From positions 499,251 to 563,250 of the forward strand of contig NZ_CM009578.1 in assembly GCF_002993885.1 (NCBI RefSeq): a stretch of DNA of 64,000 nucleotides. Direction: 5' to 3'. The first letter of the stretch is position 1, and each line of letters starts with the position of its first letter. The stretch is from Sphingopyxis lindanitolerans (GTDB lineage: Bacteria > Pseudomonadota > Alphaproteobacteria > Sphingomonadales > Sphingomonadaceae). This document shows positions 1 to 64,000 of this stretch, one piece after another. The notes beneath the pieces are model-generated. The model was not told the DNA's origin. It saw only the letters and a program-made list of their open reading frames with translations, and ran no database searches. Made by a program: the position numbers and the translations under genes.

Positions 1-842
1 GCTATTCCGGGCAACTGGCTCAGTTGATCGATATCGGCCAGATTTCGCTCCGCCAGCGCCTTGATCGCCGATTCGAGCAACGCCGCCGAGCCGCTTGCGG
101 CGGCGAGCCGCGCTCGGGTGATATGCAGCGCCGGATAGGACGGATCGGCAACCTCGGCCTCGCGCAGTTTCGGTTCAGCGCTCGCCCAGTCCAGCAACGC
201 CGCCTCCTTTACGCGCGCCTCGGCGATGGCGCGCAGTTGGGGCTGAAGCGTTTTCAACCGGGTGTCGGCCTGGTCGAAGGGCGCGCTGGCCGGCATTGCC
301 CTTTGAACGTCGCGAAGCAGCCGTGCCGCTTCGGCAGGCTGGCTGAGGCGGGTCGCGTAGAGATCGGCGGCTTTCAACGCATAATCCGGCGCGTTCCTCC
401 CCGTCATCCAGGCGCCTTCGTACAGGCGCGCGGCCTTGCCGATCAACCCCTCGGCAAGCGCGGCGTCGGCGTCGGCGACATTGGCCGTTCCGGACCGCAG
501 CGACTTCGCCATCGCAGCGAGCTTTTCCACTGCGGGCTTCGCATGATCGGGGGCCAGCAACAAGGCAGTAGCGGCCTCATTCTCGGCCGCATCGAAGTCG
601 CGCAGCCCCAGATAGGCCATGCCAACATAATAATGCGCGCGATAATCGCTTTCGTCGCTGCGGACGGCGGTCTTGGCGGCCGCCAAAGCCTCCACGAACC
701 GCTCGCTCGCGATCAGCGTTTCGGCTTCGGCCACGGGGTCGGCACCCTGAGCCTGTGCACCGGCGCTAGGCGCCACGACCATCAGCGTCGCCGCCAGGAC
801 AAGCTGCGCACGACACAGGCGAGACAGACGATGTTTTGCCAT
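1..842 (-). CDS. Exported TPR-repeat protein, 3' end off the left edge
   Basis: Partial gene: 280 codons are visible and the reading frame leaves the window without a stop. The start ATG (840-842) has a good AAGGAAA ribosome site just upstream. The N-terminus is a signal peptide: a basic stretch, a hydrophobic core of Leu/Val/Ala, then an Ala-x-Ala type end near residue 30. After it come helical repeats typical of tetratricopeptide proteins (for example around residues 65-100, with the Tyr-x-Gly-x-Ala-Tyr-x-x-Leu pattern). The gene lies 23 nt downstream of the Tat-like coiled-coil gene and is probably co-transcribed with it. A role as a periplasmic scaffold is inferred from the fold only; no enzyme motif is visible. 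Confidence 0.75.
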   Translation of the reverse strand, partial: MAKHRLSRLCRAQLVLAATLMVVAPSAGAQAQGADPVAEAETLIASERFVEALAAAKTAVRSDESDYRAHYYVGMAYLGLRDFDAAENEAATALLLAPDHAKPAVEKLAAMAKSLRSGTANVADADAALAEGLIGKAARLYEGAWMTGRNAPDYALKAADLYATRLSQPAEAARLLRDVQRAMPASAPFDQADTRLKTLQPQLRAIAEARVKEAALLDWASAEPKLREAEVADPSYPALHITRARLAAASGSAALLESAIKALAERNLADIDQLSQLPGI

Positions 843-865
843 GCTTTTCCTTCTCACACTGCGTC

Positions 866-2218
866 TCAGTTACCGTTCGACGACAAGTCTTGTTGCGACT
901 GCTGCTGCTGCCGCTCCAGTTCCTGCTGCCTGCGCACTTGTTCGGCGGCCGCCTCGATCAACGCCAGCTCGCGCTGCAAATCCGCGGTCACTACACCCGC
1001 GCGCGCCAGTTCGGTGGCCGCCGAGGGCGCGTCACTCCCCAATATTCCCGGTTGCATGGCCCGCGCGCGCGCCAAAAATTCGGCGACCCGCGGCAGGATC
1101 TCGCCAAAGCCGGCCTTGTCATATTTGCCCATGCGGAAATTATAGCCCGACGCGCCGCCATATCCCGCCACCGGATCCTGGTTCGGCGACATCAGCGACG
1201 AGAATATCTGCAAATGGCCGGCAAGACCGAAGGCGGTGATCTTGGCCGCAGCGGCCTTGGACGCGACATCGACCTGGTTGATCTGCCGTTTGGCCAGGGT
1301 CACATTGTCGGCGAAGGCGCGATCGGCGCGCGCGCGTTCATCCGCGCGCCGCTTTTCGGTGCGCTGAAGCGTATCGACCCACAGGGTGAAGTCGCCGAGC
1401 GTGCGCCGGATCGCTCCCTCCCCCTGTGCGCTGCGAGCATCCTTGTGGCACAGCGCGAGTTGCTCGTCGATCCGGGCGCGCTCGCGCGTATAGGCGGTGA
1501 TCTGGACATTCTCCCCCTGCCGGATCAGCCGCCGTTCGAAAGCGGTCGCTGAACTCCATAGCAAGGTGCCGGCGAAAAGCTGTTCGCGGATCGCGCCAAT
1601 GTCGGGTTCCAGTTCGGCCTTGCGCGCCTTCGCCTTCTTCAGCTCTTCCGCGAGTCGATCGATCACGCCCTGAAGCTCTTTTTCCTTCGCCGCGATCTGT
1701 TCGGGCGTGGGGCGGATGATCGTCTGGCCGGGATGCGGGAACTGCTCGCCCTTGGCCAATATCTCCGAACGCGTCTTGCCGCAGCCCGAACAGAAAAGGC
1801 CTTGCCGATATTCCTCGAGCTTCGAATCCCTGTCGCGAACGGCCTGCATGAAGTCGGCCGACAGCTTCTTCTCGCGCTCTTCGAGCTTGCCGATCTCCCC
1901 CGCCACCGACGCATAGGAATTGATCAGCGACAGGATCGCGCTGACGACGCTGCCTGCCATGTCGCGGGCATAGGACGGATCGAGCATGCCATCGGGTCGC
2001 GCCGGGGCGGGATCATCGGCAGGCGAGCCGACCCGGCTGCTGCGCAGGCTGGCTGGGTCGATCAGCCCCTGTGCCCATGCCGTGCGCGAGACCGTCAGCG
2101 GGAGCGTGACCAGTCCCGCGATCGCCCCTCGCCGACTGACGCGAAGGGGGTTGCCGCGGGACATGTGCACGGCGCCCCCGCAACAGGCGCATCCCGCTGC
2201 TTTTGTTGAATCTGTCAC
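866..2218 (-). CDS. Tat-like exported coiled-coil protein with Cys-rich N-terminus, function unknown
   Basis: About 450 residues. I chose GTG 2216-2218 because a purine-rich GGGGGCGG precedes it; a GTG at 2293 and an ATG at 2164 are alternatives. From the GTG, the protein starts with a short Cys-rich segment (GCACCGG), then SRRGAIAG followed by a hydrophobic stretch and an Ala-rich end, which looks like a twin-arginine signal. The middle (roughly residues 110-260) is charged and predicted coiled coil, interrupted by a CSGCGK motif. The tail is Gln-rich. I recognise no family. It sits first in an apparent two-gene operon with the TPR protein, and is divergent from the A/E/R-rich secreted protein, so all three may serve the same envelope process (inference). 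Confidence 0.65.
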   Translation of the reverse strand: MTDSTKAAGCACCGGAVHMSRGNPLRVSRRGAIAGLVTLPLTVSRTAWAQGLIDPASLRSSRVGSPADDPAPARPDGMLDPSYARDMAGSVVSAILSLINSYASVAGEIGKLEEREKKLSADFMQAVRDRDSKLEEYRQGLFCSGCGKTRSEILAKGEQFPHPGQTIIRPTPEQIAAKEKELQGVIDRLAEELKKAKARKAELEPDIGAIREQLFAGTLLWSSATAFERRLIRQGENVQITAYTRERARIDEQLALCHKDARSAQGEGAIRRTLGDFTLWVDTLQRTEKRRADERARADRAFADNVTLAKRQINQVDVASKAAAAKITAFGLAGHLQIFSSLMSPNQDPVAGYGGASGYNFRMGKYDKAGFGEILPRVAEFLARARAMQPGILGSDAPSAATELARAGVVTADLQRELALIEAAAEQVRRQQELERQQQQSQQDLSSNGN

Positions 2219-2332
2219 TACCGCCCCCTTTTTCGCAGCATAGTCGCGACCCTCGTCGCGCGGCAACAGGAAATGCCGTGAAAAGGACCGCACACATGCT
2301 ATGCGACGCAGACGCTAGGCCACAACGGGGGA

Positions 2333-3148
2333 ATGGAAATGCCGCGCATGCCAGGTCGATGGAGATGGATTGCATCGGGTGTCATTCTGTTCGCCGCGAC
2401 GTCGGGCGGCCCGCTGGCAGCACAGGGCGGCGCTCCGTTGATTCCACTGTTCTGCCAGGGCATTTCGATCGATGGCGGCGAGAACAGCATGATCCTGTCC
2501 GCCCCCTTTTCCTATCCGCAGGGCGCGCCGGCAGTGGAGGGCATGGTTCGCGATGTCGCCCCGGCAAAGGAATTTGCGGCCGAGGTGAAACGACGATTCG
2601 GCAAGGAATTGCTCGACTCCACCTGCTACACCCGGCCGACGGTCGAGGAGCTTCAGGATTTCGCGACCATGACCGCACAATCCAACCAGTCGAGTTGGCG
2701 ACTGGAAACGATCGACTGGATGCCACGCGGCGGCCGCGCGATCGCCGCGACGGGAACCGAGCAGCCGGCCGCCCAGACACCGTCGGACAACGGCAAGCAG
2801 GAGCGCCTCCGTGCAGCAGCAGCCGAGGAAAGGGCAGCGCGCGAAGCCGCCGAACGCGCAGAAGCGGCACGAATAGCGGAGGAGCAGCGGGCAGCAACGG
2901 AGAATCGGCGCGCGCTCAATGCTGAGCAGGCAGAACGGGCGGCGGCCCAGCTCCGCCAGATCGAAGCGGAGCAACGCGCCGCCGCCGACCGCCAGCGCGC
3001 TTACGAAGCGCAGCAGCGCACCTACAGCAGCGAGATGGAGCGCTATCGCGCCGCCGTGCAGGCAGCCGCGGATGCAAAGCGGAAATGGGAGGCCGACGTC
3101 GCCGCCTGCCAGGCGGGCGACTATAGCCGCTGCGCCTCCCAGCCCTGA
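2333..3148 (+). CDS. Secreted protein with Ala/Glu/Arg-rich coiled coil, function unknown
   Basis: 271 residues. GGGGGA sits immediately before the ATG; a second in-frame ATG two codons later is equally possible. An N-terminal signal peptide (hydrophobic core at about residues 12-25, ending Ala-Ala-Gln) is followed by a globular region of about 110 residues with two Cys (FCQG and STCYT). A long Ala/Glu/Arg/Gln coiled coil covers about residues 150-250, and the end has another Cys pair. The gene is divergent from the coiled-coil gene at 866-2218 across about 115 nt. No enzyme motif is visible and the family is not recognised; a structural role in the periplasm is inferred from composition. Confidence 0.65.
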   Translation: MEMPRMPGRWRWIASGVILFAATSGGPLAAQGGAPLIPLFCQGISIDGGENSMILSAPFSYPQGAPAVEGMVRDVAPAKEFAAEVKRRFGKELLDSTCYTRPTVEELQDFATMTAQSNQSSWRLETIDWMPRGGRAIAATGTEQPAAQTPSDNGKQERLRAAAAEERAAREAAERAEAARIAEEQRAATENRRALNAEQAERAAAQLRQIEAEQRAAADRQRAYEAQQRTYSSEMERYRAAVQAAADAKRKWEADVAACQAGDYSRCASQP

Positions 3149-3245
3149 CGCCGTTCGCGCGGCCTGACCTGCCCCCCCTTTCGCAGGTGCAGCATTTCGG
3201 CTAATCCGACTCCCTAACAGTCTTTCCCTTACGGAGTCTCCCGCC

Positions 3246-4433
3246 ATGACCGCCACCGATCCCGTCGTCTTCCTCTCCTATGCCCGCACCCCGATGGGCG
3301 GCATGCAGGGCGTATTGTCGGACGCGAGCGCGACCGACCTCGGCGCCACCGCGGTCAAGGCGGCGGTCGAGCGTGCGGGGGTGTCCGGCGACGATATCGA
3401 GCGTATCTATATGGGCTGCGTGCTTCCCGCGGGCCTCGGCCAGGCACCGGCGCGGCAGGCCGCGATCAAGGCCGGGCTGCCCAAGTCGGTGCAGGCGACG
3501 ACCGTCAACAAGGTTTGCGGTTCGGGCATGCAGACCGTCATCATGGGCGCCGAAGCGCTCGCCGCGGGCAGCATCGACCTGGTCGTCGCGGGCGGCATGG
3601 AATCGATGACCAACGCGCCCTATCTGCTCAAGAAGCACCGCTCGGGCGCGCGCATCGGCCACGACACCGCTTATGACCATATGTTCCTCGACGGGCTGGA
3701 GGACGCCTATGAGGCGGGCCGCGCGATGGGCACCTTTGCGCAGGATACCGCCGATGCCTATCAGCTCAGCCGTCAGGCGCAGGATGATTATGCGATCGAA
3801 TCGCTGAAACGCGCGCAGGCCGCAATCGCCGACGGCGCCTTTGCGGGCGAGATCACCCCCGTGACGCTGACGACGCGCAAGGGCGAGGTCGTCATCGACA
3901 CCGACGAACAGCCCGGCAAGGGCAATCCCGACAAGATTCCGACGCTGCGCCCCGCCTTTGCCAAGGACGGCACGATCACCGCGGCGACCAGCTCGTCGAT
4001 TTCGGACGGCGCCGCCGCCGTGGTGCTGACCCGCCAGTCGGTCGCCGACGCCAAGGGCGCAAAACCGGTGGCGCGTCTCGTCGCCCACGCAGCGCACGCG
4101 CAGGAACCAAAAGATTTCACCGTCGCCCCGGTCGGCGCGATCAACAAGGTGCTGGCGAAGGCGGGCTGGACGATCGGCGACGTCGATCTGTTCGAGGTCA
4201 ATGAAGCCTTTGCCTGCGTCGCGATGTTTGCGATGCACGACCTCGGCATTCCGCACGATCGGATCAACGTCCACGGCGGCGCGACCGCGCTCGGCCACCC
4301 GATCGGCGCCAGCGGCACGCGCATCATCACGACGCTGATCGCCGCGCTTCAACGCCACGGCAAGACGCGCGGTATCGCGAGCCTGTGCATCGGCGGCGGC
4401 GAAGCGACGGCGGTGGCGGTCGAACTGGTCTGA
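3246..4433 (+). CDS. Acetyl-CoA C-acetyltransferase (thiolase II family)
   Basis: 395 residues, the normal thiolase length. It should catalyse condensation of two acetyl-CoA to acetoacetyl-CoA, or the reverse, in the cytosol. All family signatures are present: nucleophile Cys91 in KVCGSGMQ, the NEAFA motif, the GHPIGASG histidine loop, and the C-terminal catalytic Cys in CIGGGEA. The start ATG follows ACGGAG. It stands alone, followed directly by a palindromic repeat. The sequence resembles biosynthetic/PhaA-AtoB-type thiolases; without phaB or a CoA-transferase next door, whether it serves PHB synthesis, ketone-body use or amino-acid degradation cannot be told. It is a different subfamily from the thiolase at 52260-53411. 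Confidence 0.9.
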   Translation: MTATDPVVFLSYARTPMGGMQGVLSDASATDLGATAVKAAVERAGVSGDDIERIYMGCVLPAGLGQAPARQAAIKAGLPKSVQATTVNKVCGSGMQTVIMGAEALAAGSIDLVVAGGMESMTNAPYLLKKHRSGARIGHDTAYDHMFLDGLEDAYEAGRAMGTFAQDTADAYQLSRQAQDDYAIESLKRAQAAIADGAFAGEITPVTLTTRKGEVVIDTDEQPGKGNPDKIPTLRPAFAKDGTITAATSSSISDGAAAVVLTRQSVADAKGAKPVARLVAHAAHAQEPKDFTVAPVGAINKVLAKAGWTIGDVDLFEVNEAFACVAMFAMHDLGIPHDRINVHGGATALGHPIGASGTRIITTLIAALQRHGKTRGIASLCIGGGEATAVAVELV

Positions 4434-4439
4434 GACACC

Positions 4440-4515
4440 GTCGCCCCCCGCGAGGGCGGGGGCCGCTGGCAGCCTTGCGCATGCCGATAGCGGCCCCCGC
4501 CTTCGCGGGGGCGAC
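4440..4515. repeat. Intergenic palindromic repeat, family A, copy 1
   Basis: Two nearly perfect GC-rich arms of about 27 nt (4440-4467 and 4489-4515) are separated by a 21-nt loop. The same arms recur at 7291-7366, so this is a dispersed REP-like element and not a private hairpin. It lies 7 nt after the thiolase stop and could fold as a transcript 3' end. Confidence 0.8.
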
Positions 4516-4704
4516 GATTTTCTGGAAGGTTCCGGAATCCCGCCGTATCCCTCCACCGTCCCATCGCAATCCCCGCGACAGATTGCGACACTCATGACCG
4601 GAAAATAAACGCGGCATTCCGCTTCGGTTCAAATCGAATCGCCTAATCCATTCCCAGTCATCGGGCAGATCCCCCTCCCCCTGACGATGCAAAGGAATGG
4701 CATA

Positions 4705-5130
4705 ATGAAGAAGATCAACTTTCTCACCGCCGGCCTGATCGCCGCGATGATGATCCCGGCCGCGGCGCAGGCCCAGACCGGCGAACTTCGCCGCGATCGG
4801 CAGGAAGTCCGTCACGCCCAGACGCACGGCAACCATCGCGATGTCCGCGACGCCCGCAAGGAATATCGCCAGGACAAGCGCGACTGGCGCCATGATACGC
4901 GCTACCAGAATTATCGCGCGCCATTCAAATATCAGCAGTTCCGCGTCGGCCAGGCGTTGCGCCCCAATTATTATGCGCCGGCCTATCGTCCGACCTGGGA
5001 CAGCCGCTGGGGCGTACCCCGCGCCGGGCGCGGTCTGACCTATGTCCGCCACTATAACGATCTGCTGCTCGTCAATGTGCGGAACGGCAAGGTGGTGAAG
5101 GTCTATCGCAACGAGTTCCGGTGGCGCTAA
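4705..5130 (+). CDS. RcnB-family periplasmic protein
   Basis: 141 residues. I chose ATG 4705 over ATG 4687 because AAAGGA lies 8 nt before it and the peptide then begins Met-Lys-Lys with a clean signal peptide ending AAAQAQ. The mature protein has a basic, His/Arg/Asp-rich linker and then the Tyr/Arg/Trp-rich C-terminal domain (about residues 75-141) ending in the KVVKVYRNEFRW-type pattern characteristic of RcnB-like proteins. In E. coli RcnB modulates nickel/cobalt efflux, but sphingomonads carry many paralogues of unknown role and no rcnA-like pump is nearby, so the metal function is not assigned. Confidence 0.7.
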   Translation: MKKINFLTAGLIAAMMIPAAAQAQTGELRRDRQEVRHAQTHGNHRDVRDARKEYRQDKRDWRHDTRYQNYRAPFKYQQFRVGQALRPNYYAPAYRPTWDSRWGVPRAGRGLTYVRHYNDLLLVNVRNGKVVKVYRNEFRWR

Positions 5131-5259
5131 ACCATAGCAATCGGACGCACGAGAGGGTCGACGGGCAACCATCGGCCCTTTTTCGCCTGCGATGATCGCC
5201 GTTGCCGACTCCCCGCGAAAGGCATAGTTTCCGTCCATCGAAGCTGGGGAGACATCGAC

Positions 5260-5664
5260 ATGAAAAAGCTGGTTCTGATGGCCGCGCTCGCAATGCTGTC
5301 GGCCTGTTCGCAAAAGGCTGAACAATCGAAGGAAAATGCCGCCGCGCCCGCCGAAACGACCGCACCCGCGGCGCCCGCGACCACCGCCGACTCGGGCACC
5401 CCGCCGGGCACCTATGACGTGAAAATGGCCGACGGCACGATGGGCACGACCACCATCAACGCCGACGGCACCTATGCCGACACCGATGCGAAGGGCAAGG
5501 TCGTCAAGGGCCTGTTCGCGCAGCATGACGGCAAGGATTGTTTCGATCCCGAGGGCGACGCGCCCGGGATGTGCTGGGCCGTGTCAAAACCCGAAGCAGA
5601 CGGCAGCTTTACCGCGACGGCGGACGACGGAACCGTCGTGACGGTGGCGCCGAAGAAGAAATGA
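5260..5664 (+). CDS. Small lipoprotein of unknown function
   Basis: 134 residues. GGGGAGA lies upstream of the ATG. The N-terminus is a lipoprotein signal: Met-Lys-Lys, hydrophobic core, then lipobox LSAC with the lipidated Cys near residue 16. An Ala/Pro/Thr-rich linker (about 20-48) leads to a small beta-rich domain of repeated Gly-Thr-Tyr, Asp-Gly-Thr units containing two Cys (DCF, MCW). Likely anchored in the outer membrane, facing the periplasm. The domain is common in sphingomonad hypothetical proteins but I know no assigned function. Confidence 0.7.
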   Translation: MKKLVLMAALAMLSACSQKAEQSKENAAAPAETTAPAAPATTADSGTPPGTYDVKMADGTMGTTTINADGTYADTDAKGKVVKGLFAQHDGKDCFDPEGDAPGMCWAVSKPEADGSFTATADDGTVVTVAPKKK

Positions 5665-5684
5665 GCCGAGCAGCCGACCGTATC

Positions 5685-5698
5685 GGGGGGGGGGGGGG
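5685..5698. repeat. Poly-G tract of 14
   Basis: An uninterrupted run of 14 G in the 37-nt gap between the convergent lipoprotein and SH3 genes. It lies outside both reading frames. Such runs slip easily both in vivo and in sequencing. Confidence 0.9.
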
Positions 5699-5701
5699 AC
5701 G

Positions 5702-6160
5702 TCAGTCGCCCCAGATATGGTCGGTTTCGACCCAACCCTTGCGACCGCGGACGTCGATCCGGCACCAACCATTCTTGCAATCGGTGATACGGCCGACGAC
5801 GCCCGGCTCGGCGCGATAGGCGACCGCGGCCGAAACATTGGGCTCCTCGCGCATCGGCCGGATGCCGCCGGTAACGATCGCGGTGCGCGTGCGGCTGAGC
5901 AGTCGCGCCGCCATCCAGCCGTGCGTCCCGTCGGGATCCTCGATCTTGCGCCACGTTTCGAAGCGCGCGATCACCTTTACCGGCAAATCCTTGCGCCGAT
6001 ATTCCCAGATCACGGGCACGTCGGGCGACGGCCCCTTGCGCATCCGCGCCTCGTCGACGCTGATCGACGCCCAATAGGGCAGTTCGACATCGGATTGCGC
6101 GGCGGCCGGTCCCACGACGGCAAGCAGCGCGGCGGCGGCGAGAATCTGGCGGCTGGTCAT
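5702..6160 (-). CDS. Exported bacterial SH3-domain protein
   Basis: 152 residues. An N-terminal signal peptide (Met-Thr-Ser-Arg, Ala/Leu core, AAAQ end near residue 22) is followed by two SH3b-like repeats of the DUF1058 type: one near residues 33-88 with MRKGPSPDVPVIW and HGWM, and one near 95-150 with CKNGWCRIDVRGRKGW. These domains typically bind peptidoglycan peptides in the periplasm. The gene is convergent with the lipoprotein gene and divergent from the dehydrogenase at 6286. Confidence 0.8.
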   Translation of the reverse strand: MTSRQILAAAALLAVVGPAAAQSDVELPYWASISVDEARMRKGPSPDVPVIWEYRRKDLPVKVIARFETWRKIEDPDGTHGWMAARLLSRTRTAIVTGGIRPMREEPNVSAAVAYRAEPGVVGRITDCKNGWCRIDVRGRKGWVETDHIWGD

Positions 6161-6285
6161 GATCCAGCCTTGTCAAAGTCGGCCCGTCATTACAACCGCT
6201 CGCCGCGATTGGGGCAGTGTTCATCCACAGCCGCGCCGCGCCGCGCCTCTTGACCGCGCTGCCGCGCCGCGCTCTATCGGCGGCC

Positions 6286-7284
6286 ATGCCCGATTCATCC
6301 CGTCCCAAGCGCCCGCGCGTCATCGTCACCCGCCAGTTGATGCCGCCTGTCGAGGCGCGCATGGCCGAACTGTTCGACGTCGCGCTGTCGGCGTTCGACC
6401 GCGCCTTTACCCGCGAAGAGTTGAAGGCCGCGGTCGCCGATTGCGATGTGCTGGTGCCGACGGTGACCGACGAGATCGATGCCGAAATTATTGACGCCGC
6501 GGGCGAACGGCTGAAACTGATCGCCAATTTCGGCGCCGGGGTCGACCATATCGACCTTGCCGCGGCGCGCGCGAAGGGCATCATGGTGGCGAACACCCCC
6601 GGCGTCTTCACCGCAGACACCGCCGACATGACGATGGCGCTGATCCTGTCGGTCCCGCGCCGCCTGGCCGAGGGCGAGAAGCTGATGCGATCGGGCCAGT
6701 GGGAAGGCTGGGCGCCGAGCACGATGCTCGGCCACCGCGTCGGCGGCAAGCTGCTCGGCATCATCGGCATGGGGCGCATCGGCCTGGCGGTCGCGCAGCG
6801 CGCGCGGGCGTTCGGCCTGTCGATCCATTATCACAACCGCCGCCGCCTGCCCGAAGCGATCGAGGGGGAATTGGGCGCGAGCTATCATGCCAGCGTCGAT
6901 ACGTTGCTGCGGATCAGCGACATCGTCTCGGTCCACTGCCCGCACACCAGCGAAACGCACGAAATGGTCAATGCCGCGCGCATCGCGGCGATGAAGCCGA
7001 CCGCCTATCTGATCAACACCGCGCGCGGCGAGATCGTCGACGAAAAGGCGCTGATCGCGGCGCTCAAGACCCGCCGGATCGCGGGCGCCGGGCTCGACGT
7101 CTATGCGCAGGAGCCGGTGGTCGACCCCGACCTGCTCGCGCTCGACAACGCCGTGCTGCTCCCGCACCTCGCCTCGGCGACGATCGAGGGGCGCGAAGCG
7201 TCGGGCGCAAAGGTCATCGCGAACATCCGCGCCTGGTGCGACGGGCATCGCCCGCCCGACCAGGTGCTGGAGGGATGGGTTTAG
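6286..7284 (+). CDS. D-2-hydroxyacid dehydrogenase (glyoxylate/hydroxypyruvate reductase type)
   Basis: 332 residues from ATG 6286; a GTG at 6217 would add an arginine-rich stretch that lies outside the conserved fold. It should reduce 2-keto acids such as glyoxylate or hydroxypyruvate with NAD(P)H in the cytosol. Evidence: the split substrate-binding domain, a Rossmann motif GIIGMGRIG near residue 160, the NTARGEIVD segment with the substrate-binding Arg, a catalytic Glu in the QEP region and His in LLPHLASAT. GyaR/GhrA/GhrB-type specificity cannot be separated by eye. It is monocistronic, bounded by a family A repeat. Confidence 0.85.
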   Translation: MPDSSRPKRPRVIVTRQLMPPVEARMAELFDVALSAFDRAFTREELKAAVADCDVLVPTVTDEIDAEIIDAAGERLKLIANFGAGVDHIDLAAARAKGIMVANTPGVFTADTADMTMALILSVPRRLAEGEKLMRSGQWEGWAPSTMLGHRVGGKLLGIIGMGRIGLAVAQRARAFGLSIHYHNRRRLPEAIEGELGASYHASVDTLLRISDIVSVHCPHTSETHEMVNAARIAAMKPTAYLINTARGEIVDEKALIAALKTRRIAGAGLDVYAQEPVVDPDLLALDNAVLLPHLASATIEGREASGAKVIANIRAWCDGHRPPDQVLEGWV

Positions 7285-7290
7285 CCACTC

Positions 7291-7366
7291 GTCGCCCCCC
7301 GCGCAGGCGGGGGCGCCAGCCGCCTGGCGTAAACCTGCTTGCGGCCCCCGCCTGCGCGGGGGCGAC
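7291..7366. repeat. Intergenic palindromic repeat, family A, copy 2
   Basis: Arms at 7291-7315 and 7342-7366 are near-perfect inverse complements and match the arms of the copy at 4440-4515; only the loop differs. It separates two convergent genes and may act as a bidirectional transcript end. Confidence 0.8.
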
Positions 7367-7371
7367 GCCTG

Positions 7372-8775
7372 TCAATCCCCCGTCAGAATCCGGTCGACGA
7401 GTTGCTTCACCGTCGGGGTGAAGTTGTTCGAATAAAAGGGATCGGTCTTGAAATTGAACGCGGCGTGGCCCGCGAACATCAGATTCTGGTCGACGTCGCC
7501 GCCGTGCGCGATGTCCTGGAGCGTCTTCTGGATGCAGAAGCTGCGCGGGTCGGCAAGGTAGCCGGTCGAATAATCGTCATGGTCCTTCCACGCCGAAAAG
7601 CCGCAATGCGACAGACAGCCCATGCAGTCGGCCTGATCCTTGCGGATCACGCCCTTGTCGGCGTTGGTGACGAAGACGACGGTGTTGTCGGGGGTCTTCA
7701 ACGCCTCGGTATAGCCTTCGGCCACCCAATCGCGCGCGCGGTCGCGGTCGTGCGGGGTGACCCAGAAATTCTTGCCCTTCACCCCGACGTCGAGTTGGAC
7801 GACATGATCGCCCGCTTCCTGCTTCGAATAGGGAATCTGGCGTTCCGACCGCGCCTCGAGGTCGCGCAGGAACGGCGTGCGCACCGCGCTGGAATAGAAA
7901 CCCGTGGGCGAAAAGCGGTGGAGCAGCACGTCGCCTTCGTCGAGGGTGCGGAGGCGGTCCTTCCATCCCTGCGGAATCGGGCTTTCCTCGGTCAGCAGCG
8001 GGCGCGTGCCATATTGAAAGACGATCTGGCCGAGTTCGGGATTCTCGATCCAATGCTCCCAATCGCGCAGATACCAGACACCGCCCGCCATCACGATCGG
8101 TACGTCGTCCGAAATCCCCTCGGCGCGCATCGTGTCGCGCAGCGCCTTGACGCGCGGATAGGGATCCTGCGGCACCAGCGGGTCTTCGGCGTTCGACAGG
8201 CCGTTGTGCCCGCCCGCGAGCCACGGATCTTCGTAAACCACCGCCCCCATCAGGTCGGCGACCTTGTGATAGGCGCGCTTCCACAGCGCGCGGAAGGCGC
8301 GCGCCGACGAGATGATCGGCAGATAGTTCACATTGTGCTTCGCTGCGATCTCGCTGAGCTTGTAGGGCATGCCCGCGCCGCAGGTCACTCCGGTAACGAG
8401 ACCCTTGGTCTTTTCGAGCACGCCCTCGAGCACCTGCTGCGCGCCGCCCATTTCCCACAAGACGTTGATGTTGATCGCGCCCTTGCCGCTGGCGACGTCA
8501 TAAGCGCGCCGCACCTGTTCGACCGCGCCGTCGATCGCATATTGGATCAATTCCTCGTGGCGTTCCTTGCGCGTCAGCGCGCGGTAGATTTGCGGAATGA
8601 TCTTGCCTTCGGCGTCATAGCTGTCGGCGTTGACCGCCGACACGGTGCCGATCCCGCCCGCCGCGGCCCAGGCGCCGCTCGACATATGGTTGGTTGCCGA
8701 GACGCCCTTGCCCCCCTCGACCAGCGGCCATACTTCACGACCCCCGTAAAGAATGGGCTTCAAACCTTTGAACAC
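7372..8775 (-). CDS. Nitronate monooxygenase-like flavin oxidoreductase with Cys cluster
   Basis: 467 residues from GTG 8773-8775, which has AAGAAAGAGG upstream; a GTG seven codons earlier would overlap that ribosome site. The fold is the FMN-binding TIM barrel of the nitronate monooxygenase/enoyl-reductase family: GVTCGAGMP, the HNG loop and the IVMAGGVW phosphate-binding segment. It is longer than typical NMOs (about 320-360 aa), with a C-terminal extension carrying CMGCLSHC near residue 400 and one later Cys. The real substrate is not known; nitroalkane oxidation is only a family guess. It is transcribed alone, 84 nt from the glycosyltransferase gene that points the same way. Confidence 0.75.
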   Translation of the reverse strand: MFKGLKPILYGGREVWPLVEGGKGVSATNHMSSGAWAAAGGIGTVSAVNADSYDAEGKIIPQIYRALTRKERHEELIQYAIDGAVEQVRRAYDVASGKGAININVLWEMGGAQQVLEGVLEKTKGLVTGVTCGAGMPYKLSEIAAKHNVNYLPIISSARAFRALWKRAYHKVADLMGAVVYEDPWLAGGHNGLSNAEDPLVPQDPYPRVKALRDTMRAEGISDDVPIVMAGGVWYLRDWEHWIENPELGQIVFQYGTRPLLTEESPIPQGWKDRLRTLDEGDVLLHRFSPTGFYSSAVRTPFLRDLEARSERQIPYSKQEAGDHVVQLDVGVKGKNFWVTPHDRDRARDWVAEGYTEALKTPDNTVVFVTNADKGVIRKDQADCMGCLSHCGFSAWKDHDDYSTGYLADPRSFCIQKTLQDIAHGGDVDQNLMFAGHAAFNFKTDPFYSNNFTPTVKQLVDRILTGD

Positions 8776-8859
8776 TATGAACCTCTTTCTTCCCACCGCG
8801 ACGCAGCCACGCCGCAGCCCCCATGTGCCGTTTCCGTAAGCGGAATACGGCGACCTTTG

Positions 8860-10041
8860 TCAATCGACGCCAATCCAGCGCCCGCTGAACAGGCCATATC
8901 CGTCAAGCGCGCGAGCATAAAGCTTTTCATAAGCGCCGACCATCCTTGATTCGTCGAAGCGATCGGCCGCGGCGCGCCGATTTTCGGCCCCGATCCGCGC
9001 GCGAAGCGGCGCGTCCCCGACCATCCGCGCCAGCGCCGCGCCGAACCCCTGCGCGTCCCCGGCGATGAACGGCCGGTTGCCGTCTGCAACCATCGCGGCG
9101 ACATCGCCGACAGCGGGGCTGACGACGGGAAGCCCCGCCGCCATCGCCTCGATCACCGCAATCGGCGCTTGTTCGCTGAGCGACGACAGCGCGAGCAGGT
9201 CGAAATGGCCGATCCAGCGCGCGGGTTCGGCCATGAAGCCCGGCATCACCAGCCGGTCGGCCATCCCGCAAGCGGCCGCTTCGGCGCCAATCGCCGCGCG
9301 CTCGCTTCCCTCGCCGACGATCACGAGCCGAACGCCGGGCGGCAGCGCCGCGACGGCGCGCACCAGCCGCGGCAGATCCTTGACCTTGCGCAATCCCGCG
9401 ACGGTGCCGATCACCACCTCGCCCGCCCGGCGCTCGAAACCCGGAATCGGGACCGACGGCCCGGCGGCATAGGCGGCGACGTCGATGCCGTTGCGGATCA
9501 GGCGGGTGCGCGATTCCGCGTGCCATTCGTCGGCGGCGATCCGCTGAAGCAGCGTCGAGGGCACGACGACCGATTGCGCTGTGCGCAGCGCGATCCGCCG
9601 GAAAAGATTGCGTTTCCAATTGCGCCGGACGCTTTCATCCTCGTTGAAGCCGTCCTCGTGATGGATCAGGTCGGGCATATTGTGCTGCCCGCGCGAGCCC
9701 AGAAGGCGGCGCGCCATCACCCCGTCCATCGCGCCCCAATTATAGCTCAGCACCAGATCGAAATTCCGCATGTAGCGCGCCAGATCGCGGTAGCGTCCGA
9801 GCGACGGCTTGCCGTGCAGCGGCGGCGCATCCTTCGGGAAATCGACGACAATATCGGGATCGATCGCATCGCGGGCGCCGAGCGCATCGGGCATCGCCGA
9901 CAGGATTATGTGATGCGCGCGGTCGCCCATCAGGTTCATCAGCCGGACCGCGCGGGCTTCCTTGCCGCCGAGCGAGAAGCTCGAATGGAGGTGCAGGATG
10001 CGGACCGGCTGATCGCGCCCCGGCGGCTCGGCTTCGCTCAC
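8860..10041 (-). CDS. Glycosyltransferase family 4
   Basis: 393 residues starting at GTG 10039-10041, which overlaps the stop of the upstream hydrolase by 4 nt (GTGA). It has two Rossmann domains: N-terminal acceptor domain opening with ILHLHSSFSLGGKE, and a C-terminal donor domain containing GTVAGLRKVKDLPRL, VIVGEGSE and the SEQAPIAVIEAMAAGLPVV region that binds the nucleotide sugar. No membrane segment is seen, so it is likely a peripheral cytosolic enzyme. Resemblance is to GT4 enzymes of exopolysaccharide pathways, but no polysaccharide cluster is nearby, so acceptor and sugar are unknown. Translational coupling to an alpha/beta hydrolase is the only context. Confidence 0.85.
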   Translation of the reverse strand: MSEAEPPGRDQPVRILHLHSSFSLGGKEARAVRLMNLMGDRAHHIILSAMPDALGARDAIDPDIVVDFPKDAPPLHGKPSLGRYRDLARYMRNFDLVLSYNWGAMDGVMARRLLGSRGQHNMPDLIHHEDGFNEDESVRRNWKRNLFRRIALRTAQSVVVPSTLLQRIAADEWHAESRTRLIRNGIDVAAYAAGPSVPIPGFERRAGEVVIGTVAGLRKVKDLPRLVRAVAALPPGVRLVIVGEGSERAAIGAEAAACGMADRLVMPGFMAEPARWIGHFDLLALSSLSEQAPIAVIEAMAAGLPVVSPAVGDVAAMVADGNRPFIAGDAQGFGAALARMVGDAPLRARIGAENRRAAADRFDESRMVGAYEKLYARALDGYGLFSGRWIGVD

Positions 10042-10976
10042 GCCGCCGGAAGCTCGGCGATCCAGGCGTCGACCGCGGCGCGCGCTTCGCCCTCGTCCAT
10101 CGTCGGCGCATGGCCGACCCCCGGCACCTCGACGAGCCGCGCGTGCGGCAATTCCTTCGCCATCTTTCGCGCTGCGACCGCCGATAATATATCGGACAAT
10201 TGCCCGCGCAGGACCAGCACCGGCACTTCGCCGAACGCCCGATAGGCGGGCCACAGGTCGACCCCGGCCTCATCGCCGTTCGGCACGCGCAGCGGCGCCG
10301 CGATCTGCTTGTCATAATCGGTGACGATCCGCCCCTCGGGGGTCAGCCGGTGGGTGCGCTTGGTCAACCGCAGCCAGTCGTGGATGCTGAACCCCGGATA
10401 GATGGCGGCGTTGAGGTCGGCCACCGCGCGCGCCGCGTGAATCCAGGTCGGCTGGCTGCCCCCCACACCGATATAATCGCGGATGCGGTCGAGCCCCGCC
10501 TTTTCGAGTTCGGGCCCGACATCGTTGAGCAGCGCGCCGGTGACGCACCCCGGCTGCGTCGCGGCGAGCAGCATCGAGACAAGCCCGCCGAGCGAGGTGC
10601 CCACGGTCGCGCAGCGCGCTATGCCCAGTTCGTCGAGCAGCAGGGTGATGTCCTGCACATAGGTCAGCGGGACATAGGTCATCGGATCCTTGGCATAGGC
10701 GCTTTCGCCGCGGCCACGGAAATCGAGGACGATCACACGCCGCTTCGTCGCCAAATGCGGCGCCAGCGCCTCGAAATCGCGGGCGTTGCGGGCGAGGCCA
10801 GGCAGGCACAGGATCGGCGGCGCGGCGGCCGACGCCGCCGGACCGGCATAGATGCGCGCATGCAGCCGGACGCCGTCGTGCGACCACCAATAATGATCGT
10901 CCCAATCGCGCCCGCTATCCTGTCTGACCGTAATCGACCGTCCCCTTGGCTCCGTGTCCGCCCCGTCTATCGCCAA
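10038..10976 (-). CDS. Alpha/beta hydrolase
   Basis: About 298-312 residues. The fold has a nucleophile elbow GTSLGG, an oxyanion-region CLPGLARNARDFE, and the catalytic His in GVGHAP near the C-terminus, as in esterases and C-C hydrolases. The start is unusual: no ATG or GTG occurs in frame before the conserved region. TTG 10974-10976 is the only standard codon but has no ribosome site; an ATT at 10932-10934 follows AAGGGGA at ideal spacing. The stop overlaps the GTG of the glycosyltransferase, so the two are one transcript. Divergent from astD. Substrate unknown. Confidence 0.8.
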   Translation of the reverse strand: MAIDGADTEPRGRSITVRQDSGRDWDDHYWWSHDGVRLHARIYAGPAASAAAPPILCLPGLARNARDFEALAPHLATKRRVIVLDFRGRGESAYAKDPMTYVPLTYVQDITLLLDELGIARCATVGTSLGGLVSMLLAATQPGCVTGALLNDVGPELEKAGLDRIRDYIGVGGSQPTWIHAARAVADLNAAIYPGFSIHDWLRLTKRTHRLTPEGRIVTDYDKQIAAPLRVPNGDEAGVDLWPAYRAFGEVPVLVLRGQLSDILSAVAARKMAKELPHARLVEVPGVGHAPTMDEGEARAAVDAWIAELPAA

Positions 10977-11111
10977 CCGGCGCGGGGGCGCAAGCCATCG
11001 CGCCCGATCGTCTCGCTCGCCCTTCCCGCCCCGCTCGAACCCAAACGGATCAGGATGTTGCCTGCCAGCCGGTTGCCGCCACCCGCTTTCGCCGATAAGA
11101 GGCGGAGGACC

Positions 11112-12557
11112 ATGAGCGAAGAGTTGCTTTCCTTTGAACCCGCGACCGGTGACGAGCTGTGGCGCGGCGCGGTCAGCGACGTCGACCAGGAAGTCGAAAT
11201 CGCGCGGCGCGCCTGGCCCGAATGGGCGGCAAAAGCGGTCACCTTCCGCTCCGAAACGCTCCGCCGCTTCGCCGACCGGGTCAAGGCCGAAGCCGACACC
11301 CTCGCCGACCTGATCGCGCGCGAGACGGGCAAACCCCTGTGGGAAGCGCGTACCGAGGTCGAATCGGTCGCGAACAAGGTCGATATTTCGGTCAAAGCCT
11401 ATGCCGAACGCACCCCCAACCGCCGGATCGAGGGCGCGATGGGGCTGCGCAGCGCGGTGCGCCACAAGCCGCACGGCGCTTTGGCGGTGCTCGGCCCCTA
11501 TAATTTCCCGGCGCACCTGCCCAACGGCCATATCGTCCCGGCGCTGCTCGCGGGCAATTCGGTGCTGTTCAAACCGTCCGAAAAGACCCCGGCGACCGGC
11601 GCCAAGCTCGTCGAACTGTTCCATAGCGCGGGCGTTCCGCACGAGGTGCTGCGCCTTGTCATCGGCGGCTCCGACGCGGGCAAGGCGCTGGCGGGCCATC
11701 CGGGGCTCGACGGCCTGCTGTTTACCGGATCGGCGCGCACCGGGGTCGCGCTCAGTCGCCAGTTCGCGGGCCAGCCGGGCAAGATCCTCGCGCTCGAAAT
11801 GGGCGGCAACAACCCGATCGTCGTCTGGGACACCGCCGACATCGCCACCGCCGCGATATTGGTCGTCCAGTCGGCCTTCCTCAGCGCCGGGCAAAGGTGC
11901 AGCAACGCACGCCGCCTGATCGTCAAGGACAGCCTGGCCGACCGGCTGCTCGACGAGGTCAAGGCGCTCGCCAACCGACTGATCGTCGACCATCCGCACG
12001 CCGACCCCGCGCCCTATATGGGGCCGGTGATCGACAATGAGGCCGCCGACGGACTGACCGAAAGCTTTTTGATCCTGATGTCGAACGGCGGCCAGGTGAT
12101 CCGCCACATGACGCGCCCGGTCGCCGGCCGCCCCTTTCTGACCCCCGGCATCATCGACGTCACCGCGATGCCCGAACGGCCCGATATCGAGCTGTTCGGC
12201 CCGTTGCTCCAGGTCATCCGCGTCGACAGTTTCGAGGCCGCGATCGCCGAGGCGAACAACACCAGCTTCGGCCTTTCCGCCGCGCTGATCGGCGGCACGC
12301 CGCAGCTCTACGACCAGTTCTGGGCCAATGCCCGCGCCGGGGTGATCAACTGGAACCGCCCGACCAACGGCGCCTCCTCGGCGGCGCCCTTCGGCGGCAT
12401 CGGCTTGTCGGGCAACCACCGCCCGAGCGCCTTCTACGCCGCCGATTATTGCGCCTATCCGGTGGCGAGCGCCGAAAGCGACGCGATGCGCGCCTCGATC
12501 GGCGTGGGATTGCGCGATCCCGAAGGCTCGCGGTTGGTAACAAAAAACTATCTCTAA
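11112..12557 (+). CDS. astD: Succinylglutamate-semialdehyde dehydrogenase
   Basis: 481 residues from ATG 11112, with GGCGGAGGA upstream. It oxidises N-succinylglutamate semialdehyde to N-succinylglutamate with NAD, step four of the arginine succinyltransferase pathway. Signatures: LGPYNFPAHLPNGH, the NAD-loop LLFTGSARTG, the catalytic Glu in LEMGGNNP, the catalytic Cys in SAGQRCSNARR, and the AstD-specific end NWNRPTNGASSAAPFGG followed by GNHRPSAFYAADYCAYPV. The other ast genes are not beside it. A member of the same clade with another aldehyde substrate cannot be excluded. Confidence 0.88.
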   Translation: MSEELLSFEPATGDELWRGAVSDVDQEVEIARRAWPEWAAKAVTFRSETLRRFADRVKAEADTLADLIARETGKPLWEARTEVESVANKVDISVKAYAERTPNRRIEGAMGLRSAVRHKPHGALAVLGPYNFPAHLPNGHIVPALLAGNSVLFKPSEKTPATGAKLVELFHSAGVPHEVLRLVIGGSDAGKALAGHPGLDGLLFTGSARTGVALSRQFAGQPGKILALEMGGNNPIVVWDTADIATAAILVVQSAFLSAGQRCSNARRLIVKDSLADRLLDEVKALANRLIVDHPHADPAPYMGPVIDNEAADGLTESFLILMSNGGQVIRHMTRPVAGRPFLTPGIIDVTAMPERPDIELFGPLLQVIRVDSFEAAIAEANNTSFGLSAALIGGTPQLYDQFWANARAGVINWNRPTNGASSAAPFGGIGLSGNHRPSAFYAADYCAYPVASAESDAMRASIGVGLRDPEGSRLVTKNYL

Positions 12558-12632
12558 CCCGGCAAATTTTGCTTCATAGCCGTCAATAAAGCCTGTTTTG
12601 CCATCCCGGCCCTGACGGACCATCTGTTTCGC

Positions 12633-13430
12633 ATGGAAAAGACTCTCCCTCCCGCGGGCAAGCTATGGCTCGTCGGCGCCGGTCCCGGCGACCCCGACCT
12701 GTTGACGCTGCGCGCCGCGCGGCTGCTGACAAGTGCCGATCTGGTGGTCCATGACGGGCTGGTCGGCAAGGGCGTGCTCGCGTTGATCCCGGCGCATGTG
12801 ACCCGCATCAGCGTCGCCAAGCAGCGCAGCCGTCACACGATGAAGCAGGAAGCGATCAACGACCTGCTCGTCCGCGAAACGCGCGCCGGCAAGCAGGTCG
12901 TGCGGCTGAAGGGCGGCGACCCGTTCATCTTTGGCCGCGGCGGCGAGGAACTCGACGCCGCGCGTGCAGCGGGCATCGCGTGCGAGGTCGTCCCCGGCAT
13001 CACCGCCGCCGCGGGCTGCGCCGCGCAGGCCGGCCTCCCCCTCACCCACCGCGAGGATGCGAGCGCGGTCAGCTTCGTCGCCGGCCAGTGCAAGGATCTG
13101 ACCGACCAGGACTGGTCGGGCCTCGCGGGGCACGGCCGCACTCTCGTCATCTATATGGGCCTCGCGACGGCTTCGGCGATCGCCGACAAGCTGATCGCCG
13201 ATGGCGTCTCGCCCGGCCTGCCGGTCGCGATCGTCGAGCGCGGCACCACCTCCGACGCCCGCGTCCTGCGCACCTTGCTCACCGACCTCGGCGACCTCGT
13301 CGCGCGCGAGGCGGTCCAGAGCCCGGCGCTGATCATCGTCGGCAAGGTCGCGGCGCGCGCCGACGCGCTCGACTGCCTCGGCACCCCCGGAATCACGGCT
13401 TCGATAAGGGATTTTTCATGCGAGTATTGA
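12633..13430 (+). CDS. cobA: Uroporphyrinogen-III C-methyltransferase
   Basis: 265 residues. It transfers two methyl groups from SAM to uroporphyrinogen III to make precorrin-2, here most likely for siroheme. Motifs: the N-terminal LVGAGPGDPDLLT, the RLKGGDPFIFGRGGEE loop, VVPGITAAAGCAAQAGLPLTHR, and the YMGL segment. It lacks the dehydrogenase/ferrochelatase domain of CysG. It opens an operon that continues with DUF2849, sulfite reductase, DUF934 and CysH; the downstream gene overlaps its 3' end by 13 nt. Context supports provision of siroheme to CysI. Confidence 0.93.
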   Translation: MEKTLPPAGKLWLVGAGPGDPDLLTLRAARLLTSADLVVHDGLVGKGVLALIPAHVTRISVAKQRSRHTMKQEAINDLLVRETRAGKQVVRLKGGDPFIFGRGGEELDAARAAGIACEVVPGITAAAGCAAQAGLPLTHREDASAVSFVAGQCKDLTDQDWSGLAGHGRTLVIYMGLATASAIADKLIADGVSPGLPVAIVERGTTSDARVLRTLLTDLGDLVAREAVQSPALIIVGKVAARADALDCLGTPGITASIRDFSCEY

Positions 13431-13714
13431 CCGGCAACGACCTGAAGACGGGGGCCGTCATCTGGTGGACCGGCCGCGACTGGTCGATCCATGTCGAGGA
13501 CGCCGCCGACGTCGGCGAGCATGGCGAGGCGATCCTCGCCGCCGAGGATGGCGCGCGCCGTGTCAACGGGGGTTATATCATCAACGCCGACGCTACGCCC
13601 AAGGGGCCGCGCCCCGCGCATATCAAGGACCGCATCCGCGCCCTTGGCCCGACGGTGCGTCCCGACCTGACGCTGAAGCCGGTCGATCCCGCGGCCGGCG
13701 AGTGGGTGATCTGA
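13418..13714 (+). CDS. DUF2849 protein of the sulfite reductase operon
   Basis: 98 residues, start ATG 13418 inside the end of cobA (13-nt overlap). A small soluble protein with TGAVIWWTGRDW near the start, a GGYIINADATPKGPRPAHIKD stretch in the middle and a DLTLKPVDP end, the pattern of DUF2849. The family is regularly found between siroheme synthase and cysI in alphaproteobacteria. Its biochemical role is not established as far as I know; a helper in sulfite reductase assembly is inferred from context. Confidence 0.85.
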   Translation: MRVLTGNDLKTGAVIWWTGRDWSIHVEDAADVGEHGEAILAAEDGARRVNGGYIINADATPKGPRPAHIKDRIRALGPTVRPDLTLKPVDPAAGEWVI

Positions 13715-13715
13715 T

Positions 13716-15350
13716 ATGTATAAATATGACCAATATGACCAGGCGATGGTCGATGCCCGCGTCGAGGATTTCCGCGATCAGGTGCGCCGCCGCATCGCCG
13801 GTGAGATGAACGACGACCAGTTCAAGCCGCTCCGGCTCAAGAACGGCCTCTATCTTCAGCTTCACGCCTATATGCTGCGCGTCGCCATCCCCTATGGCAC
13901 GCTCAATTCGCGGCAGCTTCGCAAGCTCGCCGACATCGCGCGCAAATATGATCGCGGCTATGGTCATTTCACGACGCGCCAGAATTTGCAGTATCACTGG
14001 ATCAAGCTGGAGGAAGCACCCGACATCCTCGCCGAACTGGCGACGGTCGAGATGCACGCGATCCAGACCAGCGGCGAAAGCATCCGCAATATTTCGGCCG
14101 ACCAATATGCGGGGGCCGCCGCCGACGAGATTTGCGACCCGCGCCCCTGGGCCGAATTGCTGCGCCAGGCGACGAGCTTTCACCCCGAATTCAGCTATCT
14201 GCCGCGCAAGTTCAAGATTTGCGTCATCTCCTCCCCCGCCGACCGCGCGGCGCTGCGCTGGCACGATTGCGCGCTGCGCATCGTGCGCAACGAAGCGGGC
14301 GAGGAAGGCTTTGAAGTCTATGCCGGCGGCGGCATGGGGCGAACCCCCTTCATCGCCTACAAAATTCGCGACTTCTGCCCGGCGGCGCAGATCTTCTCCT
14401 ATATTCAGGCGATCCTGCGCGTGTGGAACCTCCACGCACGGCGCGACAATATCCACAAGCAGCGGATGAAGATCCTCGTCCACGACCTGGGCGAAGAGGA
14501 ATTCCGCCGCCAGGTCGAGGAAGCGTTTCAGCATTTCCTGACCCTCGGCACCGACTTTCCGCAGGCCGAATATGACCGCATCGCGGCCTATTTCACCCCG
14601 CCGCCGTTCGAGACGGGCCTGTCCGACGACATCGACCGGTCGGACCCCGACTTTGCGCTGTGGGTCGATCAGCAGGTCATCGCGCACAAGGCGCCGGGCT
14701 ATGCGATCGCGAACATCAGTCTGAAGCCGATCGCCGGCATCGGCGGCGACATCACCGCCGAGCAGATGGACGTCGTCGCGGGCCTCGCCGAACGCTACAG
14801 CTTCGACGATGTTCGCGTCACCCACGCGCAGAACCTCGTCCTGCCGCACGTTCGCAAGGCCGATCTTCATGCGGTGTGGCAGGCGCTGCACGAGGCGGGG
14901 CTCGCCGATGCGAACCTCGACCTCGTCACCGACGTCATCGCCTGCCCCGGTCTCGATTATTGCACCCTCGCCAATGCGCGCTCGATCCCGGTCGCGCAGA
15001 AAATCCAGCAGCGCTTCGCCGACATGGACCGCCAGCTTGATCTCGGCGAGCTCAAGATCAAGATTTCGGGCTGCATCAACGCCTGCGGCCACCATCATGC
15101 GGGGCACATCGGTATCCTCGGCGTCGACCGCAAGGGCACCGAAAATTACCAGCTTCTGCTTGGTGGATCGGGCGCCGAAGACACGACGCAGGCCAAGATC
15201 ACGGGTCCGGGCTTCGACGAGGACGGCGTCGTCGACGCGGTCGAACGCGCGGTCGAATGCTATCGCACGCTCCGCGATCCCGGCGAGCGCTTTCTCGACA
15301 CCTATCGCCGCGTCGGTTTCGACGCCTTCAAGGAAGCTATTTATGGCTGA
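13716..15350 (+). CDS. cysI: Sulfite reductase, siroheme/[4Fe-4S] subunit
   Basis: 544 residues. It reduces sulfite to sulfide in cysteine biosynthesis. The two-repeat nitrite/sulfite reductase fold is clear: HFTTRQNLQYHWI in the first half, and cluster ligands Cys410, Cys416 (C-x5-C, ACPGLDYC) and Cys453, Cys457 (C-x3-C, SGCINACGHHH). Family members also include assimilatory nitrite reductases; the neighbouring cysH and lack of nitrate genes favour sulfite. No flavoprotein cysJ is adjacent, so electrons may come from ferredoxin or another reductase. Start is 1 nt after the DUF2849 stop; the DUF934 gene overlaps its end. Confidence 0.92.
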   Translation: MYKYDQYDQAMVDARVEDFRDQVRRRIAGEMNDDQFKPLRLKNGLYLQLHAYMLRVAIPYGTLNSRQLRKLADIARKYDRGYGHFTTRQNLQYHWIKLEEAPDILAELATVEMHAIQTSGESIRNISADQYAGAAADEICDPRPWAELLRQATSFHPEFSYLPRKFKICVISSPADRAALRWHDCALRIVRNEAGEEGFEVYAGGGMGRTPFIAYKIRDFCPAAQIFSYIQAILRVWNLHARRDNIHKQRMKILVHDLGEEEFRRQVEEAFQHFLTLGTDFPQAEYDRIAAYFTPPPFETGLSDDIDRSDPDFALWVDQQVIAHKAPGYAIANISLKPIAGIGGDITAEQMDVVAGLAERYSFDDVRVTHAQNLVLPHVRKADLHAVWQALHEAGLADANLDLVTDVIACPGLDYCTLANARSIPVAQKIQQRFADMDRQLDLGELKIKISGCINACGHHHAGHIGILGVDRKGTENYQLLLGGSGAEDTTQAKITGPGFDEDGVVDAVERAVECYRTLRDPGERFLDTYRRVGFDAFKEAIYG

Positions 15351-15768
15351 TGCCCTGCGTTTCCGCAACGACGACCCGATCGAGGAGCCTGCGGTTTCGC
15401 TCGACGCCTTCCTCGATCAGGACGGCGCCAGCGCGGTGCGGATCGAGGCTGGGGACGATCCCAGCCGTCTGATCCCGCACCTCGCCCGCGTCAAGCTGGT
15501 CGAGATCGGCATCCCGCGCTTTCGCGACGGGCGCTGCTTCACCTCGGCGCGCATCCTGCGCGAGGCGGGCTATGAGGGCGAGCTGCGCGCCGAGGGTGAC
15601 ATCCTCGTCGACCTCGTCTTCTTCATGCGCCGCTGCGGCTTCGACAGCTTCGCGGCGCAGGCCGGGCTGAACCGCGCCGACGTCGACGCAGCGCTCAGCC
15701 GTTACCCGACGGTCTATCAGGACGCCGCCGACGGCGCCGTACCGGTCTGGAAGCTGAGGCATGGCTGA
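15343..15768 (+). CDS. DUF934 protein of the sulfite reductase operon
   Basis: 141 residues, ATG 15343 overlapping the cysI stop by 8 nt. The sequence carries DUF934 features: LIPHLARVKLVEIGIPRFRDGR, RILREAGYEGELRAEGDIL and FFMRRCGFDSF. Proteins of this family are encoded next to sulfite reductase in many proteobacteria, often annotated as oxidoreductase probably involved in sulfite reduction. Function is unproven; coupling to cysI and cysH supports a role in the same pathway. Confidence 0.88.
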   Translation: MADALRFRNDDPIEEPAVSLDAFLDQDGASAVRIEAGDDPSRLIPHLARVKLVEIGIPRFRDGRCFTSARILREAGYEGELRAEGDILVDLVFFMRRCGFDSFAAQAGLNRADVDAALSRYPTVYQDAADGAVPVWKLRHG

Positions 15769-16552
15769 AGTGAAGGCCCTGCCCGACGACCGCACCCGCG
15801 ACCGGATCGACGCGGCGCCGCGCTTTACCCAGGCCGACGTCATCCGCCTCAACAATCTGTTCCGCGGCCAGGACGCGGCGGAAACCGTCGCGAGCGTGAT
15901 CGGGGCCGGGCTGCTCGGCGACGGCGCGATCGTGTCGAGCTTTGGCGCCGAGAGCGCGGTGCTGCTCCATCTCGTGACGCGCGCCGCCCCCGACATGCCT
16001 GTGCTGTTCCTCGATACGGGCAAGCATTTTCCCGAAACGCTCGCCTATCGCGATGACCTTACGGCGCGGCTGGGGCTCAACCTCGTCAACGTCGTTCCCG
16101 ATGCGGACGAACTCGCGGCGAAGGATGCGACCGAATTGCGCTGGTCCTACGACCCCGACGGCTGCTGCGAGATTCGCAAGGTCAAACCGCTCGAAAAGGC
16201 GCTGGGGCGTTTCGACACCTCGATCACCGGCCGCAAGGGCTTCCAGGCCTCGACGCGCACCGGCCTGCCGCGCTTCGAACTCGACGGCGCGACCGGCCGC
16301 CTGAAATTCAATCCGCTCGCCAATTGGACGCGCGAAGACCTCGACGCCTATTTCGCCGCGCACGACCTGCCGCGCCACCCGCTCGAAGCCGAAGGCTATC
16401 CCTCGATCGGCTGCTCGCCCTGCACCTCGAAGGTCAAGCCCGGCGAAGACCCGCGCGCGGGCCGCTGGCGCGGCTGGGACAAGACCGAATGCGGCATCCA
16501 CACCGAAGTGACGCCGATCGACGACGATCCGGCGAACGACCCGGCTTTCTAA
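15761..16552 (+). CDS. cysH: Adenylyl-sulfate (APS/PAPS) reductase
   Basis: 263 residues, overlapping the DUF934 stop by 8 nt. It reduces activated sulfate to sulfite with thioredoxin. Motifs: the P-loop-like SSFGAESAVLLH, LFLDTGKHFPET, and ITGRKGFQASTR. Two Cys pairs are present, Cys135-Cys136 in DGCCEIRKVKPL and Cys218/Cys221 in IGCSPCTSKV, plus the catalytic Cys in ECGIH. This CC/CxxC set holds a [4Fe-4S] cluster and marks APS-using reductases, unlike the E. coli PAPS type. It is the last gene of the operon; a long inverted repeat follows. Confidence 0.93.
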   Translation: MAEVKALPDDRTRDRIDAAPRFTQADVIRLNNLFRGQDAAETVASVIGAGLLGDGAIVSSFGAESAVLLHLVTRAAPDMPVLFLDTGKHFPETLAYRDDLTARLGLNLVNVVPDADELAAKDATELRWSYDPDGCCEIRKVKPLEKALGRFDTSITGRKGFQASTRTGLPRFELDGATGRLKFNPLANWTREDLDAYFAAHDLPRHPLEAEGYPSIGCSPCTSKVKPGEDPRAGRWRGWDKTECGIHTEVTPIDDDPANDPAF

Positions 16553-16557
16553 CTATC

Positions 16558-16666
16558 CGTCATTGCGAGGAGCCGAAGGCGACGCGGCAATCTCCAGCTA
16601 TCGACCTCGCGCAAGGTTGATAGCTGGAGATTGCTTCCCTCGGCTTTCGCCGGGGTCGCAATGACG
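16558..16666. repeat. Intergenic inverted repeat, family B, copy 1
   Basis: A long imperfect palindrome bounded by CGTCATTGCGAGG and the inverse CGCAATGACG, with an inner arm around TCTCCAGCTATC. A related element lies at 21311-21393. It sits between the convergent cysH and dnaB genes and may terminate both transcripts. Confidence 0.8.
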
Positions 16667-16685
16667 CAGCGATGCAACGTCGGGC

Positions 16686-18254
16686 CTACTCATAATCCGC
16701 ATAAGCCTGGCTCTCATCGGCCAGGTCGCTGAATTTCGTCGTCTTCGCCTCGAAGTGCAGGCGCACCTTGCCGGTCGAGCCGTGGCGCGATTTGGCGACG
16801 ATGATTTCGGCGAGGCCGAAGACGCGCTCCATCTCGGCCGCCCATTCCTCATGCTGGGCGTGGATTTTCACATCGTCGCCCTCGATCGGGCGCTTGGGTT
16901 CGCGCGCCGCGACATAATAATCCTCGCGAAACACGAAAAGCACCATGTCGGCATCCTGCTCGATCGATCCCGATTCACGAAGGTCGGAGAGCTGCGGACG
17001 CTTGTCCTCGCGGCTTTCGACCTGGCGGCTCAGCTGCGACAGCGCCATCACCGGAAGATTAAGTTCCTTTGCCAAGGTCTTGAGGCCGCGGGAAATTTCT
17101 GAAATTTCCTGAACGCGATTATCGCCGCTCTTCGGCGATCCCTGGAGCAGCTGGAGATAATCGACCACGATGAAACCAATGCCATGGCGCCGCTGCAAAC
17201 GCCGCGCGCGGGTGCGCAGTCCGGCGATCGTCAGCCCCGGCGTGTCGTCGATGAACAAAGGCAGCGTCTGGAGCGTCTGCGCGGCGCGGCTCAATTGCTG
17301 GAACTGCTCCTTGCTGATCTTGCCCATGCGCAGCGCTTCGCCCGACACCCCCGATTGTTCGGCGAGGACGCGCGTCGCGAGCTGGTCGGCCGACATTTCG
17401 AGGCTGAAGAAAGCGACCTTCGCGCCCATATTCTTTTCGGGCGGAATTCCGTCCTCCTCGTCGCGGCGAAACCGCTCGGCGGCGTTATAGGCGATGTTGG
17501 TGGCGAGCGAGGTCTTGCCCATGCCCGGACGCCCGGCAAGGATCATCAGGTCCGAATTGTGCATGCCGCCGATCTTGGCGTTCATGCTGCCGATGCCGGT
17601 GGTGATCCCCGACAGATGGCCGCCCGAATTGAGCGCGCGCTCGGCCGCCTGCAGCGCGGTGAGGCTCGCGGCGCTGAAGCTCTTGACCGATCCCATCTCG
17701 GCCTCGCCCCCCGCAACGCGATAGAGCGCGGTTTCGGCCTCCTCGATCTGCGCCTGCGGATCGACGCTCTCGCTGGTGTCGAGCGCGCTTTCGACGAGCG
17801 TGCGCCCGACGCCGACCAGTTCGCGCAGCAGTGCAAGATCGAAAATCTGCCGCGCAAAATCGCGCGCGCCGATCAGCCCGGCGCCGCTGCCGGTAAGCTG
17901 CGCCAGATAGCCGACCCCGCCGACCGCCTTCATCGCCTCGTCATTCTCAAAAAAGGGTTTGAGCGTCACCGGGGTCGCGATGCTGTTGCGCTCGATCAGC
18001 GCCATCGTCTGCTGAAAGATGCGGCCATGGAGCGGCTCGAAGAAATGATCGGGGACGAGCGCGACGGGCAGATCCTCGACGACTCGGTTATCGATCAGGA
18101 TCGCGCCCAGAAACGCGGCCTCCGCCTCGATATTACGGGGTAATTGACGTTCATCCCCGGCGGGCGCCGGGACGGGAAAAAGGGCTAGTTCTGGCATGTG
18201 GTCATCATGCGCTGCCACTTGAACCTGCGCAACGGGTGATCGTGCATTCTGCAT
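16686..18254 (-). CDS. dnaB: Replicative DNA helicase
   Basis: About 503-522 residues. The hexameric helicase unwinds DNA ahead of the replication fork. An N-terminal DnaB domain (PRNIEAEAAFLGAILID) is followed by the RecA-like ATPase: Walker A ILAGRPGMGKTS, Walker B FIVVDYLQLL, and the arginine-finger region LSQLSRQVESR. A start at ATG 18254 gives 19 extra residues over ATG 18197; neither has a strong ribosome site and the conserved domain begins after both, so the start is open. Any start beyond 18291 would run into the perfect inverted repeat, which excludes the longer frame. Monocistronic, divergent from the UPF0262 gene. Confidence 0.95.
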   Translation of the reverse strand: MQNARSPVAQVQVAAHDDHMPELALFPVPAPAGDERQLPRNIEAEAAFLGAILIDNRVVEDLPVALVPDHFFEPLHGRIFQQTMALIERNSIATPVTLKPFFENDEAMKAVGGVGYLAQLTGSGAGLIGARDFARQIFDLALLRELVGVGRTLVESALDTSESVDPQAQIEEAETALYRVAGGEAEMGSVKSFSAASLTALQAAERALNSGGHLSGITTGIGSMNAKIGGMHNSDLMILAGRPGMGKTSLATNIAYNAAERFRRDEEDGIPPEKNMGAKVAFFSLEMSADQLATRVLAEQSGVSGEALRMGKISKEQFQQLSRAAQTLQTLPLFIDDTPGLTIAGLRTRARRLQRRHGIGFIVVDYLQLLQGSPKSGDNRVQEISEISRGLKTLAKELNLPVMALSQLSRQVESREDKRPQLSDLRESGSIEQDADMVLFVFREDYYVAAREPKRPIEGDDVKIHAQHEEWAAEMERVFGLAEIIVAKSRHGSTGKVRLHFEAKTTKFSDLADESQAYADYE

Positions 18255-18291
18255 TATTGCTGTGGGCGGTCTGTGCATAAGTTTCAAAACC

Positions 18292-18373
18292 CCGTTCGTG
18301 TCGAGCGAAGTCGAGACACCCATCGAGATAGCGCCAAGCCGATGGGTGTCTCGACTTCGCTCGACACGAACGG
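18292..18373. repeat. Perfect 33-bp inverted repeat, family C
   Basis: Arms 18292-18324 and 18341-18373 are exact inverse complements of 33 nt around a 16-nt loop. The core CGAGCGAAGTCGAG resembles a segment inside the element at 23663-23772, so it belongs to dispersed sphingomonad intergenic repeats. It lies in the divergent gap between dnaB and the UPF0262 gene. Confidence 0.85.
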
Positions 18374-18439
18374 ACCGAGAGGATGGCGACATCCGCCCCC
18401 CTTGCCCTTCGCGGCGCGGCGGGTAGAAGCACAACCAGC

Positions 18440-18937
18440 ATGTCCGACGCCGATCCTTCCCGACAGCGCATCATCTCGGTCGACCTCGACGAGGGTTCGA
18501 TCGTCTGGCGCAACCCCGATGTCGAGCAGGAACGGCGCGTCGCGATCTTCGACCTGATCGAGGATAATAAGTTCGTGCCGCAGCGCGGCCACCCCGACGG
18601 CTATGCCGGCCCCTATCGCCTGCTGCTCCGCGTCGAGGAAGGCCGGCTGATCTTCGAGATCAGCCGCGAGGATCACTCGCCGCTCGAGGCGATCATCCTC
18701 GGCCTCGGCCGTTTCCGCCGCCCGATCCGCGATTATTTCGCGATCTGCGACTCCTATTATCAGGCGATCAAGACCTCGACCGCACAGCAGATCGAGACCG
18801 TCGACATGGCGCGGCGCGGGCTGCACAACGAGGCGGCCGAAATGCTGATGGACCGGCTCGACGGCAAGATCGCGGTCGACTTCGACACCGCGCGGCGATT
18901 GTTCACGCTGATCTGCGTCCTCCACATCAAGGGCTGA
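18440..18937 (+). CDS. UPF0262 family protein
   Basis: 165 residues from ATG 18440; an earlier frame start would add residues unlike the family. Conserved features are IISVDLDEGSIVWRNPDVEQER, the IFDLIEDN stretch, FRRPIRDYFAICDSYYQAI and the RRLFTLICVLHIKG end, all typical of UPF0262, an alphaproteobacterial cytosolic family of unknown function. It is followed 2 nt later by the GH25-like gene, then cdd, so the three appear to be one operon. Confidence 0.88.
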   Translation: MSDADPSRQRIISVDLDEGSIVWRNPDVEQERRVAIFDLIEDNKFVPQRGHPDGYAGPYRLLLRVEEGRLIFEISREDHSPLEAIILGLGRFRRPIRDYFAICDSYYQAIKTSTAQQIETVDMARRGLHNEAAEMLMDRLDGKIAVDFDTARRLFTLICVLHIKG

Positions 18938-18939
18938 CG

Positions 18940-19701
18940 ATGGCGACGGGGGCACGCGGCAGGGGCAAGGGCAAGGCGGCAAAGCCGGTGCGCGATTGGC
19001 GCGGCGCGGCCGCGCGCCTTTTGCGCCGCATGGGCGGCGCGCTGATCCTGCTGCTTTTGCTCGCCGGACTGGCGCTGTGGTGGGCCTCGCGCTGGACGCC
19101 CTCGCGCGACTTGTTTCCGACCCAGGGCGTGACAATCGACGCGAGCAACGGCGAGGTGCGCTGGGGATCGATCAAGGCCGCGGGCGCCGATTTCGCTTAT
19201 GTCGTGGCGACTGCGGGCGACAAGGACGTCGATCCGATGTTCCAGCGCAACCTGGCTGGTGCCCGGGCCGCGGGCATTCCGGTCGGCGTCATCCATCGCT
19301 ACAGCCTGTGCAGCCTCGCGACCGATCAGGCCGCGAACTTCATCCGCCACGTCCCCCGCCGCGCCGACATGATGCCGTCGGTCGTCTGGCTCGATTTCGA
19401 CGACCGCTGCCCCGACCGCCCGACACGCGCGCTGCTGCGCTCCGAACTCGCCACCTTCCTCGCGCAGATCGAGGCGCATATGGGCCAGGAAAGCGTGATT
19501 GCGCCCACCGCGGGGTTCGAGGCCGATTATGGCGTGACCGCCACGATCTTTCGCACCGCCGCGATGCGCAGCGACTTTTTCGAGCCCGATTATGGCGCGC
19601 ATCTCTGGACGATGTGGCAGGCGAACCACTATCTGCGCGTGTCGGGGGCGGACGGCACGGTCAGATGGAATGTGCTGCGCCCCAAAGGAGACAAGCGATG
19701 A
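18940..19701 (+). CDS. Membrane-anchored GH25-like (lysozyme-fold) protein
   Basis: 253 residues. A basic N-terminus is followed by one transmembrane helix (about residues 33-50, Leu-rich), placing the rest in the periplasm. The domain resembles glycoside hydrolase family 25 muramidases: the GVTIDASNGEVRWGSIK opening with the conserved Asp, AAGADFAYV, and VVWLDFDD at residues 149-155. In active GH25 enzymes the last motif is normally Asp-x-Glu; here it reads Asp152-Phe-Asp154, so activity is uncertain. The gene follows UPF0262 by 2 nt and overlaps cdd by 4 nt (ATGA). Confidence 0.75.
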   Translation: MATGARGRGKGKAAKPVRDWRGAAARLLRRMGGALILLLLLAGLALWWASRWTPSRDLFPTQGVTIDASNGEVRWGSIKAAGADFAYVVATAGDKDVDPMFQRNLAGARAAGIPVGVIHRYSLCSLATDQAANFIRHVPRRADMMPSVVWLDFDDRCPDRPTRALLRSELATFLAQIEAHMGQESVIAPTAGFEADYGVTATIFRTAAMRSDFFEPDYGAHLWTMWQANHYLRVSGADGTVRWNVLRPKGDKR

Positions 19702-20147
19702 GCGAGACGACCGACGCCCTGATCGCCGCCGCGCGCGACGCCGCGAGCCGCGCTTACGCGCCTTATTCGGGCTTTCACGTCGGCGCGGCGCTGCTGCTCC
19801 GCAATGGCGACGTCGTCACCGGCGCCAATGTCGAGAATGCAAGCTATGGCCTCACCCTCTGCGCCGAGACGAGCGCGGTCGCGAAGATCGCGAACGAGGG
19901 CTGGATCGGCGAGCTGGCCGAGGTTGCGATCGTCGGCGGGCGGCCCGACGGCGACGCCCTGATCGGCAGCGACCCGGTCCATCCGTGCGGCCGCTGCCGC
20001 CAGATTCTCAACGAAGCCGCCGAACGGTCGAAAACCGACATCCTCGTCCATTGCGCCTCGGGCGACGGCAAAGCGGTGAAGAGCTATCGGCTCAGCGAAT
20101 TGCTGCCGGCCTCTTTCGGGCCGAAGGACCTGGGTCTGATCGACTGA
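19698..20147 (+). CDS. cdd: Cytidine deaminase
   Basis: 149 residues from ATG 19698, with AAAGGAG upstream and a 4-nt overlap with the preceding stop. It deaminates cytidine and deoxycytidine to uridine forms in pyrimidine salvage. It is the short tetrameric type: Tyr-Ser-x-Phe-x-Val-Gly-Ala-Ala near residue 23, zinc ligand Cys55 and catalytic Glu57 in LCAETSA, and zinc ligands Cys97 and Cys100 in PCGRC. Its neighbour dcd also handles cytosine nucleotides, a plausible functional pairing. Confidence 0.93.
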   Translation: MSETTDALIAAARDAASRAYAPYSGFHVGAALLLRNGDVVTGANVENASYGLTLCAETSAVAKIANEGWIGELAEVAIVGGRPDGDALIGSDPVHPCGRCRQILNEAAERSKTDILVHCASGDGKAVKSYRLSELLPASFGPKDLGLID

Positions 20148-20186
20148 CCGCTTGCGAAACCAAAACAGGACCGACAAGACAGCCGC

Positions 20187-20741
20187 ATGAGCATTCTTTC
20201 CGACAAATGGATTCGCGAAGCCGCCCAAACGCAGGGCATGATCGAGCCGTTCGTCGAGGCGCAGCGCCGCGACGGCTGCATCAGCTACGGCCTCTCCTCC
20301 TACGGCTATGACGCGCGCGTCGCGCCCGAGTTCAAGATCTTCACCAATGTCGATTCGACGATCGTCGATCCCAAGGCGTTCGATCCCAAGAATTTCGTCG
20401 ACCGCGAAACCGACGTCTGCATCATTCCGCCGAACAGCTTCGCGCTCGCCCGCACCGTCGAATATTTCCGCATTCCGCGCGATATCCTCGTCATCTGCCT
20501 CGGTAAGTCGACCTATGCGCGCTGCGGCATCATCGTCAACGTCACCCCGCTCGAACCCGGCTGGGAAGGCCATGTGACGCTGGAGTTTTCGAACACCACC
20601 CCCCTGCCCGCCAAAATCTATGCCAATGAAGGCGCGTGTCAGTTCCTCTTCCTGCAAGGCAATGAACCGTGCGAGACGAGCTACGCCGACCGCGCGGGCA
20701 AATATATGGGGCAAAAGGGCGTCACGCTGCCCAAGCTCTGA
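20187..20741 (+). CDS. dcd: dCTP deaminase
   Basis: 184 residues, the usual length. It converts dCTP to dUTP, feeding dTMP synthesis. Family marks: the start [22 protein letters not shown], the [24 protein letters not shown] active-site segment with catalytic Glu, and the C-terminal [13 protein letters not shown] lid. It lies 39 nt after cdd on the same strand. Confidence 0.95.
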
Positions 20742-20813
20742 CGCGGGGAACCGCCCGCCCTCTCGCGCGTCCTCTCCACACAAGCGGACGGGGCGCGTGT
20801 TGGAGGATGCCTT

Positions 20814-21302
20814 ATGTCCATGATCGCCGTCTTCATCGGCCGCCTGTTCATCGCGCTGATCTTCGTCGTGTCGGGGATCAACAAGCTGATCCACGTCACC
20901 GACACCCATGCGATGATCTCCGCTGCCGGCCTGCCCGGCTGGCTCGCCGTTCCGACCGGACTGTTCGAACTCATCGCGGGCGTCTGCATTGCGCTCGGCA
21001 TCTATGCGCGGGCTTTCTCGCTGCTGCTCGCGGCGTTCGTCCTGCTCACCATCCTTTTCTTCCACCGCGATTTCACCGATCCCGTGCAGGCGACGGCAGC
21101 GATGAAGAATCTGGCGATCGCGGGCGGCCTGCTCTGCTTCTTCGGATATGGTAACACGCGCTGGAGCTATGACGCGCTGCGCCGCAAGCGCCGCGACGAG
21201 ATCGAAGTGCACGAGGCCGAGTTGCGCGCCGCGCGCGCAGAGGGTCAGGCCGAAGCCGTGGGCACGCCGGTCGCGGACCGCCGTCCATGGTGGCGCTTTT
21301 AG
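20814..21302 (+). CDS. DoxX family membrane protein
   Basis: 162 residues with GGAGG before the ATG. Four hydrophobic segments are visible (about residues 4-20, 44-62, 66-82, 97-113), with the DoxX signature FIALIFVVSGINKLI and LFELIAGVCIALGI. The C-terminal 40 residues form a charged cytosolic tail rich in Arg/Glu. DoxX proteins are inner-membrane proteins linked loosely to redox stress or quinone chemistry; a specific role is not supported here. Confidence 0.85.
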   Translation: MSMIAVFIGRLFIALIFVVSGINKLIHVTDTHAMISAAGLPGWLAVPTGLFELIAGVCIALGIYARAFSLLLAAFVLLTILFFHRDFTDPVQATAAMKNLAIAGGLLCFFGYGNTRWSYDALRRKRRDEIEVHEAELRAARAEGQAEAVGTPVADRRPWWRF

Positions 21303-21310
21303 CCTTTCGC

Positions 21311-21393
21311 CATTGCGAGGGCCGCAGGCCCGCGGCAATCCAGGGCGGCCTGGCTCCGCTCTGGATTGCGACGCGGCTCCGCTGCTCGCAATG
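21311..21393. repeat. Intergenic inverted repeat, family B, copy 2
   Basis: Bounded by CATTGCGAGG and the inverse CTCGCAATG, with an internal imperfect stem. The ends match the element at 16558-16666. It starts about 8 nt after the DoxX stop. Confidence 0.75.
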
Positions 21394-21452
21394 ACGGGAA
21401 AAAGGGCAGCGCTATCTGCTTGGCATTGCCTTCCGCCTGCGCTAGCCTCCAC

Positions 21453-21468
21453 TTAACGTTTACGTAAA
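21453..21468. promoter_or_regulatory. Putative LiuR-like operator
   Basis: TTAACGTTTACGTAAA is a near-perfect palindrome: half-sites TTAACGT and ACGTAAA with one mismatch around a TT centre. It lies directly before the AAGGGAGG ribosome site of the reductase gene at 21482. The pattern resembles operators of MerR-family LiuR-type repressors of branched-chain/fatty-acid degradation genes. No regulator of that type is in the window, so the assignment is inference. Confidence 0.4.
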
Positions 21469-21481
21469 GGGAGGGTTTTCC

Positions 21482-22651
21482 ATGGCATCCCGCGATCTCG
21501 ACATCATCGTCTATGGCGCGACGGGCTTCACCGGCCGCCTTGTCGCCGAATATCTCGCGCATCGTTACAGGGGTCGCGACGACGCCCCCAAATGGGCGAT
21601 GGCGGGGCGCAGTCTCGCCAAGCTCGCCGAAGTGCGCGACCTGATCGGCGCCGACGAGGAAACCCCGCTGATCGTCGCCGACGCCAGCGATCCCGCGAGC
21701 CTCGACGCGATGGCCGAAAGCACCAAGGTCGTGCTCACCACCGTCGGCCCATATCAGCTTTACGGCGCGCCCCTTGTCGCCGCCTGCGTCAAGGCGGGCA
21801 CCGCCTATGCCGACCTGTGCGGCGAGCCGGGCTGGATGCGCGAGATGATCGACGAGCATCAGGATGCGGCCAAGGCATCGGGCGCGCGCATCACCTTTTC
21901 GTGCGGCTTCGATTCGATCCCTTTCGACCTTGGCGTGCTGTTCTTGCAGGCCGAGGCGGTGAAGCGCCATGGCAAGCCCGCGCCGCGCGTCAAGGGCCGC
22001 GTCCGCAAGATGGCGGGCGGCGCATCGGGCGGCACGATCGCCAGCTTGACCGAAACGCTGAAGGCGGTGGCGAAGAAACCGTCGCTCGCGCTGCTGCTCA
22101 AATCGAGTTTCGCGCTGACCCCGGGGTTCGAGGGGCCGTCGCAACCGACCGGGCTGATCCCCGAATATGACGCCGCGACCGGCACCTGGACCGCGCCGTT
22201 CGTGATGGCAGCGATCAACACCAAGAATGTCCACCGCACCAACTATCTGCTCGGCCATGCGTGGGGCGACGATCTCGTCTATGACGAGATGATGATGACG
22301 ACGATCGGCGATGCCGGAAAAGCGATGGCCGAAGCAATCGCCAAGGCGAACCCGTTCGGAGACGCGAAGCTCCAGCCCGGCGAAGGTCCGAGCAAGGAAG
22401 AGCGCGAGAACGGCTTTTACGACATCCTGTTCGTCGGCGAATATCCCGACGGCACCATGGTGCGCGCGAGCGTGCAGGGCGACCGCGACCCCGGCTATGG
22501 CTCGACGTCGAAAATGCTGGCGGAGACGGGCATCGCCTTGCTCGAGAACAACGGCGAAGGCGGCGTCTGGACCCCCGGCGCGCTGCTTGGGCAAGCGTTG
22601 ATCGACCGGCTGACGGCGAATGCCGGGCTAACCTTTCAGATCGAGGACTGA
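21482..22651 (+). CDS. Saccharopine dehydrogenase-like / trans-acting enoyl reductase family protein
   Basis: 389 residues, AAGGGAGG before the ATG. A Rossmann NAD(P) motif sits at the very N-terminus (IIVYGATGFTGRLVAEYL), followed by the family segments AGRSLAKL, TTVGPYQLYGAPLVAAC and FSCGFDSIPFDLG. This is the saccharopine dehydrogenase-like family whose mycobacterial member is a trans-acting enoyl reductase in lipid synthesis; many members are of unknown substrate. A palindromic operator just upstream suggests dedicated control. Gene stands alone between two long repeats. Confidence 0.82.
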   Translation: MASRDLDIIVYGATGFTGRLVAEYLAHRYRGRDDAPKWAMAGRSLAKLAEVRDLIGADEETPLIVADASDPASLDAMAESTKVVLTTVGPYQLYGAPLVAACVKAGTAYADLCGEPGWMREMIDEHQDAAKASGARITFSCGFDSIPFDLGVLFLQAEAVKRHGKPAPRVKGRVRKMAGGASGGTIASLTETLKAVAKKPSLALLLKSSFALTPGFEGPSQPTGLIPEYDAATGTWTAPFVMAAINTKNVHRTNYLLGHAWGDDLVYDEMMMTTIGDAGKAMAEAIAKANPFGDAKLQPGEGPSKEERENGFYDILFVGEYPDGTMVRASVQGDRDPGYGSTSKMLAETGIALLENNGEGGVWTPGALLGQALIDRLTANAGLTFQIED

Positions 22652-22663
22652 CATCTTTTTCCT

Positions 22664-22766
22664 CGTCACCCTGAACTTGTTTCAGGGTCCATGGCCTGCC
22701 GGTTCCTTCGGCGCAGCGTAAAACGAGAGGCCGGACCATGGATGCTGAAACAAGTTCAGCATGACG
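22664..22766. repeat. Intergenic inverted repeat, family D, copy 1
   Basis: Arms read CGTCACCCTGAACTTGTTTC onward and the inverse ending near 22766, with inner CCATGG palindromes. A close relative is at 57880-57982. The same kind of CACCCTGAACTTGTTTCAG element is widespread in sphingomonad intergenic DNA (recollection, not tested). Confidence 0.8.
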
Positions 22767-22808
22767 AAGAGAAAAGGATTCGCTTTTTCATAAACAGACC
22801 GGATTCCC

Positions 22809-23615
22809 ATGTCTCAAAGCCACTCTCCCTCCGCTCTCGACACCCTCCTTTCCACCCTGCGCATCGATGGCGACACCGCCACCGCGCATATCGACGCAGG
22901 CTGGATGCAGGGCCGCACCGCCTATGGCGGGATCAGCTCGGCGGTCGCGCTCGCGGCGACGATGCGGCTGCACCCGACCGAGACGCCGCTGCGCTATGCC
23001 CAGATCAGCTTCGTCGGCCCGGTCGGCGGCGATTGCACGGTCAGCACGCGCGTGCTGCGCCAGTCGAAATCGAGCCTGTTCGTCGATGCCGGGGTGTCGA
23101 GCGATCAGGGTTTCGGCACCGCGGCGGTCTTTGCCTTCTCGGGCGAGCGCACCAGCCATCTCGATCACAACCGCCTGACCATGCCGCAGGTGCCCGATCC
23201 CGAGGCGCTGCAACCCGTCCCCGAGCATAAGGTGCGCCCGCCCTTCACGCGCCATTTCGATATGCGCCCGACCACCGGCCCGCGCTTCGACTGGAAGAGC
23301 GACGCCGGCGAATATCTGACCTGGGTGCGCTTCGTCGAAGAGCCCGCGTGTCACCCCGCGGTCGCGCTGCTCGCGCTCGGCGACGCGCTACCGCCCGCGG
23401 CGATGGCGCTGTTTTCCGAATTTGGGCCGATCAGCTCGATGAACTGGACGATCAACATGCTGACCGGGACGCCCGCGACCGACGATGGCTGGTGGCTGCT
23501 GTCGGCGAAGACCGCCTATGCGCGCGGCGGCTTTTCGGTGCAGGACATGATGATCTGGAACCGCGCCGGCGAACCGATATTGAGCGGCAGCCAGGGGATC
23601 GCGATCTACGCCTGA
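22809..23615 (+). CDS. Acyl-CoA thioesterase-like (double hot-dog) protein
   Basis: 268 residues. It has two hot-dog halves as in TesB-like/4HBT_3 thioesterases: the first with GWMQGRTAYGGISSAVALAA, QISFVGPVGGDCTVSTRVLRQSKSS and SSDQGFGTAAVFAFS; the second with SSMNWTINML and the YARGGFSVQDMMIWNRAGEPILSGSQGIAIY end. Such proteins hydrolyse medium or aromatic acyl-CoAs in the cytosol. Substrate is unknown. The gene is flanked by long repeats on both sides and converges on the kinase gene. Confidence 0.85.
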   Translation: MSQSHSPSALDTLLSTLRIDGDTATAHIDAGWMQGRTAYGGISSAVALAATMRLHPTETPLRYAQISFVGPVGGDCTVSTRVLRQSKSSLFVDAGVSSDQGFGTAAVFAFSGERTSHLDHNRLTMPQVPDPEALQPVPEHKVRPPFTRHFDMRPTTGPRFDWKSDAGEYLTWVRFVEEPACHPAVALLALGDALPPAAMALFSEFGPISSMNWTINMLTGTPATDDGWWLLSAKTAYARGGFSVQDMMIWNRAGEPILSGSQGIAIYA

Positions 23616-23662
23616 TAACGACCGATTGTTGCCGCAATCAGCGTGGCGAGCCGTCATAGAAG

Positions 23663-23772
23663 CCGCATCCCCGAGCGAAGACGAGGGGCTCTGCCGAGCG
23701 AAGTCGAGGCAGCGGAGGCGCGCGGCTCTCGCTCCGCTCGAACGAGCCCCTCGTCTTCGCTCGGGGATGCGG
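23663..23772. repeat. Perfect 29-bp inverted repeat, family E
   Basis: Arms 23663-23691 and 23744-23772 are exact inverse complements with a 52-nt spacer that itself contains GAGCGAAGTCGAGG, related to the family C core. It lies between two convergent genes, immediately beyond the current kinase stop. Confidence 0.85.
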
Positions 23773-23773
23773 T

Positions 23774-25165
23774 CTATTGGGTTTCCCCTAGGAGACCCAC
23801 GGCCCCTTCCCACCCCAAAGCCGCCTTACGGTTGAACCGGCAGTTCGATGATCGCATCCAGCCCACCACCGGCGCGGCTCGCCAGCGCCAGCGCCCCCCC
23901 TCGCCCTCGGCGATATCGCGCGCGATCGACAGGCCCAGCCCCGCTCCGCCGGTCGCCCGGTTGCGCGACTGTTCGCCGCGTGCGAAGGGTTCGATCAGCG
24001 TGGCGATCTGCTCGCTTGTCAGGCCGGGGCCATCGTCGGACACGATGATCCGCGCCGTCCCGCCCTCGACCGCCGCCGCCAGCCGGGCGCGGAGACCATA
24101 GGCCAGCGCATTGTCGACCAGATTGCGCAGCGCGCGGCGCAGCAGCATCGGCCGCGCGAGGACCGCCGTCGCCGGGGCAACATCGCCCAGGCCGACATCC
24201 TTGCCCTGTTCGCCATAATCGCCCGCGAGTTCGCCGAGCAGCATGGCAAGGTCGACGCGCTCGCGCACCTCGGTCCCCGCGCCCGACCGCGCAAGCGCCA
24301 ATATGTCGGTGAGCATCGCGGTCATTTCCTCGATCGAGGCGATCATCTTGTCGCGCAGCCTTTCGTCCGCGACCCCCTCGACGCGCACGCGCAGGCTGGC
24401 GAGCGGCGTGCGCAGGTCGTGCCCGACCGCGCCGAGCATCCGGTCCTTGTCCGACAGCATCGTCGCGATCCGCGCGCGATAGGCGTTGAAGGCGGCGATC
24501 AGGTCGCGAACGTCCGACGGTCCCGCTTCGTCGAGCGGAATCGTGTCGCGCAGCGCCGGGTTGGCGCGCGCGGCGCGGGTCAGCCCGCGCAGCGGCGCGG
24601 CGGCGCGCCAGGCGATGACCATGATCGGGATCAGCAGCAGCAGATAGAGCGACAGCGTCTGCCAGACGAGGAATCCCTGAAGCCGGCTGCTGCCCGGCCC
24701 GATGCGCGTGCGGACGGCGAAATAGCGGTCACCGACCCGGGCGCTGACGATGACCGGGCGCGGCATGTCGGCGTGCGACATCCGCTGGCGCTGCGGCAGC
24801 GCCCAGGCATCGACGCTTGCGGCATGAACCTCGGTCTCGGCGAGCAGGCCCGCGACATAGGTCGCGAGATCGGGGAGATGCGCCGCACCCGGCGGCATCG
24901 GCAGCGGGCGGTCCGAAATGATCAGCCGCTGGTTGCGTTCGCGCTGCTCGCGGTCGCGCCCGGGGCGCCGCACATCGCCGTGCCGGTCGCGCTCGATCGC
25001 ATCGACGATCCGCGCCACCGCCATGCCGCCGCCGTGCGCGAAACCCTGTTGCCTCAGTCCCCGCGACAGCAGCGCGAAATTGACCGCCTGCGCGATGAAC
25101 AGCACCACCGCGACCGCGAAGACGAGTTGGCCGACAAGACTGCGGGGCCACAGGCGCGGCGTCAC
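23774..25165 (-). CDS. Sensor histidine kinase, apparent C-terminal frameshift
   Basis: 463 residues as read, starting at GTG 25163-25165, which overlaps the response-regulator stop (GTGA). Order: TM1 (about 9-30), periplasmic sensor region with VGDRYFAVR, TM2 (about 165-190), HAMP, HisKA with phosphoacceptor His249 in GHDLRTPL, and HATPase with N-box LRNLVDNALAYG and SDDGPG. The last 40 residues are abnormal. Adding one base in the C7 run at 23894-23900 restores ALALASRAGGGLDAIIELP, the usual HATPase end, and a stop at 23826. This is either a sequencing error or a real lesion; the catalytic core precedes it. Confidence 0.88.
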   Translation of the reverse strand: MTPRLWPRSLVGQLVFAVAVVLFIAQAVNFALLSRGLRQQGFAHGGGMAVARIVDAIERDRHGDVRRPGRDREQRERNQRLIISDRPLPMPPGAAHLPDLATYVAGLLAETEVHAASVDAWALPQRQRMSHADMPRPVIVSARVGDRYFAVRTRIGPGSSRLQGFLVWQTLSLYLLLLIPIMVIAWRAAAPLRGLTRAARANPALRDTIPLDEAGPSDVRDLIAAFNAYRARIATMLSDKDRMLGAVGHDLRTPLASLRVRVEGVADERLRDKMIASIEEMTAMLTDILALARSGAGTEVRERVDLAMLLGELAGDYGEQGKDVGLGDVAPATAVLARPMLLRRALRNLVDNALAYGLRARLAAAVEGGTARIIVSDDGPGLTSEQIATLIEPFARGEQSRNRATGGAGLGLSIARDIAEGEGGRWRWRAAPVVGWMRSSNCRFNRKAALGWEGAVGLLGETQ

Positions 25166-25890
25166 GCCGTCGGCCCCATCCGCTTGACCTCGCAAGCGAG
25201 CGTATAGCCTCCGCCCCAGACGGTCTTGACGAGTTGCGGGTGCGCGGCGTCGGTCTCGATCTTCTTGCGCAGGCGGCTGACCAGATTGTCGATCGCGCGG
25301 TCGAAGATATCGGCCTCGCGCCCGCGCACGAGGTCGAGCAAGCGGTCGCGGCTCATCACCTGGCGCGGATGACGGACGAGCGCGTGGAGAAGATGATATT
25401 CGCCCGACGACAGCGCGACTTCCTCGCCCGCCTCGTCGACCAGCACGCGCTCGACTTCGCGCAGCACCCAGGGACCGAAGGCATAGCTCGTCCCGCCGGG
25501 ATCGAGCGCGCGGCCGTTCGCCTGTGTCCGGCGCAGCACGGTGCGGATGCGCGCGACCAGCTCGCGCGGGTTGAAGGGTTTGACGACATAATCGTCAGCG
25601 CCGATTTCCAGCCCGATGATCCGTTCGGTATCCTCGGCGCGCGCGGTCAGCAGGATGACCGGAATATGGCTCGTCTCGCGCAGGTGGCGGGTCAGCGACA
25701 GCCCGTCCTCGCCCGGCATCATGATGTCGCTGACGACCAGATCGACGGTCTGCGCGCGCAGCACCGACCGCGCCTCGGCGGCGCTCGCCGCATCGGACAC
25801 GGCAAAGCCCTGCGCCTCCAGATATTCGGACAAGGGCTCGCGGATCGAGGGTTCGTCGTCGATCAGCAGGATGCGCGGCGTATCGGTCAT
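25162..25890 (-). CDS. OmpR-family response regulator
   Basis: 242 residues from ATG 25890 (GACGGA lies 6 nt upstream; the adjacent ATG 25893 is possible). Receiver domain residues 1-120: acidic pocket Asp11-Asp12, phosphorylated Asp55 in VVSDIMMPGEDG, Thr in LLTARAED and Lys in VVKPFNPRELVARI. The C-terminal winged helix (about 145-240) has SSGEYHLLHALVRHP, DIFDRAIDNLVSRLRKKIE and VKTVWGGGYTL. A cytosolic transcription factor, translationally coupled to the sensor kinase downstream. Target genes are unknown. Confidence 0.93.
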   Translation of the reverse strand: MTDTPRILLIDDEPSIREPLSEYLEAQGFAVSDAASAAEARSVLRAQTVDLVVSDIMMPGEDGLSLTRHLRETSHIPVILLTARAEDTERIIGLEIGADDYVVKPFNPRELVARIRTVLRRTQANGRALDPGGTSYAFGPWVLREVERVLVDEAGEEVALSSGEYHLLHALVRHPRQVMSRDRLLDLVRGREADIFDRAIDNLVSRLRKKIETDAAHPQLVKTVWGGGYTLACEVKRMGPTA

Positions 25891-25910
25891 CATCGATCCG
25901 TCAAAAAATC

Positions 25911-25957
25911 CGGCGAAAAATATAGTTCGCCCACCGGCCCCAGGGGCCGGTGGGCGA
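25911..25957 (-). terminator. Rho-independent terminator after the EF-hand gene
   Basis: On the minus strand a 15-bp perfect stem (25927-25957, arms around a single central base) is followed at once by a T-rich run, CTATATTTTT. It lies about 76 nt beyond the stop of the EF-hand gene and before the response-regulator start, so it should insulate the two. Confidence 0.75.
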
Positions 25958-26033
25958 TAGCTGGCAGGGACGGCACGCAAAGGCAATGCCAGGGAGGGGG
26001 ATGGCCGCTCTGCCGCCGCCCCTGCCAAACCGT

Positions 26034-26651
26034 TTATTCGCTCGCGGGGGCGGCGGGCGCAGCCGCGCGCTTGGCGCGCCATTCGGCGGCCTTCGCTTTC
26101 CGCGCCTCGCGCTGCGCGGCGCGTTCCTCGGCGGTCACCTGACCATCCTTGTTCGCGTCGGAGGCATCGAAGCGGGCGAGCGCCGCGGTCTCGAACTCGG
26201 CCTGGCTGATCGCCTTGTCGCCGTTGGTATCAGCCTTGCCCATCATCATGCCGCCGCGCATGCCATGGCGTCCGCCGCGCATGCCGTGATGACCGCGCAT
26301 GCCGCCTTTGCCTTCACCGGCATCGGCGCGCTTCTCGCCGCGCTTGGCGGCGCGGTCGGCGCTGTGCTGGTCCCATTCGGCCTTGCTGATGCTGCCATCC
26401 TTGTCGGCGTCGAGCCGCTCGAACATCTTCGCCTGCATCGCGGCGCGCTGCGCGGCACGGTCGGTCGCGTCGATCTTGCCATCCTTGTTGGCGTCCATCT
26501 TCACAAACCGCTGCGTGGCATGCGCCTGCGCCTCGGCGCGGGTCAGCGTGCCGTTGCCGTCGGCATCGCCGCGCGAACCGGCGCCCGGAGCGGCGAGAAC
26601 GGGCACGGCAATCAGCGCGGCCCCCAGCGTCAAAAGCGAAATCTTCTTCAT
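26034..26651 (-). CDS. Secreted EF-hand calcium-binding protein
   Basis: 205 residues from ATG 26651 (AGGAG upstream; a GTG two codons earlier is less likely). A signal peptide (MKKISLLTLGAALIAVPVLAAPG) precedes five EF-hand loops: DADGNGTLTRAE, DANKDGKIDATD, DADKDGSISKAE, DTNGDKAISQAE and DANKDGQVTAEE. The fourth has Lys where the invariant Gly belongs and may bind weakly. A Gly/Met/His-rich linker (MRGHHGMRGGRHGMRGG) lies between loops three and four. Probably a periplasmic calcium buffer or sensor. It lies upstream of the two-component genes on the same strand but is separated by a strong terminator. Confidence 0.85.
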   Translation of the reverse strand: MKKISLLTLGAALIAVPVLAAPGAGSRGDADGNGTLTRAEAQAHATQRFVKMDANKDGKIDATDRAAQRAAMQAKMFERLDADKDGSISKAEWDQHSADRAAKRGEKRADAGEGKGGMRGHHGMRGGRHGMRGGMMMGKADTNGDKAISQAEFETAALARFDASDANKDGQVTAEERAAQREARKAKAAEWRAKRAAAPAAPASE

Positions 26652-26881
26652 GGTCACGAACTCCTGTCGCAGGAACGGTGAAAGCGTTCCGATGAAGCGG
26701 TTCTAGGGGCGATTTGTCCCACGCGGGTGCCGGATCGGCGAAAAATTGTCGCAAAATGTCGCAAAAGCGCCGCGCCGTTCATGGCGGCGCAAGCGGAACT
26801 TCCTGTTGGACAATCACCGCCCAAGGCTTGACCATCGCGCGAGCTGCGCCGGAGTCGGCGCCCGGTTGGGAGGAAGATGCC

Positions 26882-28150
26882 ATGGTCACGCGCCCGTTTC
26901 GCTTTTCGGGATCGACCGGCAAACAGCTTTCGGGGCGGCTGGAAATGCCCGGCGGGCGCGTTCGCGGCTGGGCGGTCTTCGCGCCCTGTTTCACCTGCGG
27001 AAAGGACAATCGCGCCGCGGTGCACATCGCGGAGTTACTCGCACGGCAAGGCGTCGGCGTCCTCCGCTTCGACTTCGCCGGGCTTGGCGAGAGCGAGGGC
27101 GATTTCGCCGACAGCCGCTTTTCGTCCGACGTGCAGGATCTGCAGGCGGCGGCGAACGCGCTGACCGCCGAAGGCAAGCCGCCGTCGCTGCTGATCGGCC
27201 ACAGCCTGGGCGGCGCGGCGGCGATCGCCGCGGCGGCCGATCTTCCCGCGATCCGCGCGGTCGCGACGATCAACGCGCCTTTCGACGTCGCGCATACGCT
27301 CCACCAGTTCGACCCCGCCGCGCTCGCCGAAATCGACGCGCAGGGGGCCGCCGACGTGCTGCTCGCCGGGCGGCGGTTCCGCGTCGGGCGCGGGCTGATC
27401 GACGATTTGCGGGCGCAGGACCAGGGCGCCCGCATTGCAGAGTTGCACCGGCCGCTGCTCGTGATGCACGCGCCGCTCGACGAGATGGTGGGGATCGAGA
27501 ATGCAACCAAGATCTATGTCGCGGCGCGCCATCCCAAAAGCTTTGTCTCGCTCGACGAGGCCGACCATCTGCTCAGCCGCCCGCAGGATGCCGAACGCGT
27601 CGCCACGATGATCGCGGCGTGGGCCATGCCTTATCTCACCCCGCCCGCCGATCCGCCCGCGACGCCGGTCGATGCCGAGGCGGAGGAGACGCGCGACGGG
27701 AAATTTCAGGTCGCGATCAGCACCGGCGACCATGTCTTCCTCGCCGACGAGCCGGTCAGCGTCGGCGGGCTGGGGTCGGGGCCGAGCCCGTTCGACCTGC
27801 TTTCCGCCGCGCTCGCCGCCTGCACGACGATGACGCTGCGCCTCTATGCCGACAGCAAGGGCTGGCCGGTGACGCGAATCCGCACCGCGGTCGGGCACGA
27901 GAAACAGCCGGACGATGCCCACCCCGATCTATTCAACGGCCGGATCGCGATCGAAGGCGCGCTCGACGCCGAACAACGCGCCCGGATGATGGAGATCGCC
28001 GAGCGCTGCCCCGTCCACCGCACGCTCGAGCGCGGGTCGCGCTTCTCCCTCGCCGAGGGCGAGCCCCCCGCCCCGTGCGAGCCACCCGAAGCGCACCGCG
28101 AAGCGATGGACCGCACGGCCGAGGGCGCGGCGACGAACAGCACGGGGTAG
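26882..28150 (+). CDS. Alpha/beta hydrolase - OsmC fusion protein
   Basis: 422 residues from ATG 26882 with GGGAGGAAG upstream. Residues 1-255 are an alpha/beta hydrolase: CFTCGKDN, FDFAGLGESEGDF, nucleophile Ser in GHSLGGAA, Asp in HAPLDEMV and His in EADHLLSR. Residues about 275-410 are an OsmC/Ohr-like domain: VSVGGLGSGPSPFDLLSAALAACTTMTLRLYADSKGWP, with the redox Cys in AACTTM and the second Cys in ERCPVHRTL. The fusion is a known bifunctional architecture in proteobacteria. The OsmC half should reduce organic hydroperoxides; the hydrolase may release them from esters (inference). Confidence 0.88.
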   Translation: MVTRPFRFSGSTGKQLSGRLEMPGGRVRGWAVFAPCFTCGKDNRAAVHIAELLARQGVGVLRFDFAGLGESEGDFADSRFSSDVQDLQAAANALTAEGKPPSLLIGHSLGGAAAIAAAADLPAIRAVATINAPFDVAHTLHQFDPAALAEIDAQGAADVLLAGRRFRVGRGLIDDLRAQDQGARIAELHRPLLVMHAPLDEMVGIENATKIYVAARHPKSFVSLDEADHLLSRPQDAERVATMIAAWAMPYLTPPADPPATPVDAEAEETRDGKFQVAISTGDHVFLADEPVSVGGLGSGPSPFDLLSAALAACTTMTLRLYADSKGWPVTRIRTAVGHEKQPDDAHPDLFNGRIAIEGALDAEQRARMMEIAERCPVHRTLERGSRFSLAEGEPPAPCEPPEAHREAMDRTAEGAATNSTG

Positions 28151-28198
28151 CGCTTGACGGCAGCCAGCCAAAATGGCAATCGCGCCAGCCTTGGACAT

Positions 28199-28272
28199 GC
28201 GGGTATAGCATAGTGGTAATGCTCTAGCCTTCCAAGCTAGCTAGGCGGGTTCGATTCCCGCTACCCGCTCCA
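28199..28272 (+). tRNA. tRNA-Gly (anticodon UCC)
   Basis: 74-nt cloverleaf with encoded CCA. Acceptor stem GCGGGTA pairs with TACCCGC; the T arm is GCGGG-TTCGATT-CCCGC; the anticodon loop CTTCCAA gives UCC, reading GGA/GGG. A short hairpin GGCCTG-TTT-CAGGCC follows at 28275-28289 and may end the transcript. A P4-type integrase gene begins about 180 nt downstream, the usual arrangement for integration at a tRNA 3' end. Confidence 0.95.
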
Positions 28273-28454
28273 AGGGCCTGTTTCAGGCCGTCTCAAAGCA
28301 TTTACAAATCCAAAAAAATGGCGGTATTCTGCCATTTATCGGCTCGCCGTGTTTCACGCCATCTCAGGGAAGCTCTCGAAATTGGGGGCCTCGGTGGGGC
28401 CTTTTTGGACCTTCTTGGCCCTCTCATTTGGGGGCCTCGAAAGGAGGATTGGAA

Positions 28455-29765
28455 ATGCCGCTGACAGACATCTCGGTTCGCCACGCGAAGCCCAGAGACA
28501 AATCCTATAAGATGGCCGACATGTTGGGGCTGTACATTCAGGTGCTGCCGTCGGGCGGCAAGCTCTGGAAGATGAAATATCGATTCGACGGCCGTGAGAA
28601 GAAGCTGAGCTTCGGGGAATATCCCCGGATGTCGCTTCGCGAAGCTCGTCGCCTGAGAGACGACGCGCGCAACAGCCTCTCCAAGGGCACGGACCCCGCC
28701 TATGAAAAGAAGCGGGAAAGGCTTCGTGCAAAGGTCTTGGCCGAAGACACTTTCTCCGCGATCAAGAAGGAATATTGCAATAAACGCCGCCGCGATGGCG
28801 ACAAGGCGTGGGCGCCGGCAACGGCGGTTCGTTGCGAGTATCTCCTGAGCCTTCTCGACAACTCGATCGGCAAGATGCCGATCCACGAGATCGAACCGAT
28901 CGACGTATTGGCCGCGGTGCGAAAAATCGAGGCGAAGGGAAAGTTAGAGAGCGCCCGGCGCACGCTTCAACTTGCTGGTGCTGTATTCCGTTACGCAGTT
29001 GCGACGGCCCGTCTAAAATCCGACCCGACGCGGGATTTGCGCGGAGCACTCATCAACCCGACGGTCACGCATTATGGAGCGATTACTGATGCGACCAAGG
29101 TTGGCGCGCTCTTGCGCGCGATCGACGGCTATAAAAGTCAGAGCATAACGGATTGGGCATTGAAGCTCGCGCCTCATGTTTTCGTCCGGCCGGGAGAGTT
29201 ACGGACTGCCCAGTGGGAGGAATTCGATCTCGAAGCGCGCGTCTGGACTATTCCGGCCGAGAAGATGAAGATGCGAAAGCCGCATCATGTGCCACTTTCG
29301 CGTCAGTCGCTGGCGATCCTTGAGGAGATTCGTTCGATCACCGGGCCTTGGAGCTATCTCTTTCCATCGCTGAGTTCGCGGAAGCGGCCGATGTCGGACA
29401 ATACGATGAATTCCGCGCTGAGGCGGATGGGCTATGCCAGCAACGAAATGACCGCCCACGGCTTTCGCGCGATGGCGAGCACTCTGCTCAATGAGTCCTG
29501 CAAATGGTCGTATGACGCAATCGAGCGGGCTCTGGCACATGGCGACAATAATCGAGTGCGCGCCGCCTACCATCGAGGCGCACACTGGGATGAGCGCGTT
29601 GCGATGGCGCAATGGTGGTCTGATTATCTTGATGACTTGAGGAGCAATGTCAGCAGGGAGCGTGAGGCGTCACTGCCGAATTCTACCGGATTTCGACCGC
29701 AGATCGAAGAAGGTAACGTGGTTAGCCATAACTTCGGGTGGCGGCGGTCACGAGGTCGGCGCTGA
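28455..29765 (+). CDS. P4-type tyrosine recombinase (integrase)
   Basis: 436 residues from ATG 28455, with AAGGAGG upstream. It would integrate or excise an element at a tRNA 3' end. The N-terminal DUF4102-type arm-binding domain (MPLTDISVRHAKPRDKSYK, GGKLWKMKYRF, LSFGEYPRMSLREAR) precedes the core-binding domain and the catalytic domain with Arg near 245 (FVRPGELR), His276 region (HHVPLS), His335 and Arg338 (HGFR), His near 361 and nucleophile Tyr372 in RAAYHRG. All catalytic residues are present, so it may be active. It reads away from tRNA-Gly. Confidence 0.93.
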   Translation: MPLTDISVRHAKPRDKSYKMADMLGLYIQVLPSGGKLWKMKYRFDGREKKLSFGEYPRMSLREARRLRDDARNSLSKGTDPAYEKKRERLRAKVLAEDTFSAIKKEYCNKRRRDGDKAWAPATAVRCEYLLSLLDNSIGKMPIHEIEPIDVLAAVRKIEAKGKLESARRTLQLAGAVFRYAVATARLKSDPTRDLRGALINPTVTHYGAITDATKVGALLRAIDGYKSQSITDWALKLAPHVFVRPGELRTAQWEEFDLEARVWTIPAEKMKMRKPHHVPLSRQSLAILEEIRSITGPWSYLFPSLSSRKRPMSDNTMNSALRRMGYASNEMTAHGFRAMASTLLNESCKWSYDAIERALAHGDNNRVRAAYHRGAHWDERVAMAQWWSDYLDDLRSNVSREREASLPNSTGFRPQIEEGNVVSHNFGWRRSRGRR

Positions 29766-29940
29766 ACTTTGCTCGTACATCCTGCGGAGAGACTGACGGT
29801 TGGTTGGTCCCGGCGCAGGGCAAGTTCCAGAATCTGCCGCGCCGAAAGCCCGACTGGCCATTTCGGCGCGCAAAATTGCGCGGGACAGGGACGCAGATAC
29901 AAAGCACCGATCGGAGCTAAAAAGGCATTAACCGTGTTCG

Positions 29941-30582
29941 CTAGTCGGTAGGGCTCGCTTCCACTGCTTTCTCATTTTCTTCTCGCATCATATCCCAAAG
30001 CTCACGACTCTTGAGCATTATTGGCCACTGGGTGAGATACTCGGCTGGCACCGGATGGTCGATAAAATCGAAAACTGCGGACATGTGAGCCGCAATCTTC
30101 TCGAGTTCTTCGGCCTGCTTGTTGATGCTATCCGTATTAAGGTTGGTAAGCCGCTTCTCGGTCAGGCTCCTATGCCGTCCCTTAACTATCTCGAACGTTC
30201 CATCCCATGGGTCTTGATCAAAATGGCTGTGCGCTAGGATGTTGCGCGTCCCGTTCAGCTCGTGCAGGCGGCCGTCACCGGCGCGCCCCAGCGCGAGATG
30301 CGGGGCCGTTTGCGCCAACAGCGTCAGATTTGTAACGCGGGTCGCAAAATCCCCCAGCGCCAGCCCATTCAAACTGCCGTCGGGAGCGAGCATAGTTACA
30401 GCCTTCGACAGGATGCCCGTCATCCAGAAATCGACTTCATTATGCGCCATGATAAAGCGTCCGAGCGCTTCTCGATATTCCGCCCTGATTGCGGGGTCGG
30501 CTATGGGTTCGTCGAAATCCGGTTCGTCGAAATCATTGTCGAACGGTAGAGCTTGATCTTCGCCACCAAGGTCGTCGGACAT
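29941..30582 (-). CDS. HEPN-like protein of the integrase region, function unknown
   Basis: 213 residues from ATG 30582, with a strong AGGAGG upstream. After an acidic N-terminal tail (DNDFDEPDFDEP) the protein is mostly helical: RAEYREALGRFIMAHNEVDFWMTGILSKAV, then Arg113-Asn-Ile-Leu-Ala-His118 followed by Ser-His. Arg-Asn-x3-His fits the R-x(4-6)-H ribonuclease motif of HEPN proteins, often toxins or anti-phage effectors. I do not recognise the exact family. It converges on the integrase gene and is probably cargo of the integrated element. The HEPN call is motif-based and moderate. Confidence 0.5.
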   Translation of the reverse strand: MSDDLGGEDQALPFDNDFDEPDFDEPIADPAIRAEYREALGRFIMAHNEVDFWMTGILSKAVTMLAPDGSLNGLALGDFATRVTNLTLLAQTAPHLALGRAGDGRLHELNGTRNILAHSHFDQDPWDGTFEIVKGRHRSLTEKRLTNLNTDSINKQAEELEKIAAHMSAVFDFIDHPVPAEYLTQWPIMLKSRELWDMMREENEKAVEASPTD

Positions 30583-30676
30583 TTCACGTCCTCCTACATC
30601 GTCTACGCCAAAACTCGATCTGCGTCGCCTGCGCACCTCATTGCGTTGTTGAAATGCGTTCACCCGCGGCGACGCA

Positions 30677-31033
30677 TTGGAGCGGGAGCGGGCGGTTACG
30701 CTGGAGCAGCTCTCAAAACGCCGCGTCAGTGCCTTCTCCAAATATTCGAATGGCGAGCTCTTCGCGCTCCTGTTCGAACCTGCAGTCGCGGTGGGAGCCG
30801 AGATCGCCGAATATTCGGACTACAGCTTTTACCGCAACCTTTCGGACCAGAACGCGGTGACGCTGATGCCGAGCTGGCAGCCCCTGCCCTCAGCGAAGCT
30901 CGATCGCCGACCGCTCCTTGACCGCGACCGGTCGGTCGATCTCGCATGCGTGCGGCTGCGCGCGCACAGCCATCCCGCGCTCGAGCGTTTCTGGGCGCTG
31001 GCGCAGGAAATGTCTGCGACCCGGCTCAGTTGA
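30677..31033 (+). pseudogene. Remnant of a LysR-type regulator (C-terminal part only)
   Basis: About 118 codons are open from TTG 30677. The segment from SKRRVSAFSKYSNGELFALL to the end (EIAEYSDYSFYRN, NAVTLMPSW, RPLLDRDRSVDLACVRL, SHPALERFWALAQE) reads like the end of a LysR substrate-binding domain. No helix-turn-helix half is found upstream in any frame. It overlaps the 3' end of the convergent monooxygenase gene by 8 nt. The truncation coincides with the border of the integrase/HEPN segment, so it was probably cut by that insertion or a later deletion. Confidence 0.4.
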
Positions 31034-32261
31034 TCGCGGTGGTTGGCGGCAGCCCGAGCATGCCGCGACCATGCTGTTCCATCGTCACATCGTCGTCGAA
31101 GATGATGTGACTCGTCATCACCATCATGTCGCGCCAGATGCGCTGTAACGGATTGTCGAGATAGTGAATCGACGTGCCAGTGGATTCGCAAACGATCTGG
31201 ACCGCCTGCCGGCACAGTTGTGCAGCGAAGGTCATCTGCGCGCGCAGCTTGCTGCGAAAGACGACCTGTTCGTCGCCATCGAGTTCGATACCCTTCAAAT
31301 TGTCCTTCATCGCCTGACGAACGGTCGCCTCGGCAACCGCCACCATCGTGTCGGCGCGCGCGAGGCGGATCTGCGATGCCTGCTTGTCCGACTGCGATCC
31401 TTCGGTGCCGCGTTTGACGTGCTTGGACAGGCGTTCACGATAGAGTTCGACCGCTGCCTTCGCCGCACCGACGACAGGCACGGCGGTGGTGAAGGCGAGC
31501 AGTGGGGAGAGCGGAACACGATAGATGGGGTTATCATAAAGCTGCGCACCGCGTCCGCTGCCATCGCGCCCCTGCACCAGGTTGACGCGATGTTCGGGGA
31601 CGAACAGGTCGGCGACCGCGACGTCATGCGTTCCTGTCGCTCGCATCCCGTCGGTCGTCCAGGTATCGATGGACAGCACGTCGCCGACCGGGACCATGAA
31701 ACTGCCCGCGGTCTTTTGCCCGTCAACCTCGGTCTCGGCGAGCAGCATCACCCAGTCCGCCTGCGTCAGGCAGGTTGACCATTTCCATAGGCCGTTGAGA
31801 ACGAAGCCGCCATCGACGTGTTTCGCCTGACCCATCGGCACGGTCCCGGTGGCGATGATACCGTAACGCCCGCCCCCGAAAAGCTCGTCTTGAAAGGCCT
31901 TGGGGAAAGCGACCATGTGCCGATTATGGACCAGGCCGAAAATCGCGACCCACGCCGTCGAGGCGCAACCTTCGGCGATCGGCAGCGTCGCATCGACGAT
32001 CTCGTCGATCGAGGCCTCGAGCCCGCCATAAGCCTTGGGCACGAGCATGTAGAAATAACCCGAAGCCCGGATTTCATCCCAGAGTTCGTCGATCGGCCGC
32101 CGCTGTTCTTCGGCTTGCCGGGCGCCGGCGCGCAGCGGCCCGGTCAAGGCGCGCATCCGCTCGATGATCGACTGGGGCGTCAGTTCCGCGAGCGCATCGG
32201 GCGATAGAAAATCGTCCGGCGCGGGCGGGTAGCATTGAACATTCTTACCTTCAGGCATCAT
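31026..32261 (-). CDS. Acyl-CoA dehydrogenase-fold flavin monooxygenase (HsaA/HpaB-like)
   Basis: 411 residues; a second Met follows the first, so the start may be one codon shorter. The acyl-CoA dehydrogenase fold is clear (VPKAYGGLEASIDEI, CASTAWVAIFGLVHNRHM, GTVPMGQAKHVDGGFVLNGLWKWSTC, TDGMRATGTHDVAVADLFVPEHRV), but this pattern fits the two-component flavin-dependent monooxygenase branch that includes HsaA and related hydroxylases, which use reduced flavin from a separate reductase. No flavin reductase gene is adjacent. It is last in a run with a CoA-transferase and sits behind a 25-nt palindrome. Confidence 0.8.
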   Translation of the reverse strand: MMPEGKNVQCYPPAPDDFLSPDALAELTPQSIIERMRALTGPLRAGARQAEEQRRPIDELWDEIRASGYFYMLVPKAYGGLEASIDEIVDATLPIAEGCASTAWVAIFGLVHNRHMVAFPKAFQDELFGGGRYGIIATGTVPMGQAKHVDGGFVLNGLWKWSTCLTQADWVMLLAETEVDGQKTAGSFMVPVGDVLSIDTWTTDGMRATGTHDVAVADLFVPEHRVNLVQGRDGSGRGAQLYDNPIYRVPLSPLLAFTTAVPVVGAAKAAVELYRERLSKHVKRGTEGSQSDKQASQIRLARADTMVAVAEATVRQAMKDNLKGIELDGDEQVVFRSKLRAQMTFAAQLCRQAVQIVCESTGTSIHYLDNPLQRIWRDMMVMTSHIIFDDDVTMEQHGRGMLGLPPTTAIN

Positions 32262-32330
32262 CTATCCCTTTTTCCAGTGCCGCACCGATACCTTCGCGCG
32301 AGCCTTGATCGTCCAATTCCGATGCCGTGC

Positions 32331-32355
32331 CGTCTATTCTGATTCAGAATGGACG
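32331..32355. promoter_or_regulatory. Palindromic operator candidate before the monooxygenase gene
   Basis: ATTCTGATTCAGAAT (32336-32350) is a perfect 7-bp palindrome around one base, with outer CGTC/GACG arms extending it to 25 nt. It lies 70 nt upstream of the start at 32261 and just past the CoA-transferase stop. The shape fits a TetR-family operator; a weak terminator is the alternative, though no T run follows. Confidence 0.4.
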
Positions 32356-32370
32356 GCCCGTAAAGCGATC

Positions 32371-33564
32371 CTAGATGGCGCCCTGCGCCTCAAGGTCGGC
32401 CAATGTCGCGGCATCGAGTCCCAGCCGCCCGCCATAGACTTCGGCATTGTCCGCACCTGCGTGCGCGGGGGCACCGCGCCGGATGGCCGATGGAGTGTCC
32501 GACAGCTTGGGAAAGCAGTTCTGCATCCGGATTTCGCCATGAACCCGATGGGCGATCGGGACGATCGCCTCGCGTGCCGCGAAATGCGGGTCGGCGAGCA
32601 TGTCAGGGACGCGATAGACGCGTCCTGCGGGGATGCTGTGCCGCACCATCAGCGCCTCGAGGTCGCTGACCGTCAGCGTGCGGGTCCACTCTTCGATCCG
32701 CCGATCGAGTTCGGCCTGGTGGTTGCCGCGCGCGATATGCGTGGCATAGCGCGGATCCTGCGCCAGTTCGGGTCGCTCCATGGCTTCGGCGAGGCGCGCA
32801 AAGATCGCGTCGCCGTTGGCACCGATCATATATTCGCCATCCGAACAGGCATAGACGTTCGACGGCGCGATACCCGGCAAGATCCCTCCATGCCGTTCGC
32901 GCACGAGGCCCATCACGTCATATTCGGCAACCAGGCTTTCCATCACCTGGAGCACCGACTCATAGAGCGCGGCATCGATCACCTGCCCTCGTCCGGTGGT
33001 TTCGCGCGCGTGCAGTGCGGCAAGCGCCCCCATGCAGCCATAGGTCGCCGCCAATGTGTCGCCGATCGAAACGCCGACGCGCGAGGGCGGTCGATCGGGC
33101 TCACCGACGATCGCTCGCCAGCCGCCCATCGCTTCGCCAATCCCCCCAAACCCGGCACGTGCTGAATAAGGACCCGTCTGCCCATAGCCCGAGATACGGA
33201 CGACGATCAGCCGCGGGTTGATGGCGTGCAAACTGGCAGGATCGAGCCCCCATTTTTCCATTGTCCCCGGCTTGAAATTCTCGATCAATATGTCGGCGTC
33301 GGCGATGAGGCGGCGCACCAGATCCTGACCCTCGGGAATCCGGAGATTGGCGCTGACCGATCTTTTGTTGCGGCCAATCACTTCCCACCACAGTTTGTGC
33401 TCGCCATTGCCCCACTGCCGCATCGGGTCTCCCGCTCCCGGCGGTTCGACCTTGATGACATCGGCGCCCATGTCGCCAAGGAGCTGCCCACAAAAAGGCC
33501 CGGCAATGAGTTGGCCCAGTTCCACGACCCTCACGTTCTTGAGTGCGCCCTGGTTCATCGTCAT
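32371..33564 (-). CDS. CaiB/BaiF family (class III) CoA-transferase
   Basis: 397 residues from ATG 33564, AGGTGG adjacent; ATG 33558 is an alternative. It transfers CoA between acyl groups. Signatures: VRVVELGQLIAGPFCGQLLGDMGADVIKVEPP at the start, NKRSVSANLR, and the catalytic Asp169 in VSIGDTLAA, the same number as in formyl-CoA transferase. The C-terminal half has GRVYRVPDMLADPHF. It is divergent from the ABM gene. With the ligase and SDR of the same block it suggests activation of a carboxylic acid by CoA transfer; the acid is not identifiable. Confidence 0.88.
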   Translation of the reverse strand: MTMNQGALKNVRVVELGQLIAGPFCGQLLGDMGADVIKVEPPGAGDPMRQWGNGEHKLWWEVIGRNKRSVSANLRIPEGQDLVRRLIADADILIENFKPGTMEKWGLDPASLHAINPRLIVVRISGYGQTGPYSARAGFGGIGEAMGGWRAIVGEPDRPPSRVGVSIGDTLAATYGCMGALAALHARETTGRGQVIDAALYESVLQVMESLVAEYDVMGLVRERHGGILPGIAPSNVYACSDGEYMIGANGDAIFARLAEAMERPELAQDPRYATHIARGNHQAELDRRIEEWTRTLTVSDLEALMVRHSIPAGRVYRVPDMLADPHFAAREAIVPIAHRVHGEIRMQNCFPKLSDTPSAIRRGAPAHAGADNAEVYGGRLGLDAATLADLEAQGAI

Positions 33565-33701
33565 CCACCTGTTCCTCTCACCGCGATATTGTCGATGCGG
33601 GCGCAAACTCGACCGTTGCACACGGACTTTTGACGCTTCCGCTGTGTCCGCCAGCGCCGACGAACCCCTGTTCTACAGCGGGCTCAACCGATTTGAGGCA
33701 A

Positions 33702-33738
33702 GGGAAAATTTTTTGTGTAGTGCGGTAGGGATTTTCCC
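33702..33738. promoter_or_regulatory. Spaced inverted repeat in a divergent promoter region
   Basis: GGGAAAAT and ATTTTCCC form an 8-bp inverted repeat separated by about 21 nt in the gap between the CoA-transferase gene (start 33564, minus) and the ABM gene (start 33778, plus). It may be a regulator site for both; no other support. Confidence 0.3.
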
Positions 33739-33777
33739 ACGATAGCGGCCGCGAGCTTCGAGCAAAGGGAGAGACTG

Positions 33778-34074
33778 ATGAGTATCGCGCTGACCGCAAA
33801 TTTTGTGGTGAAGGACGGCATGGACAAGGAATTCCAGGCGATCGTCCTTGATCTCGCAGGACAGGTTCTCGAGAAAGAACCGGGCGTGCGTATGTATCAA
33901 CTCTGCCGTTCGCAGACGCTATCCGGACAGTATCGCCTGTTCGAAGTCTATGACAATGCCGAGGTCCTCGCCGCCCACAGCCAGACCGAATGGTTCAAGG
34001 CGCTGGGACCCAAGCTCGGCGCGTGCCTCGCCGAAAAGCCCATGATCGAGAAATTCGACTTCGTTCAAGCCTGA
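33778..34074 (+). CDS. Antibiotic biosynthesis monooxygenase (ABM) domain protein
   Basis: 98 residues, GGGAGAG upstream. The short ferredoxin-like fold of the ABM/YgiN family is seen: NFVVKDGMDKEFQAIVLDLAGQVLEKEPGVRMYQLCRS, YRLFEVYDNAEVLAAHSQTEWFKAL. Members act as small quinone or heme-like oxygenases, or as dimeric accessory proteins. It is the first gene of the plus-strand part of the catabolic block, 65 nt before the SDR gene. No substrate can be assigned. Confidence 0.82.
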   Translation: MSIALTANFVVKDGMDKEFQAIVLDLAGQVLEKEPGVRMYQLCRSQTLSGQYRLFEVYDNAEVLAAHSQTEWFKALGPKLGACLAEKPMIEKFDFVQA

Positions 34075-34138
34075 ACCAAAGGTTCGGCAGAGAATGCGTG
34101 CCGCCGACCTGACCGCGCACCCTGATGAGAGTTTCCCG

Positions 34139-34903
34139 ATGTCGCTTTTCGACCTTGGCGGCAAGGTCGCCATCATCACCGGCTCGTCACGCGGGATCGG
34201 CCGCGGCATTGCCGAGGAACTGGCACGCCACGGCGCCCGTGTCGTGATCTCGAGCCGCGACCAACAGGCGTGTGACGAGGTGGCAGCCGCGATCAACGCG
34301 GAGCACGGTGTCGGCCGAGCTCTGGCGATCGCCGCGAGCATTTCGTCCAAGACGGCACTCGAAACATTGTTCGCCTGCACCCGGGATAGCTTCGGCGCCA
34401 TCGACATTCTCGTCTGCAATGCGGCGAGCAACCCCCACGCCGGCTCGCTCGACGGAATATCGGACGAACAGTTTCGCAAGATTCTCGACAATAATATCTT
34501 GTCGAACCATTGGCTCATCCAGCTCGCGCTGCCTCAAATGCGGGAGCGGCGCGACGGAGCGATCGTGATTATATCGTCGACGGCGGGCCTTCGCGGTTCG
34601 CTGCAACTCGGCGGCTATGCGATATCCAAGGCGGCCGATTTTCAGCTGACGCGCAACTATGCGGTGGAAAACGGCCCGCACAACATCCGCGTGAACGCGA
34701 TCGCGCCCGGGCTTGTTCGCACCGACTTCGCACGCACCCTTCTCGAAGACGGCGAGCGGCTGGATACCGCGCTCGCCCGCACACCGCTGCGGCGGGTCGG
34801 GGACCCGCGCGACATAGCGGGCGCGGCTGTTTATCTGGCGTCGCCAGCCGCGTCGTGGATGACCGGGCAGGTGATGGTCGTCGATGGCGGAGTCACCGCC
34901 TGA
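34139..34903 (+). CDS. Short-chain dehydrogenase/reductase
   Basis: 254 residues from ATG 34139; an in-frame start at 34094 would add a non-conserved tail. Classical SDR: cofactor motif TGSSRGIGRG, NAAS where NNAG is usual, catalytic Ser in IISSTAG and Tyr/Lys in YAISK, and the C-terminal GQVMVVDGGVT. It oxidises or reduces a hydroxyl/keto group with NAD(P), consistent with a beta-oxidation-like step for the block. It converges on the acyl-CoA synthetase gene 17 nt away. Confidence 0.88.
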   Translation: MSLFDLGGKVAIITGSSRGIGRGIAEELARHGARVVISSRDQQACDEVAAAINAEHGVGRALAIAASISSKTALETLFACTRDSFGAIDILVCNAASNPHAGSLDGISDEQFRKILDNNILSNHWLIQLALPQMRERRDGAIVIISSTAGLRGSLQLGGYAISKAADFQLTRNYAVENGPHNIRVNAIAPGLVRTDFARTLLEDGERLDTALARTPLRRVGDPRDIAGAAVYLASPAASWMTGQVMVVDGGVTA

Positions 34904-34920
34904 ATATCACGCGTTTGCCG

Positions 34921-36687
34921 TTACCGTGGTTCGAAGAGCGCCTTGAGGTCGCCTTTCAATATCTTGCCATTGGCATTGCGTGGCAGAAGTTCGGGAACGA
35001 ACAGGATCGATACCGGCACCTTGAATGCCGCGATGCGCGCGCGAACCCATTCCTGCAGGTCGGCTTCGGTGGCGGCCGCGCCATCGGCAAGATGAACGAT
35101 TGCGCCAGGGACCTCGCCCAATATACGGTGGGGGATACCGACGAGCGCCGCGTCGATGACCCCAGGGTGCCCGTAGAGGATATTCTCTACCTCGGTCGAA
35201 TAGATATTCTCACCGCCCCGGATGATCATGTCCTTCGCCCGGTCGACGATATAGCAGAAACCCTCGGCATCGATGCGGGCAAGGTCGCCAGTGCGGACCC
35301 ATCCATTCACGAATGTCGCGGCGGTCGCGGCGGGATTTCGCCAATAGCCTTTCACGATCTGCGGACCCGCTGCCCATAGTTCGCCAACTTCGCCGGTGGG
35401 CAGTTCGCGGTCGCCTTCGGGCGACATGATCCGGAGGTCGGCAACCGCGACCGGCGGTCCGCAGCTGTCGGGGCGCTGCGCATAATCCTCGGCGCTGTGC
35501 AGGGTGACCGTGCCCGATGTTTCAGTCATCCCCCAGCCATTACTGGCAAAAGCGTTGAGGTCGCCGCCGATCCGCTGCACCAGCTCCGGTGCGGATGGCG
35601 CACCGCCGTAGGAGACGGCGGCAAGCGACGACAGGTCGAAACGATGCCGCTCGGGATGTTCGATCAGCTGCCAGGCGATGGTCGGGACGCCCCCGGTTGA
35701 AAAGATGCGTTCGCGCTCGATCAGCCGCATCGCTTCCAGCGGATCCCATTTGCGCATCAGGACGAGCCGATTGCCCGCCATTACCGTGTTCATCAGCGTC
35801 GCATGACAGCCCGTTGCATGGAAAAGCGGAATGACGAGCAGATGCGTGCGTGCGTCGGTGGGCGGGGTTCCCTCCCCGCGGCGCAAGGCTGCGCGATGGG
35901 CATTATACGACGCAGTCAGCGAAATGGTCAGGATATTGCGATGCGTTCCAAGCGCGCCCTTCGGCGAGCCGGTGGTGCCGCTCGTATAAAAGATGGTCGC
36001 ATCGTCGTCGGGCTCGACCGCCACAGCGGGAAAATCACCGTCCGGCAGCGCGCCATATGCTGTCGGCTGACCGATCAACGATTCCAGCGCCCGCGCGGGC
36101 GAATGCAACTCCGCGCCATTCGCGCGCGCGACCCAAATTTCGCACAGATCGGGAAGTTCGCCGAGATGCGGCGCGATGACCCGCCAGCGCTCTTCGTCGC
36201 AGATCAGGATTTTGCTGCCCGAGTTCGCAAGCCCGTAGACAAGCTCACCCCCGGTCCACCAGGCATTGAGCGGCACCGCGATCGCGCCGAGCGCTGTAAT
36301 CCCAAAAAAAATGGGTATCCATTCAGGCAGGTTACGCATCGCGATCGCGATCCGATCACCTTTTCCGACCCCTGCTTCCCGCAGGTGCCGCGCCACCGCA
36401 GCGGCAGCACGAAAAAACCCGTCATAGGTGATGTGCTCGCTTTCGAAAACGACGAGTTCGCGCTCGGCGAACTGGTCGCGCGCGCGGCGAGCCAAGGCTC
36501 CAAGGTTCGGGCATTGGTTCGCCCACGTCCGCGTCGGCACCCCGCGAACGGCGACCGTCTCCATTTCGAAGAACGCTCCGTGTGCGCACAGGATCGCTCG
36601 CGCTTCGTCGAGAGTCATGGCCGGCCAGGCGGGGTGCGCGGGTTGCGGGTCGATCACGGCAAAGTCCATCTCGATATTCTCGGTCAT
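34921..36687 (-). CDS. AMP-forming acyl-CoA synthetase
   Basis: 588 residues from ATG 36687 (ATG 36669 is possible). It activates a carboxylic acid to acyl-CoA via an acyl-adenylate. Motifs: P-loop YTSGTTGSPKGALGTH, the GWGMTETSGTVT adenine-binding region, WVRTGDLARID, DRAKDMIIRGGENIYSTEVE, and the catalytic Lys in NANGKILK. The gene begins 1 nt after the MDR reductase stop, so the two are co-transcribed. Substrate is unknown; the size fits medium-chain, aromatic or ring acids. Confidence 0.9.
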   Translation of the reverse strand: MTENIEMDFAVIDPQPAHPAWPAMTLDEARAILCAHGAFFEMETVAVRGVPTRTWANQCPNLGALARRARDQFAERELVVFESEHITYDGFFRAAAAVARHLREAGVGKGDRIAIAMRNLPEWIPIFFGITALGAIAVPLNAWWTGGELVYGLANSGSKILICDEERWRVIAPHLGELPDLCEIWVARANGAELHSPARALESLIGQPTAYGALPDGDFPAVAVEPDDDATIFYTSGTTGSPKGALGTHRNILTISLTASYNAHRAALRRGEGTPPTDARTHLLVIPLFHATGCHATLMNTVMAGNRLVLMRKWDPLEAMRLIERERIFSTGGVPTIAWQLIEHPERHRFDLSSLAAVSYGGAPSAPELVQRIGGDLNAFASNGWGMTETSGTVTLHSAEDYAQRPDSCGPPVAVADLRIMSPEGDRELPTGEVGELWAAGPQIVKGYWRNPAATAATFVNGWVRTGDLARIDAEGFCYIVDRAKDMIIRGGENIYSTEVENILYGHPGVIDAALVGIPHRILGEVPGAIVHLADGAAATEADLQEWVRARIAAFKVPVSILFVPELLPRNANGKILKGDLKALFEPR

Positions 36688-36688
36688 T

Positions 36689-37669
36689 CTAGTCGGCGAC
36701 TCGTACCATGGTCTTGCCGATGCTGTTACCATTGAAGATGCTGATGAGCGCATCCGGAACCTGTTCGATTCCTTGAAAAACCGTCTCGCGCGTCCGGATC
36801 GCACCGCTTCGGATCCAATCACGCATGTCATGGCGGAATGCGTCTTGCAGATGCGGGAACTCATTGACCTGAAAACCCTTGATCACGAGCCGCTTGGCGA
36901 CAAGCTGATGCAGGCCCGTCACCGGCGAACCATTGTCGTTATAGGCCGAAATCATCCCGCAGACAGGAATGCGCCCGTCCGGGTTCATCCGCAGCAAGGC
37001 GGCATCGAGGTGCCGTCCGCCGACATTTTCGAAATAGACGTCGATCCCGTCCGGCGTCGCGGCGGCGACCGCGGCGACAATGTCTTCACGTTTGTAATTG
37101 ATGACGGCATCGAGCCCGAGTTCGCGAAGCCAGTCTGTTTTTGCGTCCGAACCCGTCGATCCCACGACGCGGCAGCCCTTGATCTTCGCAATCTGCGCCG
37201 CCAGAGATCCTACGGCACCAGCGGCAGCGGAAACAAAGACCTGCTCGCCATCGCGCAATCCGGCTATACCGAGCAACCCGCCATAGGCGCACATGCCGAT
37301 CCCGCCGAGGGCGCTGATCTGAACCTCCAGCGGCAGGTCCGGCGCGACGTCGAGCAGGGTGAGAGCGCGGCCATCGCTCACAAAGCGTTCGCGAAAGCCG
37401 GCAAAGTGACGTACCAGCGCGCCTTCGGCGAAATCAGGATGCCGCGAAACCGCCACGCGTCCAACGCCACCGCCACCAAAATTGCGGCCGACATAATCGC
37501 TCTCATGCATCCTGAGGCGCATGAATGGGTCGACCGAGAGAAGGAGAGACTCGACCAACGCTTCCCCGTCCGCTGGCCCGGGGCAATCCACCTCTACCAG
37601 CTCGAAATCCGCCTTGGTCGGCGGCCCGGCGGGAGTTCTGGCCAAGCGAACCTCTTTGGATGAATGCAT
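36689..37669 (-). CDS. NADP-dependent MDR-family oxidoreductase (CurA-like)
   Basis: 326 residues from ATG 37669, GGGGAGAGAT upstream. It is the zinc-free medium-chain reductase branch (alkenal/curcumin reductase type): LSVDPFMRLRM, the cofactor-binding VFVSAAAGAVGSLAAQIAKIKGCRVVGSTGS, and YFENVGGRHLDAALLRMN, GMISAYND. It should reduce a conjugated double bond with NADPH. It starts the two-gene operon with the acyl-CoA synthetase. A paralogue is at 43526-44557. Confidence 0.88.
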   Translation of the reverse strand: MHSSKEVRLARTPAGPPTKADFELVEVDCPGPADGEALVESLLLSVDPFMRLRMHESDYVGRNFGGGGVGRVAVSRHPDFAEGALVRHFAGFRERFVSDGRALTLLDVAPDLPLEVQISALGGIGMCAYGGLLGIAGLRDGEQVFVSAAAGAVGSLAAQIAKIKGCRVVGSTGSDAKTDWLRELGLDAVINYKREDIVAAVAAATPDGIDVYFENVGGRHLDAALLRMNPDGRIPVCGMISAYNDNGSPVTGLHQLVAKRLVIKGFQVNEFPHLQDAFRHDMRDWIRSGAIRTRETVFQGIEQVPDALISIFNGNSIGKTMVRVAD

Positions 37670-37750
37670 ATCTCTCCCCATCTTTGACGGATTGAGTCTG
37701 CAGACGGTCGCGCCGCGCGACAAATCAAATATATTTCGATCGCCTTGAGC

Positions 37751-37945
37751 TCATTTGGCCGCGCCGCTATTCGGCGTCCACCGCCTGACCCGATCGAGCA
37801 GCCGGTCAATCCATGGACGCTCCGATCGGGGCATCATTGGCGAAGCACAACACTCAGACTCGCCCTTTGCTGTTTCGTCCTTCCCGCCGTCTTGGGGGCC
37901 GCCGCACGCGGCGAGCGCCAGCGCCGGACCCAGCACAAAAATCAT
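37751..37945 (-). CDS. Small putative lipoprotein
   Basis: 64 residues from ATG 37945, with GAGGAAA upstream. The peptide begins with a short hydrophobic stretch and lipobox-like LAAC at about residue 14, then a Gly/Lys/Asp-rich linker with a Cys-Cys pair and a basic end (DRLLDRVRRW). The signal part is short and lacks a Lys/Arg start, so lipid modification is uncertain. It points toward the MDR gene, 81 nt away. No family recognised. Confidence 0.35.
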   Translation of the reverse strand: MIFVLGPALALAACGGPQDGGKDETAKGESECCASPMMPRSERPWIDRLLDRVRRWTPNSGAAK

Positions 37946-38447
37946 GCTTTCCTCTTCTCGACGATTTTGCGGAGGAGGAAGTCCTCTCATGCAAGAAGTT
38001 TTAGCGCACTCCCCTTTTGAGGCCGGGAATTGCGACCATTGGCTGGCGGCTTGAGGTTGACCGGCGCGCAGCGAGTTCCGATTGTCGGAAATGCGGTGGC
38101 CGAAACTGGCAGCAAGGTGCGATGCGGCATCGGTCCCTCCTTGAACCGCAGGAAAGCCGCATTCCTGCAACCCCCGCTGGTCGGTCGGTTGCATGAAGCC
38201 GTGATCGACCGGGAACCGAGAAGGCGCCGATCCGTTGTTGGCAAGGCGCAGTTGCCGAAAATGACGCGATGCATTCTAGAAACGGAGAAATTTGAGTAAT
38301 TTCCATTAAAAAATAAGAACAGTTTTATCATTACTTATAATATACTATATTTATATTCTAATATATATTTTATAAATTCATATTTTCAACCTTGTTTTGG
38401 GAGATGTGTTTCTTACATATCTTGGGGACACCGTCGGGGGAACGCCA
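37946..38447. other. Non-coding stretch with an extreme AT-rich segment
   Basis: No supported gene. Positions 38288-38390 are almost pure A/T in a window that is otherwise strongly GC-rich; 38341-38390 holds only five C and no G. The rest has ordinary composition. The stretch lies directly upstream of the GT4 fusion gene and probably carries its promoter. Confidence 0.7.
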
Positions 38448-38501
38448 TGAACCATGGCGCCCGAGGCATCGCCGATGCGTCGGCGCGCGCTGTCATCTGA
38501 A
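38448..38501 (+). CDS. Possible 17-residue leader ORF
   Basis: GGGGGA precedes an ATG that opens 17 codons (MNHGARGIADASARAVI) and a TGA 11 nt before the GT4 gene start, which itself lacks a good ribosome site. A 7-bp hairpin (CGCCATG-AAC-CATGGCG, 38443-38459) covers the leader start. Could couple or attenuate translation; short length makes chance likely. Confidence 0.25.
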
Positions 38502-38512
38502 AGTTGGAAAAA

Positions 38513-40783
38513 ATGTACGAAGTCATCGATCGCGCAGCCTTCGACGAAGCGGACTGGCCGGCAGGCGCGCCCAAAGCCGCCGCGCAATCGGGAACGCGCC
38601 TCGCGCTTGTCGGCGGCTTCCTTCCGCGGCGATGCGGGATCGCAACATTCACGACCGACATCCATGACTCGCTGAAGCGCGCCGCTCCGGACCTTGCTGT
38701 CGATATCTATGCCATGACGCCCGCGACCGATGCGATCGCTTTCGACCCCGAAACCTGTTCGACGATCACCGAAGGCGAGGCCGAAAGCTTTGCCGACGCG
38801 GCGCGTCGGATCGAGGCGAGCGGCGCCGACGTGATTTGGCTTCAGCATGAATTCGGCCTGTTCGGCGGGCTCGCCGGGGACATGATTTTCGAACTCGTCG
38901 ATCGCATCAGCGCCCCGCTTATCGTCACGCTTCACACGGTACTCGCCGACCCCGACGCCGATCAGATGCGGGTGATGCAAAGGCTGATCGCAAGCGCCAG
39001 CAAGCTGGTCGTCATGTCCGAATGCTCGCGTCTCTTGCTGAGGACGCTCTATGCCGCCGATGACGAGCAGATCGTCGTCATCCCGCACGGCGTGCCCGAC
39101 CGCCCGTTCGGGCGAACCCAAATGTTCAAAGCCCCGGCGGGCCTGGTCGGCCGTGATGTCGTCATGACGTTCGGCCTGCTGTCGCCCGGCAAGGGCATCG
39201 AGGCCGCGATCGCGGCGCTGCCTGCGGTGATCGCCGATTGTCCCGACATCCTCTATTGCATCGTCGGCGCGACGCATCCCAACCTGCTGGCACGCGAAGG
39301 CGAGGCCTATCGCGAACGGCTGCAGGACCAGGCGAAGGCGTTGGGGGTCGAAGCCCATATCAAATGGATCGATGCCTTTCTGGAAACCGATGCCTTGCTC
39401 GACCTGATCGAGGCCGCCGACATCTATGTCACCCCCTATACCGGCGCGGGCCAGTCGACGTCGGGAACGCTTGCCTATGCCATGGCGCTTGGAAAGGCCG
39501 TCGTGTCGACGCCCTATGTTCATGCGACCGAACTGCTGGCCGACGGGCACGGCATCCTCGTACCCTTTGGCGACAGCCCGGCGATCGCGAGGGAAATCGT
39601 GGCGCTGCTGAGCGACCGCGAGCGGCTCGGCGCGATGCAAAGGCGCGCGTACCAGCGCGGGCGGCAAATGATCTGGTCGGCGCTTGCCGCGCGGCTCGTC
39701 GCGCTGATCGACGCGACCAAGGTGAACCCATGGGCTTCGCCGATTCCCGCGCGTGTCGGAATCGATGGCTTGCTCCGCATTTGCGACGACACCGGCATCC
39801 TCCAGCACAGCGTCCACGACATTCCCGACCGGGCGCACGGCTATTGCGTCGACGACAATGCGCGCGCGCTGATGCTGACGCACCGGCTGGGCAAGGAGGC
39901 CGAGCCGCATCGCAGCCGGCTGACCAGCATTTTCGCCGCCTTCGTCGAGGCGTCTTGGAACGAGGATAGCGGGCAGTTTCGAAACTTCATGGATTATCGC
40001 CGGAACTGGCTGGAAGACAGCGGATCCGAGGATAGTTGCGGACGAACGCTCTGGGCCCTTGGCGCCACCGCGCGCGAAGGCCGGAGCGCGAGCACCCGCT
40101 TATGGGCCGGGCGGCTGTTCATCCGCGCCGCGCCCTCGATGTCCGCTTTCCGTTCGCCGCGCGCGATCGCCTTCGCGATGCTGGGCGCCGACTATCTCCT
40201 CGCCGTCGATGAAGAAAATGCCCCCGCAATGACAATGTTGCAGCAGGGCACCGATCGGCTTCTCGCGCTTTACGAACAGGCGTCGACGCCCGACTGGCAC
40301 TGGTTCGAGCCCGTGCTGGCCTATGACAATGGCCGCATCCCCGAAGCGCTCATTCGCGCCGGCATCAGGCTGCGCCGCGCCGACGCGACCCAGTGCGGCC
40401 TCGACACGCTCCGCTGGCTCAACACCGCCCAGATCGCGCCTGCGGGTCATTTCCGGCCGGTGGGTTCGGACAGCTTTGGCCGGCATCACGAATTGCCCCG
40501 CCCCTTCGACCAGCAACCGGTCGAGGCCTGGGCGGCGATCGACGCCGCCTCGGCGGCCTATGACCTCACGGGCGACGCGATCTGGCTTACGCACGCCCAG
40601 CGGGCCTATCGCTGGTTTTCGGGAGCCAACGACCGCGGACTTGCTGTTGGCGATCCGCACTCGGGTACGTGCCGCGACGGCATCAACCGGCGCGGCCTGA
40701 ACCTTAACGAGGGCGCCGAATCGGTCCTGGCCTATCAGCACGCAAGCTGCGCCCTTCGCGCCTTGACGGCCAAAATCCATTAG
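38513..40783 (+). CDS. GT4 glycosyltransferase fused to a C-terminal alpha/alpha-barrel-like domain
   Basis: 756 residues from ATG 38513. Residues about 30-400 are a GT4 glycosyltransferase: LALVGGFLPRRCGIATFTTD, WLQHEFGLFGG, VIPHGVPDRPFGR, FGLLSPGKGIEAAI, and YTGAGQSTSGTLAYAMALGKAVVSTPY. Residues about 410-756 form a second helical domain starting near GLLRICDDTGILQHSVHD with HGYCVDDNARALML, then repeated helix pairs and HHELPRPFDQQPVEAWAAIDAA, reminiscent of (alpha/alpha)6 epimerase or hydrolase barrels. GH130 follows after 34 nt. The pairing suggests synthesis of a mannose-containing oligosaccharide; sugar and linkage are inferred only from the neighbours. Confidence 0.8.
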   Translation: MYEVIDRAAFDEADWPAGAPKAAAQSGTRLALVGGFLPRRCGIATFTTDIHDSLKRAAPDLAVDIYAMTPATDAIAFDPETCSTITEGEAESFADAARRIEASGADVIWLQHEFGLFGGLAGDMIFELVDRISAPLIVTLHTVLADPDADQMRVMQRLIASASKLVVMSECSRLLLRTLYAADDEQIVVIPHGVPDRPFGRTQMFKAPAGLVGRDVVMTFGLLSPGKGIEAAIAALPAVIADCPDILYCIVGATHPNLLAREGEAYRERLQDQAKALGVEAHIKWIDAFLETDALLDLIEAADIYVTPYTGAGQSTSGTLAYAMALGKAVVSTPYVHATELLADGHGILVPFGDSPAIAREIVALLSDRERLGAMQRRAYQRGRQMIWSALAARLVALIDATKVNPWASPIPARVGIDGLLRICDDTGILQHSVHDIPDRAHGYCVDDNARALMLTHRLGKEAEPHRSRLTSIFAAFVEASWNEDSGQFRNFMDYRRNWLEDSGSEDSCGRTLWALGATAREGRSASTRLWAGRLFIRAAPSMSAFRSPRAIAFAMLGADYLLAVDEENAPAMTMLQQGTDRLLALYEQASTPDWHWFEPVLAYDNGRIPEALIRAGIRLRRADATQCGLDTLRWLNTAQIAPAGHFRPVGSDSFGRHHELPRPFDQQPVEAWAAIDAASAAYDLTGDAIWLTHAQRAYRWFSGANDRGLAVGDPHSGTCRDGINRRGLNLNEGAESVLAYQHASCALRALTAKIH

Positions 40784-40817
40784 GCGCCCCCGCCCCATCG
40801 ATCTCGTCCAGCACGAC

Positions 40818-42086
40818 ATGCGGCTCCACGCGGACCCGACCCGGGTCGTGGTGCGACCGTTTCATCTGGCCTGGCAGGCATCGGGCCCCGATCTGGCCCG
40901 GGTGCAGCGGCTCGCGCATGATGTCATCGGTCTCGACATGCGGACCGTGCGAAGCGAACTGGGTTCGGTCCTGCGCGATTTCGCCGATCGGCACTGGCAA
41001 ATCGAAAAAGTGTTCGAAGAGCGCTTCGTCGAAATCGAGCCCAGGCTCGGCCTCGACGGATCGGTCTTGAAGCGCGAAATGCGGCTCCTGATCGGGGCCT
41101 ATTTCTGTCACGAATACAGCTATGCCGCGGCGGCGCTGATGAACCCGAGCGTGGTACGGCACCCCGATCAGACAGGGTTGCAGGAGGGCAGCGTTCGCAT
41201 TCTCCTTTCGCTACGCGCGGTCGGCGAAGGGCATATTTCGACGATCGCCTTTCGCGAAGGGATCGTGTCGCCGGGGCGAGAATTGACGCTGATGCCCCAG
41301 CCGACCTTTGCGACCGCGGCCATGCTGGGCACGCATCAGGCGGACAATCAGGAAGATCGCATCTCGGTTCACCGCGATCCCGACAGCAGTATTTCGGGCA
41401 CCGTCATCTTCCCGATCACCGAGGCGCAGCGCAACGGGCTCGAGGACCTGCGCCTCGTCGAGTTCGAACGCGATAGCGGCAAAAGCGAATGGATCGGCAC
41501 CTACACCGCCTACAGCGGCCGCGATATTCGCTCGGAACTGCTTCGCACGCGCGATTTCCGCGATTTCACGCTGACCCCGATCAAGGGCGGCGCCGGCCGC
41601 AACAAGGGCATGGCGCTGTTTCCGCGCAAGATTGACGGAAAATTCTGCATGATTGGTCGGCAGGACGGCAAGAATCTCTACCTGCTGCGGTCGGATTCGA
41701 TCGATCATTGGGAGGGCGGCGAGCTGCTGCTCGAACCCCGTTTCCCCTGGGAATTCGTCCAGATCGGCAATTGCGGCGCCCCGATCGAGCTGGACGAAGG
41801 CTGGCTGGTGCTGACGCATGGTGTCGGGGCGATGCGAAAATATGCGATCGGCGCGGTCTTGCTCGACAAGGAGGATCCGTCAAAACTGCTCGGCCGAACC
41901 CCGAACCCGCTTCTGTCCGCCGCGGACGAAGATCGCGAAGGCTATGTGCCCAACGTCGTCTATACCTGCGGCGCCATCCGCGTCGGCGACGATCTCTTCC
42001 TCCCTTATGGAGTCGCTGACAGTTCGGTGTGTTTTGTTTTCATGCCGATTGCAGACATATTGGCGGCCATGGAAACGCAGGCCTGA
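40818..42086 (+). CDS. GH130 family glycoside phosphorylase-like protein
   Basis: 422 residues. An N-terminal helical extension (about 1-115) precedes a five-bladed propeller typical of GH130: NPSVVRHPDQTG, GGAGRNKGMALFPRKIDGKF, DGKNLYLLRS, WEFVQIGNCGAPIELDEGWLVLTHGVGAMRKYAIGAVLLD and VPNVVYTCGAI. Characterised GH130 enzymes phosphorolyse beta-mannosides (beta-1,2- or beta-1,4-linked), giving mannose 1-phosphate. The start ATG 40818 is chosen by default; the frame is open some codons upstream. Operon partner of the GT4 fusion. Confidence 0.85.
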   Translation: MRLHADPTRVVVRPFHLAWQASGPDLARVQRLAHDVIGLDMRTVRSELGSVLRDFADRHWQIEKVFEERFVEIEPRLGLDGSVLKREMRLLIGAYFCHEYSYAAAALMNPSVVRHPDQTGLQEGSVRILLSLRAVGEGHISTIAFREGIVSPGRELTLMPQPTFATAAMLGTHQADNQEDRISVHRDPDSSISGTVIFPITEAQRNGLEDLRLVEFERDSGKSEWIGTYTAYSGRDIRSELLRTRDFRDFTLTPIKGGAGRNKGMALFPRKIDGKFCMIGRQDGKNLYLLRSDSIDHWEGGELLLEPRFPWEFVQIGNCGAPIELDEGWLVLTHGVGAMRKYAIGAVLLDKEDPSKLLGRTPNPLLSAADEDREGYVPNVVYTCGAIRVGDDLFLPYGVADSSVCFVFMPIADILAAMETQA

Positions 42087-42241
42087 CGCGCCTCAACGAT
42101 TACGCCCGCTCATTTGCCAGGGAAAACCGGGTAGTTTGACCATCTCCCCCCGGCATATCGTGCAATGGCTGACGAACCGTCCCCTATCCCAGTGGCTGGC
42201 TTTGAAGTCGACCCGATGCCGCCCGAAAAGATTGTGCAGAA

Positions 42242-43069
42242 TCATGCCTCCGCTCCCAGCACCAGCTGTGCGCGGTCGTTCGCCGCCGACGCATGACGGG
42301 TTGCCGACCCCGTGGCGGGCGCCCATTTCAGGCAGGCGATGATCATTTCGATGACGGCGCGGGTCTCGCCCGGATCGCGAACGCACACGGTATCCAGGCC
42401 CAGGGTCTTGGCGGGATAGTCATTGCCACCGGGGAAAATCGCATCGCCGACGAAGAGCATGGCATCGAGCGCGATGCCGCTGGCATCGCGCAATTTCGTC
42501 AGGCCATATGCCTTGTCGACCCCTTCGCGGGTAACGTCGATCGACGTCGCGCCGCCCATGTTGATCGAAAGCCCAGGCAGGCGCTCACGAAGATCGCGCT
42601 GAATGACCTTGCGCTTCGCAAAGTCGGGATCCCATTTTTCCTTGGCATGAATCGGGGCCTCCTGGCCCAGCGCCGAAAAGGTGATCTGGCTCCCGCGGTC
42701 CTCGATGCGCTCGCCCCACACCGTCTCGGGAACAAAGCCGGTGGCTCGGAGTGACGCATCGAATGCCTCGAATATGCGCTGCTTTTCCTTGTCCGCGAAC
42801 AGTTCGGCATAAACCGGCCGCCATGCGCCGGAACCATGCCTATAGAGTTTGGTGCCCGTCGTCGGCATGAGCCACAGGCGTGCGCTGTTCGCCCGGGCGG
42901 GAAGCCGCGACGCGACCTGCTTTTCGAACTGGGGCCAATCGCCGCCCGAGATTACCGCGACCTCGACCACATTCAGAAGATCGGCGAGCGCGTCTCCCAT
43001 CGCGGCGTCGAGCGGCTGTTTGCTCTCGGCAAGCGTCCCATCGAGGTCGAAGGCAATGAGCTGTTTCAC
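42242..43069 (-). CDS. HAD-IIB hydrolase, phosphomannomutase (PMM)-like
   Basis: 275 residues from GTG 43067-43069, which overlaps the stop of the small upstream gene (GTGA). HAD motif I is FDLDGTLAESK, motif II VISGGDWPQF, and the end has LFVGDAIFPGGNDYPAKTLG, close to the GD-x4-PGGND signature of eukaryotic-type phosphomannomutase. TSIDVTREGVDKAYGL resembles the PMM cap/lysine region. It would interconvert mannose 6-phosphate and mannose 1-phosphate, or act as a sugar phosphatase. It faces the GT4-GH130 operon tail to tail, 155 nt away. Confidence 0.8.
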   Translation of the reverse strand: MKQLIAFDLDGTLAESKQPLDAAMGDALADLLNVVEVAVISGGDWPQFEKQVASRLPARANSARLWLMPTTGTKLYRHGSGAWRPVYAELFADKEKQRIFEAFDASLRATGFVPETVWGERIEDRGSQITFSALGQEAPIHAKEKWDPDFAKRKVIQRDLRERLPGLSINMGGATSIDVTREGVDKAYGLTKLRDASGIALDAMLFVGDAIFPGGNDYPAKTLGLDTVCVRDPGETRAVIEMIIACLKWAPATGSATRHASAANDRAQLVLGAEA

Positions 43070-43332
43070 GCCGGAGTCTCTCGGCGTTGCACCCCAAGCC
43101 CATCGCCGACGAAGGAAGCCGACCGTGCATCGACCTGATCGCTTGCCCGCTTGCCCCATTGCGCGACCACCGGAACATCGAAGGTCAGGCCGCGGCGCTC
43201 GCGATATTCGTTGATGCGCCTGGCATAATAGCAGGGAAGATCGAAATTGACGCCCGTCCGCCCATCGCGCTGCGCCTGGCCGACGGCCATCAAGGCCCTT
43301 TGATGATGATAGAGAAGTTCGTTGAGGTCCAT
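43066..43332 (-). CDS. Small hypothetical protein coupled to the PMM-like gene
   Basis: 88 residues from ATG 43332, with AAGGAG upstream. It starts MDLNELLYHHQRALMAVGQAQ and continues with RTGVNFDLPCYYARRINEYRERRGL, a mix of amphipathic helix and basic residues; the tail is polar. No known domain recognised, although short proteins beginning in this way are frequent in sphingomonads. Its stop overlaps the GTG of the PMM-like gene, so the products are likely co-expressed. Confidence 0.65.
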   Translation of the reverse strand: MDLNELLYHHQRALMAVGQAQRDGRTGVNFDLPCYYARRINEYRERRGLTFDVPVVAQWGKRASDQVDARSASFVGDGLGVQRRETPA

Positions 43333-43525
43333 ATCGTCGCTCCTTCGGCGGGAGCGCAAGAGTCTCTCAGTCGACGGCGCGCATGCGAAACCGCCGATAG
43401 GGCGTATATGGTGTCGCACCTGCTGATTTACAATCGACAGGTGCGACAGGAAGAGCCGACATCACCCAAGATGAAACGAGAACCGCCCGAAGCCGTCCTC
43501 ATCGGTCGATCACCGCAACTGGGTA

Positions 43526-44557
43526 TTACTCCGTCCCGTCGATCCGCAGCAATTGCTTGCCCTGATTCGAACCGCTGAACAGGCGCAGAAATGTTTGCGG
43601 GACGGCGCCGAAGCCGTGCTGGATGTCGGTACGATAGTGGATTTGGCCGCCACGAACCCATTGCCTGAGGTCGGCCATGGCGGCGGGCACACGATCGAGA
43701 TGGTCGAGCAGAATGAAGCCGCACATCTCGGCCCGCTGCGAAATCATCCGCATCAGGTTGCGCGGACCGACAGCGCCCCGCACGTCGTTATAGCCCGAAA
43801 TGGCACCGCACAGGACGATCCGGCCGAAGCGCGCGATATGCGCGATCCCTCCCTCGAGTATCGTGCCGCCGACATTGTCGAAGAACAGGTCGATCCCATC
43901 GGGTGCAAGCGCCCCAAGCCGCGCCCGGACATCCTCGCAGCGATAGTCGATCGCGGCGTCGGCGCCATAATCCTCGACCAGCCAGCGGCATTTCTCGGCG
44001 CCTCCGGCGATCCCGAGCACGCGCGCGCCCGCAAGCCGCGCGATCTGGATAGCGACCGATCCGACCGCACCCGCCGCGCCCGAGACGAGCACGCAATCCC
44101 CCGCGCGAAGCCGACCGACATCAAACATGCCGACATAGGCGGTAAGGCTTGCGGCGCCGAATATACCCAATGCCTCTTCGGGCGCTATATCTTCGGGAAT
44201 GGACACCAGGTCGGGGTCGCCCGCTCGCGCCGCGACGGCATAATCCTGCCACCCGAACAACCCCCGCACCATCGAACCTTCGGGATAGGCCGGGTTCGCC
44301 GACGCGATCACACGCGCGGCCGCGCTGCCGCGCACGACCTCATCGATCATGATCGGGGGCAGATAGCTCGGGGCATCATCCATCCATCCGCGCTGCGCGG
44401 GGTCGAAGCCGAACATGAGGTTACGGACGAGGATTTCGCCCGCGGCCAGATCGGCACGCGGCATCGGCGCGTCATGCCGTGCAAAATCCTCCACGCTGAC
44501 CTGCCCGTTGGGACGCCGCGCGAGCAGCCATTGGCGATTGACGGTCTCTGCGGGCAT
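43526..44557 (-). CDS. NADP-dependent MDR-family oxidoreductase
   Basis: 343 residues. Zinc-free medium-chain reductase, same branch as the gene at 36689-37669: VRNLMFGFDPAQRGWMDD, VLVSGAAGAVGSVAIQIARLAGARVLGIAGG, FFDNVGGTILEGGIAHIARFGRIVLCGAISGYND. Likely reduces an alpha,beta-unsaturated carbonyl with NADPH. It stands between the mannose locus and the HIP-type cluster on the minus strand, with an SDR gene upstream on the same strand; linkage to either is unproven. Confidence 0.87.
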   Translation of the reverse strand: MPAETVNRQWLLARRPNGQVSVEDFARHDAPMPRADLAAGEILVRNLMFGFDPAQRGWMDDAPSYLPPIMIDEVVRGSAAARVIASANPAYPEGSMVRGLFGWQDYAVAARAGDPDLVSIPEDIAPEEALGIFGAASLTAYVGMFDVGRLRAGDCVLVSGAAGAVGSVAIQIARLAGARVLGIAGGAEKCRWLVEDYGADAAIDYRCEDVRARLGALAPDGIDLFFDNVGGTILEGGIAHIARFGRIVLCGAISGYNDVRGAVGPRNLMRMISQRAEMCGFILLDHLDRVPAAMADLRQWVRGGQIHYRTDIQHGFGAVPQTFLRLFSGSNQGKQLLRIDGTE

Positions 44558-44705
44558 GGCGGCGCTCCGATATGGCAGTGGAAGGTGCCACCACTATCGC
44601 AACCGTCCGCCACCTTCGCTAGGCCGCGATTGTCCTGCGCCACGCACAGAATGTTTTCGGCATCCGCCCATAGGAAACCGAATTGTCCTCGGCCGCACCG
44701 CGACG

Positions 44706-45476
44706 TCAGCCCGCCTGGGCAAGGCTCAGAAAGACAGGCCGCTCACCGCCGCCGTGCGCGGCGATCCTGGCCCCGCTGATATAGGCCGCATCGGGCGACG
44801 CCAGGAAACTGACGACGCCGGCGATATCGGACCCGTGCGCCATGCGCCCGAGCGGCAGCATCGCGTCGATGCGCTTCATACCTTCGGCGCCGCCATAATG
44901 ATCGGCCGCCGCCTCGGTGGCGACCAGCCCGACGACGATCGCGTTGACGCGCACCTTCGGCCCCCATTCCATGGCGAGCGATTCGGTGAGGCTCAACAAT
45001 CCGGCCTTGGCCGCGCCATAGACCGCGGTGCCCGGCGAAGGCCGCGCGCCCGAAACGCTGGCGATATTGACGATGCTGCCGCCGCTTTCCTGCGCCTGCA
45101 TGATGCGGTTTGCCGCCTGTGCGACATGGAGCGGCGCGAGCAGGTTGAGCGCGAGGATGCGCTCCGAAAAGCGCGGCGAAGCCGAAGCCGCTTCGGCTTC
45201 GGGCGATCCCCCCGCGTTGTTCACCACCAGATCGAGCCGACCGTGGCGTTCGAAAATCCGGGCGACCATCGCCTGAACCGCGTCCGCCGAACGCACGTCG
45301 CACGCCTCGAACTCCGCCACCGCATCATCGTGGCGCGGCAAGTCGCCGGGGGCATTGCGGCCGCAGATCACGACCCGCATCCCGTCGCTCAGCAAGCGCT
45401 CCGCGATCGCGCGGCCGATGCCGCGGCTGCCGCCGGTCACAAGCGCCACGCGCTGTTGGTCGTCCACCATAGCCAT
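44706..45476 (-). CDS. Short-chain dehydrogenase/reductase
   Basis: 256 residues; ATG 45476 or ATG 45470 (the latter has GGAGA at better spacing). Classical SDR: RVALVTGGSRGIGRAIAE, NNAGG, catalytic Ser in NIASVSG and Tyr/Lys in YGAAK, and an SGARIAAHGGG end. Divergent from the IpdA-like gene across about 145 nt, so both may share regulation. A role in the adjacent steroid-type pathway is possible but the subfamily is not diagnostic. Confidence 0.85.
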   Translation of the reverse strand: MAMVDDQQRVALVTGGSRGIGRAIAERLLSDGMRVVICGRNAPGDLPRHDDAVAEFEACDVRSADAVQAMVARIFERHGRLDLVVNNAGGSPEAEAASASPRFSERILALNLLAPLHVAQAANRIMQAQESGGSIVNIASVSGARPSPGTAVYGAAKAGLLSLTESLAMEWGPKVRVNAIVVGLVATEAAADHYGGAEGMKRIDAMLPLGRMAHGSDIAGVVSFLASPDAAYISGARIAAHGGGERPVFLSLAQAG

Positions 45477-45621
45477 TCTCCATCTTCCATCCGCCTCTTT
45501 CCGGCCGGACGGCGCGAAAGTCTCTCTCCATATGGTGGTATCGCCCGAACGGCCAGCGCGCCTATCCCTCTTGCAACATCGCGGGCGCCCTCGCGCCCGG
45601 CGCCTGTGGCTGGAGAGTGGA

Positions 45622-46497
45622 TTGAACAAGCAACTGACCGTCGAGCAGTTCGTCGCCTCGCTGAAGAGCGGGATGACGATCGGGATTGGAGGCTGGGGCC
45701 CACGCCGCAAGCCGATGGCACTGGTCCGCGCCATTTTGCGTTCGGACCTCACCGACCTGACGATCGTCGCCTATGGCGGCCCCGAAGTCGGCATGCTCTG
45801 CGCCGCGGGCAAGGTGAAGAAGCTGATCTTCGGCTTCGTCTCGATGGATGCGATCCCGCTCGAACCTTATTTTCGCAAGGCGCGCGAGGCCGGAACCCTC
45901 GACATTCTCGAGCTTGACGAAGGCATGCTGCAATGGGGGCTCAAGGCTGCGGCGTTCCGCCTGCCTTTCCTCCCCACCCATGTCGGTCTCGGCACCGATG
46001 TCATGACGCATGGCGGCTTCCGGACCGTCCAGTCACCCTATGACGATGGCGAGGTCGTGCTGGCGATGCCGCCGCTGCGGCTCGACGCCGCGCTGCTCCA
46101 CGTTCACCGCGCCGACAAGCTCGGCAATATCCAGGCGCTCGGCCCCGACACCTATTATGACGAATGGTTCGCGCGCGCCGCCGACCAAAGCTTCGTTTCG
46201 GCCGAAGAAGTCGTCGATCGCATGGACCATAGCTATCCCGAGGATGCGCGCGCCAACATCGTCGAGCGTTGCTTCATCCACGGCGTGGTCGAAGCGCCGC
46301 TGGGCGCGCACCCGACCTCGATGCCGCCGTCCTACGGCTGGGACATGAAGCACCTCAAGGCCTATGCCGCGAGCGCGCGCCAGGAGGGCGGCTGGGACGC
46401 CTATGTGGCGGGCGTCATCGGCGCCGACGAAGCCGGCTACCTCGACCGTGTCGGCGGCAAGGATACTGTCGCCGCCCTCCCCCTTCCCATCTTCTGA
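45622..46497 (+). CDS. ipdA: IpdA-like CoA-transferase-fold hydrolase, alpha subunit
   Basis: 291 residues starting at TTG 45622, which has GGAG six bases upstream; no ATG lies at the conserved start. With the next gene it forms a class I CoA-transferase-like heterodimer. Motifs: FVASLKSGMTIGIGGWGPRRKPMALVRAIL, VAYGGPEVGMLCAAGKVKKLIFGF, and HRADKLGNIQALG. In the HIP pathway IpdAB hydrolyses COCHEA-CoA to open the last steroid ring. It opens a 13-gene run. Other CoA-transferase functions are possible, but the neighbouring IpdC-, IpdF- and FadA6-like genes support this one. Confidence 0.8.
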   Translation: MNKQLTVEQFVASLKSGMTIGIGGWGPRRKPMALVRAILRSDLTDLTIVAYGGPEVGMLCAAGKVKKLIFGFVSMDAIPLEPYFRKAREAGTLDILELDEGMLQWGLKAAAFRLPFLPTHVGLGTDVMTHGGFRTVQSPYDDGEVVLAMPPLRLDAALLHVHRADKLGNIQALGPDTYYDEWFARAADQSFVSAEEVVDRMDHSYPEDARANIVERCFIHGVVEAPLGAHPTSMPPSYGWDMKHLKAYAASARQEGGWDAYVAGVIGADEAGYLDRVGGKDTVAALPLPIF

Positions 46498-46511
46498 GGC
46501 GGACGAAGCTC

Positions 46512-47312
46512 ATGACCACCGCACCCGAATTTTCGCTCTGCGAACAGTTGATCGTCGCCGCCTCCGAAGCGTGGCGCGGCAATGGCGAACTCGTCGCGAC
46601 CGGCATCGGCCCGGCGCCTCGCCTCGCCGCCTCGCTCGCCAAGGTGACGCACACCCCCGAACTGATGATGACCGACGGCGAGGCGTATCTGGTCGAGGAC
46701 CCGGTGCCGCTCGGCCCGCGCGGCTATGACGACCGCAAGCCCGCGGGCTACCTGCCCTTCTCGCGTTTCTTCGACGCCGCGGTGTGGCCCGGCAAGCGCC
46801 ACGCAATGGTCACGCCGAGCCAGATCGACCGTTTCGGCCAGACGAACATCTCCTATCTCGGCGGCACCTACGACCAACCAAAGGTGCAGATGCTCGGCGC
46901 GCGCGGCTTTCCGGGCAACAGCATCTGCCACATCAACTCGATGTTCGTTCCCGCCCACTCGAAGCGCGTCTTCGTCGAGGGCGAGGTCGATATGGTGTCG
47001 AGCGTCGGTTATAATCCCGCGCGGCGCATCGCGGGCGCGACTTTCGACCGGGTCGACCTGCGGCTGATCGTCACCGATCTTTGCGTGATGGATTTCGGCG
47101 GCACGGACCATGCGATCCGCGTCGTGATGCTCCACCCTGGCGTCACTTTCGATCAGGTGCAGGAAGCGACCGGCTTCGCGCTCCAGGCCGCGGCCGAGAT
47201 CGAGGAAACGGCCGCCCCTACCGCCGAGCAGCTCGCGATCATCGCGCGGCTCGACCCGCATAATCTGCGCGCGACCGTGCTCAAGGACAATCCCGCGGGC
47301 AAGAGGACCTGA
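46512..47312 (+). CDS. ipdB: IpdB-like CoA-transferase-fold hydrolase, beta subunit
   Basis: 266 residues from ATG 46512, 14 nt after ipdA. Beta-subunit features: LCEQLIVAASEAWRGNGELVATGIGPAPRLAASLAK, MMTDGEAYLVEDPVPLG, and SQIDRFGQTNISYLG. The sequence lacks the usual SENG-type active Glu motif of true CoA-transferases at its expected place, in keeping with the hydrolase IpdB (motif judged by eye). Cytosolic partner of ipdA. Confidence 0.8.
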   Translation: MTTAPEFSLCEQLIVAASEAWRGNGELVATGIGPAPRLAASLAKVTHTPELMMTDGEAYLVEDPVPLGPRGYDDRKPAGYLPFSRFFDAAVWPGKRHAMVTPSQIDRFGQTNISYLGGTYDQPKVQMLGARGFPGNSICHINSMFVPAHSKRVFVEGEVDMVSSVGYNPARRIAGATFDRVDLRLIVTDLCVMDFGGTDHAIRVVMLHPGVTFDQVQEATGFALQAAAEIEETAAPTAEQLAIIARLDPHNLRATVLKDNPAGKRT

Positions 47313-47315
47313 GCC

Positions 47316-48239
47316 ATGACAGAGCAGAATGACGGGCTCGTCCCGCCGGTCGATGAAACCCCGGTCTATGAAACCGATACGCCGATCCTCTATGAAGCGG
47401 CGGACGGCATTGCGTGGGTGACGCTCAACCGCCCGCAATATCACAATGTCCAGAACAGCCAGATGACCTATGCGCTCGACGACGCCTTCGTCCGCGCGGT
47501 CAATGACGATGCGGTCAAGGTCATCGTCCTGAAATCGGACGCCAAACATTTCAGCGCCGGGCACGACATCGGCACACCGGGACGCGACTTCCACTCGCCC
47601 GTCGAGCGCCGGCTGATGTGGTACGATCACTCGACCAAGGCGGGCGCCGAAAAAGCCTATGCCCGCGAACAGGAACAATATCTGGGCATGTGCAAAAGGT
47701 GGCGGGACATTCCCAAGCCGACCATCGCGCAGGTCCACGGCGGCTGCATCGCGGGCGGGCTGATGCTGGCCTGGGTGTGCGACCTCATCATCGCCTCGGA
47801 CGATGCCTTCTTTCAGGACCCGGTGCTCCAGATGGGGTTTCCGGGCCTCGAATATTTCGCGCATTGCCACGAACTCAATGTCCGGCTGGCCAAGGAGTTT
47901 CTGTTCCTCGGCGACCGGATGAGCGCCGAGCGCGCGCGCGAAGCCGGGATGGTCAACCGCGTCGTGCCGCGCGCCGAATTGGCGGACGAGGTCGCACGCA
48001 TCGCGGCGCGGATCGCGACGCAGCCCCGCCTCGCGCTGCAACTCGCGAAGCAGGCGTGCAACCATATGGAGACGCTGGCGGGCAAGAATGCCGGGATCGA
48101 CGCGGCGTTCGGCTATCATCATTTCGCCCACGCCAACAACAGCCTGGTCAAGGGCGACTATATCGCCGGGTTCGACGGCAAGAAGATGGCCGAAGCCAAC
48201 AAGAAAGACGTCGCCAAGAAGGATCAGGGGGAAGGCTGA
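47316..48239 (+). CDS. Enoyl-CoA hydratase/isomerase family protein
   Basis: 307 residues, longer than a standard crotonase owing to an N-terminal tail and a Lys-rich end. Crotonase motifs: WVTLNRPQYHNVQN, HFSAGHDIG oxyanion region, IAQVHGGCIAGGLMLAWVCDLIIAS, and GFPGLEYFAHCHEL. In HIP degradation an enoyl-CoA hydratase of this kind hydrates the ring-C/D intermediates. Its stop overlaps the next ATG by 1 nt. The exact step is not decided by sequence alone. Confidence 0.85.
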   Translation: MTEQNDGLVPPVDETPVYETDTPILYEAADGIAWVTLNRPQYHNVQNSQMTYALDDAFVRAVNDDAVKVIVLKSDAKHFSAGHDIGTPGRDFHSPVERRLMWYDHSTKAGAEKAYAREQEQYLGMCKRWRDIPKPTIAQVHGGCIAGGLMLAWVCDLIIASDDAFFQDPVLQMGFPGLEYFAHCHELNVRLAKEFLFLGDRMSAERAREAGMVNRVVPRAELADEVARIAARIATQPRLALQLAKQACNHMETLAGKNAGIDAAFGYHHFAHANNSLVKGDYIAGFDGKKMAEANKKDVAKKDQGEG

Positions 48240-49318
48240 TGGCCGATCCGCTCGCCACCCTTCTGACCGAACGGCTCGGCTGCCGACTGCCGGTGATCCA
48301 GACCGCGATGGGCTGGATCGCGACGCCGGGCCTGGTGATCGCGTCGAGCGAGGCGGGCGCTTTCGGTTTCCTCGCGGGCGCGGTGATGCAGCCCGCCGAG
48401 CTTGAGGCGGCGATCCTTGCGGTGAAGAAGGGCACGAAGCAGCCCTTCGGCGTCAATTTCCATATGTTCCAGCCGGGCGCGGCGGAGATTGTCGAGATCA
48501 TCCTGAAACACCGCGACCAGATCCGCGCGGTCAGCTTTGGGCGCGGGCCCGATGCGACAATGATCGGCCGTTTCAAGGATGCGGGCATCCTCTGCGTGCC
48601 CACCGTCGGCGCGGTCAAGCATGCGCAGAAGATGGTGCAGCTTGGCGTCGACATGGTGACGGTGCAGGGCGGCGAAGGCGGCGGGCATACCGGGTCGGTC
48701 GCCTCGACCATATTGCTGCCGCAGGTGCTCGATGCGGTGAAGGTGCCCGTGATCGCCGCGGGCGGCTTTGACGACGGGCGCGGGCTCGCGGCGGCGCTGG
48801 CCTATGGCGCGGTCGGGATCGCGATGGGTACCCGCTTCCTGATGACGCGCGAAAGCCCGATCCCCGACGTGACCAAGGCGCGCTATGTCGGCGCGGGCAC
48901 CGACGACATTCTGGTATCGACCAAGGTCGACGGCCTGCCGCAGCGGATGATCCGCAATGCGCTGCTCGATCGCATCGAGCGGTCGAGCGGCCTCGGCATT
49001 TGGCGCCGCGCGATCGAAAGCGGGCTCGCGATGAAGCGCCAGACCGGCGCGTCGTTCGGCGAATTGTTCCGCGCCGCGAAGGGCATGACCAGCCACGGCG
49101 GGCTGACGCTGCCACAGGCGATGATGGCGGCGTCGGCGCCGATGCTGATCCAGAAAGCGGTGGTCGAGGGCGATCCCGACCATGGCCTGATGGCGACCGG
49201 CCTCGTCGCCGGACGGCTTGCCGACCTGCCGAGTTGCGCCGAACTGCTCGGCGGCATCGAACGCGACGCGCGCGCGCGCCTCGCTGCGCTTTCCTTTCCT
49301 GCATCAACGGGGGTCTGA
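48239..49318 (+). CDS. IpdC-like FMN enzyme (nitronate monooxygenase family)
   Basis: 359 residues from ATG 48239. TIM-barrel FMN enzyme: LPVIQTAMGWIATPGLVIASSEAGAFGFLA, VQGGEGGGHTGSVAST, VIAAGGFDDGRGLAAALAYGAVGIAMGTRF. The family includes IpdC, a flavoprotein needed for the HIP ring-C steps in actinobacteria; the position between a hydratase and a second crotonase in an ipdAB operon supports this. Distinct from the larger family member at 7372-8775. Confidence 0.8.
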   Translation: MADPLATLLTERLGCRLPVIQTAMGWIATPGLVIASSEAGAFGFLAGAVMQPAELEAAILAVKKGTKQPFGVNFHMFQPGAAEIVEIILKHRDQIRAVSFGRGPDATMIGRFKDAGILCVPTVGAVKHAQKMVQLGVDMVTVQGGEGGGHTGSVASTILLPQVLDAVKVPVIAAGGFDDGRGLAAALAYGAVGIAMGTRFLMTRESPIPDVTKARYVGAGTDDILVSTKVDGLPQRMIRNALLDRIERSSGLGIWRRAIESGLAMKRQTGASFGELFRAAKGMTSHGGLTLPQAMMAASAPMLIQKAVVEGDPDHGLMATGLVAGRLADLPSCAELLGGIERDARARLAALSFPASTGV

Positions 49319-49321
49319 CCC

Positions 49322-50077
49322 ATGCCGATCCATATCGAGATCAAGGACCGCATCGCCGAGATTATCTTCGACGTGCCGCCGGTCAACGCGTTCGACAGCG
49401 CGACGTGGAACAGCCTGCCCGCGATCATCCGCGACGCGGGACAGAATCCCGACGTCAATGTCGTCCTCATCCGCGCTGCCGAAAGCGCGCGCGGCTTTTG
49501 CGGCGGCGTCGACATCAAGGAGATGCAGGCGCACCCCGAACGCATCACTTTGCTCAATCGCGGCAATTATCTGACCTTCAAGGCGGTGCGCGACTGCGAG
49601 GTGCCGGTGGTCGTCGCGGTGCATAAATTCGTGATCGGCGGCGGCATCGGCATTTGCGGCGCGAGCGACACGATCATCGCCGCCGACGATGCCTATTTCT
49701 CGCTGCCCGAGGTCGATCGCGGCGCGATGGGCGGCGCCTCGCATCTGTCGCGGATGCTGCCGCTGCACAAGGTGCGCGCCGCCTTCTTCACCGGCGGCAA
49801 TATTCCGGTCGAGGAAGCATATCGGCTCGGCGCGGTCGAGAAGATCGTGCCGCGCGACGCGCTGACCCAGGAAGCGCGCGCCTTTGCGAGCGTCATCGCG
49901 GGCAAATCGCGCAAGGCGCTGGTCCTCGCCAAGGAAGCGCTGAACGGGCTCGAACCGCGCGACGTCGATCATGGCTATCGCTGGGAACAGGGCTTCACGC
50001 TCGAAATGTATATGCACGAGGATAGCCAGAAGGCGCGCGACGCCTTTGTCGACACCGGCAAGGCGGCCGAATTCTGA
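49322..50077 (+). CDS. EchA20-like crotonase-family ring hydrolase
   Basis: 251 residues, a standard crotonase length. Motifs: AEIIFDVPPVNAFDS, GFCGGVDIKEMQAHPERI (oxyanion loop), VAVHKFVIGGGIGICGASDTIIA and SLPEVDRGAMGGASHLSR. In the HIP route EchA20 cleaves ring D by hydrolysis; this gene is the likeliest candidate because of its position after the IpdC-like gene and before the IpdE-like pair. Its stop shares a base with the next start. Hydratase activity cannot be excluded by sequence. Confidence 0.78.
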   Translation: MPIHIEIKDRIAEIIFDVPPVNAFDSATWNSLPAIIRDAGQNPDVNVVLIRAAESARGFCGGVDIKEMQAHPERITLLNRGNYLTFKAVRDCEVPVVVAVHKFVIGGGIGICGASDTIIAADDAYFSLPEVDRGAMGGASHLSRMLPLHKVRAAFFTGGNIPVEEAYRLGAVEKIVPRDALTQEARAFASVIAGKSRKALVLAKEALNGLEPRDVDHGYRWEQGFTLEMYMHEDSQKARDAFVDTGKAAEF

Positions 50078-51228
50078 TGGACCTCGCCTATACGACCGAA
50101 CAACAGGCTTTTCGGGCCGAGGTGCGCGCGTGGATGGAGGCGAATGCCCCAAAGGCGCCACTCGTCACCTTGGAACGCGAGGAGGGCTATCACCAGCATG
50201 TCGAATGGGAGCGCAAGCTCGCAAGCGGCAATTGGGGCATGGTCACCTGGCCCGAGGCTTATGGCGGGCGCGGGCTAGACCTCATCCAATGGCTGATCTT
50301 CGAGGAAGAATATTATCGCGCCGGGGCGCCGCTGCGCGTCAACCAGAATGGCATCTTCCTGCTCGGCCCGACGGTCATGGAATACGGCACCGACGAACAG
50401 AAGGCGCGTTTCCTCACCCCAATGGCGAAGGGCGAGATGATCTGGGCGCAGGCATGGTCCGAACCGGGTGCCGGGTCGGACATGGCGGCGATCACCTCCA
50501 AAGCCATCCGCGACGGCGATCATTATGTGATCTCGGGGCAGAAAACCTGGTCGAGCCGCGCGAGCTTCGCCGACTGGGGCTTCGGCCTGTTCCGCACCGA
50601 CCCGGACTCGAAGCGGCACAAGGGACTGAGCTTCATCCTGTTCGACCTCAATGCCCCCGGCGTCACCCGCCGCCCGATCCGCCAGCTTCACGGCGATCCG
50701 GGCTTTGCCGAGCTGTTCTTCGACGACGTGCGCGTGCCCGTCGCAAACCGCATCGCGGGCGAAGGCGAAGGCTGGACCGTCGCGATGGCGACCGCGGGGT
50801 TCGAACGCGGGCTGATGCTGCGCTCGCCCGCGCGTTTTCAGGCCGCCGCCGAACGCCTCGTCAAATTGTTCCGCGCCTGTGAAGCGAAGGCCGCGCCCGC
50901 GGCGCGCGAACAGGTGATGCAGGCGTGGATGGACGCGCAGGCCTATGCCTATAACACCTATGCCGTCGCCTCGAAGATCATGGGCGGTGGGCAGATCGGC
51001 GCCGAAGCGAGCCTCAACAAGATATTCTGGTCCGAACTCGACCGCGCCGCGCACCGCACCGCGATGCAGCTTCTCGGCGCTTCGGCCGAATTGCGGCATC
51101 TGGACGGCGGCGCGCTCAATGCGTGGCTCGAAGGCTATATCTTCTCGCTCTCCGGCCCGATCTACGCCGGGTCGAACGAGATCCAGCGCAACATCATCGC
51201 CGAGCGCCTGCTCGGCCTGCCGAGGTAG
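50077..51228 (+). CDS. Acyl-CoA dehydrogenase, large subunit type (IpdE1-like)
   Basis: 383 residues. Acyl-CoA dehydrogenase fold: GNWGMVTWPEAYGGRGLDLIQWLIFEEEYYRAGAP, IWAQAWSEPGAGSDMAAITSKA, YVISGQKTWSSRA, FERGLMLRSPARFQ, and the C-terminal SGPIYAGSNEIQRNIIAERLLGLPR. It is directly followed by a shorter dehydrogenase gene; such pairs make alpha2beta2 enzymes in steroid degradation (IpdE1-IpdE2 or FadE31-FadE32 type). A FAD enzyme dehydrogenating a ring-bearing CoA ester. Confidence 0.85.
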   Translation: MDLAYTTEQQAFRAEVRAWMEANAPKAPLVTLEREEGYHQHVEWERKLASGNWGMVTWPEAYGGRGLDLIQWLIFEEEYYRAGAPLRVNQNGIFLLGPTVMEYGTDEQKARFLTPMAKGEMIWAQAWSEPGAGSDMAAITSKAIRDGDHYVISGQKTWSSRASFADWGFGLFRTDPDSKRHKGLSFILFDLNAPGVTRRPIRQLHGDPGFAELFFDDVRVPVANRIAGEGEGWTVAMATAGFERGLMLRSPARFQAAAERLVKLFRACEAKAAPAAREQVMQAWMDAQAYAYNTYAVASKIMGGGQIGAEASLNKIFWSELDRAAHRTAMQLLGASAELRHLDGGALNAWLEGYIFSLSGPIYAGSNEIQRNIIAERLLGLPR

Positions 51229-51233
51229 CGGCC

Positions 51234-52247
51234 ATGGACTTCACGATCACCGAGGATCAGGCGACGCTGACGCAGGGCGTGCGCGACTATCTGGCGGGCG
51301 TTCACACCCCCGAATTGCTGCGCGCGCTCGATGCGAGCGACAGCCGCCGCTCCGATGCCGTTTGGCAGGGTCTCGCCGACATGGGTCTACCCGGCCTGCT
51401 CGTTCCCGAGGCGCAGGGCGGGCTTGGCCTGTCCTTGCTCGACGCGGTGCTGATCGCCGCCGAGCTTGGCCGCGCGGGGGTCGCCGAACCGATTGCCGAC
51501 ACCGCGCTCGTCGCCGCGCCATTGCTCGCCAAAGCGGGCGGACAGGAGGCGGTGCTTGAAGCGATTGCGTCGGGCGAGGTGAAGGTCGCGCTCCAGCATC
51601 CGGTCAATCCGTGGGTCGCCGACCTCGATGGCGCAAGCCATATCCTGTCGGCAAAGGACGGCGCACTGCTGCTTGCGGAGCGCAGCAGCGGTGCCGAACT
51701 GCTCGACAGCGTCGATCCGCTCCGCCGCCTTTATGCGCCCGTTGCCGCCAAGGGCGTCACGGTCGGTTCAGCCGACGCTCTGCTCGACCATGCCGCGCTG
51801 ATCGCCGCCGCGCAGCTTGTCGGCCTCGCCGACGCGATGCTCGAACAGGCGACCGACTATGCGAAGAACCGCAGCCAGTTCGGCCAGCCGATCGGCAGCT
51901 TCCAGGCGGTCAAGCACCATCTGGCGACCGCGGCGGTCAAGATCGCGTTCGCGCGGCCGGTCATCGAGCGCGCGGCGGTTGCTTTGCAGGACGGCGCCGC
52001 CAGCGCGCCCGTCCATGTCAGCCACGCCAAGCTCGCCGCCGCCGACGCGGCCTGGGCGATGAGCGAAACCGCGATCCAGACCCATGGCGCGATGGGCTAT
52101 ACCTATGAGGTCGACCTGCATTTCTGGATGAAGCGCGCCTGGGCGCTGTCCGGCGCCTGGGGCGACCGCGCCTTCCATCTCGCACGCATCGACGCGGCCG
52201 TCATCGGCGGCGCGCTGCCGATCGGCCCCGGCCACAGCTTCGTATAA
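51234..52247 (+). CDS. Acyl-CoA dehydrogenase, small subunit type (IpdE2-like)
   Basis: 337 residues from ATG 51234, 5 nt after the partner. Shorter and more divergent than the preceding protein: MDFTITEDQATLTQGVRDYLAG, GLPGLLVPEAQGGLGLSLLDAVLIAAELGRAGVAEPIADTAL, RSQFGQPIGSFQAVKHHLA, QTHGAMGYTYEVDLHFWMKRAW. This pattern is the second subunit of steroid-type heterotetrameric dehydrogenases, with the active site shared between chains. A thiolase gene follows in 12 nt. Confidence 0.83.
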   Translation: MDFTITEDQATLTQGVRDYLAGVHTPELLRALDASDSRRSDAVWQGLADMGLPGLLVPEAQGGLGLSLLDAVLIAAELGRAGVAEPIADTALVAAPLLAKAGGQEAVLEAIASGEVKVALQHPVNPWVADLDGASHILSAKDGALLLAERSSGAELLDSVDPLRRLYAPVAAKGVTVGSADALLDHAALIAAAQLVGLADAMLEQATDYAKNRSQFGQPIGSFQAVKHHLATAAVKIAFARPVIERAAVALQDGAASAPVHVSHAKLAAADAAWAMSETAIQTHGAMGYTYEVDLHFWMKRAWALSGAWGDRAFHLARIDAAVIGGALPIGPGHSFV

Positions 52248-52259
52248 GGAACCACGACC

Positions 52260-53411
52260 ATGGCGGAAGCCTATATCATCGACGCCGTCCGCACCCCGAT
52301 CGGGCGCAAGAAGGGCAGCCTCGCGGCCGTCCACCCCGCCGACCTCGCCGCACATCCGATCAAGGCGCTCGTCGAACGCACCGGCATCGATGCGGGGCAG
52401 GTCGATGACGTCGTCTGGGGCTGCTGCGACACCATCGGCCCGCAGGCGGGCGACATCGGCCGCACCGCGTGGCTCGTCGCCGGGCTTCCCGAGCATGTCC
52501 CCGGTACGACGATCGACCGCCAGTGCGGATCGTCGCAGCAGGCGGTGCATTTCGCCGCGCAGGGGGTGATGAGCGGGACGCAGGATCTGGTCGTCGCGGG
52601 CGGCAGTCAGGCGATGAACGCAATCCCGATTTCGGCGGCGATGTTCGCGGGGCAGCCCTATGGCTTCGACAGCCCGTTCATCGGCTCGAAAGGCTGGGAT
52701 GCGCGCTACGGCACGCAAGAGGTCAACCAGATCAAATCGGCCGAGATGATCGCGGGCAAATGGCAGATCAGCCGCGAGGCCATGGAGGCCTTCGCCAGTG
52801 AATCGCACCGCCGCGCTCAAGCCGCGATCGATAATGGCTGGTTCAAGGCCGAGATCGCGCCGCTCGAAGGGTTGGAGCAGGACGAAACCGTCCGCCCCCA
52901 GACGACGCCCGAGGGTCTCGCGACGCTACGCACCGTCAACGAAGGCGGCGTCATCACCGCAGGGATAGCCAGCCAGAATTGCGACGGCGCCGCGGCGCTG
53001 CTGATCGCGAGCGAAGCGGCGGTGAAGACGCACGGGCTGAAACCGCGCGCGCGCATCCATCACTTGTCGGTGCGCGCCGACAATCCGATCTGGATGCTCA
53101 CCGGCCCAATCGCCGCGACCAGATATGCGCTCGAAAAGGCGGGCATGAGTGTGGACGACGTCGACCTGTTCGAATGCAACGAGGCGTTCGCGAGCGTGCC
53201 GATGGCGTGGATGCAGGAACTCGGCATCAGCCATGAAAAGGTCAATGTGCAAGGCGGCGCGATCGCGCTCGGCCATCCGATCGGCGCCACCGGCGCGCGG
53301 CTGATGACCACCTTGCTCGGCGCGCTCGAACGCACCGGCGGCCGATACGGCCTTCAGACCATGTGCGAAGGCGGCGGCCAGGCCAACGTCACCATCATCG
53401 AAAGGCTGTAA
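52260..53411 (+). CDS. Acetyl-CoA acyltransferase (FadA6-like thiolase)
   Basis: 383 residues. Thiolase cleaving a beta-ketoacyl-CoA to release acetyl-CoA. Nucleophile Cys89 in DRQCGSSQQAVHFAAQ, the CNEAFASVP motif, ALGHPIGATGARL histidine loop, and the second catalytic Cys in TMCEGGGQANVT. It belongs to the degradative acyl-CoA acyltransferase type (KAT/FadA), unlike the AtoB-like enzyme at 3246-4433. FadA6 performs this step late in HIP degradation; the context fits. Confidence 0.88.
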   Translation: MAEAYIIDAVRTPIGRKKGSLAAVHPADLAAHPIKALVERTGIDAGQVDDVVWGCCDTIGPQAGDIGRTAWLVAGLPEHVPGTTIDRQCGSSQQAVHFAAQGVMSGTQDLVVAGGSQAMNAIPISAAMFAGQPYGFDSPFIGSKGWDARYGTQEVNQIKSAEMIAGKWQISREAMEAFASESHRRAQAAIDNGWFKAEIAPLEGLEQDETVRPQTTPEGLATLRTVNEGGVITAGIASQNCDGAAALLIASEAAVKTHGLKPRARIHHLSVRADNPIWMLTGPIAATRYALEKAGMSVDDVDLFECNEAFASVPMAWMQELGISHEKVNVQGGAIALGHPIGATGARLMTTLLGALERTGGRYGLQTMCEGGGQANVTIIERL

Positions 53412-53416
53412 GCATC

Positions 53417-54322
53417 ATGGGCATCTGCGACGGACGCACCGTCATCATCACCGGCGCAGCGCGCGGACTCGGGCGTGCCTATGCGCTCGCCTTCGCCGCC
53501 GAAGGCGCCAATGTCGTGGTCAACGATATCGGCGCCAGCCTGGCCGGCGACGGCCGCGACACGTCAGCCGCCGACGCCGTGGTTGCCGAGATCAGGGAGG
53601 CGGGCGGTAACGCCGTCGCCAATTATGAGGACATCACCGACTGGGATGCGGCGAAGCGCATCGTCGAGGCCGCGGTCGCCGCGTTCGGCGACCTCCATGT
53701 CGTCGTCAACAACGCCGGGATCGTGCGCGACCGCATGTTCGTCTCCGCGACGCTCGACGAATGGGACGCGACGATGCACGTCCATCTGCGCGGCCATTTC
53801 TGCGTCAGCCGCCACGCGGTCGATTATTGGCGGGCAAGTCAAAAGGCGGGCAAGCCGGTCGACGCGCGCATCATCAACACCACCAGCGGCGCCGGGCTGC
53901 AAGGCTCGATCGCGCAGGCCGCCTATGCGACTGCGAAGGGCGGCATCGCCGCGCTGACCTTGGTTCAGGCCGGCGAACTCGGCCGCTATGGCATCACCGC
54001 CAACGCCCTCGCCCCCGCCGCGCGCACCCGCATGACCGAGCAGGCGTTCGCAGAGAAGATGGCGACCGCGGGCGACGCGTTCGACGGCATGAACCCCGCC
54101 AATGTCGCGCCCACCGTGGTGTGGCTTGGCTCGGAACGGTCGAAGCATGTCACCGGCTGCGTGTTCGAACTCGAAGGCGGGAAGATCATGATCGAGGACG
54201 GCTGGCGCGAAGGTCCGGCGATCGACAAGGGCGCGCGCTGGAACCCCGCCGATGTCGGCGCCGCGGTCGACCGCCTGCTCGCCGACCGCGTGCCGCCGCG
54301 CGCCATTTGGGGGACCGCCTGA
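53417..54322 (+). CDS. IpdF-like short-chain dehydrogenase
   Basis: 301 residues from ATG 53417. SDR resembling the dehydrogenase half of peroxisomal multifunctional enzyme 2: TGAARGLGRAYALAFAAEGANVVVNDIGASLAGDGRDTSAADAVVAEI, NNAGIVRDRMFVSATLDEWDATMHVHLRGHFCVSRHAVDYWR, catalytic Ser in NTTSGAG, Tyr/Lys in YATAK. In HIP degradation IpdF oxidises the 5-hydroxyl of the propionate side ring. Its stop overlaps the next ATG. Confidence 0.85.
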   Translation: MGICDGRTVIITGAARGLGRAYALAFAAEGANVVVNDIGASLAGDGRDTSAADAVVAEIREAGGNAVANYEDITDWDAAKRIVEAAVAAFGDLHVVVNNAGIVRDRMFVSATLDEWDATMHVHLRGHFCVSRHAVDYWRASQKAGKPVDARIINTTSGAGLQGSIAQAAYATAKGGIAALTLVQAGELGRYGITANALAPAARTRMTEQAFAEKMATAGDAFDGMNPANVAPTVVWLGSERSKHVTGCVFELEGGKIMIEDGWREGPAIDKGARWNPADVGAAVDRLLADRVPPRAIWGTA

Positions 54323-55410
54323 TGGATTTCGCCTTCACCGACGAACAGGCGATGATCGCCGAAACGGCGCACGCCTTCTTCGCGGAAAATGCAACTAGCC
54401 CGCGCACCCGCACTGCAATGGCGGCGACCGGCAAGGATGCCGGGATCGACCGCGCGCTGTGGACCGCCTTCTGCACCGAGCTTGGCCTGTCGGGCGTCGG
54501 AATCCCCGAGGCGATGGGCGGCGCCGGGCTCGGCATGGTCGAACGCGCGATCCTCGCCGAGGAAGGCGGGCGGCACACCGCCGCCCTCCCCTTTCTCGCC
54601 AGCCTTGGTCTCGCCGCGCCCGCGATCCTCGCCGGGGGCAGCGCGGAACAAAGATCACGCCTGCTCCCCGGCCTCGCTTCGGGCGAACGGATCGCCAGCT
54701 TCGCGGTTGCCAGCGCCGACGGCGCAGCGGGTGCTGCGCTCGGCGACGGCACGCTCACCGGCACCGCGCTCCATGTTCCGCACGGCGCCGTTGCCGACCT
54801 GTTCGTGGTTGTCGCCACGAACGGCGTCGCGATCGTCGAACGCGGCGCGCCCGGGCTCGCCGTCACCCCGCTGACCAGCATGGACCAGACGCGGCCCTAT
54901 GCCCGGCTCGACTTCGACAGCGTGGCGGCCGAAGCGCTCGCCGACCCGCGCGCGGCGACGAACGCGGCTTTCGTCACCGGCTGGCTCGCCATCGCCGCCG
55001 ATGCACTGGGCGGCGCGCAGGCGTGCCTCGACCGGACGGTCGCCTATGCACAGGAGCGCGTCCAGTTCGGCCGCGCGATCGGCAGCTTCCAGGCGTATAA
55101 GCACCGGCTCGCCGACATGATGGTCGAGATCGAGCAGGCGCGCTCGGCGGTCTATTGGGCCGCCTGCGCGATCGACGAAGGATCGGACGAGGCCATGTTT
55201 GCGGTCCATGCCGCCAAGGCGTTTGCCTGCGATACCTACAGTCACTGCGCGGGCGAGATGATCCAGCTTCACGGCGGCATCGGTTTCACCTGGGAACATG
55301 ACGCGCATCTGTTTTTCAAGCGCGCGCGCAGCAATGCGAGCCTGCTGGGCGCCCCCGACTGGCACCGCGAACAAGTCGCGGGGTTGGCCGGATTGGATCG
55401 GGCCGCATGA
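54322..55410 (+). CDS. Acyl-CoA dehydrogenase, small subunit type
   Basis: 362 residues from ATG 54322. Features of the shorter, divergent dehydrogenase subunit: MDFAFTDEQAMIAETAHAFFAENA, GVGIPEAMGGAGLGMVERAILAEEGGRHTAALPFLASLGLAAPAIL, RVQFGRAIGSFQAYKHRLADMMVEIEQARSAVYWAA, QLHGGIGFTWEHDAHLFFKRA. It overlaps the next, full-length dehydrogenase by 4 nt, giving a second alpha/beta pair in the cluster. FadE-type role in the later HIP steps is inferred from the paired layout. Confidence 0.83.
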   Translation: MDFAFTDEQAMIAETAHAFFAENATSPRTRTAMAATGKDAGIDRALWTAFCTELGLSGVGIPEAMGGAGLGMVERAILAEEGGRHTAALPFLASLGLAAPAILAGGSAEQRSRLLPGLASGERIASFAVASADGAAGAALGDGTLTGTALHVPHGAVADLFVVVATNGVAIVERGAPGLAVTPLTSMDQTRPYARLDFDSVAAEALADPRAATNAAFVTGWLAIAADALGGAQACLDRTVAYAQERVQFGRAIGSFQAYKHRLADMMVEIEQARSAVYWAACAIDEGSDEAMFAVHAAKAFACDTYSHCAGEMIQLHGGIGFTWEHDAHLFFKRARSNASLLGAPDWHREQVAGLAGLDRAA

Positions 55411-56588
55411 GGCTCGGCTTTTCCCCCGAGGAAGAGGCCTTCCGCGCCCAAGCCGCGGCATGGCTTGCCGCCGAGCTTGATGGTCCCTTCGCCGATGTGC
55501 GCCACATCACCAGCCTGACCGCCAGCCCGCGACGCCGTCGCGACTGGGAAAAACGGCTCGGTGAGGCAGGCTGGAGCTGCGTCGGTTGGCCCAGGGCCTA
55601 TGGCGGCCGCGACGCGACACTCGCCGAACAAGTCATTTTTGCCGAGGAATATGCGCGCGCCGGCGCCCCGCCGCGGCTCAACCATATCGGCATCGAACTC
55701 GCAGGCCCGACGATCCTCGCCTTTGGAACAGAGGAACAGAAGGCGCGCTTCCTGCCCGCGATCGCGCGCGGCGAAAAGATTTGGTGTCAGGGCTATTCGG
55801 AACCCGGCGCCGGGTCCGACCTCGCCAACATCCGCACCAGGGCGTGGCGCGACGGCGATGACTGGGTGATCGAGGGGCAGAAAATCTGGACCAGCCTCGC
55901 GCAATTTTCGGACTGGATCTTCGTGATCGCGCGCACCGGGGAAGGGTCGAACGGCCCCAAGGGGCTTTCCTTCCTGCTCATCCCCGTCGACCAGCGCGGC
56001 GTCACCGTGCGCCCGATCCACCAGATCACCGGCGAGGCCGAATTCAACGAGACGTTTTTCGACGGTGCGCGCACCGACGCCGCCAACATCCTCGGCGCGC
56101 CGGGCGACGGCTGGAAGGTGGCGATGGGGCTGCTCGGTTTCGAGCGCGGGGTCTCGACGCTCGCGCAGCAAATGAACTTTCGCAACGAGCTCGATGCGGT
56201 AATCGCCGCCGCGCGCGCCAATGGCGAAGCGAAGAATCCGCTCATCCGCCAGCGCCTCGCCAAGGCCGAAATTGGCCTGAAAATCATGCGTTACGGGGCA
56301 TTGCGCATGCTCACCGATGCCGAGAGCGGCAGGCTCAACCCGGCGGCGCTCACCTACAAGATTCAGTGGGCGAGCTGGCGGCGCGACCTGGGCGAACTCG
56401 CGATGGACGTGCTGGGCGTGGCAGGCGAAACCGTCGCGGGGCACGACTATGCCTTCCCCATGCTTCCCAACCTGTTCCTCTATAGCCGCGCCGACACCAT
56501 CTATGGCGGCACCAACGAGATTCAGCGCAATATCATCGCCGAGCGCGCCCTCGGCCTTCCGCGCGAGCCGCGCGGCGACCTTAAGTGA
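55407..56588 (+). CDS. Acyl-CoA dehydrogenase, large subunit type
   Basis: 393 residues. Full-length acyl-CoA dehydrogenase: GWSCVGWPRAYGGRDATLAEQVIFAEEYARAGAP, IWCQGYSEPGAGSDLANIRTRA, IEGQKIWTSLAQ, LLGFERGVSTLAQQ and the end YGGTNEIQRNIIAERALGLPR. Translationally coupled to the preceding small subunit, so likely its partner. It is followed by an SDR gene whose ribosome site lies across this stop. Confidence 0.86.
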   Translation: MRLGFSPEEEAFRAQAAAWLAAELDGPFADVRHITSLTASPRRRRDWEKRLGEAGWSCVGWPRAYGGRDATLAEQVIFAEEYARAGAPPRLNHIGIELAGPTILAFGTEEQKARFLPAIARGEKIWCQGYSEPGAGSDLANIRTRAWRDGDDWVIEGQKIWTSLAQFSDWIFVIARTGEGSNGPKGLSFLLIPVDQRGVTVRPIHQITGEAEFNETFFDGARTDAANILGAPGDGWKVAMGLLGFERGVSTLAQQMNFRNELDAVIAAARANGEAKNPLIRQRLAKAEIGLKIMRYGALRMLTDAESGRLNPAALTYKIQWASWRRDLGELAMDVLGVAGETVAGHDYAFPMLPNLFLYSRADTIYGGTNEIQRNIIAERALGLPREPRGDLK

Positions 56589-56599
56589 AGGAGCCCAGC

Positions 56600-57382
56600 G
56601 TGGCACGACCCGCCCCCGAATATCCCACCCCCACCGGCCTTTTGAAGGGCAAGACCGTGCTGATCACCGCCGCCGCGGGCAACGGCATCGGCGGCGCGGT
56701 CGCGCAGCGCGCGGTCGAGGAAGGGGCGACGCTCTTCCTCTCCGACATGCACGAACGCCGCCTCGGCGAAACCGCCGACCGGATCGCCGCGCTCGGCTTT
56801 GCGCGCCCCGGCACCCTGGTATGTGATGTGACCAGCGAGGATCAGGTTCAGGCACTGGTTGCGGGCGCGATCGGTGCGATGGGGCATGTCGATGTCCTCA
56901 TCAACAATGCCGGGCTGGGCGGCGCCGCGTCGGTGATCGAGATGACCGACGATCAGTGGCACAGGGTGCTCGACGTCACGCTCACCAGCGTCTTTCGCAT
57001 GACGCGCGCGATCCTGCCGCATATGTACGAACGGCAAAGCGGCGCGATCGTCAACAACGCCTCGGTACTCGGCTGGCGCGCGCAAAAACTGCAGGCGCAT
57101 TATGCCGCGGCCAAGGCCGGGGTGATGGCCTTCACGCGCTGTTCGGCGCTTGAGGCCGCGGAGAAGGGCGTGCGCATCAACGCCGTCTCGCCCAGCCTTG
57201 CGATGCACGCTTCGCTGTCGAAGGTCACGCCGCCCGGACTGCTCGAGGAACTGACCGAGAAGGAGGCCTTTGGCCGCTATGCCGAACCTTGGGAGGTTGC
57301 CAACGTCATGCTGTTCCTCGCCAGCGACCTTTCCTCCTATATGACCGGCGAAGTGCTCGCGGTATCGAACCAGCAGGCATGA
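56600..57382 (+). CDS. Short-chain dehydrogenase/reductase
   Basis: 260 residues from GTG 56600, which has AAGGAG six bases upstream; a GTG at 56585 overlaps the previous stop and lies before that site. SDR features: GKTVLITAAAGNGIGGAVAQRAVEEGATLFLSD (Ala replaces Gly in part of the cofactor motif), NNAGLGG, NNASVLGWRAQKLQAHYAAAKAG with Ser/Tyr/Lys, and a GEVLAVSNQQ end. Likely a hydroxyacyl-CoA or keto reductase in the same route. Overlaps the MaoC gene by 4 nt. Confidence 0.83.
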   Translation: MARPAPEYPTPTGLLKGKTVLITAAAGNGIGGAVAQRAVEEGATLFLSDMHERRLGETADRIAALGFARPGTLVCDVTSEDQVQALVAGAIGAMGHVDVLINNAGLGGAASVIEMTDDQWHRVLDVTLTSVFRMTRAILPHMYERQSGAIVNNASVLGWRAQKLQAHYAAAKAGVMAFTRCSALEAAEKGVRINAVSPSLAMHASLSKVTPPGLLEELTEKEAFGRYAEPWEVANVMLFLASDLSSYMTGEVLAVSNQQA

Positions 57383-57843
57383 GCGCGCGCGTCTTCGAAA
57401 CTCCGGCGGCGCTGCTGGATGCGGTGGGCGAGAGTTTCGGTCCGACCACATGGGTCGCGATCGAGCAGGACCGCATCGACCTGTTCGCACAGGCCACCGA
57501 CGATCACCAGTGGATCCATGTCGACCCAGAGCGCGCGAAGGACGGCCCCTTCGGCGGCACGATCGCGCACGGCTATTTGACGATGAGCCTCGTCAACCGC
57601 TTCCTCCCCGAACTGATCGAGGTGCGCGGCGTATCGATGGGGGTCAATATCGGCACCGACAATCTGCGCTTCCTGAATCCTGTCCGCTCCGGCAGCCGGA
57701 TCAGAGGCAAGGGCGAGTTGATCAAGGCCGAGGAAGCGAAGGGCGGCGTCCAGGCGATGATCCGGGTGACGGTGGAGATCGAGGGCGTCGAAAAACCCGC
57801 CTGCGTCGTCGATACGATCAGCCGCTTTTATCCCGAAAATTGA
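57379..57843 (+). CDS. MaoC-family (R)-hydratase
   Basis: 154 residues from ATG 57379. Single hot-dog MaoC/NodN-type hydratase: QDRIDLFAQATDDHQWIHVDPERAKDGPFGGTIAHGYLTMSLVNRF contains the Asp/His active-site pair, then GVNIGTDNLRFLNPVRSGSRIRG. It hydrates a trans-2-enoyl-CoA. Last gene of the 13-gene run; a family D repeat follows 37 nt later. Confidence 0.88.
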   Translation: MSARVFETPAALLDAVGESFGPTTWVAIEQDRIDLFAQATDDHQWIHVDPERAKDGPFGGTIAHGYLTMSLVNRFLPELIEVRGVSMGVNIGTDNLRFLNPVRSGSRIRGKGELIKAEEAKGGVQAMIRVTVEIEGVEKPACVVDTISRFYPEN

Positions 57844-57879
57844 TGGTCGGCTTGGGGCTGGAGAGTTGCCTCTCAATTT

Positions 57880-57982
57880 CGTCACCCTGAACTTGTTTCA
57901 GCATCCATGGCCTGCACTCGCGTCCAGCGCTGCCTCGAAGGAAACGGCCGACCATGGACCCTGAAGCAAGTTCAGGGTGACG
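57880..57982. repeat. Intergenic inverted repeat, family D, copy 2, overlapping the ligase stop
   Basis: Arms CGTCACCCTGAACTTGTTTC and the inverse to 57982 match the copy at 22664-22766. Its right arm covers positions 57972-57982, so it supplies the last codons and stop of the convergent FadD3-like gene. Confidence 0.82.
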
Positions 57983-59582
57983 ATGATGGATAGGTCGGCT
58001 TTTTGGCCGATTCCGGACGCTTCTCTTCCCCCGCATCACGCAGCAGGAATTTCTGCACCTTGCCCGATGCGTTCATCGGCAGCTCATCGAGGATCGCCAC
58101 CCGGCGCGGCACCTTGTAATTCGCCATATTATCGCGGCACCAGGCGATAATCTCCTCGGGCGTCGCGCTCGCGCCGGGGCGCAGGACGATATAGGCCTTG
58201 GCCACTTCGCCCAGCCGTTCGTCGGGCACGCCGATCACCGCCGACTGCATGACCGCCGGGTTGGCGGCGAGCAGCCCTTCGATCTCGGCCGGATAGGCAT
58301 TGAAGCCGCCGACGATGAAAATATCCTTGGCCCGGTCGGTGATCTTCACATTGCCGCGCGCATCCTGCACCGCGATGTCGCCAGTGCGCAGCCAGCCGTC
58401 GCTGTCGATCGCCGCCGCGGTTGCCGCTGGATCGTTGAAATAGCCCTGCATCACATTGGGTCCGCGCACGAGCAGTTCGCCGGCCTCACCCGGCGCCACC
58501 ACCTCCCCCGCCGCGTCGATCAGCTTGACCTCGACCCCTTCGAGCGGACGACCGGCGGTGTTGGCGACCGTCGCGGCATCATCGCCGACGGAGCACATCG
58601 TCACGGTGCCGCAGGTTTCGGTCAGGCCATAGGCGGTGAGCACGACGTCGATGCCGAGTTTTTCGTGCATTTCCTCGATCAAGGCGACCGGCACCGACGC
58701 CGCGCCGGTGATCGAAACGCGCAGCGACGAAATGTCGAATCTTTCATACGGCCCGGCGAGCAGGCTCTGAAAGATGGTCGGCGGCCCCGGGAGCAAGGTG
58801 ACGCGCTCGCGCTCGATCCGTTCGAGCACCTTGTCGGTCTGGAATATCGCATGGGGCAATACCGTCGCACCGCGCATCAGCGCGACCAGCCAGCCCGCCT
58901 TGTAGCCGAAGCTGTGAAAAAACGGATTGATGATCAGGAAAGTGTCGCCGGGACCATAGCCGAGCGTCTCGCCATAGGCGAGATACAGCCGGACATTCTG
59001 GCCGTGCGTCGTCACCGCGCCCTTGGGATTGCCCGTCGTGCCCGAGGTGAAGAGGATGTCGCAGACCTGATCCGCGTCCAGCGCATCCATCCGCGCATCG
59101 ACCGCGTCATCCGAAAGCGCCGCGCCGCGATCGAGGAAGTCCTGCCACGGCAGGCCACCTTCGTCGCCCTCCAGCAGGACGATATCGCGCAGGTCGGGCA
59201 GATATTCCCCCGCGAGCAATTGCGGATAGGCGGTGCCAAGGAAATCGGCGACGGTGAGCAGCAGTTTCGCGCCGCTGGTGCGCAGGATATAGCCCGCCTC
59301 GCGCCCCTTCAGCCGCGTGTTGAGCGGCACGATCGCCGCTCCCGCCGCCTGCGCGCCGATGGCGGCGATGATCCAGCCCGTCGCATTGGGCGCCCAGATC
59401 GCAACACGGTCCCCTCCGGCGACACCCGCCGCGATAAAGGCCTTGGCCACCCCGCGCACCAGCGGTTCGAGATCGCGGTAGCGGACCTCGGCCCCGTCTT
59501 CGCCCCGGATCGCGACGGCATCGCCATGCGCGCTTGCTGCGGCCATGATCCTGTGGGGTATGGTGAACTTCGTGTCGGGCAC
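57972..59582 (-). CDS. FadD3-like acyl-CoA synthetase (HIP-CoA ligase candidate)
   Basis: 536 residues from GTG 59580-59582 with CAGGAGAGGA upstream. AMP-forming ligase: FTSGTTGNPKGAVTTH, NPFFHSFGYKAGW, AYGLTETCGTVTMC, LRTGDIAVQD, DRAKDIFIVGGFNAYPAEIE and the catalytic Lys in NASGKVQK. FadD3 starts HIP degradation by making the CoA ester, and this gene lies tail to tail with the HIP-type operon. Substrate is inferred from that context. Its last residues (SSSP) and stop are encoded by an intergenic repeat. Confidence 0.82.
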   Translation of the reverse strand: MPDTKFTIPHRIMAAASAHGDAVAIRGEDGAEVRYRDLEPLVRGVAKAFIAAGVAGGDRVAIWAPNATGWIIAAIGAQAAGAAIVPLNTRLKGREAGYILRTSGAKLLLTVADFLGTAYPQLLAGEYLPDLRDIVLLEGDEGGLPWQDFLDRGAALSDDAVDARMDALDADQVCDILFTSGTTGNPKGAVTTHGQNVRLYLAYGETLGYGPGDTFLIINPFFHSFGYKAGWLVALMRGATVLPHAIFQTDKVLERIERERVTLLPGPPTIFQSLLAGPYERFDISSLRVSITGAASVPVALIEEMHEKLGIDVVLTAYGLTETCGTVTMCSVGDDAATVANTAGRPLEGVEVKLIDAAGEVVAPGEAGELLVRGPNVMQGYFNDPAATAAAIDSDGWLRTGDIAVQDARGNVKITDRAKDIFIVGGFNAYPAEIEGLLAANPAVMQSAVIGVPDERLGEVAKAYIVLRPGASATPEEIIAWCRDNMANYKVPRRVAILDELPMNASGKVQKFLLRDAGEEKRPESAKKPTYPSSSP

Positions 59583-59709
59583 GGCCGATCCTCTCCTGCG
59601 CCGGGCGATCATGGCCGAACCATCCGCCGGCCCGATCGATTATTCTTCGCTGCGTGACGCGCGAGCGCGACCGCGACAACCCCTATTCAGGGGGGCGCAC
59701 GGTTTGCCG

Positions 59710-59719
59710 CCCCCCCCCC
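59710..59719. repeat. Poly-C tract of 10
   Basis: Ten uninterrupted C in the divergent gap between the FadD3-like gene (start 59582) and the LuxR-type gene (start 59796), about 76 nt upstream of the latter. Could alter promoter spacing if length varies. Confidence 0.85.
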
Positions 59720-59795
59720 GACAGGTCATTGCCGGACCGGGCGCGAATCCCCATAGATAATGGGCGATTGGGTGCGAACAGAAAGCGGAGTCGGA

Positions 59796-60938
59796 ATGCG
59801 GATCGGAAAGCCTGTCGCCGAAGTCGATGAACTGGTGACGCTCCTCTATCGGGGGCCGCTGGAACCAACGCCGTGGCTCGGCTTTCTCGAGGCGCTGAGT
59901 CGGCGGATGCGCTGCACCAGGTCCGCCATCACCTTGCGCCTCAGCCGACAGGGCACGCCGCCCTTGATCATCTGGGGACCGCCGCTCGTGATCGACGAGC
60001 GCAAAGCGCGCGATATTCACGCGGTCCATGCCGAGATCGGCGATCTCGACCCGCTGCGCAACGCCCTGACCAAGGCCGGCGACATCTTCCGGCTGAGCGA
60101 GCTGATTTCGCGGGGCGACCTTCGCGAAAACCGCTTCTATCGTGAGATATTGCAGCCCTATGGCATCGAGTATCAACTCGGCATGTATATATCCGAACCC
60201 GGCGGCTGGGAGGGCAATGTCGGCCTCACCAACGGCCCGGAGGAAGAGGATTTCACCGACGACGACAAGCAGGTGCTGCTCGCGCTGCGCCCGCATCTCG
60301 AACAGTCGCTCGCGCTGTTCTCGCGCATGCGCCGCGACGAGACCGAGTTGCAGGTGATGATCGACACGCTCGACCGGCTGACGCTCTGCACGTTCATCCT
60401 CGACGGCGCGGGCCACATCCTGCGCACAAACAGCGCGGGCCGCGCCCTGATCAAATCAAGCCGCGCGCTCCGCGCCGCCGACAATCGGCTGGCTCTGGCG
60501 AGCAAGACCGCCAACGCGCAGCTCCAGAAACTGATTGGACAGGCGGTTTCGGCCCGGCGCGATGGGGGCAGTTTCGCCGAGGGCCTCCGCGTCGAGGCGG
60601 ACAGCGACCGGCATCTGGGCGTCCTCGTGCGAACGATCGAGACGCCGTCACGCTACGACAATGAGTCCGGCCCGACCGCGGTGGTCTATGTGTCGGGGCT
60701 GGACAACAACCAGCCGCTCGAACGGCTGGTCAGCCAGATTTTCGACCTCACCCCGTCCGAAGCCCATCTGGCGGCGCTGCTCGCGACCGGACTCAGCCTG
60801 GCCGAAGCCGCCACCAGGCTGGACCTGACCGAGAATACGGTGCGCAGCTATTGCAAGACCATCCTCAGCAAGACCGGCGTCAGCCGTCAGGCCGATCTCG
60901 TTCGCCTCATCCTGCGCAGCGTCGCCGTCCTCGGCTGA
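59796..60938 (+). CDS. LuxR-family transcriptional regulator
   Basis: 380 residues from ATG 59796, with GGAG five bases upstream; an in-frame ATG at 59760 lacks one. The C-terminal 60 residues are a LuxR helix-turn-helix: FDLTPSEAHLAALLATGLSLAEAATRLDLTENTVRSYCKTILSKTGVSRQADLVRLI. The N-terminal 300 residues are not an autoinducer domain; TFILDGAGHILRTNSAGRAL looks PAS-like. Cytosolic regulator. Its place between the ligase and the MFS operon makes it a candidate controller of the catabolic genes. Confidence 0.85.
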   Translation: MRIGKPVAEVDELVTLLYRGPLEPTPWLGFLEALSRRMRCTRSAITLRLSRQGTPPLIIWGPPLVIDERKARDIHAVHAEIGDLDPLRNALTKAGDIFRLSELISRGDLRENRFYREILQPYGIEYQLGMYISEPGGWEGNVGLTNGPEEEDFTDDDKQVLLALRPHLEQSLALFSRMRRDETELQVMIDTLDRLTLCTFILDGAGHILRTNSAGRALIKSSRALRAADNRLALASKTANAQLQKLIGQAVSARRDGGSFAEGLRVEADSDRHLGVLVRTIETPSRYDNESGPTAVVYVSGLDNNQPLERLVSQIFDLTPSEAHLAALLATGLSLAEAATRLDLTENTVRSYCKTILSKTGVSRQADLVRLILRSVAVLG

Positions 60939-60992
60939 CGCGCCCACCCAAAGCGATGAGCGGCGCGCGCAGCCCAGGTAGAGTGCCAGGCG

Positions 60993-62354
60993 TCAGCCTT
61001 CGACCGCACGGCGGTAATGCGGCAGGGCGACGAGAAGCAGGCCGATGATCAGCGGCAGCGCGACCGCGCCGGCTATCGCGATCGAATAGCCGAGCGCCGC
61101 CTGATCGCCGAAGCCGAAATCGGTAATCGCGGCGATGACGCTGGCGCCCAGCCCCATTCCGACCAGATTGACGAACAGCAACGAGATGGCGGTCACCTGC
61201 CCGCGTAGCTGATTGGGCGTCACATCCTGGATCGCCGTCAGCATCACGCCCTGCGAAGCCTGTCCGATAAGCGTCCCGATCGCCATCATGACCAGCGACC
61301 AGAATGCCGTCGGCATCAGCGGTGCGATGATCAGCGGCACGCCCTTCAGCAAGGTCGCGATCAACACGACGCGCATATTGGCGTCGGCCCGCCCGTTTTG
61401 CATCAGCCGTCCGGCAAACCAGCCGCCTGCCAGAGTGCCAGTGGTGCCACACACCAGCATCACCATCCCGTACGACATTCCCACCTCGGCGGGGCTCATG
61501 CCGTAACTGCGGATCAGGAAGGTCGGGAACCACAGCGCGGTGCCGATCGCCAGCAGTGCAATCAGCGCGAGCGAACCGATCAGCGAGCCGAACAGCGCCC
61601 AGCGCTCGGAAATATAAGCAAAGCCTTCGCGCAGGCTGCTCTGCGCCGACAGGTTCGCCGCCACTTCTTGCCGCGCTGGCTCGCGGATTGTCATCATCAG
61701 TGCGGCGATGATCAATCCGGGCGCCGCGACGCACAGGAACACCATCTGCCACGGTTCGAAACTGCCGAGCAGCGGCAATGTCACGCCGCCCATTTTCGTG
61801 AAGCGCACGAGCAGCCAGCCGCCGATCAAAAGGGCCAGCCCGCCGCCGATCGGATAGCCGATCGCATAAAAGCTGATCGCCAGCGCCCGTCTGCGGCGCT
61901 CGAAATAGTCGCTGATCAGCGAATAGGCGGTCGGGCTGAGCGTCGCTTCGCCCACGCCGACCCCGACGCGGGCAAGGAAGAGCCCGATGAAGCTGCTGGT
62001 AAAGCCGCAGGCCGCCGTCATCGCGGACCAAAAAATGACCCCCCACACGATCAGCGTCGCGCGCCTTTTGGTGCGATCGACGAAACGGCCGATCGGCAAC
62101 GCGGCAATGCTGTAGAGGAGGGAAAAGGCAAAGCCCTGAAGCAGGCTGATCTCGAAATCGCTGAGGTTCAGGTCGCGCTGGATCGGTTCGACCATCAGCG
62201 TCAGCACACGGGCATCGATCGCGCTGAAGCAATAGCCGGCGAAAAGGATCGCGACGACCAGCCAGCGATAGAAACCGCCCTTGACCCCCGCGCCCGCCGC
62301 GTCCCCCGCGCCCTGCGGCTGGGCCTGCCCTTCTGACACTACGGCCGTCACCAT
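60993..62354 (-). CDS. MFS transporter
   Basis: 453 residues with about 12 transmembrane helices. MFS marks: AIDARVLTLMVEPIQRDLNLSD, the loop 2-3 motif GRFVDRTKRRATLI, and RVGVGVGEATLSPTAYSLISDYFERRRRALAISFYAIGYPIGGG, the pattern of the spinster-like/anion-cation symporter branch common in sphingomonad catabolic loci. Inner-membrane uptake or export of an organic acid or lipid-like compound is likely. ATG 62354 overlaps the SDR stop by 7 nt, so it is the third gene of the operon. Confidence 0.9.
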   Translation of the reverse strand: MVTAVVSEGQAQPQGAGDAAGAGVKGGFYRWLVVAILFAGYCFSAIDARVLTLMVEPIQRDLNLSDFEISLLQGFAFSLLYSIAALPIGRFVDRTKRRATLIVWGVIFWSAMTAACGFTSSFIGLFLARVGVGVGEATLSPTAYSLISDYFERRRRALAISFYAIGYPIGGGLALLIGGWLLVRFTKMGGVTLPLLGSFEPWQMVFLCVAAPGLIIAALMMTIREPARQEVAANLSAQSSLREGFAYISERWALFGSLIGSLALIALLAIGTALWFPTFLIRSYGMSPAEVGMSYGMVMLVCGTTGTLAGGWFAGRLMQNGRADANMRVVLIATLLKGVPLIIAPLMPTAFWSLVMMAIGTLIGQASQGVMLTAIQDVTPNQLRGQVTAISLLFVNLVGMGLGASVIAAITDFGFGDQAALGYSIAIAGAVALPLIIGLLLVALPHYRRAVEG

Positions 62355-63217
62355 GCCGACGGCGGGTTCTGCCGCGCCAGTATCTGTTCGGTCCGGGCGG
62401 CGATCAGCACGTCATTCTCCTCGCTTTCGGGCAACAGCCAGAAACGCCCCGCCCGAATGCCGTCGAGTGCGAAGGCGGATACCTCCTCGGGCTCGGTCAG
62501 TTGCAGCTTGAGGCCGGTCGTCCGTACCAGATCTTCCATTGTGCGATAGGCGACCTTGGTCTGGGCTTCATTTTCGACATAATCCGCCGGGCGCACCTCG
62601 CCCGATGCCATGATCCCCGTATTGACCGTGTGCGGCCCCGGAAAGAGCGTCGCCGCGCGCAGTTTTCCGCCTTCGCGCAGCAATTGCTGGTGCAAGACTT
62701 CGGAAATGCTGGTCACCGCCGCCTTGGTGGCGGCATAGATGGGGGTGTTGGGAAGCGATCGCAGCCCGCCGTTGGTCGAACTGGTGTTGACGATCACCCC
62801 CTCCTGCCCCGCGTCGATCATGCGCGGCACGAAGGCGGCAATCCCGTGGATGACGCCAAGCACGTTGACGTCGATCCCCCAGCGCCAGTCGCTGATCGGA
62901 AGCGTCCAGATCTTGCGCTGCGCCTCGCCCAGCCCGACGCCCGCATTGTTGAACAGGATATGCACCGTATCGAACTGGCCAAAGACCTGATCGGCCAGCG
63001 CCCGCACCGACGCTTCCTTGGTCACGTCGCACGCGATGGCGAGCACCTGCCCCGACCCCAGCGCGTCGATCTCGGCGCGGACGGCTTCAAGCCGCGCCGG
63101 ATCGATATCGGCAATCACCACATGCGCCCCGGCGCGGGCGAGGTCGGCGCACAGACATTTGCCGACCCCGCTCGCTCCACCGGTCACGACGGCCACCCGG
63201 CCGGAAAAATCGTCCAT
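62348..63217 (-). CDS. Short-chain dehydrogenase/reductase
   Basis: 289 residues from ATG 63217, overlapping the preceding stop by 3 nt. Classical SDR with FSGRVAVVTGGASGVGKCLCADLARAGAHVVIADID, NNAGVGLGEAQRKIW, catalytic Ser in NTSSTNGG and Tyr/Lys in YAATK; a C-terminal extension of about 50 residues (EENDVLIAARTEQILARQ) is typical of a sphingomonad SDR subgroup. Middle gene between a decarboxylase-fold protein and the MFS transporter. Substrate unknown. Confidence 0.85.
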   Translation of the reverse strand: MDDFSGRVAVVTGGASGVGKCLCADLARAGAHVVIADIDPARLEAVRAEIDALGSGQVLAIACDVTKEASVRALADQVFGQFDTVHILFNNAGVGLGEAQRKIWTLPISDWRWGIDVNVLGVIHGIAAFVPRMIDAGQEGVIVNTSSTNGGLRSLPNTPIYAATKAAVTSISEVLHQQLLREGGKLRAATLFPGPHTVNTGIMASGEVRPADYVENEAQTKVAYRTMEDLVRTTGLKLQLTEPEEVSAFALDGIRAGRFWLLPESEENDVLIAARTEQILARQNPPSAW

Positions 63218-64000
63218 CAGGCGGCCTTTCGCTTGCCGACATCGACGCCGACATTGCGCGGATCGTCCTGCCGGCCGACCCAGTGCGGGGCGATCCACTC
63301 GCCCGGCACCTTGCGCAGCAACGTGCCGCCGGTTGCCGTCCCGCCTTCGACATATTGCATGTCGACGATACGGCGAACGGGAATATCGGCGAGAGGATCG
63401 AAGGCCGAATCGCGCAGAGTGATCGTCCCCGTCATCGCGCGCCGCGCATCGTAATTGCGTTCCCAGTTGAGACGGGTGAGGAAGACGTCGCCGTCGAACT
63501 GGCCCGGCTGATCGATCGACGGCATGCCCTTGTAGCAGAACAGATGCTCTTCGAACTTCAGCGGCTGATCGATGGGTTCGCCGATCGTGCCTTCGATTTC
63601 GAAATAGGTGACACCGTGGCGCGAGCAGGTCGCGCGCAGATGATCGCCATTGCGCTCGAAATGCGTTTCCGCGATCTTTTTCGGTTCGCCGAAACGTTCG
63701 CGGCCCGAGGTGACGACGGTTTCGCCTTCCATCGCCATGTGGAAGCAATAGGCGCCCGGCGCCCCTTCGTGAGTGCAATTGACCCCCATCGTCAGCGCGC
63801 CGATTTCGACCGTGTCGGTTTCGGTCACATGCATCGCCACATGCACCATCTGCAGCCAGATTTCGGGCCTTTCGATCGCGACCAGCGGCTGCGGCAACAG
63901 CGCCGCGATGATGTCCGGGTCGGTCTCATATGTCGCGCGAATTCCGTAGACGGTGTTGCGCAGCATGCCGGACGCACGGGTTTCGACGGGGCCTTGAATA
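63217..64000 (-). CDS. Acetoacetate decarboxylase-fold protein, 5' end off the right edge
   Basis: Partial. A start at ATG 63966 would give 249 residues, but the frame stays open to the window edge (…GPVETRASG before Met), which resembles the N-terminus of longer homologues, so the true start is likely beyond 64000. The ADC superfamily pattern includes VHVAMHVTETDTVEIGALTMG, ERFGEPKKIAE (the Lys pair that holds the catalytic lysine in acetoacetate decarboxylase) and LTRLNWERNYDARRAM. Many such proteins act on other keto acids. First visible gene of an operon with the SDR and MFS genes. Confidence 0.78.
   Translation of the reverse strand, partial: IQGPVETRASGMLRNTVYGIRATYETDPDIIAALLPQPLVAIERPEIWLQMVHVAMHVTETDTVEIGALTMGVNCTHEGAPGAYCFHMAMEGETVVTSGRERFGEPKKIAETHFERNGDHLRATCSRHGVTYFEIEGTIGEPIDQPLKFEEHLFCYKGMPSIDQPGQFDGDVFLTRLNWERNYDARRAMTGTITLRDSAFDPLADIPVRRIVDMQYVEGGTATGGTLLRKVPGEWIAPHWVGRQDDPRNVGVDVGKRKAA

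Follow-up and report, generated by a model that had tools for sequence, protein, structure and literature searches.

A conserved gene pair encoding a GT4-like fusion and a GH130-family protein as candidate core of a stress-linked manno-glycoside pathway in Sphingopyxis

The window analyzed here, a stretch of 64,000 nucleotides from Sphingopyxis lindanitolerans, contains a four-gene locus as had been claimed in the original prediction, with all four genes being present as open reading frames. The first (38513..40783, forward strand), having Pfam matches, encodes a GT4-like fusion protein of 756 aa, in which a GT-B part (residues 27–400, positions 38591–39712) is followed by a C-terminal barrel domain (residues 413–756, positions 39749–40780). 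After a spacing of 34 bp comes, on the same strand, the gene for a GH130-family protein of 422 aa (40818..42086), comprising a helical N-terminal part (residues 24–95, positions 40887–41102) and a beta-propeller (residues 106–417, positions 41133–42068). Convergent with this pair, on the reverse strand, lie a gene with a GTG start for a HAD-IIB sugar-phosphomutase-like protein of 275 aa (42242..43069) and a small coupled gene of 88 aa (43066..43332), the two sharing a 4-bp overlap. Upstream of the fusion gene, a site matching the EcfG-type promoter consensus (GGAAC-N16-CGTT, 38212..38236, forward strand) is followed by an AT-rich leader (38300..38415, strand not assigned) with 18% GC, as compared to 60% immediately upstream, and loci L055 and L182, the two closest relatives examined, are likewise AT-rich there. 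The acyl-CoA gene surroundings of the locus were also considered as a conserved feature and were discarded, as judged by gene calls only, with other neighbours being found in L055 and L182.

The fusion and the GH130 protein form a conserved pair. When named loci were collected using the GH130 protein as query, both genes were found together in 77 of the best 80 of 354 loci; the exceptions were L040 and L101, having no fusion gene in the available DNA, and L049, which was cut by a contig end. A class-level sample of 240 genomes contained the GH130 protein in eight (E ≤ 1e-20), the barrel domain in seven and both in seven (Fisher p 9.6e-13, kinship ignored), with the two genes adjacent in all of these seven and their order reversed in two. 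With at least 8000 proteins homologous to the GH130 query and with this recurrence of the pair, the observation is not a matter of chance, and the predicted tandem was confirmed as a conserved unit. At the level of phyla, the barrel domain was found in 18 of 349 sampled genomes. Beyond Sphingomonadales, other alphaproteobacteria and Zetaproteobacteria also have the pair, though not with the same promoter, and in Nitrospinota and Planctomycetota the fusion was seen alone.

The glycosyltransferase part of the fusion matched the family models PF13692 (68.9 bits, cut-off 27, residues 215–368) and PF00534 (65.0 bits, cut-off 26.4, residues 213–382) and displayed a GT-B fold in the fold search, with PimA, a lipid-acceptor mannosyltransferase, as its best phmmer match; the last approximately 350 residues had no Pfam match. 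EX7E, the donor motif of GT4 enzymes, was located by alignment with PimA and reads QX7Y/F in the fusion, having Gln314 in 39/40 and either Tyr (21), Phe (18) or Gln (1) at position 322, so that GDP-mannose as donor is not readable from the fusion sequence. The protein is consequently called GT4-like by similarity only. GT4 enzymes retain the anomeric configuration, and the fusion would thus be expected to yield an alpha-mannoside from GDP-mannose and no beta-mannoside by itself. Since an alpha-mannoside is not cut by GH130, a cycle in which the glycosyltransferase builds and the GH130 protein breaks the same bond does not close. That a retaining glycosyltransferase is at odds with a beta-mannoside product also counts against the pathway proposed below.

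The GH130 protein matched PF04041 with 99.1 bits (cut-off 26, residues 196–419) and showed the GH130 beta-propeller fold. In the alignment, N109, E209, D210, K263, R281, H334 and D401 were invariant (46/46 rows). At position 315, Gln was likewise found in 46/46, in contrast to the Lys or Arg of the five best-aligned solved relatives. The three phosphate-binding residues were tentatively placed from spacing together with the Uhgb_MP numbering; in the phosphate site thus presumed, R281 and H334 (and K263) are kept and Q315 is altered. The catalytic Asp and the mannose-binding Asn and Asp are preserved as N109, D210 and D401, having Asn28, Asp92 and Asp281 of Teth514_1788 as counterparts in the available part of its description (PMC4264767), with the match of N109 to Asn28 resting on the alignment made here. 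Also preserved are E209, beside the catalytic Asp, and K263, given as markers of beta-1,2 action in the accessible sections of two papers (PMC4264767, PMC4599007), with K263 presumably corresponding to Lys199 of BT3780 by way of the NK lysine of solved beta-1,2 enzymes. BT3780, a beta-1,2-mannosidase and hydrolase, is there described as having the pair Glu227 and Glu268 in place of basic residues (PMC4599007), whereas R281 and Q315 occupy the positions presumed to match, with no Glu pair apparent there. A close fold match was Uhgb_MS, named as a mannoside synthase, and the Leishmania hypothetical protein 2b4w was found at rank 42 in one listing. Among the 50 matches listed, the structure 6Q50 of GT108 did not appear, which carries no weight; a GT108 assignment gained neither support nor refutation from the fold searches.

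An EcfG-type motif (GGAAC/GCAAC-N16-17-CGTT/TGTT/GGTT/CATT), as sought from −200 to +80 of the fusion start, was found in 49 of 72 named loci, to be compared with a mean of 0.9 and a maximum of 3 of 72 in random windows and with 50 of 741 other ORFs. By its promoter motif, the pair in Sphingomonadales is thus a putative member of the EcfG regulon. The site at 38212, some 280 bp ahead of the GT4 gene, matches the consensus perfectly, and GGAAC-N15..18-CGTT occurs nowhere else in the window, whichever strand is read; L055 and L182 do not share this site. Among eight pair loci of other families in the class (L170, L171, L196–L201), the motif was seen in L200 only, at +7. Before the HAD operon it was found in 2 of 14 loci, both from Novosphingobium (L045 and L047), with none in the other 12, and a shared motif was hence not upheld for that operon. 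Before catalase it occurred in none of five loci with a window-type pair, in four of which none would be needed, catalase lying downstream of GH130 in the same orientation, and in three of three larger islands. In Sphingomonas melonis Fr1, a 'Glycosyltransferase' (#1750) and 'Glycosidases' (#1751) are listed as EcfG-dependent in the available part of the study (PMC6599016). These genes were initially taken as the pair and then dropped, and carry no evidence weight; none of 250 genomes of the genus taken as Sphingomonas, among which S. melonis was possibly not included, contained the #1751 motif. 'Glycosidases' is the COG name of alpha-amylase-type enzymes. For Sphingopyxis granuli TFA, the accessible text names a small number of genes besides giving the motif (PMC7083833), and the main text of the Rhizobium etli EcfG paper, as far as available, contains no glycosyl-, glycosidase or mannose terms (PMC3892343).

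Genes for mannose activation were seen near the pair in a minority of loci. These included a type I phosphomannose isomerase (PMI) in 6 of 116 loci and a mannose-1-phosphate guanylyltransferase (GMP) beside the fusion in 4 of 116, representing three genomes, all of the window's genus; L177 and L178 had no GH130 gene beside the fusion. A type II PMI cupin, present in 3 of 36 loci, overlaps the fusion gene by 4 bp in L198 and is fused to another GT4 in L167, and in L194 the genes form a row of GH130, PMI, fusion, GMP and a second GH130. Two PMI families accordingly adjoin the pair, in other lineages and in some Sphingomonadales, with the limit that the PMI and GMP loci were gathered by similarity, are partly redundant (L034 being the same as L183) and are not independent. 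In the window genome, GMP and PGM/PMM genes are found at other places of the chromosome. The mannose theme of the original prediction is strengthened by the PMI genes adjoining the pair and the GMP genes adjoining the fusion, and the mannose residues of GH130 are invariant. The original prediction is thus partly supported, its simple beta-mannoside cycle being among the parts that were not. Catalase, Dps-like and hemerythrin genes are further neighbours in some loci.

The HAD protein, which had been regarded as PMM-like, matched PF03332 (PMM, 42.3 bits, cut-off 22.4) and TIGR01484 (HAD-IIB, 78.0 bits, cut-off 41.8). Its closest solved relative is the HAD-type alpha-phosphoglucomutase (alpha-PGM) 4bnd from Lactococcus lactis, similar over residues 1–246 with an E of 1.9e-44, as compared to a weaker 2.5e-13 with PMM2. 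The Arg of the SPIGR motif is a substrate residue of PMM2; at this position the window protein reads SALGQ and the alpha-PGM SAIGQ, with Gln at the PMM 'GR' position common to both. With alpha-PGM nearest and the Arg absent, identification as a PMM was abandoned. The gene could therefore be an unrelated neighbour, an alpha-PGM uninformative on mannose, which we regard as a real possibility at clearly less than even odds, and its absence from 70 of the named loci (present in 10 of the best 80 of 354) would agree with this. Pointing the other way, the protein differs from 4bnd, which reads TING there, in retaining a PMM-like SIDV stretch, the gene was present in 17 of 26 genomes of relatives with the GH130 protein and in 0 of 34 without it, and it adjoins the pair in two different arrangements, with two further copies beside fusion and GMP genes. 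Of 23 copies, 16 were located within 16.2 kb of a GH130 gene. Only the window's own genome had it among the eight GH130-positive genomes of the class sample. The HAD gene is thus a Sphingopyxis-centred add-on, and of the predicted co-occurrence of three genes it is the pair that was generally conserved. The small coupled gene had no Pfam or NCBIfam family and looks shortened in the window, its version in relatives encoding approximately 203 aa (L181).

From these sequence comparisons, we assign a probability of roughly one half to a manno-glycoside pathway that depends on GDP-mannose, involves turnover of beta-1,2-mannosyl units and is used under stress, and in which the fusion and the GH130 protein would constitute the cytosolic core. 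PMI, a mutase and GMP would convert fructose 6-phosphate to mannose 6-phosphate, mannose 1-phosphate and finally GDP-mannose, from which the fusion would move mannose onto an acceptor, the bond formed being most likely alpha considering GT4 chemistry. To the resulting glycoside, the GH130 protein would attach beta-1,2-linked mannose, or take it off again, using or yielding alpha-mannose 1-phosphate, and the barrel domain would probably hold or trim the same glycan. In Sphingopyxis, the HAD mutase may interlink hexose 1- and 6-phosphates and bring released sugar phosphate back into metabolism. This would yield an intracellular manno-oligosaccharide or manno-glycoside, serving as a compatible solute or small reserve under general stress.

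The GH130 protein could instead be a beta-mannan synthase, growing a beta-1,2-mannan from mannose 1-phosphate on an alpha-mannosyl or other primer made by the fusion, in a GT108-like manner. GH130 reactions are reversible according to the available part of PMC4264767. Such a synthase would remove the stereochemical mismatch and would fit the fold match to Uhgb_MS, and its mannose 1-phosphate would be obtainable from PMI and a mutase without GMP. We consider it unlikely, with GMP beside the fusion in three genomes pointing to GDP-mannose use and high cytosolic phosphate favouring phosphorolysis, and we know of no polymer that it would make. It is similarly doubtful that the pair represents a bacterial counterpart of mannogen under the general stress response, in which the GT4-barrel protein would prime and the GH130 protein reversibly extend a beta-1,2-manno-oligosaccharide, functioning as both stress solute and carbon reserve. 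This counterpart would extend over Sphingomonadales and, without the same promoter, other alphaproteobacteria and Zetaproteobacteria, and possibly also Nitrospinota and Planctomycetota. A role of the pair in building and modifying, upon stress, an exopolysaccharide or glycolipid of the envelope that contains mannose would agree with PimA being the best match of the glycosyltransferase part and with the adjustment of envelope modulation by the EcfG response, as stated in the accessible part of PMC6599016; this is nonetheless quite improbable, with no flippase or polymerase among those neighbours of representative loci that were annotated or read. An MFS transporter (assigned by Pfam for one) is present in 3 of 36 loci. 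Salvage, in which the GH130 protein would phosphorolyse beta-1,2-manno-oligosaccharides taken up by the cell and so supply GDP-mannose synthesis, has been proposed for Thermoanaerobacter X-514, where a GT4 and a GMP gene adjoin two GH130 phosphorylases (PMC4264767, available part). For the pair, it appears very unlikely despite an OPT-like transporter gene (named by reading its sequence) near the pair in Sphingomonas in 28 of 80 named loci, as the ABC transporter and GH5 genes of that organism's cluster were absent from those neighbours that were annotated, and as both the tight pairing with a fused glycosyltransferase, suggesting an internal product, and the stress-type promoters argue against it.

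If true, the proposed manno-glycoside pathway would add a new stress sugar to those of environmental bacteria. It would also explain what a GH130 clade does whose phosphate site is unusual, and would assign a function to an unnamed barrel domain having a solved, unexplained relative. To our knowledge, mannose-based solutes and reserves have been described from few organisms, and no paper on the fusion/GH130 pair was found in the available text of the open-licence PMC papers searched. That solved relative, 7TEM (exported protein YPO2471, function not stated), is a 427-residue chain without the glycosyltransferase part of the fusion, and no paper with its name was found among the same papers. 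GT4 enzymes of the PimA/MshA type share the GT-B fold and sequence similarity with the fusion, which differs from them by QX7Y/F in place of EX7E and by its fused C-terminal barrel. No GT4 fusion is known to occur with GT108, and Leishmania PMM, represented by 2i54 among the matches of the HAD protein, is likewise of HAD type. The link to Leishmania drawn in the original prediction holds, in that the GT108 mannogen enzymes have the GH130 fold and mechanism, being inverting, with mannose 1-phosphate chemistry and a reserve polymer, according to the available part of PMC8950772. GT108 is however a separate family and mannogen a demonstrated polymer, whereas the glycan product of the pair is putative. 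In the Thermoanaerobacter X-514 cluster (Teth514_1786–1789), GH130 genes lie beside GMP and a GT4 annotated as GDP-mannose-dependent, together with ABC transporters and GH5, and no stress promoter is mentioned in the accessible portion of its description (PMC4264767). Compared with Teth514_1788, the GH130 protein has approximately 80 extra N-terminal residues, mostly helical (Asn109 versus Asn28), and it is set apart from the beta-1,2-mannoside phosphorylases Teth514_1788/1789 and Lin0857 by Gln315 in place of Lys or Arg at the presumed phosphate site and by its near-constant pairing with the GT4 fusion.

Analyzing the 80 named loci, the best-scoring of 354 obtained by searching with the GH130 protein, we found that 77 had the fusion gene, whole or cut, directly upstream of the GH130 gene on the same strand. 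The tandem proposed in the original prediction, of a GT4-like fusion (38513-40783, plus strand; a GT-B part with a C-terminal barrel domain) and a GH130 protein (40818-42086, plus strand), was thereby borne out. Among 240 genomes sampled at the level of Alphaproteobacteria, eight encoded the GH130 protein (E <= 1e-20) and seven the barrel domain, all seven also being GH130-positive with the two genes adjacent (7/7), in reversed order in G175 and G261. The sole GH130-positive genome of that sample without the barrel domain, G066, is assembled into 810 contigs, its contamination being 7%. The barrel domain was furthermore found in 18 of the 349 genomes of the phylum sample, four of these coming from outside the class; two of the four loci contained GH130 (L166 and L167), and none was seen in L168, where the contig begins inside the fusion gene, or in L169. 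When the fusion from one non-class genome (identical to a Mariprofundaceae protein) was used as query, with only the fusion being searched, the matches listed were from Zetaproteobacteria, Deltaproteobacteria, Nitrospinota and Planctomycetota. The pairing of fusion and GH130 is real and old.

The GH130 protein retains several residues to which a function is ascribed in its characterized relatives. N109, D210 and D401 correspond to the mannose-binding and catalytic Asn28, Asp92 and Asp281 of Teth514_1788 (PMC4264767, accessible text), R281 and H334 are retained, and E209 and K263, the latter probably equivalent to Lys199 of BT3780, correspond to features tied to beta-1,2 linkages (PMC4599007). 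Position 315 was however Gln in all 46 GH130 rows aligned (46/46), the equivalent residue being Arg or Lys in Lin0857, Teth514_1788, the beta-1,2-mannobiose phosphorylase 7fip, TM1225 and Uhgb_MS. The Glu pair of the hydrolase BT3780 was not seen at the positions taken as equivalent, and with Gln315 the clade thus resembles neither a typical phosphorylase nor a typical hydrolase. In 16 of 116 loci there is an additional GH130, falling into three subtypes, and that of L187 retains the Arg.

The strongest argument for mannose came from phosphomannose isomerases (PMI) of two families neighbouring the pair in different lineages, as seen in loci gathered by similarity to the pair, which is a biased sample with some duplicates (L034 and L183 are the same place). 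Type I PMI-like genes adjoin the pair in L170, L196 and L197 from other families and in L173, L194 and L039 from the window's family, scoring 48-70 bits against TIGR00218 (cut-off 116), with the L196 copy matching the solved PMI 1qwr (E 9e-20). A type II PMI cupin overlaps the fusion gene by 4 bp in L198, is fused to an additional GT4 in L167 and lies ~5 kb from the fusion in L180. Genes for mannose-1-phosphate guanylyltransferase (GMP) adjoin the fusion in L177, L178, L187 and L194, representing three genomes of the window's genus, and the three scanned gave 340-349 bits with TIGR01479, slightly under the cut-off of 373; no GH130 gene lies beside the fusion and GMP in L177 and L178. The genome of the window (G000) has one GMP gene, ~64 kb upstream of the pair (C1:472647-473699), and two phosphogluco-/phosphomannomutase genes elsewhere. 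L187 (1-11788) holds a 12-kb island of catalase, FAD oxidoreductase, HAD, second GH130, GMP, fusion and GH130.

From the observed pairing, predicted folds, residues, neighbours and promoter motifs, we infer a route in which GDP-mannose would serve as sugar donor for alpha transfer by the GT4 part, GH130 would catalyze reversible beta-1,2-mannosyl exchange with mannose 1-phosphate, and the HAD protein would let sugar phosphates re-enter metabolism. The product would be cytosolic; by eye, no signal peptide was apparent at the N-terminus of either the fusion or the GH130 protein. A simple cycle building and breaking one bond would not fit, since a GT4 enzyme, expected to be retaining, is mismatched with a beta-specific GH130; the two enzymes should therefore act on separate bonds of one product, or else GH130 would run as a synthase.

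The HAD-IIB protein (42242-43069, minus strand), called PMM-like in the original prediction, has SIDV as in phosphomannomutase, but is nearest to the alpha-phosphoglucomutase 4bnd, with which it shares Gln at the PMM Arg position. Its gene occurred in 17 of 60 genomes, G000 included, every one GH130-positive (17/26 with the GH130 protein versus 0/34 without, p 8e-9, uncorrected; within the genus 17/25 versus 0/11, p 1.5e-4). The expected co-occurrence of three genes held to that extent, but in the class sample HAD was present in four of the 240 genomes and coincided with the pair in G000 only. Of the 23 HAD copies, nine have a GH130 gene at most 2.6 kb away and seven have one at 5.7-16.2 kb; two adjoin a fusion and GMP gene, and five are on contigs other than any GH130 match. 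HAD is upstream of and codirectional with the pair in L031, L032, L034-L037, L046, L181, L183 and L184; in the window, L182 (G016) and Sphingopyxis solisilvae (L055) it lies downstream of the pair and converges with it. The small gene preceding HAD (window 43066-43332, minus strand; L181 4605-5216) encodes 88 residues in the window and 203 in L181 and L031, and matched no Pfam family.

Searching with the EcfG motif variants published for S. granuli TFA (PMC7083833, accessible text), we found such a motif at -200 to +80 of the fusion start in 49 of 72 named loci, as compared with 0.9 of 72 for random windows (maximum 3 in 200 draws) and 50 of 741 other ORF starts of the same loci. In some loci, Pfam also identified catalase and hemerythrin proteins among the neighbours, and one neighbour was called Dps-like on reading its sequence. 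The window's sole GGAAC-N16-CGTT on either strand lies upstream of the pair at 38212, but L055 and L182 lack a conserved equivalent. In the class's other families, only one of eight pair loci (L170, L171, L196-L201) had a motif, L200, at +7. The indications of a stress link are hence good for Sphingomonadales as a group and tentative for the window's copy. A 116-bp AT-rich leader (38300-38415; 18% GC versus 60% directly upstream), AT-rich also in L055 and L182, precedes a conserved CCTTGTTTTG...ACAT stretch, possibly the true promoter of the window's clade. Catalase was probably lost from this locus, as judged from a 23-residue remnant of its N-terminus (38057-38125, minus strand; 74% identity, E 2e-5) where L055 has full-length catalase, with an FAD oxidoreductase, upstream of the pair on the minus strand.

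The window locus is surrounded by acyl-CoA ligase, CoA-transferase, enoyl-CoA hydratase and FabK-like genes (34921-36864 and 45355-49318), which look like steroid or acyl-CoA catabolism and are presumably of IpdABC type; the ligase scored 412 bits to steroid-24-oyl-CoA synthetase (cut-off 750). Two CurA-like NADPH reductases flank the locus, one on each side (36689-37723 and 43526-44557, minus strand; 295 and 299 bits, cut-off 440). A QueF gene precedes the pair in 30 of the 80 named loci (L062, by Pfam, and other Sphingomonas), where sulfurtransferase-, MetC-, MscS- and OPT-like genes, named by sequence reading, also recur.

The nearest described cluster found in the accessible text of open-licence PMC papers belongs to Thermoanaerobacter X-514 and was interpreted by the authors who described it as serving GDP-mannose salvage (PMC4264767). 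As far as that text describes it, the pair studied here is set apart by its fusion, the longer GH130 N-terminus and Gln315, and also by its PMI and HAD neighbours and stress-type promoter motif.
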